Positions 1 to 64,000 are shown, numbered from the stretch's first letter. The stretch: 64,000 nucleotides of DNA from an uncultured bacterium (GCA_949291545.1 CASEWB010000006.1:372001-436000); one strand, 5' to 3'. Program-made: numbers and translations. The notes: a model not told the origin generated them from the sequence alone.

Positions 1-5
1 TTTTT

Positions 6-593
6 ATGCTCTGCGTACTGGCCGCTTTATTGGAACTGGATACCACTTACGCTTTCCAGCTTACTTTTTCGCGCGGGATTATCGCCGCACCGCTTATGTC
101 GCTGGTAACGGGCGACATTATGGCGGGTATCCAAGTGGGCGTATTTACGGAACTCATTTTTGCAGACGTAAGCCCCCTGGGCGGCATTCTGCCCCCCAGT
201 GCTGTGGTATGTTCCGCCGTGGCGTTAGCGTTGCACGCAATGGGGATAGAGCTGTACTTTGCTTTTTTCTTTGCGGTTATTGGCGCCAGTTTGTTTTCCG
301 TGGCGGAAAGATTTATGCGCAAAAACCGCTTTAAATGGCTGGTGTTTTGGGAAATGCAAATTATCAAAAAACCCAGTATGGTGGTGCGCACCGTCCTGTT
401 GGCGTTGGCCACATCGTTTTTAATGAATTTTGCTTTAATCTTTATTTTTACATGGGTGTGCGGCAAAGGCATGCTGTGGCTGCTGCCGTTTATCCCCACC
501 CAGGCGCATTTTGCGTGCCGGTTTGCTTATATGGCCGTCCCGTGGATTGGGCTGGCCACACTGGTACCCGAGTTCCGCCTAAAGGCGAGGTAA
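6..593 (+). CDS. PTS mannose-family EIIC component (5' end may lie outside window)
   Basis: Membrane subunit IIC of a mannose/sorbose-family phosphotransferase system, which with IID forms the sugar channel. About 195 residues are visible, almost all hydrophobic, with a conserved-looking stretch around residues 25-65 (GIIAAPLMSLVTGDIMAGIQ, then VSPLGG-PPSA) that matches the N-terminal half of ManY-type IIC proteins. Family members are usually near 260 residues, so this copy is short. The first ATG is 6 bases from the window edge with no stop before it, so the true start could be further upstream. It is followed 3 bases later by EIID. EIIA and EIIB are not in the window and probably lie upstream. 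Sugar specificity cannot be read from sequence. Confidence 0.8.
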   Translation: MLCVLAALLELDTTYAFQLTFSRGIIAAPLMSLVTGDIMAGIQVGVFTELIFADVSPLGGILPPSAVVCSAVALALHAMGIELYFAFFFAVIGASLFSVAERFMRKNRFKWLVFWEMQIIKKPSMVVRTVLLALATSFLMNFALIFIFTWVCGKGMLWLLPFIPTQAHFACRFAYMAVPWIGLATLVPEFRLKAR

Positions 594-596
594 ATT

Positions 597-1418
597 ATGC
601 GGTTTTCCATGCGGCTGAACCTGTTTCTGCGCTCGTTTTTTCTGCAAACGGGCTGGAACTATATGAAGTACCAAAACTTAGGGCTGACGTTTGTCATGCT
701 GCCGTTTTTGAAAGAAACTTATCAAAACGACCGCGAAGCGCTGCCCTCGGTACTGCAACGCTATTTGGAGATTTTTAATACTCAGCCGGTTATGGCCTCT
801 TTCTGTTTTGGCGCTTTGGCCCGGCAGGAAGAAGCTATCGCCAAGGCGGAGTCGCTTACCAAATTTAAAGAAAAAATGACCGAATGGAGCTCCATAAAAA
901 AGGGCCTTTCCATTACAACGGCTTCGATTGGAGACCGCCTTTTTTGGGGCGCTTTAAAACCGCTTACCCTGCTGATCGCCCTGTTTATTTGGCTGATGCT
1001 GGGAGTGAACTTTTTTGAGATTAATCTGCCGGCCTCCATTCCGCTGGTATATGTGTTTTTTGCGGGTGGGGTGGCCTTCTTTGTATTTAATGCCATTGCT
1101 TTGTTTGTAAAGTGGCAAGGAATTAAAATCAGTTACAGCGCGGACGAAAAAACCTGCTACGGGCTGACGCGTTTTGACTGGAACAAAACCATCTACAACG
1201 CCAAGCGCATTGGTTCGGTGCTGGCGGTGGGGATGATTTTGTTCGGCATATACCATTATTTAAAAGATTTTACGGAATTAGACGTACACTTTGTCACGCG
1301 GGCCGTGATTGTGTTGTTCTTCGTAATGATCAGCTTTATTACCCGCAAATTGCGTATACCGAACATGTACTTATATCTGGCAGCGGTGGTTGTGTTCAAC
1401 TTCGTTTGCTACTTATAA
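597..1418 (+). CDS. PTS mannose-family EIID component
   Basis: Membrane subunit IID (273 aa), partner of the preceding IIC in mannose-type sugar uptake and phosphorylation. Visible family features are the N-terminal SFFLQTGWNYMKYQN-like segment (about residues 13-30), a central GDRLFWGALKPL motif typical of IID, and a hydrophobic C-terminal half. The ATG at 597 has a GCGAGG Shine-Dalgarno-like stretch upstream. An alternative ATG lies 12 bases in. The gene sits between EIIC and HPr in one operon. Length is normal for the family. Confidence 0.85.
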   Translation: MRFSMRLNLFLRSFFLQTGWNYMKYQNLGLTFVMLPFLKETYQNDREALPSVLQRYLEIFNTQPVMASFCFGALARQEEAIAKAESLTKFKEKMTEWSSIKKGLSITTASIGDRLFWGALKPLTLLIALFIWLMLGVNFFEINLPASIPLVYVFFAGGVAFFVFNAIALFVKWQGIKISYSADEKTCYGLTRFDWNKTIYNAKRIGSVLAVGMILFGIYHYLKDFTELDVHFVTRAVIVLFFVMISFITRKLRIPNMYLYLAAVVVFNFVCYL

Positions 1419-1428
1419 AGAGGCATTT

Positions 1429-1698
1429 GTGATACAGCAAGACATTAAAATCGTAAACCGTTTGGGGCTTCATGCACGCCCGGCTGCGCTGCTGGCGCAG
1501 ACGGCGGCTAAATTTTCCTGCGAGATTGAGCTGGCGAAAGACGGTGTAAAAGTAAACGCCAAAAGCATTATGGGTGTAATGATGCTGGCCGCGGAGTTTG
1601 GTTCCTCCCTGCAGCTGACTACCAACGGCTCGGACGAAAAAGAAGCTTTTGAAACAATTCAAAAATTATTTACAGACAAATTTAATGAAGAATTCTAA
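1429..1698 (+). CDS. ptsH: HPr phosphocarrier protein (GTG start)
   Basis: Small cytoplasmic phosphocarrier that passes phosphate from EI to the sugar-specific EII proteins. With the GTG at 1429 the protein is 89 aa, the active-site histidine is exactly residue 15 (GLHARPA), and the regulatory serine is exactly residue 46 (KSIMGVMML), both at canonical HPr numbers. AAAGAGG at 1417-1423 is the ribosome site and decides this start; an upstream in-frame ATG would lie inside EIID. The Ser46 context suggests that HPr-kinase control is possible, but no hprK is seen here. Confidence 0.93.
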   Translation: MIQQDIKIVNRLGLHARPAALLAQTAAKFSCEIELAKDGVKVNAKSIMGVMMLAAEFGSSLQLTTNGSDEKEAFETIQKLFTDKFNEEF

Positions 1699-1711
1699 TA
1701 AGGAGCGCAGC

Positions 1712-3454
1712 ATGTTGGTTTTAAAAGGCGTAGCGGCCAGCCCGGGGGTATCCATTGGGCCGGCGGTGCTGGTGCCGGGTGAAAGTTTTGCCGTAGCGCG
1801 GCAATATGTGGAACCGGGCGAAGTAAAAGCTGAACTGCAAAAAATCCGCAACGCCATGCAAAAAACCTTGGCCGAATTGGACGAGTGTGAACAAAAAGTT
1901 TTGTCCACGCTGGGGGCGGAATACGCCAATTTAATGGCCACCCACAAACTGATTTTGCAAGACCCGGCGCTCAAGGATTCGGTTTCCAAAAAAATCCGCA
2001 CCGAACATCTTTCCGCCCAAGCGGCTATTTTTTTAACCCTGCAAGAATTGGCGGCCAACTTCGATAAAATAGAAGACCCTTTCTTTAAAGAACGCCGCAA
2101 CGATATTTTTGACGTAGGCAAGCGCTTGGTAAACAATTTGGAAGGCGGAAAACGAGAATTTTTGGCTTCCATCAATAAACCTTCCCTGCTGGTGGCGCAC
2201 AATTTGTACCCCTCGGATACCATCAACCTGCAGGAAAACCAAGTAATCGGTTTTTGCACGGACGTAGGCGGCAAAACCAGCCATACGGCCCTTTTGGCGC
2301 AGAGTTTAAACATTCCGGCGGTGGTGGGTTTATCCACCGCGTCCAAGGACGTTCAATCCGGCGACACGCTGATTATTGACGGCGAAAATGGCCTGTTGGT
2401 AATTAATCCGGACAAATACACCTTGGCCAATTACCGCAAAATTCAGCGAGAGCTGAAAAAGACGGAAGCCCTCTTAAAAACCATCAACCACCTGCCGGTA
2501 ATTACCGAAGACGGGCACGCCATCAAACTCTTGGTGAACTACGACCCGCACACCGATAATAAAGAAAACAAACGCTTAATTACCGACGGGTTGGGCCTTT
2601 TGCGCACGGAATTTTTATATATGAACACCCCCACCCCGCCTACGGAAGAAGAACAATACCAAATGTATCTTTCCGTAGCCAAGCGCTTTGATATGCGCCC
2701 GGTGACAATACGCCTGGCGGACTTAGGGGCCGATAAATTGCCCGATTTTCCGTTGGACGAGTTCGACCAAGACGAGAACCCCTTTATGGGTTGCCGCGGA
2801 ATACGGTTGTTTTTAAAAAACCCGGAACTGATGCACACCCAACTGCGGGCTATTTTGCGTATGGCATGCGAAGTGCCCGCACAGGTAAAAATTATGATTC
2901 CGATGGTGTCTTCGGTAGAAGAAGTGCGCCACGTCCGGGCAGCCTACGACCAAGCCCTTAAAGAAATAGAAGCCGAGGGCAAGAAGCCCGTCAACCGCGT
3001 AGCCTTGGGCGCCATGATTGAAGTGCCTGCCGCCGCTATCGCCTTGGACGGAATGATTCACCTGTTGGATTTTATTTCCATTGGCACGAATGACTTGATA
3101 CAATATTTAGTAGCGGTGGACCGCGTAAACCAGGAAGTGGCCCATATGTACGACCCCTGCCACCCGGCGGTGGGGCGCACCATCAACCAAATTATCCAAA
3201 CCGCCCATAAACGCAACAAAAAAGTAAGCATTTGCGGGGAAATTGCTTCCGACAGCAAAATGCTGCCTCTTTTGTTGGGCTGGGGGATAGACGCGCTGTC
3301 CGTCACGCCGCGTATGTACTTGCGCGTAAAAAACAATATCCGCAATTTGAATTTTGAAACCTGTTCCGATCTTGCTCAGGCAGCTTTGCTGATGGGCAGC
3401 TCGGAAGAAATTAGAAACTTAATTGAGCAGAACAACAAAAATGAAGATTCGTAA
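1712..3454 (+). CDS. ptsI: PTS enzyme I (phosphoenolpyruvate-protein phosphotransferase)
   Basis: Cytoplasmic enzyme I (580 aa) that autophosphorylates from PEP and loads HPr. The N-terminal half carries the phospho-histidine motif GGKTSHTALLAQ. The C-terminal TIM-barrel part shows LRTEFLY, NPFMGCRGIR, IPMVSSVEEV, SIGTNDLIQY and the CGE of the active site. The start at 1712 follows AAGGAG in the HPr-EI gap (13 bases). Length matches the usual 570-590 aa. It overlaps lepA by 14 bases. Having HPr and EI next to IIC/IID puts the general PTS energy chain in one transcription unit with a mannose-type permease. Confidence 0.95.
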   Translation: MLVLKGVAASPGVSIGPAVLVPGESFAVARQYVEPGEVKAELQKIRNAMQKTLAELDECEQKVLSTLGAEYANLMATHKLILQDPALKDSVSKKIRTEHLSAQAAIFLTLQELAANFDKIEDPFFKERRNDIFDVGKRLVNNLEGGKREFLASINKPSLLVAHNLYPSDTINLQENQVIGFCTDVGGKTSHTALLAQSLNIPAVVGLSTASKDVQSGDTLIIDGENGLLVINPDKYTLANYRKIQRELKKTEALLKTINHLPVITEDGHAIKLLVNYDPHTDNKENKRLITDGLGLLRTEFLYMNTPTPPTEEEQYQMYLSVAKRFDMRPVTIRLADLGADKLPDFPLDEFDQDENPFMGCRGIRLFLKNPELMHTQLRAILRMACEVPAQVKIMIPMVSSVEEVRHVRAAYDQALKEIEAEGKKPVNRVALGAMIEVPAAAIALDGMIHLLDFISIGTNDLIQYLVAVDRVNQEVAHMYDPCHPAVGRTINQIIQTAHKRNKKVSICGEIASDSKMLPLLLGWGIDALSVTPRMYLRVKNNIRNLNFETCSDLAQAALLMGSSEEIRNLIEQNNKNEDS

Positions 3455-5270
3455 TTTTTCCATCGTAGCCCACATCGATCACGGCAAAACCACCCTTTCC
3501 GACCGTATTTTGGAAGACACCGGCACCGTCCCTAAGCGCAAAATGCAAGCCCAGCTGCTAGACGGTATGGACTTGGAGCGCGAACGCGGCATTACCATCA
3601 AAGCCAAAGCCGTGCGTATTGCTTACAAAGACTACATTTTAAACTTAATCGACACTCCCGGCCATGTGGATTTTTCCTACGAAGTGGCCCGCTCGCTGCG
3701 TGCGTGCGAAGGGGTGCTTTTGCTGGTGGACGCCTCGCAGGGGGTGGAAGCGCAAACCGTGGCGCACGCCCACTTGGCACAAAGCTTGGGCTTAAAAATT
3801 ATTCCGGTAATGAATAAGGTGGATTTGTCCCAGTCGGACGCGGACGCCTCGGAAGAACAGTTGTGGGACATTTTAAAAGAACCCGTAGAGGCCGAACGCG
3901 TCAGCGCAAAAACCGGCATGGGCATTGAACATTTGTTGGACCGTATCATTACCGATATCCCCGCCCCGCAGGGAGACCCGAACGCTCCACTGCGCGCCCT
4001 TATTTTTGACTCGTATTACGACCCTTTCCGCGGCGTAATTATGTATATCCGCTTGGTGGACGGCAGCATCAAGCCGGGGCAGGTTATTCAATTTATGTCT
4101 TCCGGGGCCACTTATAAAACGGAAGAAATCGGCTTTATGACGCCCAAACAGTTGCATAAAACAGACAAACTTGCCGCCGGAGAAGTAGGGTATTTGGTGG
4201 CCGGGATTAAAGATATTCACCAAGTAAAAGTAGGCGATACCGTTACCCTGGCCGAACGCCCCGCACAGGAAGCGCTGCCCGGGTATGCAGACGCCAAACC
4301 GGTAGTATTTGCCAGTATCTTCCCGGTGGAAACGACCGATTTCCCCTTGCTTCGCAAAGCGTTGGAAAAACTCAATTTGTCCGACTCCTCTTTCCACTAC
4401 CAAAGCGAAACCTCCAAAGCTTTGGGCTTTGGGTTCCGCTTGGGGTTTATGGGCATTTTGCATATCGAAATTGTAAAAGAACGGTTGGAACGCGAATTTA
4501 ATCTCTCGCTGATTGCCACCAGCCCCAACGTGGTGTATCACGTTAAATTTACACCGCGCAAATCCCACCCGCAGGAGCTGGCCGCCCTGCCGGACGCACC
4601 GGACGACCCGGGGTATAAAATTATCGATAACCCGGCCAACTTCCCGCCGCACGGCGACATTATAGACATTAAAGAGCCCGTCATTCACATTACGATTGTT
4701 ACCCCCGTGGAATTTATGGACGGCGTAATGACGCTTTTAAAAGAAAAACGCGGCACGTTTATGAGCATGGACCACTTGTCCAACCAGCGCGTAATTATCA
4801 AATACGAAATGCCCATGGGCGAAATGGTAATTGATTTTTACAACAAATTAAAATCCGTTTCCAAGGGCTACGCCTCGTTTGACTACGAAGTGGCCGGCTT
4901 TAGAAGCTCGGACGTGGTGCTGATGGAAATTTTGTTGCACGGCACGCCGGTGGATGCGTTGTCCGTAGTGGTGCATAAAGACAAAGCCCAAACGATGGGC
5001 CGCGCGCTGTGCGCCAAACTCAAAGAGCTTATTGGCCGCCAGCAGTTTGAAGTGGCCGTACAGGCCGCAGTGAATGGCAAGGTTATCGCGCGCGAAACCA
5101 TCCCCGCCTTCCGCAAGGACGTTATTGCCAAATGCTATGGCGGCGATATCACCCGCAAACGCAAATTGTTGGAAAAACAAAAAGAAGGCAAAAAGAGAAT
5201 GAAAGCCATCGGCAGTTTGAACATTCCGCAAGAAGCGTTTGTGGCGATGCTAAAAATTGACGAAGAATAA
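3441..5270 (+). CDS. lepA: Elongation factor 4 (LepA), ribosome back-translocase GTPase
   Basis: Translational GTPase (609 aa) that acts on stalled or mispositioned ribosomes. The P-loop AHIDHGKTT sits at the N-terminus, followed by the switch segment ERERGITIKA, DTPGHVDF, and NKVD. The C-terminal EF4-specific domain ends in the basic stretch GDITRKRKLLEKQKEGKKRMK. I choose ATG 3441 because it aligns with the usual M-x-x-IRNFSI start. A TTG at 3423 is possible. It overlaps the end of ptsI, so it is probably co-transcribed with the PTS genes, and a hairpin terminator follows. Confidence 0.96.
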   Translation: MKIRNFSIVAHIDHGKTTLSDRILEDTGTVPKRKMQAQLLDGMDLERERGITIKAKAVRIAYKDYILNLIDTPGHVDFSYEVARSLRACEGVLLLVDASQGVEAQTVAHAHLAQSLGLKIIPVMNKVDLSQSDADASEEQLWDILKEPVEAERVSAKTGMGIEHLLDRIITDIPAPQGDPNAPLRALIFDSYYDPFRGVIMYIRLVDGSIKPGQVIQFMSSGATYKTEEIGFMTPKQLHKTDKLAAGEVGYLVAGIKDIHQVKVGDTVTLAERPAQEALPGYADAKPVVFASIFPVETTDFPLLRKALEKLNLSDSSFHYQSETSKALGFGFRLGFMGILHIEIVKERLEREFNLSLIATSPNVVYHVKFTPRKSHPQELAALPDAPDDPGYKIIDNPANFPPHGDIIDIKEPVIHITIVTPVEFMDGVMTLLKEKRGTFMSMDHLSNQRVIIKYEMPMGEMVIDFYNKLKSVSKGYASFDYEVAGFRSSDVVLMEILLHGTPVDALSVVVHKDKAQTMGRALCAKLKELIGRQQFEVAVQAAVNGKVIARETIPAFRKDVIAKCYGGDITRKRKLLEKQKEGKKRMKAIGSLNIPQEAFVAMLKIDEE

Positions 5271-5289
5271 TGTTCCTTTCCCAACAAAA

Positions 5290-5317
5290 AGCCCGGTCAA
5301 TCGGCCGGGCTGTTTTA
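5290..5317 (+). terminator. Intrinsic terminator after lepA
   Basis: Stem AGCCCGG (5290-5296) pairs with CCGGGCT (5305-5311), followed by GTTTTA. It closes the PTS-lepA operon. The rest of the gap to 5500 holds no gene. It contains a small GCCCC/GGGGC hairpin near 5440-5460. Confidence 0.75.
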
Positions 5318-5499
5318 TGGAGCGGTTTTGCTTGGCGGCAAAAAACCCTTTACAAACGAAAAAACAGACAGGCTGTTTCTAAACCGTTCCCTAACCCCGA
5401 CACATAGGGGAGCTTTCCCGCCGCTAATTACTTTTCTGCCCCAAACAAATGTTGGGGCATTAACGCCCACTCCTCACGGCACATTCCCCCTTTATTTGC

Positions 5500-5505
5500 T
5501 AAAAT
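5500..5505 (+). promoter_or_regulatory. -10 box immediately before folD (likely leaderless start)
   Basis: TAAAAT at 5500-5505 stands 7 bases before the folD ATG, and no Shine-Dalgarno site is present. If used, the transcript would begin at or next to the start codon. Confidence 0.45.
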
Positions 5506-5512
5506 AGTACAT

Positions 5513-6385
5513 ATGATTTTGGAAGGACGCACCTTAGCCGCACAAATACGGGAACCCCTGCACGCCAGGGCGGAAGCCGTACGCCAAAAAAGAGGCCGTG
5601 CCATTCAGCTAAGCGCCATTGGATCGACCGAGGATTACGGTGCGTACCTGTACCTAAAAAAAGAAGTGGAAGCCGCACAAAAATTGGGCGTGCAAACGCA
5701 AATTTTTGAAATTAATAACGAGACGCCCGCGTCCGAATTTTTATCCTTGGTGGAACGCTTGTCGGCCGACGACGCCACGGACGCTATTTTAATCCCGCGC
5801 CCTTTGCCCGCCCATTTGGCGGCCACCGATTTTGCCGACCGCTTATCCCCGCACAAAGACATTGACGGCATGTCCAATATCAATGCCGGGAACCTGTTTT
5901 TGTGCAAAACCTGGGCCGAAGTACAGGCCCTAAAAGGTTTTGTGCCCTGTACGGCGGCGGCAGTAATCCGGTTGCTGCAGTACCATCAAATTCCTCTGGA
6001 AGGGGCCGAAGCGGCGGTCGTTGGCCGCTCCAGCACGGTAGGCCGCCCCTTGGCCCATTTGCTGACGTGCCAAAACGCCACCGTTAAAATCTGCCATACC
6101 AAAACCGATTTGCCGCGCGCTTTACAAGACGCGGATTTAGTTTGTTCCGCCGCTGGGACGCCCGGATTAATTAACGCTGCCTGGATACGCCCCGGTGCCA
6201 CAGTGGTGGATATCTCTACGAATTGGCAAAACAACAGCTTATGCGGCGACGCCGACCCGGCCGCCCTTGCGCAGCGTGGGGTGTCGTACTCGCCGGTGCC
6301 CGGCGGGGTCGGACCGGTAACGCTTGCAGTCTTGCTGGAAAACATTATACTATCAGGTGAAAGGAAACTTAAGGAGAACGCATGA
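5513..6385 (+). CDS. folD: Bifunctional methylenetetrahydrofolate dehydrogenase / methenyl-THF cyclohydrolase
   Basis: Cytoplasmic one-carbon enzyme (290 aa) interconverting 5,10-methylene-, methenyl- and 10-formyl-tetrahydrofolate. The substrate motif Y-x3-K is at residues 45-49 in a normal context. SPHKDIDGMSNINAG, the nucleotide-binding VVGRSSTVGRPLAHLL and the C-terminal PVPGGVGPVTLAVLLEN are all present. The segment that is usually QLPLP reads RPLP (in ILIPRPLPAHL), a mild departure near the folate site. It overlaps the following lipoprotein gene by 4 bases (ATGA). Confidence 0.95.
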   Translation: MILEGRTLAAQIREPLHARAEAVRQKRGRAIQLSAIGSTEDYGAYLYLKKEVEAAQKLGVQTQIFEINNETPASEFLSLVERLSADDATDAILIPRPLPAHLAATDFADRLSPHKDIDGMSNINAGNLFLCKTWAEVQALKGFVPCTAAAVIRLLQYHQIPLEGAEAAVVGRSSTVGRPLAHLLTCQNATVKICHTKTDLPRALQDADLVCSAAGTPGLINAAWIRPGATVVDISTNWQNNSLCGDADPAALAQRGVSYSPVPGGVGPVTLAVLLENIILSGERKLKENA

Positions 6386-6804
6386 AAACACTTCCCGCCC
6401 TTTTGGCTGTAATCGTGTGCGCCGGATTTTTAACCGCGTGCACCACTAACAAACAGAGAGAAGAAAAATACCACCGCAAAATTTATTTGACGGAAGAAGA
6501 TTATTTGGAAGATTTGTCCAAAGACGCGGTAAAAGAACGCCGCGAAACGCCGCCGAACGTGGAGTCCGAATACATCTTTAACGTCGGCCCAGAAGAAGTA
6601 AAGAATATTTACTTCTTTGACGACCGCCAGCAACCCAAAGTGCCCGGCCAGCCCGGCGAAGCCGATTACAAGAAAGAAAAACGGCTTTGGCAAAAGCCCA
6701 AACGCTATACGCCGGAAGAATACTACGGTATGCAAGCCCCGGCGGAAGATGCTTCCCAAAGTGATTCGTCTTCCTCGGAAATGGGCTACGGCTACGATTA
6801 TTAG
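6382..6804 (+). CDS. Small lipoprotein of unknown function
   Basis: A 140-residue protein with a lipoprotein signal: a short basic start, a hydrophobic core, and the lipobox LTAC with Cys near residue 20. The mature part is charged and hydrophilic, rich in Glu/Lys and Tyr, ending in a Ser-rich stretch and GYGYDY. No domain is recognised. Translationally coupled to folD by ATGA. It should be processed by the usual Lgt-Lsp-Lnt route and anchored at the envelope. Confidence 0.8.
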   Translation: MKTLPALLAVIVCAGFLTACTTNKQREEKYHRKIYLTEEDYLEDLSKDAVKERRETPPNVESEYIFNVGPEEVKNIYFFDDRQQPKVPGQPGEADYKKEKRLWQKPKRYTPEEYYGMQAPAEDASQSDSSSSEMGYGYDY

Positions 6805-6820
6805 TTTTCCGCCTTACAAA

Positions 6821-6848
6821 AACCCCGCTCTATGGAGCGGGGTTTTTT
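6821..6848. terminator. Bidirectional terminator between the lipoprotein and glycerophosphodiesterase genes
   Basis: CCCCGCTC (6823-6830) pairs with GAGCGGGG (6835-6842), flanked by A and T runs on both sides, so it can end both converging genes. Confidence 0.85.
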
Positions 6849-7554
6849 AGTGGCTTCTTTCGACAAACCAATCTATATGATCCGTAAAAATACCGTCCGC
6901 CCCTTGTTGCTGCAGGGTGCGCGCAAGCTCCGCGTCATTTACCGTATATAGATACACTTTTAAACCGTGCTGGTGGCACACCTGGGCAATTTCCGGCGTA
7001 AAGCGTGTATGATTTAAATGCACGCTTTCCGCACCCAAGCTAAGCGCCTTAGAAACATCGAAGGATCGCGTTAACAGGCCAATACGCACGTTTTTGTTTA
7101 GTTCCCTGATCCGGACAAGGGTGTCATAATCAAAGCTGGAAAACAGCGTTTTTGAAAGAAGTTGCGGATAATATTTTTGCAATTCGCTTAGCAAACGCTC
7201 TTCCAAACCGGGATAGACATTTCCATCATTTTTAAGTTCTATGTTAAGCAGTTTCAGCCCGGGCTCTATCACGGGCAGAATATCTTTGAGTTCCGGCACA
7301 AATAATTGTTGGCTGTCAAAAGGGTTGGCCAGCGGGTAATTTTGTAAATCAGCACGGGTGAGGTGTTCAATCCGTACATCCGCTCCGGCAGTGGCTTGGA
7401 GGGAATAATCATGATGCACCGCCAGCGCGCCGTCTTGCGTTAAGTGAACGTCTAATTCGTAACAGGTTGCTCCCAGCTGCTGCGCCAAAGCAAAAGCGGA
7501 CACCGTATTTTGAACTTGCCGGGCAGATGCCCCGCGATGTGCAAAGTAAATCAT
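6847..7554 (-). CDS. Glycerophosphodiester phosphodiesterase (UgpQ/GlpQ-like)
   Basis: TIM-barrel enzyme (235 aa) that hydrolyses glycerophosphodiesters to glycerol-3-phosphate and an alcohol. The catalytic HRG is at residues 6-8, followed by the metal-binding E-L-D pair at 33-35 (ELDVHLTQDG) and the second histidine at 47-48 (HHD). A later KLLNIELKNDG supplies the usual ELK. There is no signal peptide, so the cytoplasmic UgpQ-like type is more likely than periplasmic GlpQ. It has no operon partner and ends at the shared terminator. Confidence 0.9.
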   Translation of the reverse strand: MIYFAHRGASARQVQNTVSAFALAQQLGATCYELDVHLTQDGALAVHHDYSLQATAGADVRIEHLTRADLQNYPLANPFDSQQLFVPELKDILPVIEPGLKLLNIELKNDGNVYPGLEERLLSELQKYYPQLLSKTLFSSFDYDTLVRIRELNKNVRIGLLTRSFDVSKALSLGAESVHLNHTRFTPEIAQVCHQHGLKVYLYTVNDAELARTLQQQGADGIFTDHIDWFVERSH

Positions 7555-8052
7555 ACCTTAGTGTAAAAAAATAAAAATCCCCTGACAAGGCCTTCCAGGC
7601 CCCCTTGCCGGGGGCAGGCACTCTATGCCCGCCAACACGACTAAGGGAGCCACACTATTTTTGGAATGTCGCGCTATTCAAAACGAGAGTTGTTTCCGCT
7701 TGTGTTGTTGCCGTGGTTGTTGTCGTTTAACCGCCCCCTTAGAGCCGTCTACAAAAAGCCTTTCAAGCGGATTAGAAATTTTATTATTTGAGCGCGGAAA
7801 CCCGCGCGAGTTATAAAATTTCCCGCTTGGAAGTGATTTTTATGGGGCCCTGGGCCGGCGCTCTTTTTCGCCCTTTTTCTGACGCCAGAAAAAGGGCCCC
7901 TTCCAGGGGGGGCGGGGGTCTTCCTCGGACAGGGATTAGCAAAATGGGGTACGTTTCCGTGCCAGGGCCCAGCGCCCGGCCTCCCTACTCTATGCCTGCT
8001 GGTGCGGATAGCCACACCGCAACGTTTGGGCATTGCCGTTCCTTACACAACA
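7555..8052. other. Gene-free stretch rich in strong hairpins
   Basis: About 500 bases with no convincing gene on either strand. Short open frames here lack ribosome sites and protein-like composition. Three structures stand out. The first spans 7764-7829: CAAGCGG pairs with CCGCTTG, GAAATTTTAT with ATAAAATTTC, and a GCGCGG/CCGCGC core sits inside. The second is a perfect 12-bp hairpin at 7870-7897 with loop ACGC. The third is a long-range pairing of GGGCCCTGG (7845-7853) with CCAGGGCCC (7972-7980). It may be a structured RNA or a decayed element. I do not recognise RNase P, tmRNA, SRP or 6S RNA in it. Confidence 0.4.
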
Positions 8053-8086
8053 AAACGCCCTTTCCCGCTCACGGGAAAGGGCGTTT
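8053..8086 (-). terminator. Terminator after mscL
   Basis: A perfect 15-bp stem, AAACGCCCTTTCCCG (8053-8067) with its complement at 8072-8086, and loop CTCA. On the minus strand it is followed by TTTTG. It ends the long secA-to-mscL operon. Confidence 0.8.
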
Positions 8087-8099
8087 GAATACGCCAAGT

Positions 8100-8564
8100 T
8101 TATTTTAGTTCAGAAGTGCATTGGGGGCAGCGCGTAGCCGCCAGCGGGATATCTGAACAACAATAGGGGCATTTTTTGGTAGCCGGGGCCGCTTCGGCTT
8201 GTTTTTTAAGCTTGTTAATTTTATTAATCATTTTAATCAGCGCAAAAATACAGGCCGCCACAATAAGAAAACTAATAATGGCATTTAAAAAATTGCCGAT
8301 GTTAATGGTGGTGGCGCCGGCCGCCTGCGCCGCGGAAAGAGAGTCGTACGGGCCAGGCACATTGGCCCCTTGTTTTAACACAATAAACCAATTGGAAAAA
8401 TTGACTTTTCCCATCAGCAGCCCCAGCGGCGGCATCATTACGTCCGACACCATAGAATTGACGATTTTCGTAAACGCTCCGCCAATAATAATACCCACCG
8501 ACATATCTATCACACTGCCGCGCATAATAAAATTTTTAAACTCGTTAAAAATGCTTTTAAACAT
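8100..8564 (-). CDS. mscL: Large-conductance mechanosensitive channel MscL with C-terminal zinc ribbon
   Basis: Inner-membrane pressure-release channel (154 aa). The N-terminal FNEFKNFIMRGSVIDMSVGIIIGGAF, with TM1 and the pore, and the second membrane helix (about residues 91-110) are typical. Unlike ordinary MscL proteins (about 130-140 aa), this one continues past the cytoplasmic helix into a zinc ribbon with CPYC at 132-135 and CPQC at 146-149. GGAGGAAT precedes the start. It is the last gene of the minus-strand operon, 10 bases after the CofE-like gene. Confidence 0.92.
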   Translation of the reverse strand: MFKSIFNEFKNFIMRGSVIDMSVGIIIGGAFTKIVNSMVSDVMMPPLGLLMGKVNFSNWFIVLKQGANVPGPYDSLSAAQAAGATTINIGNFLNAIISFLIVAACIFALIKMINKINKLKKQAEAAPATKKCPYCCSDIPLAATRCPQCTSELK

Positions 8565-8574
8565 AATTCCTCCG

Positions 8575-9282
8575 TCATTTTACCAACTGGACCGCTTTTA
8601 AAAGCGGCGTATACAAGTCGTCCTGCGGCGGATATTTTATTTCGGAAGGATCGGTTTTATCCGCAAATTCTACCGGGGCCTGCTCTACCCGGCACAAGGG
8701 GCACTGTTCGGCGGCCTCCCCCATGGTTAAAGCGCAGGCGGCGGCTAATGCGTCCGCCGTGTTTACCAAAGTAACCGCCAGTTTTTTCCCAAAAATATCC
8801 GGCTGGCCGCGCAAATCTTTTACTCCCTTAAACCCCGCATATGCTACCGCCGCGCCAATAACCCCCGCCCGGAGCGGCAAAATCATACTGTCTGTAATAA
8901 TAACCCCCAGCTCGGTTACTTCCCATTTTTGCATCAATGCGGCGCGCAGTTCTTCCGCACACGCATAGCAATCCCGCGGCAGCAAAAGCAGTTTTCCGTC
9001 CGCGTTGGACTCGTCAATCCCGGCGTTGGTCATTATCATACCGCTTTTAATCGTCAGCCACGCCAAAGGCGTTTGGAGGGCAGCCTCGCTTTCCCGCTGG
9101 ATCAGTTGTTCTTTTTGGGCCAGGCTTTCATACGGCACACTTAGGCCTTTCCACAAACAGACCAGCTTCGAAGAAACCGTCAGCACGGTTTTTTCCGGCA
9201 CGCGGGGCAAATGCTCGGCAATAAATGAGGGCAAGTTTTCTTTTTCTTTAAAAATACGGGTATGAATAGGCGTAATTTGCAT
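8575..9282 (-). CDS. CofE-like (coenzyme F420-0 : L-glutamate ligase family) protein
   Basis: A 235-residue protein resembling the F420-0 gamma-glutamyl ligase fold. The family pattern is visible: TVSSKLVCLWKG (around 35-46), GIDESNADG, and the block VIITDSMILPLRAGVIGAAVAYAG followed by KDLRGQPDIFGKKL. In methanogens and actinobacteria CofE adds glutamate to F420, but no other F420 gene is visible here, so the substrate is unknown and could be a different acid or cofactor. The C-terminal extension holds CPLC, a possible half metal site. It lies between hemW and mscL, 5 bases after hemW. Confidence 0.8.
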   Translation of the reverse strand: MQITPIHTRIFKEKENLPSFIAEHLPRVPEKTVLTVSSKLVCLWKGLSVPYESLAQKEQLIQRESEAALQTPLAWLTIKSGMIMTNAGIDESNADGKLLLLPRDCYACAEELRAALMQKWEVTELGVIITDSMILPLRAGVIGAAVAYAGFKGVKDLRGQPDIFGKKLAVTLVNTADALAAACALTMGEAAEQCPLCRVEQAPVEFADKTDPSEIKYPPQDDLYTPLLKAVQLVK

Positions 9283-9287
9283 AGTAA

Positions 9288-10385
9288 TTAATCAAACGGG
9301 GCCACAAAACTGCAAAACACTTCGTTGGCCAGGAATAATCCTTCAAAAGATAATTTTACCTTTTTCCCTACTTGCACAAGCAAGCCGGAGTCCAAATGTT
9401 TTTGAATTTCTTTTCCAAAAAAAGCCCGCTGCACCGGCGTCAATTCCACGCCGTCCAATTTGCGCAGGGCCAACATCAACGTTTCCCCCACCTGTTCCTT
9501 TCCGGCAAGATGTTCGGAAAATACCACCGGGGTTTGACCGGCTTCCAACCGGCGGATATATTCCTGCACGTCCGGCGTGTTTTGCCGCCGGGTTCCCTTT
9601 TGATACGAGGCCGCCGCGCTGCCCAGGCCAATGTACTCGCCGTTGTTCCAATAGTGCGTATTGTGCTTGGCTTCATAACCGGGCAAGGCAAAGTTCGAAA
9701 TTTCGTAATGGTGGTAACCGGCTTCGGCCAAGCGCCAATGCGTTTCCTCCAGCATACGGCGCATAAGCAATTGGTCGCATACTAAACCGCGTTCGTAAAA
9801 CGGGGTGCCTTCTTCCACCTGCAACCCGTATACCGAAATATGTTCCGGGCGCAGTTCCAGCAGCCGGGTAAGCCCCGCCACAAATTGTTCCAGCGTTTGC
9901 CCCGGCAAGCCGGCAATTAAATCCACATTAATATTAAAAAATCCGCCGGCACGGGCGTTGGAAAACGCTTCCAAAAAAGTTTGCACATTGTGCACGCGGC
10001 CCAATATTTTTAGCTCCTTATCGTCGAAGCTTTGCAGGCCCAAGCTCAAACGGTTAAAGCCGGCTTCCCGCAGCAGGTGTATTTTCTGCGGGGTGAGGCT
10101 TTCCGGATTGGCTTCCAGCGTGCTTTCTTCCAGGCACGAAATGCCGCCAAAATACCGGCGGATAATCCCGCACAATTGGTAAATCTGCCCTTCCGAAAGC
10201 AAACTGGGCGTACCGCCCCCCACATAGAGCGTTTGCACCGGCACGGCACGGTACGGCGCGGCTTCCCGGGAAAGCGCATTTAAATAAGCTGGAATAAGTG
10301 CCTCCCGCCCCGCAAACGACGCAAAATCACAATAATTGCACTTTTGCTTGCAGAACGGGAGGTGAATATACAACGCGGTTTGCAT
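9288..10385 (-). CDS. hemW: HemW-like radical SAM protein (heme chaperone / CPO-like)
   Basis: Radical SAM protein (365 aa). The [4Fe-4S] cysteines are at 12, 16 and 19 in FCKQKCNYCDF, the HemW variant of C-x3-C-x2-C, followed by VGGGTPSLL and the ETTLEANPE-type segment. The C-terminal HemW domain is present. HemW family proteins bind heme and deliver it to respiratory enzymes; older annotation calls them oxygen-independent coproporphyrinogen oxidases. The start codon overlaps the prfB stop by one base (TAATG). Confidence 0.9.
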   Translation of the reverse strand: MQTALYIHLPFCKQKCNYCDFASFAGREALIPAYLNALSREAAPYRAVPVQTLYVGGGTPSLLSEGQIYQLCGIIRRYFGGISCLEESTLEANPESLTPQKIHLLREAGFNRLSLGLQSFDDKELKILGRVHNVQTFLEAFSNARAGGFFNINVDLIAGLPGQTLEQFVAGLTRLLELRPEHISVYGLQVEEGTPFYERGLVCDQLLMRRMLEETHWRLAEAGYHHYEISNFALPGYEAKHNTHYWNNGEYIGLGSAAASYQKGTRRQNTPDVQEYIRRLEAGQTPVVFSEHLAGKEQVGETLMLALRKLDGVELTPVQRAFFGKEIQKHLDSGLLVQVGKKVKLSFEGLFLANEVFCSFVAPFD

Positions 10386-11506
10386 TATTTTTTATGTTCG
10401 GCTTCGTAGTTTAAAAACGCAAAAATAAACGGGTCCAAATCGCCATCCATCACCGCATTAATTTGTGATGTTTCATACCCCGTGCGCAAATCTTTTACCA
10501 ACTGGTACGGCATAAACACATACGAACGGATTTGGTGCCCCCAGGCGATTTCGCCTTTTTGGCCGTAGCGTTTTTCGGCCTCGCTGCGTTTTTTGTCCAT
10601 TTCCATTTCGTACAAGCGCGCCTTGAGCATCTTCATAGCGGTTTGGCGGTTTTGCAGCTGGCTGCGCTCAATGCGGCAGGAAACCACTATACCCGTGGGA
10701 ATGTGCAGCAAGCGCACGGCCGATTCCACTTTATTTACGTTCTGGCCGCCGTGGCCGCCGGCGCGGGACGTTTCCAACTGAATGTCTTTTTCGGGGATTT
10801 CGATATTGATATCCTCGTCAATATCGGGCAGGACATCGCACGATGCAAAAGACGTATGGCGGCGGGCGTTGGCGTCAAAAGGCGACACGCGCACCAACCG
10901 GTGCACGCCGTTTTCCCCTTTCAAATAGCCGTAAGCAAAAGGGCCTTCCACCATCGCACTGAGCGTTTTGATGCCGGCTTCGTCCCCGGGCTGCGCGTCC
11001 AGCACCGAAAACTTAAACCCGTGCTGTTCGGCCCAGCGCGTATACATACGCACCAACATTTGCGCCCAATCGCACGATTCCGTCCCGCCGGCTCCCGCGT
11101 GAATGGTTAAAATAGCGTTTAGCTTGTCGTTCGGGTCCGAAAGACGGATTTCCCCCTCTTTTTGGGCAATTTGCTTTTCCGTTTCTTTTAAAGAAGCGTC
11201 CAGCGCGGCCAACTCGTTTTGGTCCTGCATTTCTTTGCACAGGTCAAACCAAGCGAGGGCGTCTTCCATTTTTTTGCGCAGCAAATGAAAGGTATCAATG
11301 GCGTTTTTTAAAAAATCAATTTGCCGGCTGACGTCTTTCGCTTTTTTGGTGTCATTCCAAAAATCCGGATTGGCCGATTGCTCCTGCAGGGCGGCCAGCT
11401 CTTTTTGCTTGCCGGGGATATCGTCAATCGATTCGATTTTAGCCACACGGGCGGATAAATCGTTCAGTTTTTCTTCTACTTCTTTAAATTCAATGTTGTT
11501 ATTCAT
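10385..11506 (-). CDS. prfB: Peptide chain release factor 2 (no programmed frameshift)
   Basis: Release factor (373 aa) that reads UGA and UAA stop codons and triggers peptide release. The codon-recognition tripeptide SPF (residues 208-210) identifies RF2, and the catalytic GGQ is at 253-255 ([13 protein letters not shown]). The reading frame runs unbroken from the ATG at 11506 through the region where many bacteria have an in-frame UGA and a +1 shift, so autoregulatory frameshifting is absent. The start overlaps lnt by 8 bases. Confidence 0.96.
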
Positions 11507-13142
11507 ACGAAAAAACCATCGTGGAAATAAGTAACGTAAAATAAAATATGGCACACAGCCAGGCAAACCAATCCCCCCACTGCGTGTAAAAATTGATTTG
11601 GTCCCCTATCGGCAAGGCAACCGGCGCCTGCAGCACTTCTTGAGTAAAAAGATCCGTCTGCCGGCTAATCCGGCCGAAAGGATCTATAAAAGCGGAAATG
11701 CCCGTATTGGCCGAGCGCAGCACGGGGCGCCCCGTTTCCACTGCGCGCAACACGTTGACAGCCAAATGTTGATGCGGCGCGTCCGTTTTAAAGAACCAAG
11801 CGTCATTGGTAATGTTGACAAAAAATTTAGCGCCTTGTTTGTTTTGCGCACGCCACAACTGGGGATAGATCGATTCGTAGCAAATCGTTTCCCCCACGGC
11901 TACGCCGCCCAAGTCCAACGGCTTTTGGGCGCGGGGGCCGGGCGTAAACGAACCGAGTTCGCCCAACACTTCCACGTCTTTAAAAAGGGAACGGACAATA
12001 TTTTCCAGCGGGATATATTCGCCAAACGGCACCAATTTAATTTTACTGTAATGCTGCAGCCCCCCTTGCGGCGCCATTAAATAGGCCCCCACATATTGCT
12101 TGCCGTCTTCACCGGAAATGTTAGAACCGATAAACTGATAGGCACCGGTCGATTCCCCAATACTTTTAAACAAATCCAAGTACCGTTCTTCCGTTAAAGC
12201 CCCCGGCACGGCGCTTTCCGGCCATACCAACAGCCGGACGCCTTGTCCGTCCAACGAGTGCCCCATTTGGCTAAGAGTGTTTAAAATTTCCTCTTCATAC
12301 TCCGGGCTCCATTTTTTATACTGGTCGATATTGGGCTGGAAAATGGCCGTATTTAAACTGAGCAACGGCTGATGGGCCGGGCGGTTTTCCGGCAAATTGC
12401 CACTCCCCGGCAGCGAATAATGCCCAAAAGCAAATACGCCCAAAAACACGCAGGCGGCCGCCACCATATGCCGAATGCCGTCTTTTACCCCCGGTATGGC
12501 AAAAGCCCAACCCAAAGACGCACCCACAAAAGCCACCGCGAAACTAACCCCATATACCCCCGTAAACGAAGCAATCTGCAGCATTTCTGTAGCATTCCAT
12601 TGGGTATACCCCAACAAGACCCACGGGAAACCTAACCCGTAAAACGCCAAGGTTTGGTGCACCCATTCCCAAGCCACCACACCACATGCCGCCAACAACG
12701 GGAAAAAGCCCCCCGCTTTCTTAAGAAAATAGCAACTCCCGCCAAACAAGGCAAACTGCACCGCCATCAGGCCCGACAGCCCCAACCACGCCGCTAACGA
12801 AAGCCCTTTGGAAAGCCCGCCCCCATGCAGGCAGGTATAATAAATCCAATAAAAAATGCCGGCATTAAACAAAAAAGCCGTCAGCCAGCCATAGAAAAAA
12901 GAAGACCAAAACCCCTTGGTTTTGGTCACACCCCAAACAAACGGAGCCAGTGCAAACCACGCCAACGCATGGTGCGAGCGCCCCGGATAGCTTTGGTAGA
13001 CCAGCCAAGCAGACGCCGCCGCACAAACCAGCAGAAAAAACGACTGCCCCAGCCGGCCGCACCACGCCGACAACCACGCCCCAAATGATTTTTTATCATT
13101 CAGGGCGTCTTGTTCGGTAAAGCTTTGTCTAAAGGCACGCAT
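11499..13142 (-). CDS. lnt: Apolipoprotein N-acyltransferase
   Basis: Inner-membrane enzyme (547 aa) that adds the third acyl chain to lipoprotein N-termini. The N-terminal half has several membrane segments (about residues 30-250). The periplasmic nitrilase domain carries the Glu-Lys-Cys triad in [23 protein letters not shown] and GETICYES. A last membrane helix precedes the C-terminus. Its presence shows a Gram-negative lipoprotein pathway, consistent with the several lipoproteins in the window. It sits between the Cys-rich secreted protein and prfB. Confidence 0.95.
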
Positions 13143-13150
13143 AGGTTTAA

Positions 13151-13582
13151 TTAATATGTAATCTTACAAGTATTTTGTACGCACACGGCTTGAGCAGACG
13201 GGCTGCATTCTTTTTCCACAGACGGGGCGCCCTCCGGGCAAGCCTTGGCAATCAAGCTGGACTGCATTTTATTAAAATCCAGCGTATACGACGCATTGAT
13301 GGCGGTAACGCCTTGCGGCCCCACCAAACAGCCGCAGGGGTCTTTGTCTACAATAATGCAATCTTCGTCCGCCGTGCAGCTGTACATACGGCGCAGCTTG
13401 GCTTGCGCAGCCGACTGTTCGGCCGCTTTTTGTTCTTTGGCTTCCTGGGCTTGGATTTGGGCCAAATCCAGCAACGGGACGGATACTTCTATCGGTTCGT
13501 CTTTACTTAAAAATACCGGGATCAGCAATACCGCCCCCAACGCGCACACCAACAAAATAGAGGCTTTTATTTTAGATTTCAT
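13151..13582 (-). CDS. Cys-rich exported or membrane-anchored protein, unknown function
   Basis: A 143-residue protein with an N-terminal hydrophobic segment (about residues 8-25), then a Gln/Ala/Glu-rich helix, then a globular part with paired cysteines (SCTADEDC, PCGC, KACPEG, KEC, VCVQNTC). The CTxDxDC...PCGC...INxxY...C pattern resembles a widespread family of small secreted proteins that has no assigned function as far as I know. The cysteines probably form disulfides outside the cytoplasm. It overlaps secA by 4 bases (ATGA) and precedes lnt by 8. Confidence 0.75.
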   Translation of the reverse strand: MKSKIKASILLVCALGAVLLIPVFLSKDEPIEVSVPLLDLAQIQAQEAKEQKAAEQSAAQAKLRRMYSCTADEDCIIVDKDPCGCLVGPQGVTAINASYTLDFNKMQSSLIAKACPEGAPSVEKECSPSAQAVCVQNTCKITY

Positions 13583-16173
13583 AAATTAGCTCCACAACAT
13601 TTTTTATATTTTTTACCGCTTCCGCACGGGCACAAATCATTGCGCCCAATATGCTTGGAAACAGGCGCCGCCGATTGGTTCGGGTTTTTGGCGGCCGCCG
13701 CTTGCGCACGTTCCGCCGCGGTGCGGCGCGGAGGCAGCTGCAGGCGGAAAATATAGCTGACCATCAAATCGCGCACGCGGTTAAGCATAGAAGAATACAA
13801 TTTGTAAGATTCTTTTTGGTATTCAATCAGCGGGTCCTTTTGGGCGTAACCGCGCAGGCTGACGCTGCTTTGCAGCTGGTCCAATTCATACAGGTTCTGC
13901 TTCCAGGCGCTGTCGATAATTTGCAGCAACAGCATGCGTTCGATTTCCGCAAAATTAATACCTTGCTCGGCAAAATACAACACGCGAGCTTGGTACAAAT
14001 CTTTAACCTGCTTCATAATTTCGTCCACCAGTTGGTCGTGCGATTTACGGCCCACGGTTTCCGAAGTAAAGTGGAAATCCCCGGGGAAGAAATTGCGCAA
14101 GCTGACGTTGAGCGTTTCAAAATCGCTGCGCTGCGGGTGGGACGGGTGATAATACTGCTCCACCAGTTCGTCCACAATTTCTTCCATCATTTGCATGGAC
14201 TTTTCGGTCATGTTTTCGCCGTCCAAAATGGCGTTGCGCAGGCCATAAATGGCGGTGCGCTGCTGGTTCATTACTTTGTCGTAATCGAGCAATTGCTTGC
14301 GGATATCAAAGTTGCGGCCTTCCACCATGCGTTGGGCGCTTTCAATTTGGCGCGTCATCAGGCGCGACTCAATGGCTTCGCCCTCCTTCATGCCCATCGT
14401 GCTTAAAATAGAAGCAATCTTGGTAGTGTTGGCAAACAAACGCATCAGTTCGTCGTCCAACGAAATGTAAAAGCGGGAACAGCCAGGGTCCCCTTGGCGG
14501 GCACAGCGGCCGCGCAGCTGGTTATCAATACGGCGGGACTCGTGACGCTCGCTGCCGATAACGTGCAAGCCGCCCAGTTCGACCACTTGTTTTTGTTCTT
14601 CCGGGTCGGCCGGGTTCCCACCCAGCACAATATCCGTACCGCGGCCGGCCATGTTGGTGGCAATGGTAACCGCCCCTTTGCGGCCCGCTTGGCTGATAAT
14701 TTGCGCTTCCATTTCGTGGTATTTGGCGTTTAACACTTTATGCGGAATTCCTTTGGCGCGCAGCATATGGCTGAGTTTTTCCGATTTTTCAATCGAGCGC
14801 GTACCCACCAACACCGGCGCGCCTTGTTTCCACAAGGTTTCCACTTCGTCCACAATGGCGTTAAATTTTTCCCGTTCGGACAAATAAACCAAGTCCGGAT
14901 AATCTTTGCGTTTGGAGGGTCTGTTCGGGCGGATTTCCACCACGTCCAGTTTGTAAATCTGCCAAAATTCGTTGGCTTCCGTCATAGCGGTACCCGTCAT
15001 ACCGGACAGTTTTTTATACAGTTTAAAGAAATTCTGGAACGTAATAGTAGCCAAGGTCTGGTTTTCTTCCTTAATTTGCAAACCTTCTTTGGCTTCCACG
15101 GCCTGGTGCAAGCCGTCGCTCCAGCGGCGGCCGGGCATCAAGCGGCCGGTGAATTCGTCCACAATTACCACTTCACCGTCTTTGATCACATAATCTACGT
15201 CGCGTTCGTACAAATGGTGTGCCCGCAAGGCTTGGTTAATATGGTGCACCCATTCGGATTCCACATCATTGTAGAGGTTAGGTACATTCAAAAATTTTTC
15301 CGCCTTGGCAATACCGGTGTCCGTCAGCGTGGCGGTGTGGGCTTTTTCGTCAATAATGGCGTCTACGCCTTCGTCCAATTTAATGCCTTCGTATTTGGCT
15401 TTTACTTCGTCTTTTTCCGTAATCAGGCGCACTTTTAAGGACGGTATCAACCGGTTGACGATATAATACTTGTCGGTGCTTTGTTCGGACGGGCCGGAAA
15501 TGATAAGCGGGGTGCGGGCTTCGTCAATTAAAATAGAGTCTACTTCGTCTACAATACAATAGTTTAAGGGGCGCAGCACGCGGTCGGCACGGTTAATAAC
15601 CATATTGTCGCGCAGGTAATCAAAGCCCAGTTCGTTGTTGGTCACATAGGTAATATCTTTGGTGTACATTTCGCGGCGTTCGGCGTTGTCCATATCGTGG
15701 TTGATGTATCCCACGGTAAGGCCCAAAAATTCGTGGATGGGGCCCATCCATTGGCGGTCGCGGCGGGCCAGGTAGTCGTTTACTGTTACGACGTGCACCC
15801 CTTTGCCGGTTAAAGCGTTTAAATAGGAGGGCAACACCGCCACCAGCGTTTTCCCTTCGCCGGTGCCCATTTCGGCAATTTTGCCTTGATGCAAAACGAT
15901 ACCGCCCAAAAGCTGCACATCATACGGGCGCAGGCCAATCACGCGCTGGGCCGCCAAGCGGACCACGGCAAAAGCCTCGGGCAACAATTGGTCCAAGGTT
16001 TCCCCTTTGGCTAAGCGGTCTTTAAACTCTTGGGTTTTGGCTTTTAATTGTTCGTCAGACAGTTTTTCAAATTCAGCGGTGAATTTGTTTGCATCGTCTA
16101 CATAATGTTGGATTTTTTTAAGGTCGCGTTCGCTTTTGGTTCCAAAAATTTTATCAATTACCGTTCTAATCAT
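13579..16173 (-). CDS. secA: Preprotein translocase ATPase SecA
   Basis: Motor of the general secretion pathway (864 aa), peripheral at the inner membrane with SecYEG. Seen are Walker A in EMGTGEGKTLVA, the DEVD box in IVDEVDSILIDEARTPL, TNMAGRGTDIVLGG, and the C-terminal SEC-C zinc motif (CPCGSGKKYKKCC) that binds SecB or ribosomes. Length is normal. It is the first gene of a long minus-strand operon running to mscL. Confidence 0.97.
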   Translation of the reverse strand: MIRTVIDKIFGTKSERDLKKIQHYVDDANKFTAEFEKLSDEQLKAKTQEFKDRLAKGETLDQLLPEAFAVVRLAAQRVIGLRPYDVQLLGGIVLHQGKIAEMGTGEGKTLVAVLPSYLNALTGKGVHVVTVNDYLARRDRQWMGPIHEFLGLTVGYINHDMDNAERREMYTKDITYVTNNELGFDYLRDNMVINRADRVLRPLNYCIVDEVDSILIDEARTPLIISGPSEQSTDKYYIVNRLIPSLKVRLITEKDEVKAKYEGIKLDEGVDAIIDEKAHTATLTDTGIAKAEKFLNVPNLYNDVESEWVHHINQALRAHHLYERDVDYVIKDGEVVIVDEFTGRLMPGRRWSDGLHQAVEAKEGLQIKEENQTLATITFQNFFKLYKKLSGMTGTAMTEANEFWQIYKLDVVEIRPNRPSKRKDYPDLVYLSEREKFNAIVDEVETLWKQGAPVLVGTRSIEKSEKLSHMLRAKGIPHKVLNAKYHEMEAQIISQAGRKGAVTIATNMAGRGTDIVLGGNPADPEEQKQVVELGGLHVIGSERHESRRIDNQLRGRCARQGDPGCSRFYISLDDELMRLFANTTKIASILSTMGMKEGEAIESRLMTRQIESAQRMVEGRNFDIRKQLLDYDKVMNQQRTAIYGLRNAILDGENMTEKSMQMMEEIVDELVEQYYHPSHPQRSDFETLNVSLRNFFPGDFHFTSETVGRKSHDQLVDEIMKQVKDLYQARVLYFAEQGINFAEIERMLLLQIIDSAWKQNLYELDQLQSSVSLRGYAQKDPLIEYQKESYKLYSSMLNRVRDLMVSYIFRLQLPPRRTAAERAQAAAAKNPNQSAAPVSKHIGRNDLCPCGSGKKYKKCCGANL

Positions 16174-16220
16174 AATCAGTTCCTCTTAACATAAAAAATG
16201 GTACAGCCAGTCCGGCCGGG

Positions 16221-16239
16221 AAACTCCGCCTAAGCGGAG
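16221..16239 (-). terminator. Weak terminator between the coiled-coil protein and secA
   Basis: On the minus strand, CTCCGC, loop TTAG, GCGGAG is followed by TTTCCC. The stem is short and the T-run poor, so read-through into secA is likely. Confidence 0.4.
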
Positions 16240-16247
16240 CGGAACTA

Positions 16248-16973
16248 TTATTTAGCAACGGGTTTTTTATTTTTGGTTTTGATTTGCAAATTGGCGGTTT
16301 GGCGGGCTTCTTCAAACACGGTTTGGCTGCTGCGGGCGGCTTGCGCCTGGGCGCGGGCAGCCTGCAGCTGGCTGTTGGTGGCGGCTACATAAGCGTCCAC
16401 CGCCTGGACCAGTTGGGTGCCAGGGTCTTTTTGAAGGGCTTTAAGCTGCTGTTTTAAATCGCTGATTTGCCGGCGCAGGGTTTCTTCCTGCTGGGTGCGG
16501 GCCTGCCCGGACAGCGCGTCGTTTTGCTTAGTTTGTTTGAGCAATTGGCGGGCTTCGTTAAGTTCGTACTCACGCAATTGAACCGTAACGGCCCAAATAT
16601 GCTCAAAAATCGGGAATAACTCTTTGCGAAAATGCACCGCGGCAATGGATTCGTCCCCCCCGCTAAGCTGCGCATACAACAAAGCGTCCGAATAAACCGA
16701 TGTGGCGCCTTTCAGCCGGATAGAAGCATCAAAATTACGGGCCACGGCAATCAGTTCGTAGCGGTTAGCCGCCGTTTGGGGCGAATTATAGGACGAAACA
16801 AAACTTTCCAAAATGTCTTGGTAGTCCTTGTTTTGCTGGGCCCGCTCCAAAACGCCCGGATTGTATTGGGAAAAAATATCCAATACCGTTTCGCGCGTAT
16901 AGAGGCTGGGTTCCCCTGCATAAAGGGCAGAAGACATAGCCAAAGTAGCTAAAATAAAAAGGCTGCGTTTCAT
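16248..16973 (-). CDS. Exported coiled-coil protein, unknown function
   Basis: A 241-residue protein with a clear signal peptide (MKRSLFILATLAMSSALYAG, cleavage about residue 19-20). The middle is helical. From about residue 130 to 220 it is Gln/Ala/Arg-rich with heptad-like spacing, a likely coiled coil, and the tail is basic. AGGA precedes the chosen ATG; an upstream in-frame start would add an unlikely 19 residues before the signal peptide. No known domain. It is the gene before secA but is probably separately transcribed. Confidence 0.75.
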   Translation of the reverse strand: MKRSLFILATLAMSSALYAGEPSLYTRETVLDIFSQYNPGVLERAQQNKDYQDILESFVSSYNSPQTAANRYELIAVARNFDASIRLKGATSVYSDALLYAQLSGGDESIAAVHFRKELFPIFEHIWAVTVQLREYELNEARQLLKQTKQNDALSGQARTQQEETLRRQISDLKQQLKALQKDPGTQLVQAVDAYVAATNSQLQAARAQAQAARSSQTVFEEARQTANLQIKTKNKKPVAK

Positions 16974-17101
16974 ATGAGTTCCTAAGTATACGGTTACTTT
17001 TATTTTGCTATTTCTATGGGAGATAGTCAAGCCTTTTGGGCCGTGGGTGGAACAGCTGGCGCGCCCAATCCGGTTTTTTGTACGCGTTTAGGCAAAATAA
17101 A

Positions 17102-17129
17102 ACCCCGAAACCAAACTGCGTTTCGGGGT
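17102..17129 (-). terminator. Terminator after the CcmI-C-like gene
   Basis: ACCCCGAAAC (17102-17111) pairs with GTTTCGGGGT (17120-17129). The minus strand continues TTTTATTTT. Confidence 0.8.
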
Positions 17130-17147
17130 ATATTAAACCAAAATAGG

Positions 17148-17618
17148 TTAGCGGGCAGCCGTGCGGAAGAAGTTTCCTTTCACGTTGCGGGCCAACTGTA
17201 CGCGGCCCATCGTTTTATCGGCTTGTACCAAAATATGCTTTTCGTTCGGTTTGATGGTTCCTTCCACCGAACCAAAGATATCGCCCTGTCTAATGACGCC
17301 CAACTGGCCGTGATTGTTAATTTGTACTTCCAGCTTTAAAGCGCCGTCCAGGCTTTCAGCCAGCAAATCGGTTTCGCCCATCGTAAAATCCAACGGGAAT
17401 TTCGGGTTGACCACGCGTTTGATGGCCACCGGCACATCGGCCTCGTTCTTGACGATAATGGCACAAGAATTATTGTCTGCTTCGGCCATACGGGCCAAGC
17501 GCTCCGGTACCGTTACCGTGCCGGAGATATTAAAACGTCCTTCGCTGACGGAGCGGGCCAGGCAGCACACACAAGCTACCACGCTGACAGCCGCTACCGC
17601 AATTAAAATCTTTTTCAT
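17148..17618 (-). CDS. Exported protein resembling the C-terminal domain of CcmI/CycH
   Basis: A 156-residue protein with a signal or anchor segment (residues 1-20). The mature part has the pattern SGTVTVPERL...SCAIIVKNEADVPVAIKRVV-PKFPLDFTMGETDLL...LEVQINNHGQ...GDIFGSVEG. This mirrors the C-terminal periplasmic domain of cytochrome c biogenesis factor CcmI (x-VPLAVKR, DLPLTVTLDDS, ARVSxSG-GDLxG). Here it stands alone without TPRs and without ccm genes nearby. I start at the second in-frame Met because a -10 box lies 6 bases before it and the signal peptide follows directly. The assignment is by pattern memory and should be tested with a profile. Confidence 0.6.
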   Translation of the reverse strand: MKKILIAVAAVSVVACVCCLARSVSEGRFNISGTVTVPERLARMAEADNNSCAIIVKNEADVPVAIKRVVNPKFPLDFTMGETDLLAESLDGALKLEVQINNHGQLGVIRQGDIFGSVEGTIKPNEKHILVQADKTMGRVQLARNVKGNFFRTAAR

Positions 17619-17624
17619 AATTAT

Positions 17625-17630
17625 ATTGTA
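17625..17630 (-). promoter_or_regulatory. -10 box TACAAT directly before a start codon
   Basis: On the minus strand, TACAAT is followed by 6 bases and the ATG of the CcmI-C-like gene. TTGCCA at 17654-17649 gives a -35 with an 18-base spacer. No Shine-Dalgarno site is present, suggesting a leaderless mRNA. Confidence 0.55.
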
Positions 17631-17723
17631 CCCTTTTGCATCCGCTTTTGGCAAGCGGACAACGAGCCTGTATTGGTATTATAGGCGTAGGAAACAGTTT
17701 TTCAAGTCCCACAAAAGGCCAAA

Positions 17724-17754
17724 AAAAGGGAACCCGCCAAAGGGGCTCCCTTTT
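17724..17754 (-). terminator. Terminator after the SH3 protein gene
   Basis: The AAAAGGG-CCC and GGG-CCCTTTT arms pair with one internal mismatch around a 7-base loop. The minus strand then continues with a T-rich stretch. Confidence 0.65.
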
Positions 17755-17769
17755 ATGGTTTTTTACGCC

Positions 17770-18237
17770 TTATTGTTTAAAAAATCCCCACAGGTTGACG
17801 TTGTATACCCAGCCTTTGCATTTGCCGTCTTTGGCGTTGGCGGGTTCGTCTTCCACCTGGATCCAGCTGCCCTTTTTGGAAATGTATTTAAACGGGTAGC
17901 CCTTTTCCACCGTGCAGACGATGTCCGCATTAGAAGACGGGCTCTTGCGTACGTTTAAATCCACTTTGGCCGACATACCGCCGTTGGGGCTTAACAAGCT
18001 GGCGGAAATCCAGCCGCTGTATCCTTCAAAATCTTTCACGAGTACCCAGCTTTTGTCTTCGTTGGTTTTTACCATAATGACCGGGGTATATCTCCAAGCA
18101 TACCACTTAATGGCACATTTGGTCCCGGCACACGCGCGGATGTTGGCTCTTTTCGCGTTAACGCTGGCATATTTCTGGGCAAAAACGGGCGCACTGACAA
18201 ACAACGCAAGCGTGCACAAAGCGATTATTTTTTTCAT
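17770..18237 (-). CDS. Exported bacterial SH3-domain protein
   Basis: A 155-residue protein with a signal peptide ending at VFAQ (about residue 21). Two bacterial SH3-like repeats follow: KYASVNAKRANIRACAGTKC...VLVKDFEGYSGWISASLL, and AKVDLNVRKSPSSNADIVCTVEKGYPF...SWIQVED...GWVYNVNLWGFF. The first repeat carries a Cys pair likely to form a disulfide. Such repeats often bind cell-wall glycans or peptides. GGAAGG precedes the ATG. It is monocistronic. Confidence 0.85.
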   Translation of the reverse strand: MKKIIALCTLALFVSAPVFAQKYASVNAKRANIRACAGTKCAIKWYAWRYTPVIMVKTNEDKSWVLVKDFEGYSGWISASLLSPNGGMSAKVDLNVRKSPSSNADIVCTVEKGYPFKYISKKGSWIQVEDEPANAKDGKCKGWVYNVNLWGFFKQ

Positions 18238-18355
18238 AACCTTCCTCTCCTATGCAATAATACACTAGAAACTCTACCCAAAAAGTATAGCAATACTCCT
18301 TAAACTTTGCAAGTGTTTTTCCAGCCGGGGCCTCCCCGGCGCCCTCTTAAAAAGC

Positions 18356-18361
18356 TATAAT
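18356..18361 (+). promoter_or_regulatory. -10 box of the nfuA-like gene
   Basis: TATAAT 27 bases before the ATG, with GGAGA as ribosome site in between. A GCCGGGG/CCCCGGC hairpin at 18324-18340 lies where the -35 would be. Confidence 0.5.
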
Positions 18362-18388
18362 AAAGAAAATTCAGTCTTTGGAGAATAT

Positions 18389-18613
18389 ATGAAAGAACAA
18401 GTACAGCAAGTGATTGACGATATCCGCCCCATTCTGCAAGCAGACGGCGGCGATATTGAACTGATTGGCGTAGACGAAAAAACCGGCATCGTTACCGTAG
18501 GCCTGCGCGGCCGCTGCGGCGGCTGCCCGCACGCGCAAATGACCTTGCAAGCCGTGGTGGAAAAGAAAATTAAAGAATTGGTCCCCGGCGTGACGGCAGT
18601 AGAGCGCGTATAG
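18389..18613 (+). CDS. NifU C-terminal-domain (Nfu-type) Fe-S scaffold
   Basis: A 74-residue stand-alone NifU C-terminal domain. The CxxC pair is at residues 43 and 46 (GRCGGCPHAQ), and the LQADGGDIELIGVD segment is typical. Such proteins carry a [4Fe-4S] cluster between subunits and pass it to apoproteins, which suits the radical SAM enzymes nearby (HemW, MtaB). The PHP phosphatase starts one base after its stop. Confidence 0.9.
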   Translation: MKEQVQQVIDDIRPILQADGGDIELIGVDEKTGIVTVGLRGRCGGCPHAQMTLQAVVEKKIKELVPGVTAVERV

Positions 18614-18614
18614 T

Positions 18615-19430
18615 ATGCCCAAGGTGGATTTGCACACCCATTCGGAATTTTCAGACGGCACCAGCACGCCGGAAGAAGTGGTTTTGGCCGCTTTTAAAAC
18701 GGGAATTACCGTTTATGCGCTGACGGACCACGACACGACGGACGGCGTGCGCCGTGCCGAAGCCGTGTGCAAAGAACACCGCATTTTGTTTACCCCGGGG
18801 GTAGAAATCAGCACCCGGGACCACGACCACCTGCATTTTACCGGGTACAACCTGGATTTAAACAACACCGAATTTCAAGCGTTTTTGGAGCAAAACCGCA
18901 CCAACCGGCGCGAGCGAATACGCAAAATCATACGCCAGCTGCAGCAGGCCGGTGTAGACATTACGGAAGAAGACGTCTTCTCGCGCGCGCCCAACACCGT
19001 TTCCCGCGCGCACGTGGCGGACGCTTTGAAAGCCAAAAAAATCGTTGCCACCCGCCAAGAAGGCTTCCGCAAATACCTGGTGCCCGGCCAGCCGGGTTAT
19101 GTGCCTTCGGCCGGCGTAACCGCCATAGAAGCCATCCAACACATCAAACGGGCTGGTGGCATTGCCGTCATTGCCCACCCGGGCATCGTGGCCGAACATT
19201 GGGATTTCCCGGCGTGGACCGAAGCCGGGCTGGACGGTGTAGAAGTTTTTTATCCGGCCCACACTTTTACGATGCGCCAAGACCTGCTGGCCATCACCCG
19301 CAAATACGGCCTGATTGCTACCGCCGGGTCCGATTATCACGGCCCCCACGGCGGGCGCAACAGCACCCCCGGCATGCAAATCCCGCAATCCCACTACGAT
19401 AAACTGCTGCGAAAACTATTTAACCGCTAA
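18615..19430 (+). CDS. PHP-domain phosphoesterase (TrpH/YciV-like, RNase AM family)
   Basis: A 271-residue PHP-fold metal hydrolase. The metal motif DLHTHSEFSDG gives H7, H9 and D14, followed by ALTDHDTTDGV, a PGVEIS segment, VIAHPG and a C-terminal GSDYHG. Family members remove phosphate from 3',5'-bisphosphonucleotides or trim RNA 5' ends. It is co-transcribed with the Nfu-type gene and followed by two terminators. Confidence 0.88.
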   Translation: MPKVDLHTHSEFSDGTSTPEEVVLAAFKTGITVYALTDHDTTDGVRRAEAVCKEHRILFTPGVEISTRDHDHLHFTGYNLDLNNTEFQAFLEQNRTNRRERIRKIIRQLQQAGVDITEEDVFSRAPNTVSRAHVADALKAKKIVATRQEGFRKYLVPGQPGYVPSAGVTAIEAIQHIKRAGGIAVIAHPGIVAEHWDFPAWTEAGLDGVEVFYPAHTFTMRQDLLAITRKYGLIATAGSDYHGPHGGRNSTPGMQIPQSHYDKLLRKLFNR

Positions 19431-19441
19431 TACCGCGATTT

Positions 19442-19463
19442 CCCCGGTTCTGCCGGGGTTTTT
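19442..19463 (+). terminator. Terminator after the PHP phosphatase
   Basis: CCCCGG, loop TTCTG, CCGGGG, then TTTTT. Confidence 0.75.
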
Positions 19464-19471
19464 ACCCATAA

Positions 19472-19502
19472 AAAAGCCCCGGGGCAAAACCCGGGGCTTT
19501 TA
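19472..19502. terminator. Bidirectional terminator before the 1292-residue protein's 3' end
   Basis: AAAGCCCCGG (19473-19482) pairs with CCGGGGCTTT (19491-19500). A and T runs on both sides let it serve the minus-strand gene as well. Confidence 0.8.
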
Positions 19503-19514
19503 ATGTTGCGAATT

Positions 19515-22500
19515 TTATTGCGCCGGAGCGGCGTCATCTAAGTTCATTCCTTCCGCCGCAGGGCCGGAAGTCCCGTCGTTTTTCTTATTGCCGCGTTTAA
19601 AAAGCTTTTTGACGCCTTTCCACAAGCGGCCGGCTTCGTATTTAATTCCTTTTACCAAGGAGGAATTTACCATCATACCCGGGGTTAACACCAAGCTCAG
19701 TCCCAGCGCTACACCCGCGTAAATCAATGCCGGCGCATTGCCTACTTCCGCCAGATAACCGGCCGGAATGGCACCCAAACCGCCGATAGCCATCGTCAGC
19801 GCCAAGATGGAGGACAATTCGCGGTTCTGTTTCGGGTAGCGGTTCATCACATAGTCATACATCTGGGTGAAGAAGTTCCCCACCCCCAAGCTGGCGATTG
19901 CCGCACCGGTAATCGTCTGCGCTACGCTGCTGCCCGCCGTGGCCATAATGCCCGTACCCAAGGCAGAGAGCGAGGAACAGAGGATATACATCGTATCCGC
20001 GCTAATGCGGCGGCTGATTAAGTTGCCGCCCAAGCGGCCTAAAATCAACGGGATATACAGCGAGCAGGCAATTAAGAAGTTAGCCAACTCGCCCTGGCTG
20101 ATTAAGCCTTTCATAGTGCTGGCAAACGCGCTGGAAATTACGAACTCGTGCACTGTGGCCAGCGTCATAGCGGTAGCTAAGGAAGCAACCCCCGGTGCCT
20201 TGAGCATTTTCATCATATTGCCCAGGGTGTTTTCCTGCACGGCGATAGAAGCTTTGATCTGGGAAACAATTTCCTGCGCGCGCTGCGGGGCCAGGTTGTG
20301 TTCTTTTACCAGTCTGTCTTGCAAGTTCGCCAGGAAGGCCTCTTTTTCCTTTGCATACAAATCCGCTTTTTTCTGCCCGGGGTTGATTTTCATGTCCGCA
20401 AACACCAGGGCGTCTAAAGAGTCTTTGAACATACGGGCGGCATCGTCAATTTGCGTAGCCGTCAGCGCAGTATTGGCCTGAGCCAACGCCTTGGAGCCGG
20501 TTTCCAGCGCCCGCTGCAAGTTCTTTTGGCTTTGTTCCAGGTTTTTGACGGAGTAAGCGTCGCGCAGTTTTGCGCGCCATACTCTCCACGCTACGAGGCT
20601 GCTGTACGCGGCATAAATCGGGAAGCTGATAGAGTAGTCCAACCCGTAGTTGTGGCCCGTCAGCTGCGTAAGGCCGAAGTTAATCAGATACGGGGAGGCC
20701 AAGAACGCCAGCGTACCGGCATTTTTGTACACGAAGCTTAAGTTGTACAAAACGATGTCTTTCAAGCTGACGTTGAAATTTTTGGTAAAGAATTCTTTTA
20801 AGCGTACGCCCATTTGCGCGAAACCTTGCTTTTCCACTGCGGTAAACTCGGTTTCGGATTTCGTAAGGGCTTCTTTTGCTTGGTCCAAAATCACTTCCCC
20901 GCGGTTGGCGCGGATTAACATATTGGACACTAATTGTTTTAAAATGCTCGAACCGCTCATTAAGAACAGCGCCGTAATGAACAGCCCTTTGGATACCGGC
21001 CCCAGCGTTAAGCCTTCCACAAACCCGTAGAAGCCGCCCGCGCTGGCCAAAATGCCCGCCGCGGAAGACATCGCCAAGGAAAGAAGCATCAGTTTCTTTT
21101 CCCCGTATTTCTTTAAGATAGGCGTCAGCAGCGAAGCCATACCCGGCAAGATGTAGTTAATCGTAAACATCATGCTGTTGGCTGTGCTTACGTCCATATT
21201 CAGGGCGTTGTTCACCACCGGGCCCATCGTTTTGCCCAAGCTTACGTTGGTGAGCGACGCGTCGCGCATAATCAAATCGGCGCGGTTTTGGGTCGGGTGA
21301 ACGGACACGTTAAACGGAATGGGGCTAAATTGCAGGATTTTGACGAAATTGGAAATTTGGTTTTTCGGTAAGCGCACATACAGACCCGTCAGCGCTTTAG
21401 GAGCAGAAGCACCCGGTTTTAACAAGCCCAAAGAGCCGTTTTCCATCAACACCATTTTAGCGTCTTTGGTGTAATTTTTAAGCGGCAGGGTAACTTCCAG
21501 CGGGAGCACTTTGCCGGTGGCAAAATCCGTTACCGGGAGCTGAATGGTTTGATACGCCACGTTGGGCTGGCTTTCGAGCTTTAAGTAGAATTTTTCGATT
21601 CCAGCCGATTCCACCAAATCTGCCAAAGCCCCTACTTGGTCGGTCTGCAGCCGCATATAGAAGTGCGCCATGCGGAGGGGGTCTTTTTCCTGGTTGCGTA
21701 ATTCCGCCACATACCCGTGTTTATAATTGGAGTGAGCCGCAAAAGCAATGCGGTTATACCCTTTTACACGGAAGCGGTTGCTGATTTCCAAATTGACCGG
21801 CAAAATCCGTTCTACGCCCTGTTCGTCTACCAACGTGAGTTTAAAGCCTTTTTCAGAAACCGGAATAGAGCTGGTTTCGGTCGTGCCTAATACTTCGTCG
21901 GCAGAAGCAGGAGCCTCCGGCGAGGCCAAGTCGCTAAACACTTCGTGGATTTCAGAGTCGTCGTGCAGGCCGGGTTCTTCTTCCACCGGCGCTTTGGTTT
22001 CGGCCGGGGCGGCGGTTTTGCTGCCCCATTTGCCGCGCAGCCATTTGGCCATACGTTTAAACATTTTGCCTACGGCAAACACCGGGACACCACTGTAAAG
22101 AACCCCGTCGTTATCCGAGTGAGAGCTTTTGCTTAAAAAGCTTACCGAGCTTTCCGGGGCCGGCGCTTGCACCGGCTGGGTGGGAACCGTGGGCTGCACC
22201 GAGGCAGACAAGTCGCCAGCGGTTAAATCCGCCTGCGCAAAATTGACTTGCGGCAAAGAAACCTGCAGCGGGGCCGTCAGCCGGGCCGCTTTGGCCAGGG
22301 ACGGCGCCGGTTTAGCAACCGGCTGTGGGGCGGATTTGCCCAACGCCAGCCATTTTTCGGTTGCTTTGCGGGAAGGATCCGCGTTTAAGCGGTTGGCTGC
22401 ACAGCCTACTTGCAGGAACAACGCCAAATCTTTAGAAGCCGCTGCCGCCGGCCCTTCGGCCGCCGCAATCTGCACCGGCCAGTTATGTTGCTGGGCCAGC

Positions 22501-23393
22501 GCGGCTACATCTTTCCAAAAAGAACCTTCGGCTTTGGTTAAGGCGGCTAATTCGGTTAATTCGTTATAAGCGCCTTGACGCAAAAGGCCGCGGGCCGCAA
22601 TTACGGCCGCAGTCTCTTTAAATACGCTGGAAGAAGCTTTTTTGTAGAACGCTACCAACGCCGCTGCATCGGCACGGGAACCCAACAACCCTAAAGCCGC
22701 CGCAGAGGACAAGGCGTGATGGCTTTGTAAAACGGTTTGATAGGAGGGGTGTTTCGGGTTTTGAAGCGCCTGCAGCATACCGCTGATGTTTTCTTGCGGC
22801 AGTTTGGCAAATGCATCGGAGGAAGCCATTAAATCTTTGCGGTAAAAATCCAACGCTTGGGCAATTTGGTCTTTGCTGGCGCCGCCGCCCAAAGCAACCG
22901 TTACAAATTCATTGCGCAGCAGGCTGTCGTGCACGCCCGGATTTTGATAATTTAAAATGCGGGCCGCCATACCTTCCAGCTTGCCTTCCTTTACCGCTTG
23001 GCTGATATCCCGCCCAGTAACAGCCATCTGTTTGCGGATAGCCCGGTCCACCGACGTAGAGACAGAGGAGATTTGCTCAGCAGATAAACCAGAAGATACA
23101 GAGGAGGAAGACGATACACGCGCCGAAACTACAGACGGAACCTTACCGGTTGCCGGCACCGAAACCCGTGGCTGTGCAACCACATTGCGCACAGACGCCG
23201 CACCTGCGGCGGCATTGCGGGTTGCCAGGCCCTCCACCATCTGTTTTCCCACAGTGGAAGAAGCGGCGTTTGCACCCCCGCTTACGACGCCCTTTACCAC
23301 TTGGCGGCCGACTGGCATCGTTTGCGCCAGCGACGGAGAAACGCTACTAAACAAGATACTGATACTCAACACGGCGGACAATAGCTTTTTCAT
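19515..23393 (-). CDS. Large exported chimera: signal peptide, helical region, beta-rich domain and MFS-like membrane domain
   Basis: A 1292-residue protein of unusual build. Residues 1-24 form a signal peptide (cleavage after SLAQ). Residues about 60-130 are Ser/Ala/Val-rich. Residues about 130-360 look like short helical repeats. Residues about 440-500 hold a basic GKMFKRMAKWLRGKWG segment and an acidic linker. Residues about 505-720 are soluble, with beta-strand-like stretches. From about 735 onward there are roughly ten to twelve hydrophobic segments resembling two MFS bundles, interrupted by a long charged helical insert (about 960-1075). The basic tail ends in a short acidic stretch. 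It may be an Elusimicrobiota-restricted transporter-like protein, but substrate and topology are unknown. GAGGAGA precedes the ATG, and the leader is unusual. Confidence 0.75.
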   Translation of the reverse strand: MKKLLSAVLSISILFSSVSPSLAQTMPVGRQVVKGVVSGGANAASSTVGKQMVEGLATRNAAAGAASVRNVVAQPRVSVPATGKVPSVVSARVSSSSSVSSGLSAEQISSVSTSVDRAIRKQMAVTGRDISQAVKEGKLEGMAARILNYQNPGVHDSLLRNEFVTVALGGGASKDQIAQALDFYRKDLMASSDAFAKLPQENISGMLQALQNPKHPSYQTVLQSHHALSSAAALGLLGSRADAAALVAFYKKASSSVFKETAAVIAARGLLRQGAYNELTELAALTKAEGSFWKDVAALAQQHNWPVQIAAAEGPAAAASKDLALFLQVGCAANRLNADPSRKATEKWLALGKSAPQPVAKPAPSLAKAARLTAPLQVSLPQVNFAQADLTAGDLSASVQPTVPTQPVQAPAPESSVSFLSKSSHSDNDGVLYSGVPVFAVGKMFKRMAKWLRGKWGSKTAAPAETKAPVEEEPGLHDDSEIHEVFSDLASPEAPASADEVLGTTETSSIPVSEKGFKLTLVDEQGVERILPVNLEISNRFRVKGYNRIAFAAHSNYKHGYVAELRNQEKDPLRMAHFYMRLQTDQVGALADLVESAGIEKFYLKLESQPNVAYQTIQLPVTDFATGKVLPLEVTLPLKNYTKDAKMVLMENGSLGLLKPGASAPKALTGLYVRLPKNQISNFVKILQFSPIPFNVSVHPTQNRADLIMRDASLTNVSLGKTMGPVVNNALNMDVSTANSMMFTINYILPGMASLLTPILKKYGEKKLMLLSLAMSSAAGILASAGGFYGFVEGLTLGPVSKGLFITALFLMSGSSILKQLVSNMLIRANRGEVILDQAKEALTKSETEFTAVEKQGFAQMGVRLKEFFTKNFNVSLKDIVLYNLSFVYKNAGTLAFLASPYLINFGLTQLTGHNYGLDYSISFPIYAAYSSLVAWRVWRAKLRDAYSVKNLEQSQKNLQRALETGSKALAQANTALTATQIDDAARMFKDSLDALVFADMKINPGQKKADLYAKEKEAFLANLQDRLVKEHNLAPQRAQEIVSQIKASIAVQENTLGNMMKMLKAPGVASLATAMTLATVHEFVISSAFASTMKGLISQGELANFLIACSLYIPLILGRLGGNLISRRISADTMYILCSSLSALGTGIMATAGSSVAQTITGAAIASLGVGNFFTQMYDYVMNRYPKQNRELSSILALTMAIGGLGAIPAGYLAEVGNAPALIYAGVALGLSLVLTPGMMVNSSLVKGIKYEAGRLWKGVKKLFKRGNKKNDGTSGPAAEGMNLDDAAPAQ

Positions 23394-23662
23394 AAGATCT
23401 CCTCTACTTTATTATCTGCGAAATATTGACAAAAAAATAGGGCCAAAAGACCTAGATAACCTCGGTTTTTGGCCCTATATAAAATTGGGTCCTTAAGACA
23501 CTGCAAGTAAATAGAATAGGAAACGGCTTGAATATTTCTGAAAATTTGAGGGAAGATAAAGAAAGAGGAAAAAGGGAAAACGGCAGCGCCCGCCGCCGTC
23601 TGCGGCTTGAGCCGCTGAGGCAAGCACAGACACGCAAAAAACAGGTGACTGGTGCAAAACAT
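23390..23662 (-). CDS. Possible leader ORF or decayed exported-protein gene upstream of the 1292-residue gene
   Basis: A 90-codon frame begins at an ATG with a strong ribosome site (AAAAGGAGTTAAT) and a -10 box (TACAAT, 23697-23692) upstream, and its TGA overlaps the ATG of the large gene (ATGA). It has Cys/Phe-rich, atypical composition. Near codon 13, a +1 shift gives LASAAQAADGGG, which looks like a signal-peptide cleavage site, so it may be a frameshifted remnant of a small secreted protein. Alternatively it is a leader peptide: its 3' part runs through the hairpin at 23437-23478. Confidence 0.35.
   Translation of the reverse strand: MFCTSHLFFACLCLPQRLKPQTAAGAAVFPFSSFFIFPQIFRNIQAVSYSIYLQCLKDPILYRAKNRGYLGLLALFFCQYFADNKVEEIL
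23430..23478 (-). promoter_or_regulatory. Terminator-like hairpin (possible attenuator) in the leader of the 1292-residue gene
   Basis: ATAGGGCCAAAA (23437-23448) pairs with TTTTGGCCCTAT (23467-23478). Read on the minus strand, the 12-bp stem is followed by a T-run, about 40 bases before the start codon. It is a full intrinsic-terminator layout inside the 90-codon leader frame, so translation of that frame could prevent it folding. Confidence 0.55.
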
Positions 23663-23727
23663 ATTAACTCCTTTTATCCTTCTCCAGTTATATTGTAGTA
23701 AACTTTGCCACAGGGGCACAACGGGAC

Positions 23728-23756
23728 AAAAGACCTATGTTGCAACTAGGCCTTTT
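23728..23756 (-). promoter_or_regulatory. Palindromic element, copy 1
   Basis: An imperfect 29-base palindrome: AAAAGACCTA (23728-23737), a GTTGCAAC core, and TAGGCCTTTT (23747-23756). It shares GACCTA-N8/9-TAGGCCTTTT with the site at 26375-26398. It lies upstream of the -10 box of the leader ORF. Confidence 0.5.
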
Positions 23757-23775
23757 AGATTATCTGCCGTCTAAC

Positions 23776-23804
23776 AAAAAGCCCCGGTGCTGGCACCGGG
23801 GCTT
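23776..23804 (-). terminator. Terminator after coaD
   Basis: AAGCCCCGGTGC (23779-23790) pairs with GCACCGGGGCTT (23793-23804). The minus strand continues TTTTT. Confidence 0.85.
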
Positions 23805-23808
23805 CTAA

Positions 23809-24294
23809 TTAACGGGGATATTTTTTAGTTAGTGCTTCGGCCACGCACGGGGGAACCAAATCGCTGATATCGGCCCCGTATCCAACCGCCTCCCGCACGG
23901 CCGACGAACTCAAAAAGGTGTATTCTGCCCGGCACGGCAGGAAGACCGTTTCCGTCCGCGGGTAAAACTTCTTATTATAATGGGCGTTTAGCATTTCGTG
24001 CGCCACATCGGCGGGGCCGCGCACGCCGCGCACCAATACGCGCAGACCATGCGTTTTTAAATAATCCGCCAAAAGGCCTCCCGCGCGTTCCACCCGGATA
24101 CCCGGTTCGTCCTTAAAGGCCTGCTGCAGCAAAAGGAAACGCTCGTTTTCGTCCAACAACGGCCGTTTGGTACCGTTGGCAATCAGCAAAACAATGACGG
24201 AGCCAAATACATCGCGCGCGCGGCGTGCGATGTCCATATGTCCATAAGTTACGGGGTCAAAACTGCCCGCATACACAACGGGAGCGGCGGTCAT
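23809..24294 (-). CDS. coaD: Phosphopantetheine adenylyltransferase
   Basis: Cytoplasmic CoA-pathway enzyme (161 aa) joining ATP and 4'-phosphopantetheine to give dephospho-CoA. The nucleotidyl-transferase motif GSFDPVTYGH is at residues 10-19, with VRGVRGPADVAHE in the middle and LSSSAVREAVGYG near the C-terminus, all at normal positions. AGGAGA precedes the ATG. It stands divergent from dgt. With the type II pantothenate kinase at 58.5 kb it supplies two steps of CoA synthesis. Confidence 0.95.
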   Translation of the reverse strand: MTAAPVVYAGSFDPVTYGHMDIARRARDVFGSVIVLLIANGTKRPLLDENERFLLLQQAFKDEPGIRVERAGGLLADYLKTHGLRVLVRGVRGPADVAHEMLNAHYNKKFYPRTETVFLPCRAEYTFLSSSAVREAVGYGADISDLVPPCVAEALTKKYPR

Positions 24295-24343
24295 AGAATC
24301 TCCTGCGCCGGAAGGCGGCTTCTAGAAAGCTACTATATTATGG

Positions 24344-24349
24344 TATCAT
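24344..24349 (+). promoter_or_regulatory. -10-like TATCAT 6 bases before dgt
   Basis: TATCAT-N6-ATG with no Shine-Dalgarno site. It matches the leaderless layout of other first genes in the window, but TATCAT is a weaker -10. Confidence 0.35.
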
Positions 24350-24355
24350 AATTTT

Positions 24356-25477
24356 ATGATAAAAAATCCGTTCCAGGACGAAATTTACCTCCAACGTACC
24401 CATCCGCACAAACCCGACTTGCGCGATGAGTACTTCCGCGACCAGACTAAAATTATCCATTCGCTCCCTTTCCGCCGTTTGAAACACAAAACGCAGGTGT
24501 TCTTTGCCCCGAATAACGACCATATCTGCACCCGCATTGAACACGTCCTGCATGTGGCCACTATCGCCGCCACTATTTGCCGGGGCTTAAATAAAAGCGG
24601 CAATTGGCAGCTAAGCGAGGATATGGCCTACGCCATCGGGCTCGGGCACGATATCGGGCATGCGCCTTTTGGCCACGAGGGGGAACGCGCTATCGACGAA
24701 TGTATCCGCCCAAAACGCTTTTTGCACGAGCTGAACAGCTACCGGGTGGTGGAACACCTGGCCAACTATGGGGAAGGGCTCAACTTAACGTTTGCCGTAA
24801 AAGACGGCATTATCTGCCACTGCGGCGAAGACTTTGCCAACAACCAGCTCCGCCCCGCCGCACGACCCAATGATTTGGAAAAAATCACCGGCCGCAACCA
24901 AATGCCCTCCACTTACGAAGGGTGCATTGTGCGCCTGTCGGACAAAATTGCCTATTTGGGCCGCGATATAGAAGACGCCGTAAAAGCGGACCTAATCACC
25001 ACGGCCGACATTCCGAAAGACGTGCGCGAAGAAATAGGAACCTCCAACGGGGAAATCATTAATACCCTGACGCTGGACCTGATCAACCATTCCAAAGACC
25101 GGGACTTTATTGGATTTTCCGACGAGAAATTTGCCCTCTTATCCCAACTGCGCACCTTTAATTACGAACGCATTTACCACAACGAACAAATGCGCCAGCG
25201 CAAAGAAACTATCGATAAGTGTATCCGTGATTTGTTTGACTATTTCCGGACGATTTTTAAACGCTACGGCTTTGATTATAACGCTTACGACCGCGAAGGC
25301 AAACAAACCGCCCGGAGCTTTGCCAATTACCTTAAATCCATGCACAAAGTGTATCAGGACGACCCCGCCCAAATTGATACCGCCATTGCCGATTATATTG
25401 CCGGTATGACGGACTCGTTTGCGCTAAGCGTAATGGAAGATGTAATTTTGCCCAATTCCATTAAGTTCTTTAGCTAA
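24356..25477 (+). CDS. dgt: Deoxyguanosinetriphosphate triphosphohydrolase-like protein
   Basis: HD-domain hydrolase (373 aa) that removes triphosphate from dNTPs. The metal ligands are visible in RIEHVLHVATIAATI and LGHDIGHAPFGHEGERAI, followed by LNSYRVVEHLANYGEGLNLT and a later DKIAYLGRDIEDAVK. The length fits the bacterial Dgt-like class rather than the 500-aa E. coli type. It probably controls dNTP pools or protects DNA. It is monocistronic. Confidence 0.9.
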   Translation: MIKNPFQDEIYLQRTHPHKPDLRDEYFRDQTKIIHSLPFRRLKHKTQVFFAPNNDHICTRIEHVLHVATIAATICRGLNKSGNWQLSEDMAYAIGLGHDIGHAPFGHEGERAIDECIRPKRFLHELNSYRVVEHLANYGEGLNLTFAVKDGIICHCGEDFANNQLRPAARPNDLEKITGRNQMPSTYEGCIVRLSDKIAYLGRDIEDAVKADLITTADIPKDVREEIGTSNGEIINTLTLDLINHSKDRDFIGFSDEKFALLSQLRTFNYERIYHNEQMRQRKETIDKCIRDLFDYFRTIFKRYGFDYNAYDREGKQTARSFANYLKSMHKVYQDDPAQIDTAIADYIAGMTDSFALSVMEDVILPNSIKFFS

Positions 25478-25496
25478 GCCGTTCTATAACCGCTAT

Positions 25497-25521
25497 CCCC
25501 GGGCCAAGCCCGGGGTTTTTT
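25497..25521 (+). terminator. Terminator after dgt
   Basis: CCCCGGGC, loop CAA, GCCCGGGG, then TTTTTT. Confidence 0.9.
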
Positions 25522-25555
25522 GTATACCCCCCACAGCCCGAGGGATATAAAAGGA

Positions 25556-25582
25556 ACACCTCCGGAGGGGGACCGGAGGTGT
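25556..25582 (-). terminator. Terminator after the ankyrin-like gene
   Basis: ACACCTCCGG (25556-25565) pairs with CCGGAGGTGT (25573-25582). The minus strand continues TCCTTTTAT. Confidence 0.75.
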
Positions 25583-25608
25583 GGGGGTATGAAAAGAAAT
25601 CGCTTAAT

Positions 25609-26289
25609 TTACAGATAAGAAGCGTTGCGGGCAAAGAACGCGGCTACGCGGTCCATCCCCGGGGCGGAAATATTATCCCGCGCCGCTTGGGCAATGGTGC
25701 GCCCGCTGGCATCTTTGCTCATTTTAATCACTTCGTCGGCTTCCGTAGCCAGCGTCACTTTCGCCAACACGCCGCCTTTATCCAACTTGGATTTGACGGA
25801 CATCATTTTTTCGTACAAATCCGTGTACGGAAAAGCAATCCGGAACGTATCGGCGCGGCCATAATTGATTTGCGCGTGGACGGGCGTTTCGCCCAAATTA
25901 TTGCGCTGGTTCATCATTTGGTGAATTTTAATTTTGTAATCCTGCGGATAGAACTTGCGCAGCATACGGGCCAACGCCTGGAACGTTTGGGCATTGCGCG
26001 CCACATGGAAAACGTTGTTGCCATTTTTGCCCTGTCTAAGCAAGAACGAACCCGATACGCTTTGGCTGCCGTATTTCAAGATGGCATTTACATCACCGTT
26101 TTGCGCCGCCGTAAAAATAGGCGTATCGCCAAATTCATTTTCTTTATTCAAATCCGCCGCGGCCACCACACGGGTTAAATAATCGTGCACCCGCTGCATG
26201 CGGATTTCCTGCCGCTGCTCCAGCGAAGCTTGCGCTTGAGCGGCAGATACGATAAAACAAGCTGCTAAAATAAAAAATATCTTTTTCAT
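25609..26289 (-). CDS. Exported ankyrin-repeat-like protein
   Basis: A 226-residue protein with a signal peptide (cleavage after SAAQAQA, about residue 21). Ankyrin-type signatures follow: NEFGDTPIFTAAQNGDVNAILKYG (about 53-76), GNNVFHVARNAQTFQALARML, NNLGETPVHAQINYGRADTF, and a weak last GRTIAQAARDN. These would make three to four repeats for protein binding in the periplasm or outside the cell. The start follows AGGGGGA. It is monocistronic, with an unusual upstream region holding copy 2 of a palindromic element. Confidence 0.8.
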   Translation of the reverse strand: MKKIFFILAACFIVSAAQAQASLEQRQEIRMQRVHDYLTRVVAAADLNKENEFGDTPIFTAAQNGDVNAILKYGSQSVSGSFLLRQGKNGNNVFHVARNAQTFQALARMLRKFYPQDYKIKIHQMMNQRNNLGETPVHAQINYGRADTFRIAFPYTDLYEKMMSVKSKLDKGGVLAKVTLATEADEVIKMSKDASGRTIAQAARDNISAPGMDRVAAFFARNASYL

Positions 26290-26355
26290 ACGTCCCCCTT
26301 ACTGCTCTTACTTTAGTATCCCTTTTTAAGGGTTTTTTTACGAGGGTCTTTGGGC

Positions 26356-34220: not shown

Positions 34221-34517
34221 ATGCCCAAAGACATTGTACAAGTAGAAATTAAACGTATTGCACTGGATATAGAAGCCTCCGGGCTGGGTATGGTAGAGCT
34301 GACCGATTTGGCCGCCAATGTGGAAAAATATATGCTCCAACTGCAGGAAGAAGGCGAAATCGATACGCTCAAACAAGCTTTGATGGCCGCCCTGCATTTT
34401 GCCGCGCAGGCTTATTTGCAAAACCAAAACGAAGGCGGCAAACGCAAGGAAGACGAGTCCCGCGTGGACGATTTAATTGTTAAATTAAAAGCGTCTTTGG
34501 ACGCGCCGCACAAATAG
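34221..34517 (+). CDS. ZapA-like cell division protein
   Basis: A 98-residue protein with the ZapA plan: a short N-terminal beta part (VQVEIKRIALDIEA), then helices with VELTDLAANVEKYMLQL and TLKQALMAALHFAAQAYLQNQ (the AALxxAxE-type segment), and a charged coiled-coil tail. ZapA crosslinks FtsZ filaments at the Z ring. It is the first gene of the rarA-xseA-xseB-tlyA operon and is divergent from pheS, with a coiled-coil gene after pheT as possible partner. Confidence 0.75.
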   Translation: MPKDIVQVEIKRIALDIEASGLGMVELTDLAANVEKYMLQLQEEGEIDTLKQALMAALHFAAQAYLQNQNEGGKRKEDESRVDDLIVKLKASLDAPHK

Positions 34518-34520
34518 CCT

Positions 34521-35771
34521 ATGACGGACGAACAGGAAAATATCCCGCTGGCCGCGCGCCAAGCGCCCACAAGACTGGAAGATTTTGCCGGCCAGCCGCA
34601 CCTCTTGGGGCCGGGCAAAATGCTGCGCCGGTTGCTGGAAGCGGATATGATTAAATCGGCCGTGTTTTTTGGCCCGCCCGGCTGCGGCAAAACCGCCACA
34701 GCGCGCTACATTGCCTCACGCACGCAGGCCTACACGGTGGAATTAAACGCCGCCGCCGCGGGCGTAGCAGACATCAAAAAAGTACTGGCCGAAGCCAAGG
34801 ACCGCGCCCGCACCCCTACCTTTGACCAAAAACGCACGCTCGTTATTTTGGACGAAATCCACCACTTTAACAAAACCCAGCAGGACGTGTTGCTCCCGTC
34901 CGTGGAGCGGGGCGACATTATTTTAATCGGCATTACCACCGAAAACCCGTATTTTTACATCAATACGGCGCTGTTATCGCGCTTTTCCGTATTTGAATTT
35001 AAGGCCCTGGGCGAAAAAGATTTGCTTAAAATTCTCACCCGCGCCGCCGAAAAAGAAAAAGCCCAAATAGACGAAGACGCCGCCGACTATTTTATCACTC
35101 AGGCCAACGGCGATTCGCGCAAAATGCTAAACGCGGCAGAACTGGCGTTTGTCACCACAGAACCCGATAAAGACGGTTTAAAACACATTAATTTAGAAAT
35201 TGCCAAAGAATGTATCCAGCGCCGCCATTTAAATTACGACAAAAAAGGCGACGAACATTACGACATCATTTCCGCTTTTATTAAATCCATGCGCGGTTCG
35301 GACCCGGACGCCGCCGTATACTGGCTGGCGCGTATGCTGGAAAGCGGCGAAGATCCGCGCTTTATCGCCCGGCGTATCCTTATCTGCGCGTGCGAAGATG
35401 TGGGCCTTGCCGAACCCTATGCCATTATGATTGCGCAAGCCGCCTTTGCCGCGGCCGAAGAGCTGGGCATGCCGGAAGTGCGCATCCCCTTGGCGCATGC
35501 CGCCATTTATGTAGCGTGCTGCCCCAAAAGTAATTCCGCCTATTTGGCGGTGGACGCCGCCCTGCAGGAAGTGCGCGAAGGCAAATACCGCCCCGTGCCC
35601 GACCACCTGCGCTCCGGCGGCAAGAACCGCGGCTATAAGTACGCGCACGATTTCCCAAACCACTACGTTAAACAACTCTATATGCCTTCGCCGATGCAGT
35701 TTTTCAAGCCGGGCGTTTTGGGTAAAGAACCCGCCTTAATCGAGCGCCTGAAAAAAATCAAAGGAGAATAA
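34521..35771 (+). CDS. rarA: Replication-associated recombination protein A (RarA/MgsA AAA+ ATPase)
   Basis: AAA+ ATPase (416 aa) related to clamp loaders that acts at stalled replication forks. Walker A GPPGCGKT is at 51-58, Walker B is [10 protein letters not shown] (DEIH), followed by sensor motif ITTENPYF and the arginine-finger region ALLSRFSVF. The C-terminal MgsA part has [31 protein letters not shown]. xseA begins on the base after its stop. Confidence 0.95.
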
Positions 35772-36977
35772 ATGGAGCCCGAAGCCCCCTTCCGCGGACA
35801 GGTGTTTACCGTCACCGCCATTACGCTGGCCCTCAAACAAATGATTGAAGGCGTGTTCCGCGACGTATTTGTGGAAGGCGAAGTAAGCAATTTGCGCGAA
35901 GCCGCCAGCGGGCATATTTATTTTGATTTAAAGGACCGGGAATCGCTCCTTTCCGCCGTGATGTTTAAGTGGGACGCCCGCAAATACGGCGGCGAACTGC
36001 AGGAAGGCGTACAAGTGCGCGTGTGGGGTAGTTTATCCTGCTACGCCAAACAGGGGCGGTACCAGATTGTGGTCAAAACGGCCGAAGCGTTAGCCAAAGG
36101 CAACCTCTTTTTGGAATTTGAAAAACTCAAAAAGAAACTGGAAGCCGAAGGGTTATTCGCCCCGGAACACAAAAAGCCCATTCCCGCTTATCCCCAACGG
36201 ATTGCGGTCGTCACGTCGCCCACCGGGGCGGCGGTGCGCGATATTTTATCCGTTCTAAAAAGGCGCAGCCCTCATTTGGAAGTACTGATTGCACCCGTTT
36301 TTGTGCAAGGGGACGAAGCCGCCCCGCAAATTGCCCAAGCCATTGCCGATTTGAACCACTTTAAACCCGCGCCGGACGTGATTTTAGTGGGCCGCGGCGG
36401 CGGAAGCATAGAAGATTTATGGGCGTTTAACGAAGAAGTTGTGGCGCGCGCCATTTTTAAAAGCAAAATTCCCGTCATTTCCTGCGTTGGGCACGAAGTG
36501 GATTTTACTATTGCTGATTTCGTGGCCGACCTGCGCGCCCCCACCCCCTCCGCCGCGGCGGAACTGGTGGTGCAAAATTCCCAAAACACGCAGGAACACA
36601 TCTCGCAGTTGCAAAAGCGGCTGTTACAATCGGTCAGTTTATTTTACGAACGCGCCAAACGCCGCTTTGATTTAGCCGTTCACAGCCGCGTATTTAAAAT
36701 GCCCGAAACACTGACGCTGACCAAAGAACAGGAACTAGACGACTTAACCCTGCGGTTGGAAAACGCCTGGAAAGAGCGCTTGGCAAACTTTGAACACCGC
36801 TTTGCCTTGGCACAGAACCAATTGCAGGCCCTGGGGCCGCAGGCCGTACTAAAACGCGGGTACAGCATTTCCCGCCGCGCGGACGGTTCCGTCGTCAGCC
36901 GGGTAAACCAAACAGCCCCCGGCGAAACGCTTTTTATTCAAGTACAGGACGGTATGATCCGCTCCGAAGTTAAGTGA
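35772..36977 (+). CDS. xseA: Exodeoxyribonuclease VII large subunit
   Basis: Large subunit (401 aa) of the single-strand exonuclease. The N-terminal OB-fold (VEGEVSNLREAASGHIYFDLKD) binds DNA. The catalytic region contains VVTSPTGAAVRDIL and the DVILVGRGGGSIEDLWAFNEE block, then GHEVDFTIADFVADLRAPTPSAAAE. The C-terminal coiled coil binds XseB. It is typical in length and ends next to xseB. Confidence 0.97.
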   Translation: MEPEAPFRGQVFTVTAITLALKQMIEGVFRDVFVEGEVSNLREAASGHIYFDLKDRESLLSAVMFKWDARKYGGELQEGVQVRVWGSLSCYAKQGRYQIVVKTAEALAKGNLFLEFEKLKKKLEAEGLFAPEHKKPIPAYPQRIAVVTSPTGAAVRDILSVLKRRSPHLEVLIAPVFVQGDEAAPQIAQAIADLNHFKPAPDVILVGRGGGSIEDLWAFNEEVVARAIFKSKIPVISCVGHEVDFTIADFVADLRAPTPSAAAELVVQNSQNTQEHISQLQKRLLQSVSLFYERAKRRFDLAVHSRVFKMPETLTLTKEQELDDLTLRLENAWKERLANFEHRFALAQNQLQALGPQAVLKRGYSISRRADGSVVSRVNQTAPGETLFIQVQDGMIRSEVK

Positions 36978-36988
36978 GGTTTTATAGT

Positions 36989-37237
36989 ATGCCAACCAAA
37001 ATCACCTTCGAAAAACAACTCGCCCGCTTGGAAGAAATTGTTTCCAAGCTGGAAGAAGAACAGACCGATTTGGACGCTTCCGTAAAACTGTTTGAAGAAG
37101 GCGTTGTGCTTTCTAAAGAGCTTTCGCAAAAATTGGAAACAGTTAAATTTAAAGTGGAAGAACTTAAAAAGAAAGGCGCCGAAATGCTGACCGCCCCTTT
37201 TGATACCGAGTTGGCCGAGGACGACAATGCCCAATAA
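36989..37237 (+). CDS. xseB: Exodeoxyribonuclease VII small subunit
   Basis: An 82-residue helical protein with the XseB signature FEKQLARLEEIVSKLEEEQTDLDASVKLFEEGV. Several copies wrap the coiled coil of XseA. I prefer ATG 36989, preceded by GTGAGG, over a GTG at 36974 that overlaps the xseA stop. It overlaps tlyA by 11 bases. Confidence 0.95.
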   Translation: MPTKITFEKQLARLEEIVSKLEEEQTDLDASVKLFEEGVVLSKELSQKLETVKFKVEELKKKGAEMLTAPFDTELAEDDNAQ

Positions 37238-37988
37238 AAAATTGCGCCTGGATATGGCCTTGCTGGAAAAAGGGTTTTTCCAAAGCCGCAACCGCGCCCA
37301 AGCCAGCATTATGGCGGGCGAAGTGCTGGTAAACGGCGAGGTGGACACCCGCGCCGACCGCACTATACTGCCGGAGGACGTCATTGCGCTCAAAGAAAAA
37401 TCTTGCCCGTATGTATCGCGCGGCGGCCTGAAACTGGCGGGCGCCATGAAAGCGTGGAACATCGACGTAACTGGCAAAGTGTGCGTGGACATCGGCGTGG
37501 CGACGGGCGGATTTTCCGACTGTATGCTGCAGGCCGGCGCCAAAGACGTGTACGGCGTGGACGTGGGCAAAGGCCAGCTGGCCGACGAAATGCGCCGCTA
37601 TAAAAATTTCCATTTTAAGCCCGAAACCAACGCCCGCTATATGACGGCTGATTTGTTTGAACAGGCCCCGCAGTTTGCGGCGGTAGATGTGTCGTTTATT
37701 TCGCTTACAATGATTATGGAACCGTTGTTTAAGGTGATGGCAAACGAAGCGGAAATCGTATTTTTAATTAAACCGCAGTTTGAACTGACCCCCAAACAAG
37801 TGCCGCACGGCATTGTAAAAACGGAAGAAAACCGCCAACTGGCCATCAAGCGCGTGCAGGATTATTTCGAAGAAAACCTGAAAGAGAAATACGGCGGCAC
37901 CTCGGGCGAAGTGATAGAAAGCCCCATCAAGGGAACCCACGGCAATACCGAATACCTGTGGCATGTAAAATTAAATAAGCCCGCCTAG
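37227..37988 (+). CDS. tlyA: TlyA-family rRNA 2'-O-methyltransferase
   Basis: A 253-residue protein with an N-terminal S4 RNA-binding domain (LRLDMALLEKGFFQSRNRAQASIMAGEVLVNG) and an FtsJ-type SAM domain (CVDIGVATGGFSDCMLQAGAKDVYGVDVGKGQL; later FVSF-like VDVSFISL and IKPQFEL). TlyA proteins methylate 16S and 23S rRNA. In mycobacteria their loss gives capreomycin resistance. Older annotation as hemolysin is probably misleading. GAGG lies 6 bases upstream of the ATG. Confidence 0.93.
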   Translation: MPNKKLRLDMALLEKGFFQSRNRAQASIMAGEVLVNGEVDTRADRTILPEDVIALKEKSCPYVSRGGLKLAGAMKAWNIDVTGKVCVDIGVATGGFSDCMLQAGAKDVYGVDVGKGQLADEMRRYKNFHFKPETNARYMTADLFEQAPQFAAVDVSFISLTMIMEPLFKVMANEAEIVFLIKPQFELTPKQVPHGIVKTEENRQLAIKRVQDYFEENLKEKYGGTSGEVIESPIKGTHGNTEYLWHVKLNKPA

Positions 37989-38008
37989 CACCCAAACCAT
38001 CTAAAAAG

Positions 38009-38031
38009 CCCGCGGGAAACCGCGGGATTTT
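38009..38031 (+). terminator. Terminator after tlyA
   Basis: CCCGCGG, loop GAAA, CCGCGGG, then ATTTTT. Confidence 0.85.
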
Positions 38032-38035
38032 TATC

Positions 38036-38058
38036 AAAAAAGGCGGAGGAAACCCGCC
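38036..38058 (-). terminator. Terminator after pth
   Basis: On the minus strand, GGCGG (38058-38054), a 7-base loop, CCGCC (38046-38042), then TTTTTT. Confidence 0.65.
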
Positions 38059-38083
38059 GCCTGGCTATTTGTAAAAATTAAAA

Positions 38084-38644
38084 TCAGTTAAATGCGTTCA
38101 TGGCTTTTTCCAACCCTTGCGACAAAATCATTTCAAGCGCGTCCACCGCGCGCGCAAGCGCATCGTCCAACGCGGCTTGGTCCGCCTTGGGGAAATTGGA
38201 AAGCACAAAATTGGCTAAATCAAATTTTTCAGGCTTGGGGCCTATTCCCAGCCGCAAACGCGGAATGTCTTGCGTGCCCAGTTGCTCTATAACGCTTTTC
38301 ATTCCTTTCTGCCCACCCGCCGAACCATTTTTGCGAATGCGCAATTTGCCAATATCCAGCGATACATCGTCAAAGCAAACCAAGCAGTTTTGCGGCGCAA
38401 TTTTATAGAACCGGGCCAAGCTGGATACAGCTCGGCCCGATTCGTTCATATAAGTAGAGGGTTTGATGAGAAATACATCGTGCCCTGCCACGGTAACTTT
38501 TGCATACACCCCCAAGTTTTGCCAGGTCTTCCATTCGGCGCCCCATTTGCGGGCAGCTGCGTCCAGCACCATAAATCCGGCGTTGTGGCGCGTATGCTCG
38601 TATTGGGAACCGGGATTGCCAAGCCCTGCCAGGAGGTATTGCAT
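38084..38644 (-). CDS. pth: Peptidyl-tRNA hydrolase
   Basis: Cytoplasmic esterase (186 aa) that frees tRNA from dropped-off peptidyl-tRNA. The catalytic residues are N10 (GLGNPG), H20 (TRHNAGF) and Asp in FDDVSLDIGKLRI, with KPSTYMNESG and GGQKGMKSV also typical. It follows the L25 gene by 3 bases, a very common neighbour in bacteria. Confidence 0.96.
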   Translation of the reverse strand: MQYLLAGLGNPGSQYEHTRHNAGFMVLDAAARKWGAEWKTWQNLGVYAKVTVAGHDVFLIKPSTYMNESGRAVSSLARFYKIAPQNCLVCFDDVSLDIGKLRIRKNGSAGGQKGMKSVIEQLGTQDIPRLRLGIGPKPEKFDLANFVLSNFPKADQAALDDALARAVDALEMILSQGLEKAMNAFN

Positions 38645-38647
38645 AGG

Positions 38648-39322
38648 TTATTTCTTCGCGGCGTCCTTGGTAAGGTTGCCTTCTTCGTCCTTTTTACCCT
38701 TGGTAGAGGAGCTTTCCGGCTGGGCGGCGGCAGCATCAGCAGCGGCCGGGGCAGGAGCAGCTTCTTCTTCTTTCGGAATGGCCAAGTGCACCACCGGAGC
38801 TTCCGGATCGGTCACCAGTTCCACGCCTTCGGGCAGTTTGATATCGCCCGCGAGCAGACCTTTGTTGATGGTCATCGGGGTGATGTCCAGCACGATTTCG
38901 TGCGGAATGGCGCTGACCAACGCGCGGACTTCAATTTCGCGCAAGATGTGTTCAATAATAGCACCATAGTTGGCCACATCGGCAGGCATACCTTCCAGTT
39001 TGAGCGGAACAACGACGTCCATTTTGTCTTTCATGCTTACGCGCTGAAAATCGGCATGGATCGGGTTATCGGTTACGGCGTGGTATTGGATTTCTTTTAC
39101 CAACGCCAATTCTTTGGCACCGTTCAAGTCCATTTCCACCAGCGTGTTTTTACCAGCTTTTACGATTTTTTCCAAATCTTTTACGCTTACGGTAACGCTA
39201 ACAGGTTCTTTGTGTCCGCCGTAGATAACGGCCGGGATTTTCTTTTCGGCTCTGATTTTAGAAAGAGCCCCTTTGACGCCAATCCCTTCGCGGGCAGCGG
39301 CAGAGATAGTTACTTTTTCCAT
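38648..39322 (-). CDS. rplY: Ribosomal protein L25 / general stress protein Ctc
   Basis: A 224-residue long-form L25 (TL5/Ctc): the N-terminal 5S-rRNA-binding domain (AAREGIGVKGALSKIRAEKKIPAVIYGG) and the C-terminal beta domain (VDVTPMTIN-like region ending near VHLAIP). The C-terminus has an Ala/Pro/Glu-rich, charged tail. The start is fixed by GGAGG 6 bases before ATG 39322. It is co-transcribed with prs and pth. Confidence 0.94.
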   Translation of the reverse strand: MEKVTISAAAREGIGVKGALSKIRAEKKIPAVIYGGHKEPVSVTVSVKDLEKIVKAGKNTLVEMDLNGAKELALVKEIQYHAVTDNPIHADFQRVSMKDKMDVVVPLKLEGMPADVANYGAIIEHILREIEVRALVSAIPHEIVLDITPMTINKGLLAGDIKLPEGVELVTDPEAPVVHLAIPKEEEAAPAPAAADAAAAQPESSSTKGKKDEEGNLTKDAAKK

Positions 39323-39364
39323 TGTTTCCTCCAAATTTCCTTATAGAAAATTTTTGAAATTTCG

Positions 39365-40309
39365 TTAATTAAACATATCGCTGATAGAGCGGCCGTCGTG
39401 GTTGCGTTTAATCGCGTCCGCCAACAGGTACGAAACGGACAGCACGTCCACTTTCGGCCCTAAATCCCGGATAGGAAGCGAGTCGGAAATGACCAGCTTC
39501 TTGATATCCGATTTGTTGATTTTATCAATCGCATTGCGGGACAGCAACCCATGCGTACACGCCGCATAAATTTCCCGCGCGCCTTGTTCTTTGATTTTCT
39601 GCGCCACGATGGTCAGCGTACCCGCCGTGTCCACAATATCATCAAAAATAATGGCTACTTTGTCTTTTACGTCCCCGATAACGTTGTACACCACGGCTTC
39701 GTTGGCTTTCGGGCGGCGTTTATCAATAATCACCAGCCCCGCGTCCATACGGGCCGCAAATTTGCGGGCGCGTTCCACACCGCCCACGTCCGGAGAAATG
39801 ACCACCAAATCTTTGCGGTCAAAATCTTTAAAGTAATCCAAAAATACTTTGCGTGCACGCAAATGGTCCACCGGGATATCAAAAAACCCCTGGATTTGGC
39901 CGGCGTGCAAGTCCACCGTCATAATGCGGTCGGCACCGGCTTCGGTAATTAAATTGCAGGCCAGTTTGGCTGTAATCGGTACACGCGGGGAAGCCTTGCG
40001 GTCCGCACGCGCGTAGCCAAAATACGGAATTACCGCCGTAATTTTGCCCGCGCTGGCGCGTTTGAACGCGTCAATCATAATCAAGAGTTCCATCAAATTT
40101 TCGTTGACGGGAGGGCAGGTGGGCTGAATGATATAGCAATCGTGCGCGCGGACGCTTTCCAAAATCTGCACGTCAATTTCACCGTCCGCAAAGCGCTCTA
40201 CGCGCAGTTTGCCCATCTCCATATTCAGGTGACCGCAAATTTTCTGCGCCAGGGCAATGTTGGCATTACCGGAGAAAATTCTTAAATCGCCGTTTACGCT
40301 TTTAGTCAT
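39365..40309 (-). CDS. prs: Ribose-phosphate pyrophosphokinase
   Basis: PRPP synthetase (314 aa): ribose-5-phosphate plus ATP gives PRPP for nucleotides, His, Trp and NAD. Seen are IQPTCPPVNENLMEL, YFGYARADRKASPRVPITAK, VDLHAGQIQGFF and the PRPP loop IIFDDIVDTAGTL. It overlaps glmU by 8 bases; glmU-prs-ctc-pth is a widespread gene order. Confidence 0.97.
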   Translation of the reverse strand: MTKSVNGDLRIFSGNANIALAQKICGHLNMEMGKLRVERFADGEIDVQILESVRAHDCYIIQPTCPPVNENLMELLIMIDAFKRASAGKITAVIPYFGYARADRKASPRVPITAKLACNLITEAGADRIMTVDLHAGQIQGFFDIPVDHLRARKVFLDYFKDFDRKDLVVISPDVGGVERARKFAARMDAGLVIIDKRRPKANEAVVYNVIGDVKDKVAIIFDDIVDTAGTLTIVAQKIKEQGAREIYAACTHGLLSRNAIDKINKSDIKKLVISDSLPIRDLGPKVDVLSVSYLLADAIKRNHDGRSISDMFN

Positions 40310-41705
40310 TTTTCTTTACACCTTTTTTTTCCAGAACGACCTGACGCGAACGGGCAATCGCCAGAGATTCCGCCGGAACCTCTTTGGTAATCGTTGACCC
40401 CGCGCCGATTTTTGCATATTCGTGCACCGTTACCGGCGCAACAAAATTCACGTTAGACCCTACAAACACATGGTCCCCTATGACCGTTTGGTGTTTGTTC
40501 TTGCCGTCATAATTGCAGGTGATGGTTCCCGCCCCCACATTTACCCCCGCTCCCATTTGCGTATCGCCAATGTAGCTAAGGTGGTTGACCTTGGAACCTT
40601 CCCCAATGACAGACTTTTTAATTTCTGAAAAATTGCCCACTTTGGCACCCTTCTTTAAAACCGATTTCGGGCGCAAATGCGCATACGGCCCCAACTGGCA
40701 AGTGGCTTCCACTTCGGATTCTTCGATGTAGGTGCCCATTTTAATCGTGACATTATCCCCAATCACGGAATCTTTAATATACACATTGCCTTCTATCTCG
40801 CAATTCTTGCCAATTACCGTCTTGCCGCAAATGTAGCAGCCCGGGCAAATGCGCGTATCCGCGCCAATTTGGACGCCCGGGTCAATATATACTTCTTTCG
40901 GGCGCACCAGCGTAACGCCTTCGTCCATCAGTTCCGCGGCCACCCGGTCGCGCATAATTTGCTCGGCCTCGGCCAACTGCGCTTTGCTGTTTACCCCCAG
41001 TGCTTGCTGGTAATCCTCCGAGGCAAACACCAAGACGGGCTGATTCATTTGTTTAATTAAAGCTAAGGTGTCCGTTAAATAGTATTCGCGCTTGGGGCCT
41101 TGCGGCGTGAGCTGTGTAAGGGCGGTTTGAAGCGCTTTGGAATTAAAAATATACATACCGCTGTTAATTTCGGCAATTTTTTTGGTTTCTTCGTCCGCGT
41201 CGGATTCTTCCACAATATTTTCAAAAGAACCGTCCTGTGCGCGGATAATGCGCCCATAGCCAAACGGGTTCGGTACGGTTACGCCCAATACCAGCGCACC
41301 CACGTCGTTATGCTCAAAAACGTCCGTCATATGGGCCAGCGTCTGCGCTTTTAAAAGCGGCGTATCGCCGTTTAACACCAAAATCGTTTCAAATTTTTTC
41401 AAAAGCGGTTCCGCCGCTTTTACCGCGGAAGCAGAACCGGATAATTCCGTTTGGTTTACAAATACCACCGGGGCTGTAATGCCCCATTGCGTAAGACCCG
41501 CTTTGACGGCGTTTGCCACCGTGTCGGCCTCGTGGCCGACAACAATGCCGATAGCGGCCGGACCCAATGCTTGGGCCGCCTTTAAAATATGTGCGAGTAT
41601 CGGGATTCCGCAAACGAGATGCAGCGGTTTGGGAAGGGGAGATTTCATCCGGGTGCCTTTGCCGGCCGCCAAGATGAGAACACACAGATTTTTTTTGGCT
41701 ACCAT
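40302..41705 (-). CDS. glmU: Bifunctional GlmU (GlcN-1-P acetyltransferase / UDP-GlcNAc pyrophosphorylase)
   Basis: Makes UDP-GlcNAc for peptidoglycan and LPS (467 aa). The N-terminal uridylyltransferase has LAAGKGTRMKSPLPKPL, LNGDTPLL and EINSGMYIF. The C-terminal left-handed beta-helix acetyltransferase shows hexapeptide repeats (IGADTRICPG, IGKNCEIEGN) and HLSYIGDTQMGAGVNVGAGTITCNYDG. Length and order are normal. It is the first gene of the operon. Confidence 0.97.
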   Translation of the reverse strand: MVAKKNLCVLILAAGKGTRMKSPLPKPLHLVCGIPILAHILKAAQALGPAAIGIVVGHEADTVANAVKAGLTQWGITAPVVFVNQTELSGSASAVKAAEPLLKKFETILVLNGDTPLLKAQTLAHMTDVFEHNDVGALVLGVTVPNPFGYGRIIRAQDGSFENIVEESDADEETKKIAEINSGMYIFNSKALQTALTQLTPQGPKREYYLTDTLALIKQMNQPVLVFASEDYQQALGVNSKAQLAEAEQIMRDRVAAELMDEGVTLVRPKEVYIDPGVQIGADTRICPGCYICGKTVIGKNCEIEGNVYIKDSVIGDNVTIKMGTYIEESEVEATCQLGPYAHLRPKSVLKKGAKVGNFSEIKKSVIGEGSKVNHLSYIGDTQMGAGVNVGAGTITCNYDGKNKHQTVIGDHVFVGSNVNFVAPVTVHEYAKIGAGSTITKEVPAESLAIARSRQVVLEKKGVKKND

Positions 41706-41775
41706 TGTTTTATCTACTCTTGCCTAAAAAAGAATCTAACTTGTTAATGACGAATCAGGAACAAATTATATATAT

Positions 41776-41804
41776 ATTATACCAATAATCCGCCCAACCT
41801 GCAA
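41776..41804 (-). promoter_or_regulatory. Promoter of glmU-prs-rplY-pth
   Basis: On the minus strand, TTGCAG (41804-41799), a 17-base spacer, and TATAAT (41781-41776). The transcript would carry a leader of about 65 bases. The rest of 41706-41881 holds no gene. Confidence 0.6.
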
Positions 41805-41881
41805 AGCGGAAATGTTGGCACTTCCTGCCTTTAGGCGGGGCATTAACTACATTGTAGCATTTTAACCGTTACTGCGGGATT

Positions 41882-43111
41882 TTACCGCTTTTGGCCAAAG
41901 CAAAGGGGGCCTTCGGCCCGCGTAATCACCGCGCGCACCAGCCCGTGGGCGCCGGGAGCGCCCTGCAACACCACCTGCTGAAAATTGGACGTTATCCCGT
42001 GCAGGCGGCCGGCTTTGTGTTCCTCGATAAAAACTTCTTGCTCGGAACCTACCAAAGAGGCGGCAAACGAAGCGCGCAGCTCTTTATCCAACGCGCGCAG
42101 CGCGTCCGAGCGGCGTTTGATTTCCTCGTGCGGCAACTGTTTAAGCGCTGCCGCCGGGGTGCCGGGGCGCGGCGAATAGCTAAAAACGTGCAGTCCCGCC
42201 AAGCAAATATCGCGGATAAAAGCGGCGGTCGCTTCAAAATCGGCTTCTGTTTCGGTGGGATAGCCCGCAATCACGTCCGCAAAAATGCCGATTTGCGGCA
42301 CCCGGCGGCGCAGGTCTTCCACGCGCGCCCGATAGGCAGCCGTATCGTAATGGCGGTTCATATCCTGTAAAATTTTGTCGCACCCGGCTTGCAGGGGCAG
42401 GTGAAAATAATTGCAAAACCGGTCCGGGCGCAAAGCCATTTGGTCCATGATACCGTCCGTAACCGTTTGCAGCTCAATAGAAGAAAACCGCACACGGAAC
42501 CGGCCCGGCAGTTGGGCAATTTGTTTGCATAGGCCGGCTAAATCCGTCCCTGTTTGCGGGCAGAGGTAGTTGCCGATGTTAATGCCGGTAAGGACGATTT
42601 CGGCAAAGCCTTTTTGGACTAAGGTTTGTATTTCACTCAACACGTCCGCCAGCGGTTTGGAACGCTTGACCGGGCGGGCATAGGGCACAATACAGTACGA
42701 ACAAAAGCAGTCGCACCCGTCCTGGATTTTGATAAACGCGCGACTGTGGCCTTCGTGCCCGGATACCGTCCAGCACACGTCCGGCACGTTAAAGAGAGTC
42801 CTGCCTAAATCGTATTTTCCGATAATTTCTGCCTGTGGGAATTTTTTCCGCGCCATTTTTTCGTGCGCGGCAGCGTAACAACCCGTCAGCACAAGCCGAG
42901 CCTGTGGGTTGCGGCGCAAAATTTGGCGGATTTGTTTTTCCACGTCTTTATCGGCCTGGTGGGTGACCGTGCAGGTATTAAGCAAACAAATATCGGCCGT
43001 TTCAAACGAGTCAGCAGGTGTATACCCTGCCCGCAGGAACTGCTCCCACAGGGCTTGGCTTTCCACCTGGTTGACGCGGCAACCGAACGTTTTGATAAAA
43101 AAAGTAGTCAT
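41882..43111 (-). CDS. mtaB: tRNA t6A37 methylthiotransferase MtaB-like
   Basis: Radical SAM methylthiotransferase (409 aa) that converts t6A to ms2t6A at position 37 of ANN-decoding tRNAs. The N-terminal cluster ligands begin at TFGCRVN (C11). The radical SAM motif is DGCDCFCSYCIVPYARP, with an extra Cys inside the usual C-x3-C-x2-C. It has a C-terminal TRAM-like region. HemW and this enzyme both need Fe-S supply. It overlaps rsmE by one base. Confidence 0.9.
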   Translation of the reverse strand: MTTFFIKTFGCRVNQVESQALWEQFLRAGYTPADSFETADICLLNTCTVTHQADKDVEKQIRQILRRNPQARLVLTGCYAAAHEKMARKKFPQAEIIGKYDLGRTLFNVPDVCWTVSGHEGHSRAFIKIQDGCDCFCSYCIVPYARPVKRSKPLADVLSEIQTLVQKGFAEIVLTGINIGNYLCPQTGTDLAGLCKQIAQLPGRFRVRFSSIELQTVTDGIMDQMALRPDRFCNYFHLPLQAGCDKILQDMNRHYDTAAYRARVEDLRRRVPQIGIFADVIAGYPTETEADFEATAAFIRDICLAGLHVFSYSPRPGTPAAALKQLPHEEIKRRSDALRALDKELRASFAASLVGSEQEVFIEEHKAGRLHGITSNFQQVVLQGAPGAHGLVRAVITRAEGPLCFGQKR

Positions 43112-43806
43112 TATAACAGTTTGGCGGCTACGGCAATGCAGGCCGTTTCCGCACGCAAAATGTTTACACCCAGCGTAACCGGCAGGACGTTGTATTGCGC
43201 GGCGATAACCACCTCTTCGTCCGTCCAGCCGCCCGCAGGCCCCACATACACGCGCAGGCGCTTAGGGTGTCCCAATTTTTCCTGCCCCCAAGCCAGCGTA
43301 TGGGTTTCTTCGGCTTCGTAAGCCAAGAGGGAAGGAACGTCCTGCTGGAGGGCTTCCGTAAATTTGACGGGCGGCAAAATGGCCGGGATAAACGGTGTAT
43401 CGCACTGCTTGCAGGCAGCCACCATCACTTGGTGCCAGCGGTCATTTTTTCCATCCCATTTTTTGAGCACATCGTATTCGCTGCGCTGCGTAACAATCGG
43501 GCAGAAAGCAGCCACCCCCAGTTGGGTGCCTTTATCCAACACTTCTTCCAGCCCCGTGCGGGAATTGGGTGCAAAAAAGAGCTCCAGCTCCAACGCCGGG
43601 CGGCGCACCGGGCACGGTTTTAACAGCGTGCCGCGGACGAACTTTTTTTGCACGCGGTCTATGCGCGCCATATACTGGCGGCCCGTACCGTCAAACACGC
43701 GGATTTCGTCCCCTTCTTTGTGCCGGGCTACCGCGCTGGCGTGGTGGGCTTCCGCGTCCATCAGGAAAAATTCGGTTTCTTTGATGTCTGCAAAATACTG
43801 GGGCAT
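43111..43806 (-). CDS. rsmE: 16S rRNA (uracil-1498-N3)-methyltransferase RsmE
   Basis: SPOUT-class methyltransferase (231 aa). The N-terminal PUA-like part has HHASAVARHKEGDEIRVFDGTG. The C-terminal knot has KGTQLGVAAFCPIVTQRSEY, VYVGPAGGWTDEEVVIA and VTLGVNILRAETACIAVAA. Length is typical. It is the first gene of a two-gene operon with mtaB. Confidence 0.94.
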   Translation of the reverse strand: MPQYFADIKETEFFLMDAEAHHASAVARHKEGDEIRVFDGTGRQYMARIDRVQKKFVRGTLLKPCPVRRPALELELFFAPNSRTGLEEVLDKGTQLGVAAFCPIVTQRSEYDVLKKWDGKNDRWHQVMVAACKQCDTPFIPAILPPVKFTEALQQDVPSLLAYEAEETHTLAWGQEKLGHPKRLRVYVGPAGGWTDEEVVIAAQYNVLPVTLGVNILRAETACIAVAAKLL

Positions 43807-44032
43807 ATAGTTATTTTACTTTTTAAGAGTGCAAAAGTAAAAATGCACCCTGGCCGGAAACGTCTTCGTACCCATATGGGGCATACATTGGGCGTTTTGC
43901 GGGTCGAACAAAGAAGACAACGCCTCGTTTTCTTTTTAATGTATCCTTCGGCTTATTTATCCCCGGGATTACAGTCCGGTTTTATGAAAATTAAACATCT
44001 GTCTGTTTATTGTACCGGCATAACGGTTTTAT

Positions 44033-44038
44033 TATAAT
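44033..44038 (+). promoter_or_regulatory. -10 box TATAAT 6 bases before the YdeI-like gene
   Basis: TATAAT-N6-ATG, with TTGTAC at 44010-44015 as a weak -35 (17-base spacer). No ribosome site is present, pointing to a leaderless mRNA. The rest of 43807-44032 has no convincing gene. Confidence 0.55.
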
Positions 44039-44044
44039 GTTGCT

Positions 44045-44614
44045 ATGCCTCCAATTACGGAAACGTTTTACCCCCATACAAGAGAAGACTGGCGGTTATG
44101 GCTTAGCCAAAATCATCAAAATAAAAAAGAGGTCTGGCTTCTCTATCCACATAAAGACACCCACTTGCCTAGCATAGCCTACGCTGACGCTGTGCAAGAA
44201 GCGATTTGTTTCGGATGGATCGACGGGCAGCGACGCAAGTTTGACGAAACATTTTCCTGCCAACGCTGGACTCCTCGTTCCGCTGCCAGTTCTTGGAGTG
44301 AATTAAATAAACATCTTGCTCGTTTGGCACTAAACAAAGGAATGATGACCTCTGCCGGGTTAAAAACATTGCCAGATCTAAACCCAAATACGTTTGTTAT
44401 TCCTCCCCTTCTGTTACAAGAGCTTAAAAAAGATAGGCTGGTTTGGAAGCACTTTTGCGCATTTCCCCCGCATTATCAGCGCATACGTCTGGATTATATA
44501 ATCCGCCGGATGAACCGCCCCGCACTATACAAAAAAACTTTGGAGCATTTTATAAAACAGACCCGGGACGCAAAGCGCTACGGCCCTTTCAAAGACAGCC
44601 CGGATATTTATTAA
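44045..44614 (+). CDS. YdeI/OmpD-associated family protein
   Basis: A 189-residue member of the YdeI/OmpD-associated family. The typical block YADAVQEAICFGWIDGQRRKFDE...RWTPRSAASSWSELNKHLARLALNKGMMTSAGLKTL is clear, and the C-terminus has the PPHYQRIRLDYI segment. Function is unknown; some relatives are linked to antimicrobial-peptide or bacteriocin resistance. Codon use looks more AT-rich than its neighbours and it stands alone, so recent acquisition is possible. Confidence 0.88.
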   Translation: MPPITETFYPHTREDWRLWLSQNHQNKKEVWLLYPHKDTHLPSIAYADAVQEAICFGWIDGQRRKFDETFSCQRWTPRSAASSWSELNKHLARLALNKGMMTSAGLKTLPDLNPNTFVIPPLLLQELKKDRLVWKHFCAFPPHYQRIRLDYIIRRMNRPALYKKTLEHFIKQTRDAKRYGPFKDSPDIY

Positions 44615-44768
44615 CATACTTGCCGCTAGGCAGATTTCTTTGCTTCCCTAAAAATAAAACCCCCGCTAAAAAGCGAGGAACAAGGAATAGAAACAAACAC
44701 TAAAATGCCAAGAATTCTATAATGTAAACCCTTTGTTTATAAATTCTCCATACTGGATATTTACTATA

Positions 44769-44799
44769 AAAAAGGGGCCGGATATACCGGCCCCTTTTT
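44769..44799. terminator. Terminator at the 3' end of dnaK
   Basis: GGGGCCGG (44774-44781), loop ATATA, CCGGCCCC (44787-44794), flanked by A6 and T5, so it works on both strands. Confidence 0.85.
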
Positions 44800-44817
44800 C
44801 GGATTTATCACCCAAAC

Positions 44818-46698
44818 TTATTTATCCACCACTTCGGCTTCCACGACGTCGTCCTTGCCGCCATTATTGGCAGCACCGGCCTGGGCCGAGGCGTCCGGGC
44901 CCGGCTGGGCTCCGGCCTGCGCACCGGCTTGCGCCTGCTGTTTGGCCTGGGCGTCTTTATACATTGCTTCGCCCAATTTCTGGCCGGCCTGCAAGGCCGC
45001 GTCCGTAGCGGATTTGATGCGGGACACATCTTCCGTCTTGAGGGCTTCTTTCAGGTCGCCCAGAGCGCGGTCGATGGCCAAGCGGTCGTCCTGGGACACT
45101 TTATCGCCGTACTCTTTCAGCGATTTTTCCGTTTGGTACAGCACGCTGTCGCCCTGGTTTTTGGCCTCAATGACTTCTTTGTGCTTTTTGTCTTCTTCCG
45201 CGAATTTTTCCGCGTCTTTTACGAATTTTTCCACTTCCGCATCGCTCAGTTTATTAGGCGAGCTGATGGTGATGTGTTGTTCTTTATTGGTGCCCAAGTC
45301 CTTGGCGGAAACGTTTAAGATACCGTTGGCATCAATATCAAACGTCACTTCAATCTGCGGCACGCCGCGCGGAGCTGGCGGAATACCATCGAGGTCGAAT
45401 TTGCCCAGCGGCACGTTGTCTTTGGCCATCGGGCGTTCACCCTGCAGTACGTTAATGGTCACCGCCGGCTGGTTATCCGACGCCGTAGAGAAGATTTGCG
45501 TCTTGCGCACCGGGATGGTGGTGTTGCGTTCAATCAGGCGTGTGCACACACCGCCCAAGGTTTCCAAGCCCAAGGACAGCGGCGTAACGTCCAACAAAAG
45601 CACATCTTTTACATCACCCGTCAAAATACCGGCCTGCACCGAGGCGCCAATCGCCACGCATTCCATCGGGTCGATACCGCGTTCAATTTTCTTGCCCACG
45701 AGGTCTTCCACATATTTCTGCACAATCGGCATACGGGTCGGACCGCCGACCAAGATAATGCGGTCAATCTGCGAAGCGGTTAATCCCGCATCGGACAACG
45801 CCTGATTGACGGATTTGCCGCAGCGTTTGACGATGTCGTCCACCAAGCTCTCCAATTTAGCGCGGGAAAGCTGCAATTCCAAGTGTTTCGGGCCGTCCGC
45901 ACCGGCAGAAATGAACGGCAGGTTGATGTCCGTTTCCATAGTGGTGGACAGTTCGATTTTGGCTTTTTCGGCCGCGTCTTTAAGGCGCTGTTGGGCCTGT
46001 TTGTCTTTCGACAAATCAATACCGGTCTGTTTGCGGAATTCGTCCACCATCCACTGAATGATGGCGTTATCCATATCCGTACCGCCCAGCTGCGTATCAC
46101 CGGAGGTGGAAAGCACGTCGAAGGTGCCTTCTTTGCCCATTTCCATAATGGTCACATCGAGCGTACCGCCGCCCAAGTCGAACACCATTACTTTTTGTTC
46201 TTTGCCGGCTTTGTCGATACCGAAAGCCAACGCGGCGGCCGTCGGTTCGTTTACCAAGCGGACTACTTCCAAGCCCGCAATGCGGCCGGCGTCTTTGGTG
46301 GCCTGGCGCTGGTTGTCGTTAAAATAAGCGGGTACGGTGATAACAGCTTTTTCCACCGGTTCGCCCAAGAAAGCTTCGGCATCTTTTTTCACCTTCTGCA
46401 AGATAAAAGCCGAAAGCTGCTGGGGCGTAAATTCCTGCCCGCGCAAATTATATTTGTAATTTTCCCCCATTTTGCGTTTGAAGGCGGTTACGGTGCCTTC
46501 CGGGTTGGCGATGGCCTGGCGGCGAGCCGGTTCACCTACTAAGCGTTGGCCGTCTTTGGTGAAAGCGACGTAAGAAGGGAATGCCTTCCCGCCGATAGAG
46601 CTGCCTTCGGCAGACGGAATGATGGTTCCTCTGCCTCCTTCCATCACCGCCGCAGCCGTGTTGGAAGTTCCTAAGTCAATACCAATAATTTTAGCCAT
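44818..46698 (-). CDS. dnaK: Chaperone DnaK (Hsp70)
   Basis: Hsp70 (626 aa). Nucleotide-binding domain: [93 protein letters not shown]. Substrate domain: [17 protein letters not shown]. The tail is Ala/Gln/Gly-rich and ends EAEVVDK. The start at 46698 follows GGAG; upstream in-frame codons lack support. It is last in hrcA-grpE-dnaK, and dnaJ is not in the window. Confidence 0.98.
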
Positions 46699-46755
46699 AC
46701 TGTTTGTATCTCCTTTGTAAATCAAAAAATGTTTTACCCCAAAGCGGAACGGGTA

Positions 46756-47337
46756 TTACCCTTCCGCGTGCTGGCCGACAATCACCCGCGCCGGGCGCAG
46801 GACTTTGCCGTCCATCGTGAATCCCATCTGCACTTCTTGCAACACCATTCCGTCCTGGGCTTCGGAAGACGGAAGCATCGCCACCACTTCTTGGGTGGCA
46901 GGGTCGTAGGGTTTGTCCAGCACGTCCATATGCTCAATCCCTTCGGCCTTGAAGGCTTTTTCCAGCTCCGTAAAAACCATATTGAGACCGTCCTTTACGG
47001 CTTTTAAGGAAGCGGGGCATTCTTCGTCAGTTTGTTTTTTTGCTAACTCCTCACGCTGGCGCAATAAAACTTCGTATGCGGGCAGCAGTTTTTCGGCAAA
47101 TTGTTTTTTACCATAGGCCAGAAAAGACGCTTTTTCGCGTTCGGTCCGTTTGCGATAATTTTCAAAATCGGCACTTAAGCGGACCAACTGGTCGTAATAA
47201 TCAGGTTTTTTTTCTTGGGCGGGTTCGTCTGCCGGTTTTACTTCAATTTCCGGTTCGCTTACTTCCGGCAAGTCCTGTTCGTTTAATTCTTCGGCGCTTT
47301 CGGCTGCGTCGTGTTTCTGTTGATGTTTCTTACTCAT
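46756..47337 (-). CDS. grpE: Nucleotide exchange factor GrpE
   Basis: DnaK cochaperone (193 aa). It has an acidic disordered N-terminus, then the long helix DYYDQLVRLSADFENYRKRTEREKASF and the beta head with PYDPATQEVVAMLPSSEAQDGMVLQEVQMGFTMDGKVLRPARVIVGQ. It overlaps hrcA by 8 bases, so the two are translationally coupled. Confidence 0.96.
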   Translation of the reverse strand: MSKKHQQKHDAAESAEELNEQDLPEVSEPEIEVKPADEPAQEKKPDYYDQLVRLSADFENYRKRTEREKASFLAYGKKQFAEKLLPAYEVLLRQREELAKKQTDEECPASLKAVKDGLNMVFTELEKAFKAEGIEHMDVLDKPYDPATQEVVAMLPSSEAQDGMVLQEVQMGFTMDGKVLRPARVIVGQHAEG

Positions 47338-48430
47338 AATCCTTTTCGTCCTCAGCAGGTAATGCCGCCCAATGGTTCATAGACGCCTGCAAGAGTTCCC
47401 CAATAAAATTGACCAGGGACATTACTCTTGTATATTCCATATGCTTGGGCCCGATAATACCCAACATTCCCACTGTTTTATCCCCCACGCGGCACGCGGT
47501 AGAAACGATGCTGAGGTTTTTCAGTTCCGTCAGTTCGTTTTCGCTGCCGATGCTGACACTAACTTTTTGGTTGGATTTTTCCATATCCGTCATTTTCTCG
47601 TTTAACAGCGAGGAAAAACGTTCGCGCTCCTCAACCACGCGCATCATTTGCTTCAAATCTTCGTAATCGGCTTCGGTCGTATTTTCTAACAAGCGGCCAA
47701 TGCCTTCCACATACAATTCGTCGGCTCCCGTTTGCGGCCGTTCAATATCTTTAAGCACTTGGGTGGCCAAGTCGGCCAAGTCCGAAATTTCACGGTGCCC
47801 CGAATGAATATGCTGCCACAGCACTTGGCGGGCCTGGGCCAAGGTCAAGCCGGAAATTTCTTCGTTAATAAACCGGCTGAGCACCCGCAGGCGGGAAGGC
47901 TCTATTACATACCCCGTGCGCACCGGCCAGTGCCGCACCGCCCCCGCTTGGGTAACGAGCACCGCTAGAATCATTCCCGGCGCCACCGGAATAAAATCCA
48001 ACCGCCGGATACGCTGGTCTTCCACATGGGCCGCATACACAAACCCTGCCGCGCCGGAAAGCATGGCCAGCAGGCGCGAGGTCTGCACGAGCATATTATC
48101 CACTTCGTTTACGCGTGCATCGTATTGTTCTTCAATGCGCTGGCGTTCGCGGGCGGCCATCTTTTGCACGTTGGCCAGGTAGTCCACATAATAGCGGTAA
48201 GCTTTATCCGTGGGAATACGCCCGCCGGAAGTATGCGGCTGGTAGAGGTAGCCTTCTTCCTCCAGTTCTTTCATAATGTTGCGAATGGTGGCGCTGGATA
48301 CGTCCTGCAAGGCGCCTTCCGCAATCATTTGCGAACCGACCGGGCGGCGGGTTTCTACAAACTGTTGGATAACCCACCGCAAAATTTTTTCTTTGCGTGC
48401 TTTGGCAATTTCCGGTTTTAAGATTCTCAT
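47330..48430 (-). CDS. hrcA: Heat-inducible transcription repressor HrcA
   Basis: Repressor (366 aa) that binds CIRCE and controls the heat-shock operon. The N-terminal winged helix has RRPVGSQMIAEGALQDVSSATIRNIMKELEEEGYLYQPHTSGGRIPTDKAYRYYVD, which is a clear signature. The C-terminus has VGDKTVGMLGIIGPKHMEYTRVMSLV. It is first in the operon and lies just downstream of a CIRCE-like element, so it should autoregulate. Confidence 0.97.
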   Translation of the reverse strand: MRILKPEIAKARKEKILRWVIQQFVETRRPVGSQMIAEGALQDVSSATIRNIMKELEEEGYLYQPHTSGGRIPTDKAYRYYVDYLANVQKMAARERQRIEEQYDARVNEVDNMLVQTSRLLAMLSGAAGFVYAAHVEDQRIRRLDFIPVAPGMILAVLVTQAGAVRHWPVRTGYVIEPSRLRVLSRFINEEISGLTLAQARQVLWQHIHSGHREISDLADLATQVLKDIERPQTGADELYVEGIGRLLENTTEADYEDLKQMMRVVEERERFSSLLNEKMTDMEKSNQKVSVSIGSENELTELKNLSIVSTACRVGDKTVGMLGIIGPKHMEYTRVMSLVNFIGELLQASMNHWAALPAEDEKDYE

Positions 48431-48468
48431 ATTTTTCCCTGGAGGAACTTCGGAGCGTCGATTTTATT

Positions 48469-48495
48469 TTAGCACTCTTTAAACCTCTCTGCTAA
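48469..48495 (-). promoter_or_regulatory. CIRCE-like operator with one degenerate arm
   Basis: On the plus strand, TTAGCACTC (48469-48477) is followed by 9 bases and CTCTGCTAA (48487-48495). The consensus second arm is GAGTGCTAA, so one arm is perfect and the other keeps TGCTAA only. It sits directly after the -10 box of hrcA. Confidence 0.75.
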
Positions 48496-48496
48496 A

Positions 48497-48525
48497 ATTA
48501 TATGCAATTATTTTATTTTTGTCAA
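48497..48525 (-). promoter_or_regulatory. Consensus promoter of hrcA-grpE-dnaK
   Basis: On the minus strand, TTGACA (48525-48520), a 17-base spacer, and TATAAT (48502-48497), a perfect sigma-70 match. The CIRCE-like site begins two bases downstream and would block initiation. Confidence 0.85.
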
Positions 48526-48584
48526 CCCCTTTTTTAGACTGCTAATTTTGAATGTATTTCCCCCCTTTCTGCAAACAGGATTTT

Positions 48585-48600
48585 CCTTACTATAGTAAGG
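48585..48600. promoter_or_regulatory. Perfect 16-bp palindrome between hrcA and tatD
   Basis: CCTTACTATAGTAAGG reads the same on both strands. It looks like a dimer-binding operator. It lies upstream of both divergent promoters, and which gene it serves is unknown. Confidence 0.45.
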
Positions 48601-48676
48601 TGCGCGCCGACACACAAGTTGTTTTTTAGATTAGAACCCTTTGCCACCGCCTCTTTAGCCGCGCGCTTTAAAAAGA

Positions 48677-48682
48677 TACAAT
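48677..48682 (+). promoter_or_regulatory. -10 box TACAAT 6 bases before tatD
   Basis: TACAAT-N6-ATG with no ribosome site, the same layout as other apparent leaderless starts here. Confidence 0.5.
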
Positions 48683-48688
48683 ATAGCT

Positions 48689-49498
48689 ATGCAATTTATT
48701 GATTCCCACGCCCATCTGAACGACCCGGCCTTTGACGCTGACCGGGAAGAACTTCTTGCCCACACGCTGCCGCAAGCGGGCATTGTATTAAGTGTAGAAA
48801 TTGGCTGCTCCCCAGAAGAATGGCAGCCCGCGTTAGACTTAGCCGCCCGCTACCCCGCCTTGGTGCGGGCCGTTTTGGGCGTACACCCGGAATACACCTG
48901 CAAAATGGATGCCACTCAGTTGGACCGCCTGGCCGCCTTGCTGCCCGACCCGCGCAACGTGGCCGTGGGAGAAATTGGGCTGGATTATACTTGTTTTGAA
49001 TATACCGACCGAGACACTCAACAAAAAACTTTTTCGCAAATGCTGGCCCTGGCCAACCAAACGCAAAAGCCCCTTGTCCTGCATGTGCGGCGCCAAGGCG
49101 AAGATTACGCGGCCTATGAAGACACTTTCCACGCTTTAAAACACGAATGGAAAGGAACCTCTGCCACCGGGCACCCCGGCGTGTTGCATTGTTTCTGCGC
49201 CCGCTACGAAGAAGCCAAGCGCGCGTTGGATATGGGGCTTTTATTGGGCATAAACGGTTGTTTTTCTTATAAAAAGAATGAATACATCCGCGAAGCCGTC
49301 AAAAAAGCCGGGGCCGATAAATTGGTGCTGGAAACAGACTGCCCCTATTTATCCCCTCAGGGAAAACGCGGCCAACGCAACGATCCGTCCAATATCCCGC
49401 TGATTGGGCAGTTTGTGTCGGATTACCTAAATATCCCGCTGGAAGAACTGGCGGAAATTACCGTCCGCAATACAAAAGCGTTGTATGGGCTATCCTAA
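48689..49498 (+). CDS. tatD: TatD-family metal-dependent DNase
   Basis: A 269-residue TIM-barrel hydrolase. The metal motif DSHAHLND begins at residue 5, followed by GVHPEY, VAVGEIGLDY, PLVLHVRRQGED, VLHCFCA, INGCFSYKKN and LVLETDCPYLSP. TatD enzymes act as 3'-5' exonucleases on DNA or RNA. It has weak linkage to the lipoprotein gene that follows at 33 bases. Confidence 0.94.
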   Translation: MQFIDSHAHLNDPAFDADREELLAHTLPQAGIVLSVEIGCSPEEWQPALDLAARYPALVRAVLGVHPEYTCKMDATQLDRLAALLPDPRNVAVGEIGLDYTCFEYTDRDTQQKTFSQMLALANQTQKPLVLHVRRQGEDYAAYEDTFHALKHEWKGTSATGHPGVLHCFCARYEEAKRALDMGLLLGINGCFSYKKNEYIREAVKKAGADKLVLETDCPYLSPQGKRGQRNDPSNIPLIGQFVSDYLNIPLEELAEITVRNTKALYGLS

Positions 49499-49530
49499 AT
49501 TTGTTATATTTTGAAAACAGAGGATCCCCT

Positions 49531-50142
49531 ATGAAAAAACTTATTTTATTCCCTTTAACAGCCTTGCTGTTATGTGCTTGTACAACCAAAGAGCAGGAAC
49601 AACAAATCCGCTTGTTTTGGCTGCAGCAATACGCCGAAGTGTTAACCAAACAGCTGGCGCAACAACAAACCAACGACCCCGATTTTAATGACTTTCTTTC
49701 TAAAATCAAATCGATGCCGTCCGCTAATAAAACTGCCGGCCAACTGCCCGGCCAGCCGGAAACAACCAGCAATACACAACCCCGGCCGGCAACCCCGCGC
49801 AAACCGGCCCCGCAAATTATGGAAGTAACCCTGGATACCGACGCACTGCCGGGCCGCGCCACGCAGGAAGACCGCGTAAAAATGAAACGCGCCCTGGAAG
49901 CCGTTCAGCTTTCTAACCAGAGCACCCTGAATGACATTGCCGCCACTTTTGGCGACAACGTAAAATACCAGGCGTTTTTATTGACGGCCGATACCGAACG
50001 GAAACTGAAAAAAGCCGCTTCGTCCAGTGCCGATTTTAACGCCTATTTGGCTGCACAAAATAAATTGTTACAAACGCAAAACCAAAAACTGAACCAGCTG
50101 ATGCAGCAAAATGCAAGCAGCATTAAAAATATCCGCCGTTAA
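49531..50142 (+). CDS. Lipoprotein of unknown function
   Basis: A 203-residue protein with a lipobox LLLCAC (Cys near residue 16 from MKKLILFPL). The mature part is Gln/Lys-rich and helical (EQEQQIRLFWLQQYAEVLTKQLAQQQ), then a Pro-rich linker (GQLPGQPETTSNTQPRPATPRKPAP), then a helical domain (MKRALEAVQLSNQSTLNDIAATFGDNVKYQAFLLTADTERKLKKAA). GAGGA precedes the ATG; upstream in-frame codons would bury the signal. It is 17 bases before the next membrane protein, with which it may act. Confidence 0.78.
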   Translation: MKKLILFPLTALLLCACTTKEQEQQIRLFWLQQYAEVLTKQLAQQQTNDPDFNDFLSKIKSMPSANKTAGQLPGQPETTSNTQPRPATPRKPAPQIMEVTLDTDALPGRATQEDRVKMKRALEAVQLSNQSTLNDIAATFGDNVKYQAFLLTADTERKLKKAASSSADFNAYLAAQNKLLQTQNQKLNQLMQQNASSIKNIRR

Positions 50143-50159
50143 CATTACAGGAGCATTGT

Positions 50160-50948
50160 TTGACTATGGGCCGTTTACGCTTTATCGTGGGTTTGTTGCT
50201 GTTGGCCGCTTTTTTGATGGTCTTTTCGCAATCCTTAAACGGAGTGTTGCTGCTGATTAAAGAAAATCTCCCGTTCCAAGTATGGGCTACCAACCCGGAG
50301 GACCGCTCCCCCGGCGCCCAACAAGCAGCGCAGACCGCCGCCAGTGCAGAAGCTTTTTCCAAGAACTGGAATGACCAATTGGCCCAATGGAAAGAACAAA
50401 TTACTTCTTTCTCCCAAAAATTATCGTTGCCGGTACCGCCTCCCGCGCCCCCGGCGCCCAAACCGGCTAAACCCCAGCCGCCCAAAGCTCCCGCACCCCA
50501 AAAACCCGAGCAAGAGCCTCTTTTGCATATTATGATGGAAGACGAACGCCCCCCGCTGGAAAACAAACTGCTGGGGCCGGAAATTTCCGCTATGCTCGAC
50601 GATTTTTTATCCCGCCGCCGGGAATATAACACCCAAAGGGCGCAAATAACGGCACAGCTCTTTGGGCCGGAAGCCGCCCAAGAAGCCGTGCGCACGCTGT
50701 TTGCGGACGAAACAGCCTCCTTTGCCAATGCCGCCACCTGCCAATCGCCCGAGGCGTTTGCGGCCAACCAACAAAAAATTGACGAACAAACCGAAAAAAA
50801 TATGCTCGCTATTTACAAACGCCACAAACAGCAAATCGGCAAACAGGGAGATGCTACTTCCCCTGCGTGGAAAGCTTTTTTTAAGCGGGTCGAAAATTAC
50901 GAGCGGGTATCCGCCAACGGGGACGAAGACCCCGCCCAGCCGGAATAA
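50160..50948 (+). CDS. Membrane-anchored Pro-rich protein, unknown function
   Basis: A 262-residue protein with one N-terminal membrane helix (about residues 6-32), a helical segment, a long Pro/Ala/Lys linker (about 95-125, PVPPPAPPAPKPAKPQPPKAP), then a charged helical C-terminal domain (LLGPEISAMLDDFLSRRREYNTQRAQITAQLFGPEAAQEAVRTLF). The linker resembles periplasm-spanning arms. Start: TTG 50160 has AGGAG 6 bases upstream; ATG 50166 is the alternative. It shares architecture with the preceding lipoprotein: linker plus helical tail. Confidence 0.75.
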   Translation: MTMGRLRFIVGLLLLAAFLMVFSQSLNGVLLLIKENLPFQVWATNPEDRSPGAQQAAQTAASAEAFSKNWNDQLAQWKEQITSFSQKLSLPVPPPAPPAPKPAKPQPPKAPAPQKPEQEPLLHIMMEDERPPLENKLLGPEISAMLDDFLSRRREYNTQRAQITAQLFGPEAAQEAVRTLFADETASFANAATCQSPEAFAANQQKIDEQTEKNMLAIYKRHKQQIGKQGDATSPAWKAFFKRVENYERVSANGDEDPAQPE

Positions 50949-50978
50949 ACCGCATTCATTTAGCCGCTCTATTGCAAA

Positions 50979-51005
50979 AAACTCCCTTTTAACAGGGAGT
51001 TTTTT
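50979..51005 (+). terminator. Terminator after the Pro-rich membrane protein
   Basis: AAACTCCCT (50979-50987), 6-base loop, AGGGAGTTT (50994-51002), then TTT. Confidence 0.8.
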
Positions 51006-51065
51006 AAATCCTTATCTGGGCCTGCCAACTAAACCGGCCGTCACAGCCTTTCCTCCTGCCATAAA

Positions 51066-51091
51066 AAACCCCGCTCCAAAGAGCGGGGTTT
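51066..51091 (-). terminator. Terminator after rplT
   Basis: AAACCCCGCTC (51066-51076), loop CAAA, GAGCGGGGTTT (51081-51091). T-rich on both strands. Confidence 0.85.
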
Positions 51092-51111
51092 TACTTGCAA
51101 AGCAGAAACGC

Positions 51112-51459
51112 TTAAGCAGCTTTGACCACATCCACCAATTTCTTGAAGGACACCGGGTCTTTAATCGCCATTTCGGACAACATTTTGCGGTTGAGCGTGA
51201 TGTTGGCTTTGGCTAAGCCGCTGATGAATTTAGAGTAAGACAAACCTTCCTCTCTCACCGCGGCATTGATGCGGGTAATCCACAACTGGCGGTAAGTGGT
51301 TTTTTTGTCTTTGCGGCCAACGTAAGCGTGCACGCCGGATTTATCCAGCTGCTGGGTGGCCATGCGCAAGCGGCGGGATTTATCTCCGTAGTAGCCGCTG
51401 GCTCTTTTCAATACTTTTTTCTTTCTTGCGTGTCTGGGAACGCTGAATTTAATTCTCAT
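51112..51459 (-). CDS. rplT: 50S ribosomal protein L20
   Basis: A 115-residue basic protein needed for early 50S assembly. RKKVLKRASGYYGDKSRRLRMATQQLDKSGVHAYVGRKDKKTTYRQLWITRINAAVRE is standard L20. It is last in infC-rpmI-rplT, 12 bases after L35. Confidence 0.97.
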   Translation of the reverse strand: MRIKFSVPRHARKKKVLKRASGYYGDKSRRLRMATQQLDKSGVHAYVGRKDKKTTYRQLWITRINAAVREEGLSYSKFISGLAKANITLNRKMLSEMAIKDPVSFKKLVDVVKAA

Positions 51460-51471
51460 GTTTCTAACCTC

Positions 51472-51678
51472 TTATTTGGCCATCGGGAGATATTTTTCCA
51501 AGATCTTCCCTTTGTTGGACTCGGGCGTAATCACGCCGGTCTTTCTGGTTTCGTGCTTCCGGGAGGCAGAAACAGGCGTAAGCAAGTGTTTTCTGCCGGC
51601 TTTTCTGTGGGTGAATTTACCCGTGGCGGTTTTTCTGAAGCGTTTTTTGCCGCCGCTGTGGTTTTTCAATTTAGGCAT
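51472..51678 (-). CDS. rpmI: 50S ribosomal protein L35
   Basis: A 68-residue, very basic protein starting MPKLKNHSGGKKRFRKTATGKF and ending KILEKYLPMAK, typical of L35. It lies between infC and rplT. Confidence 0.96.
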   Translation of the reverse strand: MPKLKNHSGGKKRFRKTATGKFTHRKAGRKHLLTPVSASRKHETRKTGVITPESNKGKILEKYLPMAK

Positions 51679-51779
51679 TTTTATAGTACCTCTGTTTAAT
51701 TAGTCCTTTTTCCGAACAACCTGCGCCGGGAGCCGGTCAAGCCCCGTACGCAGTACACTAAAAAGGACCTAAAAATCGT

Positions 51780-52319
51780 TTAGTTTTTGGGCACAAACGT
51801 CATGGACATTCTGTTCCCCATAGACTGCAAACCGCCGTCTACAGTGGCGAGTTCGGCCAAGCGTTTGGCCGTATCGTTCAAAATCTGAATGCCAATATCT
51901 TTGTGCTGGTTTTCGCGGCCGTGGAACACCACTACAAAACGAACCATATCTTTCTTGCGCAAAAATTCTTCAATTTGGCGTATTTTAACGTCCAAATCGT
52001 GCGGAGCAATGCGCGACTTAATGCGCAGCTCTTTCAAGGTTACTTTGGCTTGTTTCTTTTTGGCTTCCGCCGCTTTCTTGCCCTGTTCGTAAACGTACCG
52101 GTTGTAATCAAGTATTTTACAGACAGGAGGTTGGGCGTTGGGTGAAATTTCCACCAGGTCCAACTCTTGTTCTTTGGCCAGGGCGATGGCTTGCGCCACC
52201 GGCATGACCCCAATCATTGCGCCGTCGGAATTGATGACTCTCACTTCCGCAACGCGGATATTCTGGTTTCTGCGATAGAGATCTTTTTTGTATTCTCTTC
52301 TGTTATCGTATCTGGCCAT
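51780..52319 (-). CDS. infC: Translation initiation factor IF-3
   Basis: A 179-residue factor that keeps 30S free and checks start-codon pairing. It has the N-domain NQNIRVAEVRVINSDGAMIGVMPVAQAIALAKEQELDLVEISPNAQPPVCKILDY and the C-domain IRQIEEFLRKKDMVRFVVVFHGRENQH. It starts with ATG, not the rare AUU used by E. coli for autoregulation. Its promoter and a leader hairpin are visible upstream. The 101-base gap to rpmI has no gene. Confidence 0.97.
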   Translation of the reverse strand: MARYDNRREYKKDLYRRNQNIRVAEVRVINSDGAMIGVMPVAQAIALAKEQELDLVEISPNAQPPVCKILDYNRYVYEQGKKAAEAKKKQAKVTLKELRIKSRIAPHDLDVKIRQIEEFLRKKDMVRFVVVFHGRENQHKDIGIQILNDTAKRLAELATVDGGLQSMGNRMSMTFVPKN

Positions 52320-52333
52320 TTAATCGTTCTTTC

Positions 52334-52360
52334 AAAAAAATAGTTCCCCTATACGGGAAC
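52334..52360 (-). promoter_or_regulatory. Leader hairpin with T-run before infC
   Basis: On the minus strand, GTTCCC, loop GTATAG, GGGAAC is followed by TATTTTTTT and then the infC ATG 15 bases later. It forms right at the predicted transcription start, so it may be a 5' stabiliser or a very early terminator. Confidence 0.5.
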
Positions 52361-52366
52361 ACATTT

Positions 52367-52396
52367 ATTATACCAACTTATTCGAAAACGTGTCAA
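52367..52396 (-). promoter_or_regulatory. Consensus promoter of infC-rpmI-rplT
   Basis: TTGACA (52396-52391), an 18-base spacer, and TATAAT (52372-52367) on the minus strand. The -35 overlaps the stop codon of the upstream lipoprotein gene. Confidence 0.85.
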
Positions 52397-52818
52397 TTCT
52401 CCTGCGGGTTGGGTGCCGTATACAGCAAGCGGCCTTGGTGCCAGCATTCCCACCCTTGCGGCAGGCGTTTTAGCAGCCAGGCTTGTTGGCTGTCGGCCCA
52501 GTACGGGCCGTCCGGCGTAAACGCGCGCGTCAAAAGCGGCGGGCGGGTTTTAACAGGCACAAACAATTCGGCTTGTGTGCCGTCCTTGGAAAGTACCACA
52601 TACGCGGCCCCGGTTTCGCGCGCGGCGTCCGCCGGGTCCAGCCGAATGCCCTCTTCCCACACGCGCACGCAGGAGGCTTGCGCTTCGCTCCAAGTGTATC
52701 CGGCCGACGCAATGCAGCCGTGCGCGTCGCGGTCGGCACCGACCAAATGTTGTTCGGGCGCAGAAGAACAAGCCCCTAGCAAAAGCCCTGCCAACGAACA
52801 AATTAAAATTTTCTTCAT
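52393..52818 (-). CDS. Small lipoprotein with a GCIASAGYTWSEAQASC motif
   Basis: A 141-residue lipoprotein: signal MKKILICSLAGLLLGAC, lipobox Cys at 17. The mature part has DAHGCIASAGYTWSEAQASCVRVWEEGIRL, a conserved-looking two-Cys segment I associate with small envelope proteins of unknown role, then a beta-rich stretch (AAYVVLSKDGTQAELFVPV, PYWADSQQAWLLKRLPQGWECWHQGRLLY). The open frame extends far upstream, but that part overlaps the next gene's region and is not protein-like. No terminator separates it from the infC promoter. Confidence 0.78.
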   Translation of the reverse strand: MKKILICSLAGLLLGACSSAPEQHLVGADRDAHGCIASAGYTWSEAQASCVRVWEEGIRLDPADAARETGAAYVVLSKDGTQAELFVPVKTRPPLLTRAFTPDGPYWADSQQAWLLKRLPQGWECWHQGRLLYTAPNPQEN

Positions 52819-52869
52819 ACGGGTATTATATGTTTTTTTCGCTTCTCTGCCTAGCAAACACACCCATAA

Positions 52870-52893
52870 AAAGCCCCGCCGAAGCGGGGCTTT
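52870..52893 (-). terminator. Terminator after the DUF2807 gene
   Basis: AAAGCCCCGC (52870-52879), loop CGAA, GCGGGGCTTT (52884-52893). Confidence 0.8.
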
Positions 52894-52897
52894 AAAA

Positions 52898-53722
52898 TTA
52901 GTCGTCGTAGTCGTGGTCGTCATCGCGGTCGCGGCGGATTTTTTTGGGGTTTCCTTCCCGTTCAATCTCGGTCGGATAGCCCTTGTATATAATTTTTCCG
53001 CGTCCCTCCGCTTTGGCAACCAGGCGGTAAGTTGCATAGGCTTTAATATCACCGGAAGAAAAAAGATTGGCGGCCACAACCTCGGCACGCAAATCTTCGG
53101 CGTCCAGCGTACGAGACCCACCATTAACAAGCAACACGTCCTGCGTTTTGCCCGACAGGTCTATTTCGGCACGATCGTTCTGGGTTGCCTCTACCCTTTG
53201 CACCTGCATATGGTTTAATTCCACCTCTGCACGGTCCGAGGCGGTAACGTGTACCAAAGACGAAGATTGAAGATGGTCTATGGAAACGTCCGCATTTTGC
53301 TTGGCTACTATGGCAAAAACTTCCACATTTGTATGCAAGGGGCCAATCACTTCAAATTCGCCGTTTTGGTCCACGGTTACCGCCGCCAATTCCGGCGCGC
53401 TGACCGCCACTCTCAAATTCCGTTCGCCGCGCACCCGAATCGGCTGGGTGTATTCCACCACCAACACGCCGTTTTCCACATATACGTTGGACAAGCGGAC
53501 CAGGTTTTCCGGCCCGCTTACGGTCACCGCCACATTCGGCCGCTGCATAAAATCCACTTCAATATCCCCGCGGACTTCCACCGCTTTAAATGCGCCTAAT
53601 TCCTGCACCGCGCGGGACATATACCGCCCCTGACCGGAGACGGTTTTTACTTTTTGGGCAGCCGCAGGCAGCGCCAAAAGTAGGGCCAGCACGCCCGTTA
53701 AGATTGCTTTCTTGTGGTTCAT
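52898..53722 (-). CDS. Exported DUF2807 (GIN-domain) beta-helix protein
   Basis: A 274-residue protein with a signal peptide (cleavage after LPAAAQ). The DUF2807 pattern follows: LGAFKAVEVRGDIEVDFMQRPNVAVTVSGPENLVRLSNVYVENGVLVVEY, then repeated strands (VTVDQNGEFEVIG, VFAIVAKQNADVSIDHL, VHVTASDRAEVELN, VEATQNDRAEIDLSG, LVNGGSRTLDAEDLRAEVVAANLFSSGDIKAY). These would stack as a right-handed beta helix. The tail RDRDDDHDYDD is an unusual Asp/His-rich end that might bind metal ions. Probably periplasmic or surface. Confidence 0.85.
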   Translation of the reverse strand: MNHKKAILTGVLALLLALPAAAQKVKTVSGQGRYMSRAVQELGAFKAVEVRGDIEVDFMQRPNVAVTVSGPENLVRLSNVYVENGVLVVEYTQPIRVRGERNLRVAVSAPELAAVTVDQNGEFEVIGPLHTNVEVFAIVAKQNADVSIDHLQSSSLVHVTASDRAEVELNHMQVQRVEATQNDRAEIDLSGKTQDVLLVNGGSRTLDAEDLRAEVVAANLFSSGDIKAYATYRLVAKAEGRGKIIYKGYPTEIEREGNPKKIRRDRDDDHDYDD

Positions 53723-53894
53723 ATTTTCTCCCTTTGTTTAAATTTAGCAATATATAGTACCACAAAAAGCAAACAAAAACCAGTATAAAAAACCATTAGC
53801 CATTCTGCCTGCCAGCCAGTCCTGCAAGACGAAAGGAAATTTGCTAAAATCTATATGGATTTTAGGACAATTTTTACGTTTTAAGGTGGCAATT

Positions 53895-56302
<2,408 letters not shown>

Positions 56303-56315
56303 ACTATGCTGCAAT

Positions 56316-56350
56316 AAAAAAGCGGAGAGGAAAAACCTCTCCGCTTTTTT
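56316..56350. terminator. Bidirectional terminator between ligA and the TPR gene
   Basis: A perfect 15-bp stem at 56316-56330 with 56336-56350 (core GCGGAGAGG/CCTCTCCGC), loop AAAAA, A6 and T6 on the sides. Confidence 0.92.
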
Positions 56351-56363
56351 ATAGTTTGTTTAG

Positions 56364-57716
56364 CTATTCTAATAAATCCCCATCTTCCAAACAGATTGTG
56401 TATCCATAAAAAGCATAGCTTTCCACCAACGAGTTGGAAGGAACTTTGATATTTGGGTTGCGTTTGGCGCGCGACGCCATCAGATAATAATAGGGCACGC
56501 CTTTTTTGGGGTCCGCCGTTTGGCGGGCCAGCACAAAATAGCGGCGGTCGTTTTTAGTTACATTCAAAACATATACGCCCAATTTGGTAACCAACGTGTT
56601 TTCGGAACATTTGGTTTGGTTTTGAATCATTTTAAAATCCGAACGTGAAATTTCCACATACCCTGCATTTTTCAGTTGCTGTATGCGGGACGCTACCTGC
56701 GCCAAAAAAGCCTGAGAAGGCGGGACGTCTTCGTTAGGCAACAAGAACGCTTTGCGCCCCTGCAAGGCTTCGGTATAGACGTAAAAACCGCTGTCGGTGA
56801 GGGTGCTTTGCGGGGTAAAGATTTTTTCGCCTTTCATATTGCGCAAATAAAACACGTCTTTTATCGGAACCCCCAGTTTTTGAAACACGGCAATGGCGTC
56901 CTGTCCGATGCTTTTGTTTAAGGCGTTGTATCCGTCCAACGTCAGCATATCGCGGGCAAAGTCCGTGTCTTTGTTAAGGGTTACTACATATTCTTGCGGT
57001 ACGCGCGGATATTTGTTTTTTAAATAGTCCAACCCGCCTCGTTGTTCGGCCTGGTGAATTTTGGCAAACAGGGTGCGATTTTCGTCCGTCAATTCTGTGG
57101 CATTGGGTTCTACCGCGTAGCGTTGTTTAAGCGCCGTCAGGATTTCGTCGTCGGTCAGATAATCCGGTTCCAAATTAATTAAGCGCTTGCGCGCAATCAG
57201 GTTAAGCGGCTCCACCGCCAACGCCGAACGGTAATATTCTGCCGCGCCTTGCTTATCCCCTTGGTATTCCGTTATCACGCCTTTGCCCACCAAGGAGTTC
57301 ACATTTGCCGCGTTATATTCAAGCGATTTGGTGTACATCGTTAAGGCGGTATCATTTTGCTGGCGTTTAAGGGCAATATCCCCCAGCATGGAATAGGTGT
57401 ACGACCAATACGGGGAGGTGCGCTTCATTTGGCGAAGCGCCGCATTAAAATGTTTTTCCGCCCCGTCTAAATCGTCCTGCGTTAAAAGCACGCCCGCCAA
57501 GGACAGGCGCGCGTCCACGTTGTTGGGGTCTAATTTTAGGCAGCGGGTAAAAGTATCCTGCGCCTGCAAATACGACTTTGCCGCAAAAGCTTTTTTTCCG
57601 CTTTCCAAGCACGAAGCCACCGTCTGCTTGCCGCCGGCCGCCCACACGGGGGCCGCGCACAGACAGGCGGTCAGTACCACTAAAACACGATTAGAAGAAA
57701 GTTTTAAGTAGCGCAT
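56364..57716 (-). CDS. Exported TPR-repeat protein
   Basis: A 450-residue protein with a signal peptide (cleavage after APVWAA, about residue 26). TPR units follow: CLESGKKAFAAKSYLQAQDTFTRCLKLDPNNVDARLSLAGVLLTQDDLDGAEKHFNAAL..., then NDTALTMYTKSLEYNAANVNSLVGKGVITEYQGDKQGAAEYYRSALAVEPLN. The C-terminal half (about 210-450) has no known fold and includes a CSENTL Cys and a terminal FYGYTICLEDGDLLE. It overlaps the synthase gene by 26 bases and is the last gene of a four-gene operon. Confidence 0.82.
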   Translation of the reverse strand: MRYLKLSSNRVLVVLTACLCAAPVWAAGGKQTVASCLESGKKAFAAKSYLQAQDTFTRCLKLDPNNVDARLSLAGVLLTQDDLDGAEKHFNAALRQMKRTSPYWSYTYSMLGDIALKRQQNDTALTMYTKSLEYNAANVNSLVGKGVITEYQGDKQGAAEYYRSALAVEPLNLIARKRLINLEPDYLTDDEILTALKQRYAVEPNATELTDENRTLFAKIHQAEQRGGLDYLKNKYPRVPQEYVVTLNKDTDFARDMLTLDGYNALNKSIGQDAIAVFQKLGVPIKDVFYLRNMKGEKIFTPQSTLTDSGFYVYTEALQGRKAFLLPNEDVPPSQAFLAQVASRIQQLKNAGYVEISRSDFKMIQNQTKCSENTLVTKLGVYVLNVTKNDRRYFVLARQTADPKKGVPYYYLMASRAKRNPNIKVPSNSLVESYAFYGYTICLEDGDLLE

Positions 57717-58509
57717 AAAAAATACAGTTTAGTTTTTCGCCTTTGGTCAATTTGACGGGGCGTGTAAAAATAAAGCCTGTTTTTCTTATTTTAGCAAGAT
57801 TTTTTAAATATACATACCCCATCACCCGACAGGGAATCATTTTAAGACGAGCAAACCCCCGCATACAGGCAAACGCGCGGGCATACTCCTCCTGTGTGCG
57901 GGCGGCCATTTCTTTTAAGGCCGCCGCCAAAACACGAGGGTTGCGGTTTTGCAATACGTCCTGCCGGGAAAGCCCAAAACGGGTGAGCAAATCGTCCGGC
58001 AAGTACACGCGGCCCAAGCGGGCGTCGTCGGGAACGTCCCGAATGATGTTCGTTAGCTGTACGGCCGTCCCTTGATGGAGCGCCAATGCGCCCGCCGCCG
58101 GGCCCTGCAGGCCTAAAATGTCCAGCGTGGCCAGCCCAACCGCCACCGCCACCCGGTAAATGTACCAATCCAGCTCGGCTTGCGTCGGATAGCAACGCCC
58201 TTCCAAATCGGCCTGCATTCCTTCTATCAATAAAAGAAACCGGTCTTGCGGAATAGAAAAAGCCTGCACGTCCTGCGCCAAACGGCGCCCCAAATCGGTT
58301 TGCGGGGTTCCGCGGTACACCCGGGCGATTTCTTCTTTCCACTGGGCCAGCTGCGCGGCAGGGGCAGGAATGTTGGGCTCGTCGGCAATATCGTCCATCA
58401 GGCGGCAAAATTCATAGTAATTGGCCAACGCTTCGCGGCGGCGTTTGCCTAAAAAGAAAAACGCCGGCCCGAAACTGGATTTTTTATACGACTGCTGGTT
58501 AGCCGACAT
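57691..58509 (-). CDS. Squalene/phytoene synthase-family protein
   Basis: A 272-residue head-to-head prenyl synthase family member. The first Asp-rich motif is D39-D40-I-A-D43 (CRLMDDIADE) and the second is D158-VP-DD162 (NIIRDVPDDARLGRVYLP), both intact; YIYRVAVAVG and the LPxD-L region also fit. Enzymes of this family join two farnesyl- or geranylgeranyl-diphosphates to squalene, hydroxysqualene or phytoene. No desaturase, cyclase or hpn gene is near, so the product is unknown. The start overlaps coaW by 11 bases. Confidence 0.85.
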   Translation of the reverse strand: MSANQQSYKKSSFGPAFFFLGKRRREALANYYEFCRLMDDIADEPNIPAPAAQLAQWKEEIARVYRGTPQTDLGRRLAQDVQAFSIPQDRFLLLIEGMQADLEGRCYPTQAELDWYIYRVAVAVGLATLDILGLQGPAAGALALHQGTAVQLTNIIRDVPDDARLGRVYLPDDLLTRFGLSRQDVLQNRNPRVLAAALKEMAARTQEEYARAFACMRGFARLKMIPCRVMGYVYLKNLAKIRKTGFIFTRPVKLTKGEKLNCIFYALLKTFF

Positions 58510-59344
58510 TTAACTTTCCGTGCTTATACAAATACGAAAGCGCCGCCCCCGTGGCCGTGGCGTAAATAGCATTGGGCGGAATAATAAAATTGACGCCGTG
58601 CATTTTATGCAACGCCTGAAAGACGCGCTTAGCAAACGGCACTTGTGTAAGCGTGCCCGTCAGCACCACGTCTTTTACCGCGTCATTGCGGCAGGCAAAA
58701 ACCGCCATCATGCCAATGGTTTGAAACACCATATTCAATACGCCTACCGTTAAATCCTGCGGGGAAACACCGTCTTCCATTTTGCCAAAGTTGGAAGCGG
58801 TGGTATCCGGAGTCAGGGTAGAAATCACCCCTTTGCTGATATCGCAAATGTTTAAATCCACCCGGTCCAGCTGGCCGCCTTCGGCCATTTCCGCAATGGT
58901 CTTAAAGGACGTAGCGCCGCATAATTTTTCGCACAGGCCCAGCACCGTTCCACCGCCCACGCCGGACCCGCCAATATGGCGAATGCCGTCTTTGCCGGCG
59001 CGCACAAAAGCCGTGCCGGTACCCATACTGACAATCAGCCCTTCTTTCTTGCCCGAAAGGGCCAACCCGCCCGAACCGATGGCTTCAAATTCGTCCACCG
59101 AGGAAGTAGGAATGCCGTAAATATCCTTTTTAAACAAAGACGACCCCACCCCGGTTAAAATAATTTGCGCCACGTCCGAAAGGGCCAGGCCGTTTTCATT
59201 AATAAATTTGCCCAGCGCGCCGTAGGCGCTTGTCAACGGGTCGGCAGCTTCCACTTTAAGCATAGAAACGAGCTTTCCCCCGTCTGTATACCCCACAATT
59301 TTAGTGGTGGAACCGCCAACGTCTATCCCTATTACGACGCTCAT
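58499..59344 (-). CDS. coaW: Type II pantothenate kinase
   Basis: ASKHA-fold kinase (281 aa) for the first step of CoA synthesis. It has VIGIDVGGSTTKIVGY (phosphate 1), DEFEAIGSGGLALSGKK, VSMGTGTAFVRAG and HIGGSGVGGGTVLGL, which is the type II (Staphylococcus/eukaryote-like) signature, not type I or III. Bacterial type II kinases are often insensitive to CoA feedback. It overlaps the M3 peptidase gene by 4 bases and the synthase gene by 11. Confidence 0.9.
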   Translation of the reverse strand: MSVVIGIDVGGSTTKIVGYTDGGKLVSMLKVEAADPLTSAYGALGKFINENGLALSDVAQIILTGVGSSLFKKDIYGIPTSSVDEFEAIGSGGLALSGKKEGLIVSMGTGTAFVRAGKDGIRHIGGSGVGGGTVLGLCEKLCGATSFKTIAEMAEGGQLDRVDLNICDISKGVISTLTPDTTASNFGKMEDGVSPQDLTVGVLNMVFQTIGMMAVFACRNDAVKDVVLTGTLTQVPFAKRVFQALHKMHGVNFIIPPNAIYATATGAALSYLYKHGKLNVG

Positions 59345-61389
59345 AAATCCTCCTGGCCAAGCCCGATGGACTGCAAGAACGGGGCGATATCGGCCGGGCG
59401 GCCCAAAAAGTTTTCCACCATTTTTTCTTCGTCCAGCGTACCGCCTTTTTCCAAAATTTCGCGGCGGAATTTTAGGCCCGTTTCGGGGTTAAAAATACCG
59501 TTCTTTTTGAATTCGCCAAAGAAATCTTCCGCAATTACTTCCGACCATAAATAGCCGTAATACCCTGCGTCATATCCGCCCATAATGTGCCCGAAAGACG
59601 CCTGCGGAATAGTGCCTTTGGTAAGCGGCAAACCGCGGATTTTTTTGGTTAAATCGAAATACAGTTTGGTAGAGTCCGGCGTTGTTTTGGCGGTGTGGAG
59701 CGTCATATCGTATTGGGCAAAAAAATCCTGCCGCAAATAAGTTCCGCCCGCACCAAAGTTTTTGGCTGCAACCATACGGTTAATCAAATCGTCCGGCAAC
59801 GGTTCCCCCGTCTGATAGTGCTTGCTGATTTTTTTAAGCACTTGCGGGTCCCACGCCCAGCGTTCCAGCATTTGGCTGGGGGCTTCGACAAAATCCCAGC
59901 TGACGCTGGTACCCGAAAAAGCCGCGTATTTGGACTTGGTTAACGCATTATGCAAAACGTGCCCAAATTCGTGGAACAGGGTTTCCACTTCGCTGTGTTT
60001 GAGCAAAGAAGGCGTAGCGGCGGAAGGCTTGTTCATATTGGCTACGATGGCCACAAACGGGATTTGATAGGTGCCGTCTTTCTTTTCTTCCCCTTCTACT
60101 AAGCCAAAGCAGGCGGCGTGCTTGTATTTGCCTTCGCGGGGGTAAAGGTCCATATAAAAGTAAGCAATCAGTGCACCGCTTTGGCGGTCTTTGATTTTAA
60201 ACGCTTTTACGTCCGGGTGCCACACGGGAATATCCACCGGTTCAAACGCAATGCCAAAAACACCGCCGAATAAATCCAACATACCGTCAATCACTACTTG
60301 GGAAGGGAAATACTCTTTTATTTTTTCGCTGTCCAGTTCCAGATTTTCTTTGCGGTATTTGTTGCTCCAGTAGCCGCTTTCCCACGAATAAAGCGTGCGG
60401 CTTTTTTTGCCGGTTTTGCCGTTTTTATAGGCAATCATTTCTTTGTCTTCTTTTTGGGCAAGCGGTTTTAATTTTTTCTGCAAATTTTTCAAAAATTTCA
60501 TTACCGTTTCGGGGTTTTTAGCCATACGGTCTTCCAGCTTAAGCTGGGCGTGGTTTTCATACCCCAAAAGCTGGGCAATCTGCCGGCGCAAGGTAAGGGT
60601 TTTTTCCAAGAGTTCCACGTTTTCCTGCCCGCCGCGGCGGTTGTATTTAAATTCCAGGGCTTTGCGGGCGGCTTCGTCGTCGGCGTTTAGCATAAAGGGC
60701 ACATAGTCCGGGTAGGCCAGCGTAACGAGGTATTTGCCGTCGTCGGTTTTTTCCAATTTTTCAATATAATCGGGCCCCAAGCCTTTTAACTGTTCGGCCG
60801 TCACGGCAAGAGGGTCCTTATATTCTTGGATATTTTTATCAAATTTAATAATGTATTCCGCTTTTTCTTTATTTAAGGCTTTGAATGTTTCCAAGTCTTC
60901 GTCGTTTAATTCCATACCGCTGTTTTTAAAACCAATCAGCATTTCTTTAACGAGCTTGGCCTGCACGGGGTCCAGCTGGGGGTTCGTGTCGGTATATTCG
61001 CGGATGGCGCGGTATACGTCGCGCCGGGTGGCAACGTCCACCATATACTGGCTGATTTGCATTTGCAGGGCCAAAGCTGCATCACGGAAGTTTTTGTCCG
61101 TGGATACATAGGACAAGAACCCGCTCATACCTAACGCATTGCCGTAATCGTCAAACGCTCGTTCGTAGGCCATAATGGTATTGTCAAAGGTGCGCTGCTC
61201 TTTGGGGATAGCCACCAAAGCGTCCAGGTCTTTTTCCAGCTGCACGCGGGCGGCCGCTTCGGCCGGGGCCAATTCCTCCGCTTTGTAATCAAAATGCAAC
61301 ACACCGTTTTTAAACATATCTGCCATACAATACGCTCCCGTCGCGGTAAAAAGGATTGCCGTAACCAAAAGAAATTTTGTTTTTTTCAT
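59341..61389 (-). CDS. Exported M3-family metallopeptidase
   Basis: Zinc oligopeptidase (682 aa). The M3 motif HEFGHVLHNAL is present with the second ligand downstream. SYFYMDLYPREGKYKHAACFGL, SWDFVEAPSQMLERWAWDP and the C-terminal FGHIMGGYDAGYYGYLWSEVIAEDFF belong to the M3A (thimet/Dcp) class. An N-terminal signal peptide (cut near GAYC/MA, possibly a lipobox-like LFTATGAYC) puts it in the periplasm, unlike cytosolic OpdA. It probably digests peptides for uptake. Confidence 0.9.
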   Translation of the reverse strand: MKKTKFLLVTAILFTATGAYCMADMFKNGVLHFDYKAEELAPAEAAARVQLEKDLDALVAIPKEQRTFDNTIMAYERAFDDYGNALGMSGFLSYVSTDKNFRDAALALQMQISQYMVDVATRRDVYRAIREYTDTNPQLDPVQAKLVKEMLIGFKNSGMELNDEDLETFKALNKEKAEYIIKFDKNIQEYKDPLAVTAEQLKGLGPDYIEKLEKTDDGKYLVTLAYPDYVPFMLNADDEAARKALEFKYNRRGGQENVELLEKTLTLRRQIAQLLGYENHAQLKLEDRMAKNPETVMKFLKNLQKKLKPLAQKEDKEMIAYKNGKTGKKSRTLYSWESGYWSNKYRKENLELDSEKIKEYFPSQVVIDGMLDLFGGVFGIAFEPVDIPVWHPDVKAFKIKDRQSGALIAYFYMDLYPREGKYKHAACFGLVEGEEKKDGTYQIPFVAIVANMNKPSAATPSLLKHSEVETLFHEFGHVLHNALTKSKYAAFSGTSVSWDFVEAPSQMLERWAWDPQVLKKISKHYQTGEPLPDDLINRMVAAKNFGAGGTYLRQDFFAQYDMTLHTAKTTPDSTKLYFDLTKKIRGLPLTKGTIPQASFGHIMGGYDAGYYGYLWSEVIAEDFFGEFKKNGIFNPETGLKFRREILEKGGTLDEEKMVENFLGRPADIAPFLQSIGLGQEDL

Positions 61390-61497
61390 AGGAATATATT
61401 ACACTTTTATTGTATCGGTTTTTGGCCCTGCGGGGCAACCGATAGCGGTACTCGGATTGTAACAAGAAACAATAGGAACTTTCCTGTTGTTATTTGT

Positions 61498-61515
61498 TAT
61501 AATTTATATTATATT
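61498..61515 (+). promoter_or_regulatory. Promoter region of pdaD-speB
   Basis: TATAAT at 61498-61503. An alternative is TATATT at 61510-61515 with TTGTTA 17 bases upstream. A partly paired AACAA-AGGAA/TTCCT-TTGTT hairpin lies just before, at 61468-61491. Confidence 0.4.
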
Positions 61516-61548
61516 AATTCACATCAAGGAATTAGTGGAAAAATAAAA

Positions 61549-62103
61549 ATGTACGAAGCGTTTGTACCCAAAGAGATATTCCTTACCAAAGGAATCGGCA
61601 GACACAAAGAAAAACTGGCCAGCTTTGAAGAAGCGTTGAGAGACGCCAAAATCGCCAGCTTCAACTTGGTGCCTGTTTCCAGCATCTTCCCTCCCGGCTG
61701 CAAAACCGTGCCTGTTTCCAAAGGCTTGCAGGAATTGCGCCCGGGCCAAATTCTGCATTGCGTAATCAGCAGAAATACCAGCAACGAATACCGCCGCTTG
61801 ATTTCCGCTTCTGTGGGTCTGGCGATCCCGAAAGAAGGAAAGAAAACGCACGGGTACATTTCCGAGCACCATAGCTTCGGCGAAACCGACAAACAAGCCG
61901 GCGACTACGCGGAAGACTTGGCTGCTTTGATGCTCTCCACTACGTTGGGCATCGAGTTTGACAACAACACGACTTGGGACCAGAAAGAAGAAATCTGGAA
62001 AATGAGCGGCAAAATTGTCCGCACGACCAACATTACCCAGTCCGCCATCTGCGTGGAAGGTCTCTGGACCACGGTGGTAGCTGCGGCTGTGTTTGTTAAA
62101 TAA
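61549..62103 (+). CDS. pdaD: Pyruvoyl-dependent arginine decarboxylase
   Basis: A 184-residue self-processing enzyme: arginine to agmatine. The cleavage site VPVSSIFPPGC puts the Ser pair at residues 44-45; cutting between them would make the pyruvoyl group on the alpha chain. FxSEHHSFGETDKQAGDYAEDLAALML and CVEGLWTTVVAAAVF are typical. It is common in archaea and Chlamydiae and scattered in other bacteria. The start is at MYEAFVPKEIF; upstream in-frame codons are non-protein-like. The agmatinase follows after 14 bases. Confidence 0.93.
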   Translation: MYEAFVPKEIFLTKGIGRHKEKLASFEEALRDAKIASFNLVPVSSIFPPGCKTVPVSKGLQELRPGQILHCVISRNTSNEYRRLISASVGLAIPKEGKKTHGYISEHHSFGETDKQAGDYAEDLAALMLSTTLGIEFDNNTTWDQKEEIWKMSGKIVRTTNITQSAICVEGLWTTVVAAAVFVK

Positions 62104-62117
62104 ACTCCGGTACCATT

Positions 62118-63002
62118 GTGAGCGATAACGTACAAACTGATAAGTTTATGGGGCTAGAGAGCAAATACAGCTCTCTGCCCCTTTGTAAATTCGTGGTCGT
62201 GCCTGTGCCGTTTGAAAAAACGGTTTGCTACGGGCACGGTACCGCCAAAGGCCCCGCCGCCGTGATTGAAGCCTCCACCCAGATTGAGCTTTGGGACGAA
62301 GAAACCAAAACCGAAACCTGGGAGCTTGGCATCAACACCCAGCCTGCCGTCAACTGCAAAGGGTCCACCAACACGGTTTTTAAAAATATCGATAAAACCG
62401 TGCGTAACTTGATGCAGTACAAAGCCATTCCGTTTTACATTGGCGGTGAACACACCGTCACGCAGGCGTTGGCGCAGCCTTATATTGATAAATATAAAAA
62501 TTTGAGCATTCTGCACTTTGATGCTCACGCCGATTTGCGCGAAACCTTTGAAGGCACGCCCAAAAGCCACGCGTGCGCGCTGTACCCGGCTTCCCGCCAA
62601 GTACCGGTGGTGCAAGTGGGTATCCGCAGCGTAGCCAGCGAAGAAAAACAATACTGCAACGCGGGCAAAGTAACCACGTTTTTAATGCACGAAAACCGGG
62701 ATATCAAAAAATTGATCCCGCAAGTGCTTAAAAAACTGACGGATACCGTGTACATCACCATTGATGTGGACGGCTTTGATCCGGCGGTTATTCCCGCTAC
62801 GGGGACGCCGCAGCCTGGTGGATTTATGTGGTATGAAGCGCTGGATTTATTCCGCGAAGTCATTAAACATAAAAACATCGTGGCAGTGGACGTAGTGGAA
62901 GCTTGCCAACGCAAGGCCGATACCATTACGGAATTTAACGTTTCTAAGTTAATTTACCGGCTGATGGGTTATCTGGCGCTGAAAGACCAAAAGAAAAAAT
63001 AA
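62118..63002 (+). CDS. speB: Agmatinase (ureohydrolase family)
   Basis: Mn-dependent hydrolase (294 aa): agmatine to putrescine and urea. The metal ligands are in GGEHTVT, HFDAHADLR and DVDGFDPAVIP, all intact. The GTG at 62118 is the first possible start, and an ATG lies 30 bases in at MGLESKYS. Together with pdaD it makes a complete two-gene putrescine route. Confidence 0.93.
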   Translation: MSDNVQTDKFMGLESKYSSLPLCKFVVVPVPFEKTVCYGHGTAKGPAAVIEASTQIELWDEETKTETWELGINTQPAVNCKGSTNTVFKNIDKTVRNLMQYKAIPFYIGGEHTVTQALAQPYIDKYKNLSILHFDAHADLRETFEGTPKSHACALYPASRQVPVVQVGIRSVASEEKQYCNAGKVTTFLMHENRDIKKLIPQVLKKLTDTVYITIDVDGFDPAVIPATGTPQPGGFMWYEALDLFREVIKHKNIVAVDVVEACQRKADTITEFNVSKLIYRLMGYLALKDQKKK

Positions 63003-63009
63003 CTTTTCA

Positions 63010-63034
63010 CCCGCTCCTTAGGAGCGGGTTTTTT
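63010..63034 (+). terminator. Terminator after speB
   Basis: CCCGCTCC (63010-63017), loop TTA, GGAGCGGG (63021-63028), then TTTTTT. Confidence 0.92.
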
Positions 63035-63092
63035 GTAGCTTTCCGCCCACTAATTCCGCCGCTCCGGCTTCGTACCCGGGGCGGTTTTTCTA

Positions 63093-63119
63093 TAAAAACC
63101 CCGCCGTTTACAGGCGGGG
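63093..63119 (-). terminator. Terminator after the outer-membrane barrel gene
   Basis: CCCCGCC (63099-63105), 7-base loop, GGCGGGG (63113-63119). The minus strand continues TTTTTAT. Confidence 0.75.
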
Positions 63120-63140
63120 CATTGCAACCATAAAAGGCAA

Positions 63141-63863
63141 TTAAAACATATACGATAGTTTGAACATAGCCGTTATATAGTGTAGGTTTTCGCCGCCCAA
63201 GCCAGGGGCGAATTGGCCGTAGTCAAAACGAAAGCTTTGGTATCTTCCTTCCAGCCCCACAGCCACGCACCCGCCAAACGGTGCTCCAACCCAACCCCTA
63301 CATAGTAGGTAAACGAACGGCTGCTAGCAGACAGACGGTCCTCTGTATCCGTCGTCAACACCACCGCCCGTTTCCGCAAAACTGTTTTTGAGAGTGCTTT
63401 TTGCCCAGGCAATCCCCGCGCCCAAGGGAATGTAAACGCGCCATGCACTGCGTGGGTTCAACGTCAAACGGCCGGCAAACATTATGTTATGCACGTCCAT
63501 ATCCTGGTCCACTGTCGCTTTCATATGCTGTCCGCCGCCCCAGGCATGTAATTCGTCGGTAGCTCCATCAAAAAAATGGGCGTTATACTCCGCGCCAAAC
63601 GCCCAGTACGAGCGAATGGCATATAGATATTGCGCCCCGAAAGCTACGCTTTCATCTCCCCAACCCAAATCCTGCGTTTTGCCCAAGGATAAGCCGGTAT
63701 CATCGGTAAAATTCCACGGCAGATGGGTGTTGTTCGTCGCGCCGCCAGCCCCTACAAATACGGAAACCATTTGGTCGCCTTTTTGCAATCCTTGCGCCAA
63801 TGCAGGCACAGGGCACAGCCCAAGCAACCCCGCTACAACGGTGAGGGATATCCATTTTTTCAT
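63141..63863 (-). pseudogene. Outer-membrane beta-barrel protein broken by two frameshifts
   Basis: The gene starts at 63863 with a signal peptide (MKKWISLTVVAGLLGLCPVPALAQ) and a barrel with alternating strands (VSVFVGAGGATNN, VAFGAQYLYAIRSYWAFGAEYNAHFF, HNIMFAGRLTL, WRVYIPLGAGIAWAKSTL). That frame stops at 63324, but the same protein clearly goes on in a second frame (TDTEDRLSASSRSFTYYVGVG) and then a third (GAPFGGCVAVGLEGRYQSF...GENLHYITAMFKLSYMF). The third frame ends in Phe, the usual barrel C-terminal signal, at the TAA 63143-63141. Either a real pseudogene or assembly errors. Confidence 0.75.
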
Positions 63864-63898
63864 ATATCCTCCTGAGGGAATGTTTTGCTGTTACAAAT

Positions 63899-63926
63899 AA
63901 AGCCGTTCCCAACAGGGAACGGCTTT
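63899..63926 (-). terminator. Terminator after the gene at the window end
   Basis: AAAGCCGTTCCC (63899-63910), loop AACA, GGGAACGGCTTT (63915-63926). Nearly symmetrical. Confidence 0.8.
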
Positions 63927-63930
63927 AAAA

Positions 63931-64000
63931 TTATAACGGCGGCAGCGGACCTACGTCCCCGCCGGACGGTACGGCATACGGCGTTTTTAACAGCTGTTTT
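63931..64000 (-). CDS. C-terminal end of a gene entering from beyond the window
   Basis: On the minus strand an open frame from the window edge gives KQLLKTPYAVPSGGDVGPLPPL followed by TAA at 63933-63931, then a terminator. Only 22 residues are seen. The Pro/Gly-rich tail gives no hint of function. Confidence 0.5.
   Translation of the reverse strand, partial: KQLLKTPYAVPSGGDVGPLPPL

What the first reader, a model, noticed from the sequence alone, without database searches (positions are those of the whole stretch)
19515..23393. 1292-residue exported protein fused to an MFS-like membrane half
Seen: a signal peptide, a helical repeat-like region, a soluble domain with beta-strand-like stretches, then ten or more hydrophobic segments interrupted by a long charged helical insert. 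Known: MFS transporters normally lack a cleavable signal peptide and a large extracytoplasmic head. Inference: this could be a lineage-specific transporter-receptor or an envelope machine with a built-in sensor. I do not recognise any family with this order.
Basis: partly seen in the sequence, partly recalled or inferred. Interest (0 to 1): 0.65.

Follow-up and report, generated by a model that had tools for sequence, protein, structure and literature searches.

The report
Signal-peptide head fused to 11-helix transporter
Gut Elusimicrobiota carry, at a fixed place beside the coaD gene, a large envelope protein in which an exported head of unknown fold is joined to a membrane transporter that appears to have lost its first membrane helix, and both head and transporter have been swapped between lineages; it is a new, lineage-restricted design on an ordinary transporter fold.

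Summary
The gene is real, 1292 aa, on the minus strand of an Elusimicrobiaceae genome (genus of MAG UBA1436). AlphaFold and Foldseek give an MFS bundle, but with 11 rather than 12 membrane helices. The segment where TM1 should lie is polar, broken and carries an invariant Lys. Loop charges place the C-terminus inside and the exported head outside, which 12 helices would not allow. The head (alpha-solenoid) and a tandem-duplicated beta domain have no match in Pfam, PDB or BFVD.

Comparative data point to a modular envelope transporter. In nearly every genome examined, the same coaD-PHP slot holds an orthologue or another MFS fusion (one contig ended too early to tell). Neighbours stay mostly 65-98% identical while this protein falls to 25-73%. 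Some lineages carry another head, a second MFS, or only the second MFS. In one genome two paralogues share a head whose DNA collapsed at exact 77-bp assembly overlaps on both sides, implying recombination of heads.

By profile search the type-I module occurs in 67 of 341 Elusimicrobiota genomes, all in one family. I read it as a secondary transporter with a covalent, exchangeable periplasmic docking head; substrate unknown. New variant of a known kind.

The parts
19515..23393 (-). whole gene, 1292 aa
   Evidence: orthologues
23322..23393 (-). signal peptide, residues 1-24, ending SPSLA-Q (SPase I-like site)
   Evidence: sequence; conserved in orthologues; same style in paralogues
22344..23081 (-). 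head: alpha-helical solenoid, residues 105-350
   Evidence: AF2 pLDDT mostly >90; no Pfam match below E 0.005 in 50 members; no Foldseek match with E<=0.001; shared with three paralogues in the same genome
22080..22343 (-). disordered Pro/Ala-rich linker, residues 351-438
   Evidence: pLDDT <50 over most of it; fastest evolving part with residues 25-110
22029..22106 (-). GVLYSGVP motif followed by a cationic amphipathic helix, residues 430-455
   Evidence: motif shared by paralogues with and without a transporter; not membrane-spanning by the hydrophobicity estimate
21261..21851 (-). beta domain, predicted periplasmic, two tandem copies, residues 515-711; invariant R674, P676, K677 (RLPK)
   Evidence: internal duplication
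21201..21281 (-). degenerate TM1 position, residues 705-731: two short helices around invariant K721 (GKT)
   Evidence: model; hydrophobicity; invariant column
20574..21191 (-). TM2-TM6 of the MFS bundle, residues 735-940, with motif-A-like KKYGEKK after TM2 and invariant K890 in TM5
20763..20900 (-). charged cytoplasmic insert between TM4 and TM5, residues 832-877
   Evidence: loop K+R 12.9 on alignment average
20190..20573 (-). charged helical cytoplasmic insert between TM6 and TM7, residues 941-1068
   Evidence: loop K+R 20.3; helices in model
19689..20189 (-). TM7-TM12, residues 1069-1235, with invariant E1083 in the middle of TM7
19518..19688 (-). basic C-terminal tail, residues 1236-1292, predicted cytoplasmic
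   Evidence: K+R 8.0
23809..24294 (-). coaD, conserved flank of the slot (named from its sequence; not scanned against Pfam)
   Evidence: synteny
18615..19430 (+). PHP-domain gene, the other flank of the slot
   Evidence: Pfam; synteny

Best explanation
It is an inner-membrane MFS-fold secondary transporter of gut Elusimicrobiota with a covalently attached periplasmic assembly: cleavable signal peptide, variable alpha-solenoid head, flexible linker with the GVLYSGVP motif and cationic helix, then a duplicated beta domain sitting at the periplasmic mouth. Shown by computation: an MFS fold, 11 hydrophobic helices, no hydrophobic TM1, a positive-inside pattern that puts the C-terminus and the two charged inserts in the cytoplasm and the head outside, and modular exchange of head and MFS at a fixed slot. 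Inferred: that losing TM1 is what reconciles an exported head with an otherwise normally oriented MFS bundle; that invariant E1083 (TM7), K890 (TM5) and K721 serve ion coupling or substrate binding, so the protein transports; and that the head docks onto a variable partner in the envelope (outer membrane, another protein or a substrate carrier), the head diverging with that partner and being copied between paralogues. Substrate and direction are unknown; import and export are equally possible.
For: MFS fold: 146 PDB hits with E<=0.001, and the 50 listed are MFS transporters; TMt 0.77 to FLVCR2, 0.74 to MdfA. Pfam MFS_1 weak, best on the C-half. Eleven hydrophobic peaks and alternating loop charge, K+R 3.4/12.9/20.3/1.7/3.2/8.0 against 0.2/0.1/0.7/0.0/0.3. 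TM1 position polar: estimated insertion cost 6.8 against at most 3.7 for the 11 helices, and short broken helices in the model. Register of the first helix as TM2 agrees with paralogue A, though weakly. Invariant charged residues within helices. Head outside: conserved SPase-I-like signal peptide. Purifying selection strongest in TM parts, weakest in linkers and head, in the close relatives. Slot conservation; swapped modules; shared head DNA between paralogues in G016 with exact 77-bp overlaps at both ends, and the upstream one also in G045.
Against: No transport substrate, partner or expression evidence. Model coordinates could not be inspected, so whether the K721 segment re-enters the empty TM1 position is unknown. 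Topology rests on hydrophobicity and charge statistics without a dedicated predictor. Paralogue A (L034) keeps a hydrophobic TM1, 12 helices and classical charges behind the same kind of exported head, so the TM1-loss explanation does not cover the whole family. The 12-helix type II fusions can be reconciled only if an extra head helix spans the membrane.
Confidence: 0.5

Rival explanations
1. A non-transporting MFS-derived scaffold: the bundle has lost TM1 and serves only as a membrane anchor for envelope head domains (structural, adhesive or partner-presenting role).
For: TM1 lost; heads are the exchanged part and one paralogue (L035) has the head without any transporter; two different MFS modules can stand at the same slot.
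Against: Invariant E1083 and K890 within helices across 36 sequences down to 22% identity; TM segments are the best conserved large part among close relatives; an anchor would not need 11 helices.
Confidence: 0.3
2. An ordinary 12-TM MFS with normal topology: the segment around K721 is a real TM1 and either the head returns to the cytoplasm through the GVLY segment or the signal peptide is not used.
For: Residues 705-731 have the length of one helix and are conserved; a positively charged helix follows the GVLY motif, as in a cytoplasmic flank; paralogue A has a good TM1.
Against: TM1 and GVLY segments score 6.8 and 4.3, within the range of soluble windows of the same protein (lowest 3.8) and above the 11 helices (at most 3.7), though the margin for GVLY is small; the model has no spanning TM1 and the helix after GVLY is only 16 residues and cationic; signal peptide with cleavage site is conserved.
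Confidence: 0.15
3. Transporter-receptor with a built-in sensor.
For: A large extracytoplasmic region next to an MFS bundle.
Against: No signalling or known ligand-binding domain by sequence or fold; no dedicated regulator linked to the slot.
Confidence: 0.05

Closest known systems
Major facilitator superfamily (PF07690; nearest folds FLVCR1/2, MdfA, SV2A, OAT/URAT)
   Same: bundle fold, motif-A-like loop 2-3, basic cytoplasmic loops, central cytoplasmic loop
   Different: 11 instead of 12 helices; exported N-terminal head with signal peptide; sequence below the Pfam cut-off (21.2 against 33.4 bits)
MFS proteins with large extracytoplasmic parts (SV2A, OAT/URAT, POT peptide transporters; from general knowledge)
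   Same: large extracytoplasmic region on an MFS
   Different: there the region is a loop between helices; here it is an N-terminal exported head of about 700 residues with no matching fold
Paralogue A in the same genome (L034; SP + head + 12-TM MFS, MFS_1 57.7 bits)
   Same: related head, GVLY motif and MFS fold
   Different: no beta domain; has TM1; clear Pfam member
Huge proteins of Elusimicrobiota counted in PMC11573180
   Same: the phylum is reported there as unusually rich in giant, poorly characterised proteins
   Different: that survey deals with proteins over 5000 aa and its text does not mention the major facilitator superfamily

Membership tests
Major facilitator superfamily | MFS bundle fold | tested here: met
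   Foldseek PDB, E down to 1.1e-6, probability 1.00, TMt up to 0.77
Major facilitator superfamily | 12 transmembrane helices as two six-helix halves | tested here: not met
   11 helices; N-half has five; prediction only
Major facilitator superfamily | match to PF07690 above the curated cut-off | tested here: not met
   21.2 bits against 33.4; the orthologues in G011 and G073 pass
Major facilitator superfamily | motif A between TM2 and TM3 | tested here: inconclusive
   KKYGEKK at the right place; aligned with KQKFGRK of paralogue A, weak hhalign E 0.0094
Major facilitator superfamily | N-terminus in the cytoplasm | tested here: not met
   signal peptide and loop charges put the head outside; prediction only
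Major facilitator superfamily | secondary active transport | not testable with these tools
   only conserved charged residues within helices seen
Tripartite efflux MFS pump (EmrB type) | co-encoded membrane fusion protein and outer-membrane factor | tested here: inconclusive
   none among the neighbours scanned with Pfam, with conserved synteny; rest of genome not searched for them

The most novel reading that the evidence does not exclude
Elusimicrobiaceae have a polymorphic transporter system: fixed genomic slots hold exported-head/MFS fusions, heads are homogenised between paralogues by recombination within a genome but swapped between lineages, and whole MFS modules are replaced through a double-MFS intermediate, with helix number adjusted (11, or 12 plus a head helix) so that the exported head and the cytoplasmic C-terminus stay compatible.
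Probability: 0.3. Interest if true: 0.78.

Novelty: new variant of a known kind. Interest (0 to 1): 0.62.

Why it matters
MFS transporters are normally 12-helix proteins with a cytoplasmic N-terminus. A natural family that seems to have dropped TM1 and so can start from an exported, signal-peptide-borne head would show how topology can be re-engineered in evolution, and gives a compact natural test of whether TM1 is needed for transport. The slot behaviour (conserved site, exchanged heads and transporters, head DNA shared by paralogues) looks like a fast-evolving surface or partner-recognition system in a little-studied gut lineage whose phylum is known to be rich in giant proteins of unknown function.

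Tried and rejected
Known domain in the head or beta domain: none convincing by Pfam on 50 members, PDB sequence profile, or Foldseek PDB and BFVD (best E 0.16 and 0.23). My first guess of HEAT repeats was not supported. Defence system: no PADLOC hit. NCBIfam: only noise-level hits, apart from one member with CynX/NimT MFS at E 0.0003. Tandem DNA repeats as the cause of contig breaks in the head: none in the two intact long-head loci; shared 77-bp ends explain two genomes instead. Searching the downstream head end of G045 in seven genomes did not find a second copy in G045, so the two-sided proof exists for G016 only. Positive selection: gene-wide dN/dS stays well below 1, so no claim is made. 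Assembly or frame-fusion artefact: rejected by syntenic full-length orthologues. Literature: no description of this architecture found; the E. minutum genome paper and the groundwater Elusimicrobia paper are not held, so prior mention there cannot be excluded.

Full report
What is there. The window is part of a 1.55 Mb, 11-contig genome in the genus of the MAG UBA1436; named relatives are 'uncultured Elusimicrobiales' MAGs. The ORF at 19515-23393 is on the minus strand, starts with ATG and encodes 1292 aa. Full-length relatives at 64-74% identity exist in nine other genomes of the 60 sampled, and dN/dS of about 0.14-0.18 shows a gene under purifying selection.

Anatomy. Residues 1-24 are a signal peptide ending SPSLA-Q. 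Residues about 105-350 form an alpha-solenoid head (pLDDT mostly above 90). A disordered linker leads to a GVLYSGVP motif and a cationic amphipathic helix (about 430-455). Residues 515-711 form a beta-rich domain built of two copies of one unit (hhalign E 7.9e-9). The membrane part follows. Neither head nor beta domain has a convincing match in Pfam, the PDB by sequence, the PDB by fold (best E 0.16) or viral models (best E 0.23).

Membrane part. An alignment of 36 relatives gave a usable AF2 model of residues 480-1292 (pLDDT 77.5, pTM 0.69). Foldseek finds MFS transporters (FLVCR2 TMt 0.77, MdfA 0.74). There are 11 hydrophobic segments, and the loops alternate between basic and non-basic so that the C-terminus and both charged inserts are cytoplasmic and the N-terminal side of the first helix is outside. 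This agrees with an exported head and would not work with 12 helices. The missing helix is TM1: the loop after the first helix resembles MFS motif A, and weak profile alignments to the 12-helix paralogue put the first helix in register with its TM2. At the TM1 position lie two short helices around an invariant GKT (K721), with a polar score like soluble sequence. Invariant E1083 in mid-TM7 and K890 in TM5 suggest that the bundle is still active; this is inference.

Paralogues. Three paralogues in the same genome share the head at 30-35% identity: A (L034), head plus a 12-helix MFS above the Pfam cut-off; B (L036), head, MFS-like bundle and long C-terminus; C (L035), head plus a soluble region without a transporter. 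The GVLY motif occurs in A, C and the window protein, so it goes with the head and not with the transporter. Paralogue A is a real problem for the topology argument: it has a good TM1 and yet an exported head.

Distribution. With the 480-1292 profile, 67 of 341 Elusimicrobiota genomes match, all in one family and in 3 of 100 genera, including a 3968-aa frame in G078, whose 1,643,562-bp single contig fits the Elusimicrobium minutum type genome (identification from memory of its length). Phyla other than Elusimicrobiota were not searched by profile; one genome-contig scan with the single protein returned ten loci, eight of them titled Elusimicrobia or Elusimicrobiales and two 'uncultured bacterium'.

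The slot. In the genus the gene lies between coaD and a PHP gene, followed by an SH3-domain gene and secA. Neighbours are better conserved (in G030, secA 89% and PHP 75%, against 33-36% for this protein). Seven genomes of the genus without a profile match, all carrying the PHP flank, were examined at this site: six have another long MFS fusion there, and in the seventh (G005) the contig shows a 12-TM ORF on the PHP strand and then ends. These type II proteins are 34-57% identical to each other and 35-41% identical to the second MFS of the double-MFS proteins (L041/L018), which carry type I and type II in tandem. So head + type I, head + type I + type II, and head + type II all occur at one slot. 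Type II has 12 helices; the one type II protein complete at its N-terminus (L223) has a strong extra hydrophobic segment in its head, plus one weaker candidate, and the long-headed type I protein L038 has one strong and two weaker ones, so the helix count can be made compatible with an exported head and cytoplasmic C-terminus. This parity argument is suggestive only.

Heads recombine. Many contigs of relatives end inside this gene's head, even in assemblies of 7-10 contigs (loci listed). In G016 the coaD-linked gene and a second gene run off their contigs with an identical 77-bp end shortly after the signal peptide, and the two continuations on contigs C1 and C8 begin with another identical 77 bp, one leading into the MFS module here and the other into a different MFS-like protein next to a pyruvate kinase-like gene. 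Upstream and downstream of the shared part the sequences diverge. This is how an assembler leaves a two-copy repeat, so the two paralogues appear to share a head at DNA level; the shared head itself is not in the binned assembly. G045 shows the upstream half of the same pattern. In the window's own genome the heads of paralogues are well diverged, so this is not universal.

Mechanism and verdict. The best reading is a secondary transporter with a covalent, exchangeable periplasmic head; transport, substrate, coupling and the docking partner are inferred. The sensor idea has no specific support. Classified as a new variant of a known kind: MFS fold, new architecture, apparently new helix count, and unusual evolutionary behaviour.

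Noticed in passing
L187, L188 (G016 C9, C3), L204/L208 (G016 C8), L189 (G016 C1); L191, L192 (G045): Exact 77-bp shared contig ends just after the signal peptide, and in G016 also after the head, suggest that paralogous genes share head DNA; heads appear to recombine within a genome.
   Followed up: partly
L041 / L018 residues about 870-1392: Double-MFS fusion: the 11-helix module is followed by a second, 12-helix MFS of a different type in one polypeptide; the same second type stands alone after a head in other genomes.
   Followed up: yes
L034 2001-4853 (G000:C1): Paralogue with signal peptide, a related head and a classical 12-helix MFS: by charge rules its MFS N-terminus should be cytoplasmic although the head is exported. 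Topological conflict unexplained.
   Followed up: partly
L087 1757-13660; L088 3-12626: Giant relatives of 3968 aa (G078, probably Elusimicrobium minutum) and 4512 aa (G098, frame length); the 3968-aa one has two groups of membrane helices.
   Followed up: partly
window 16248-17030: Predicted exported helical protein next to secA, no Pfam match, also fast evolving (32-69% identity while secA stays at 83-98%) at a fixed place.
   Followed up: no
L208, L209, L089, L090: A second conserved slot beside a pyruvate kinase-like gene holds related MFS fusions in two genera.
   Followed up: no
window 25609-26289: Small exported protein with weak ankyrin-repeat matches, 27-84% identical between relatives at a fixed place.
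   Followed up: no
L228 2-7483: Slot protein in G059 in which the type II MFS is followed by about 1500 further residues with additional hydrophobic segments.
   Followed up: no
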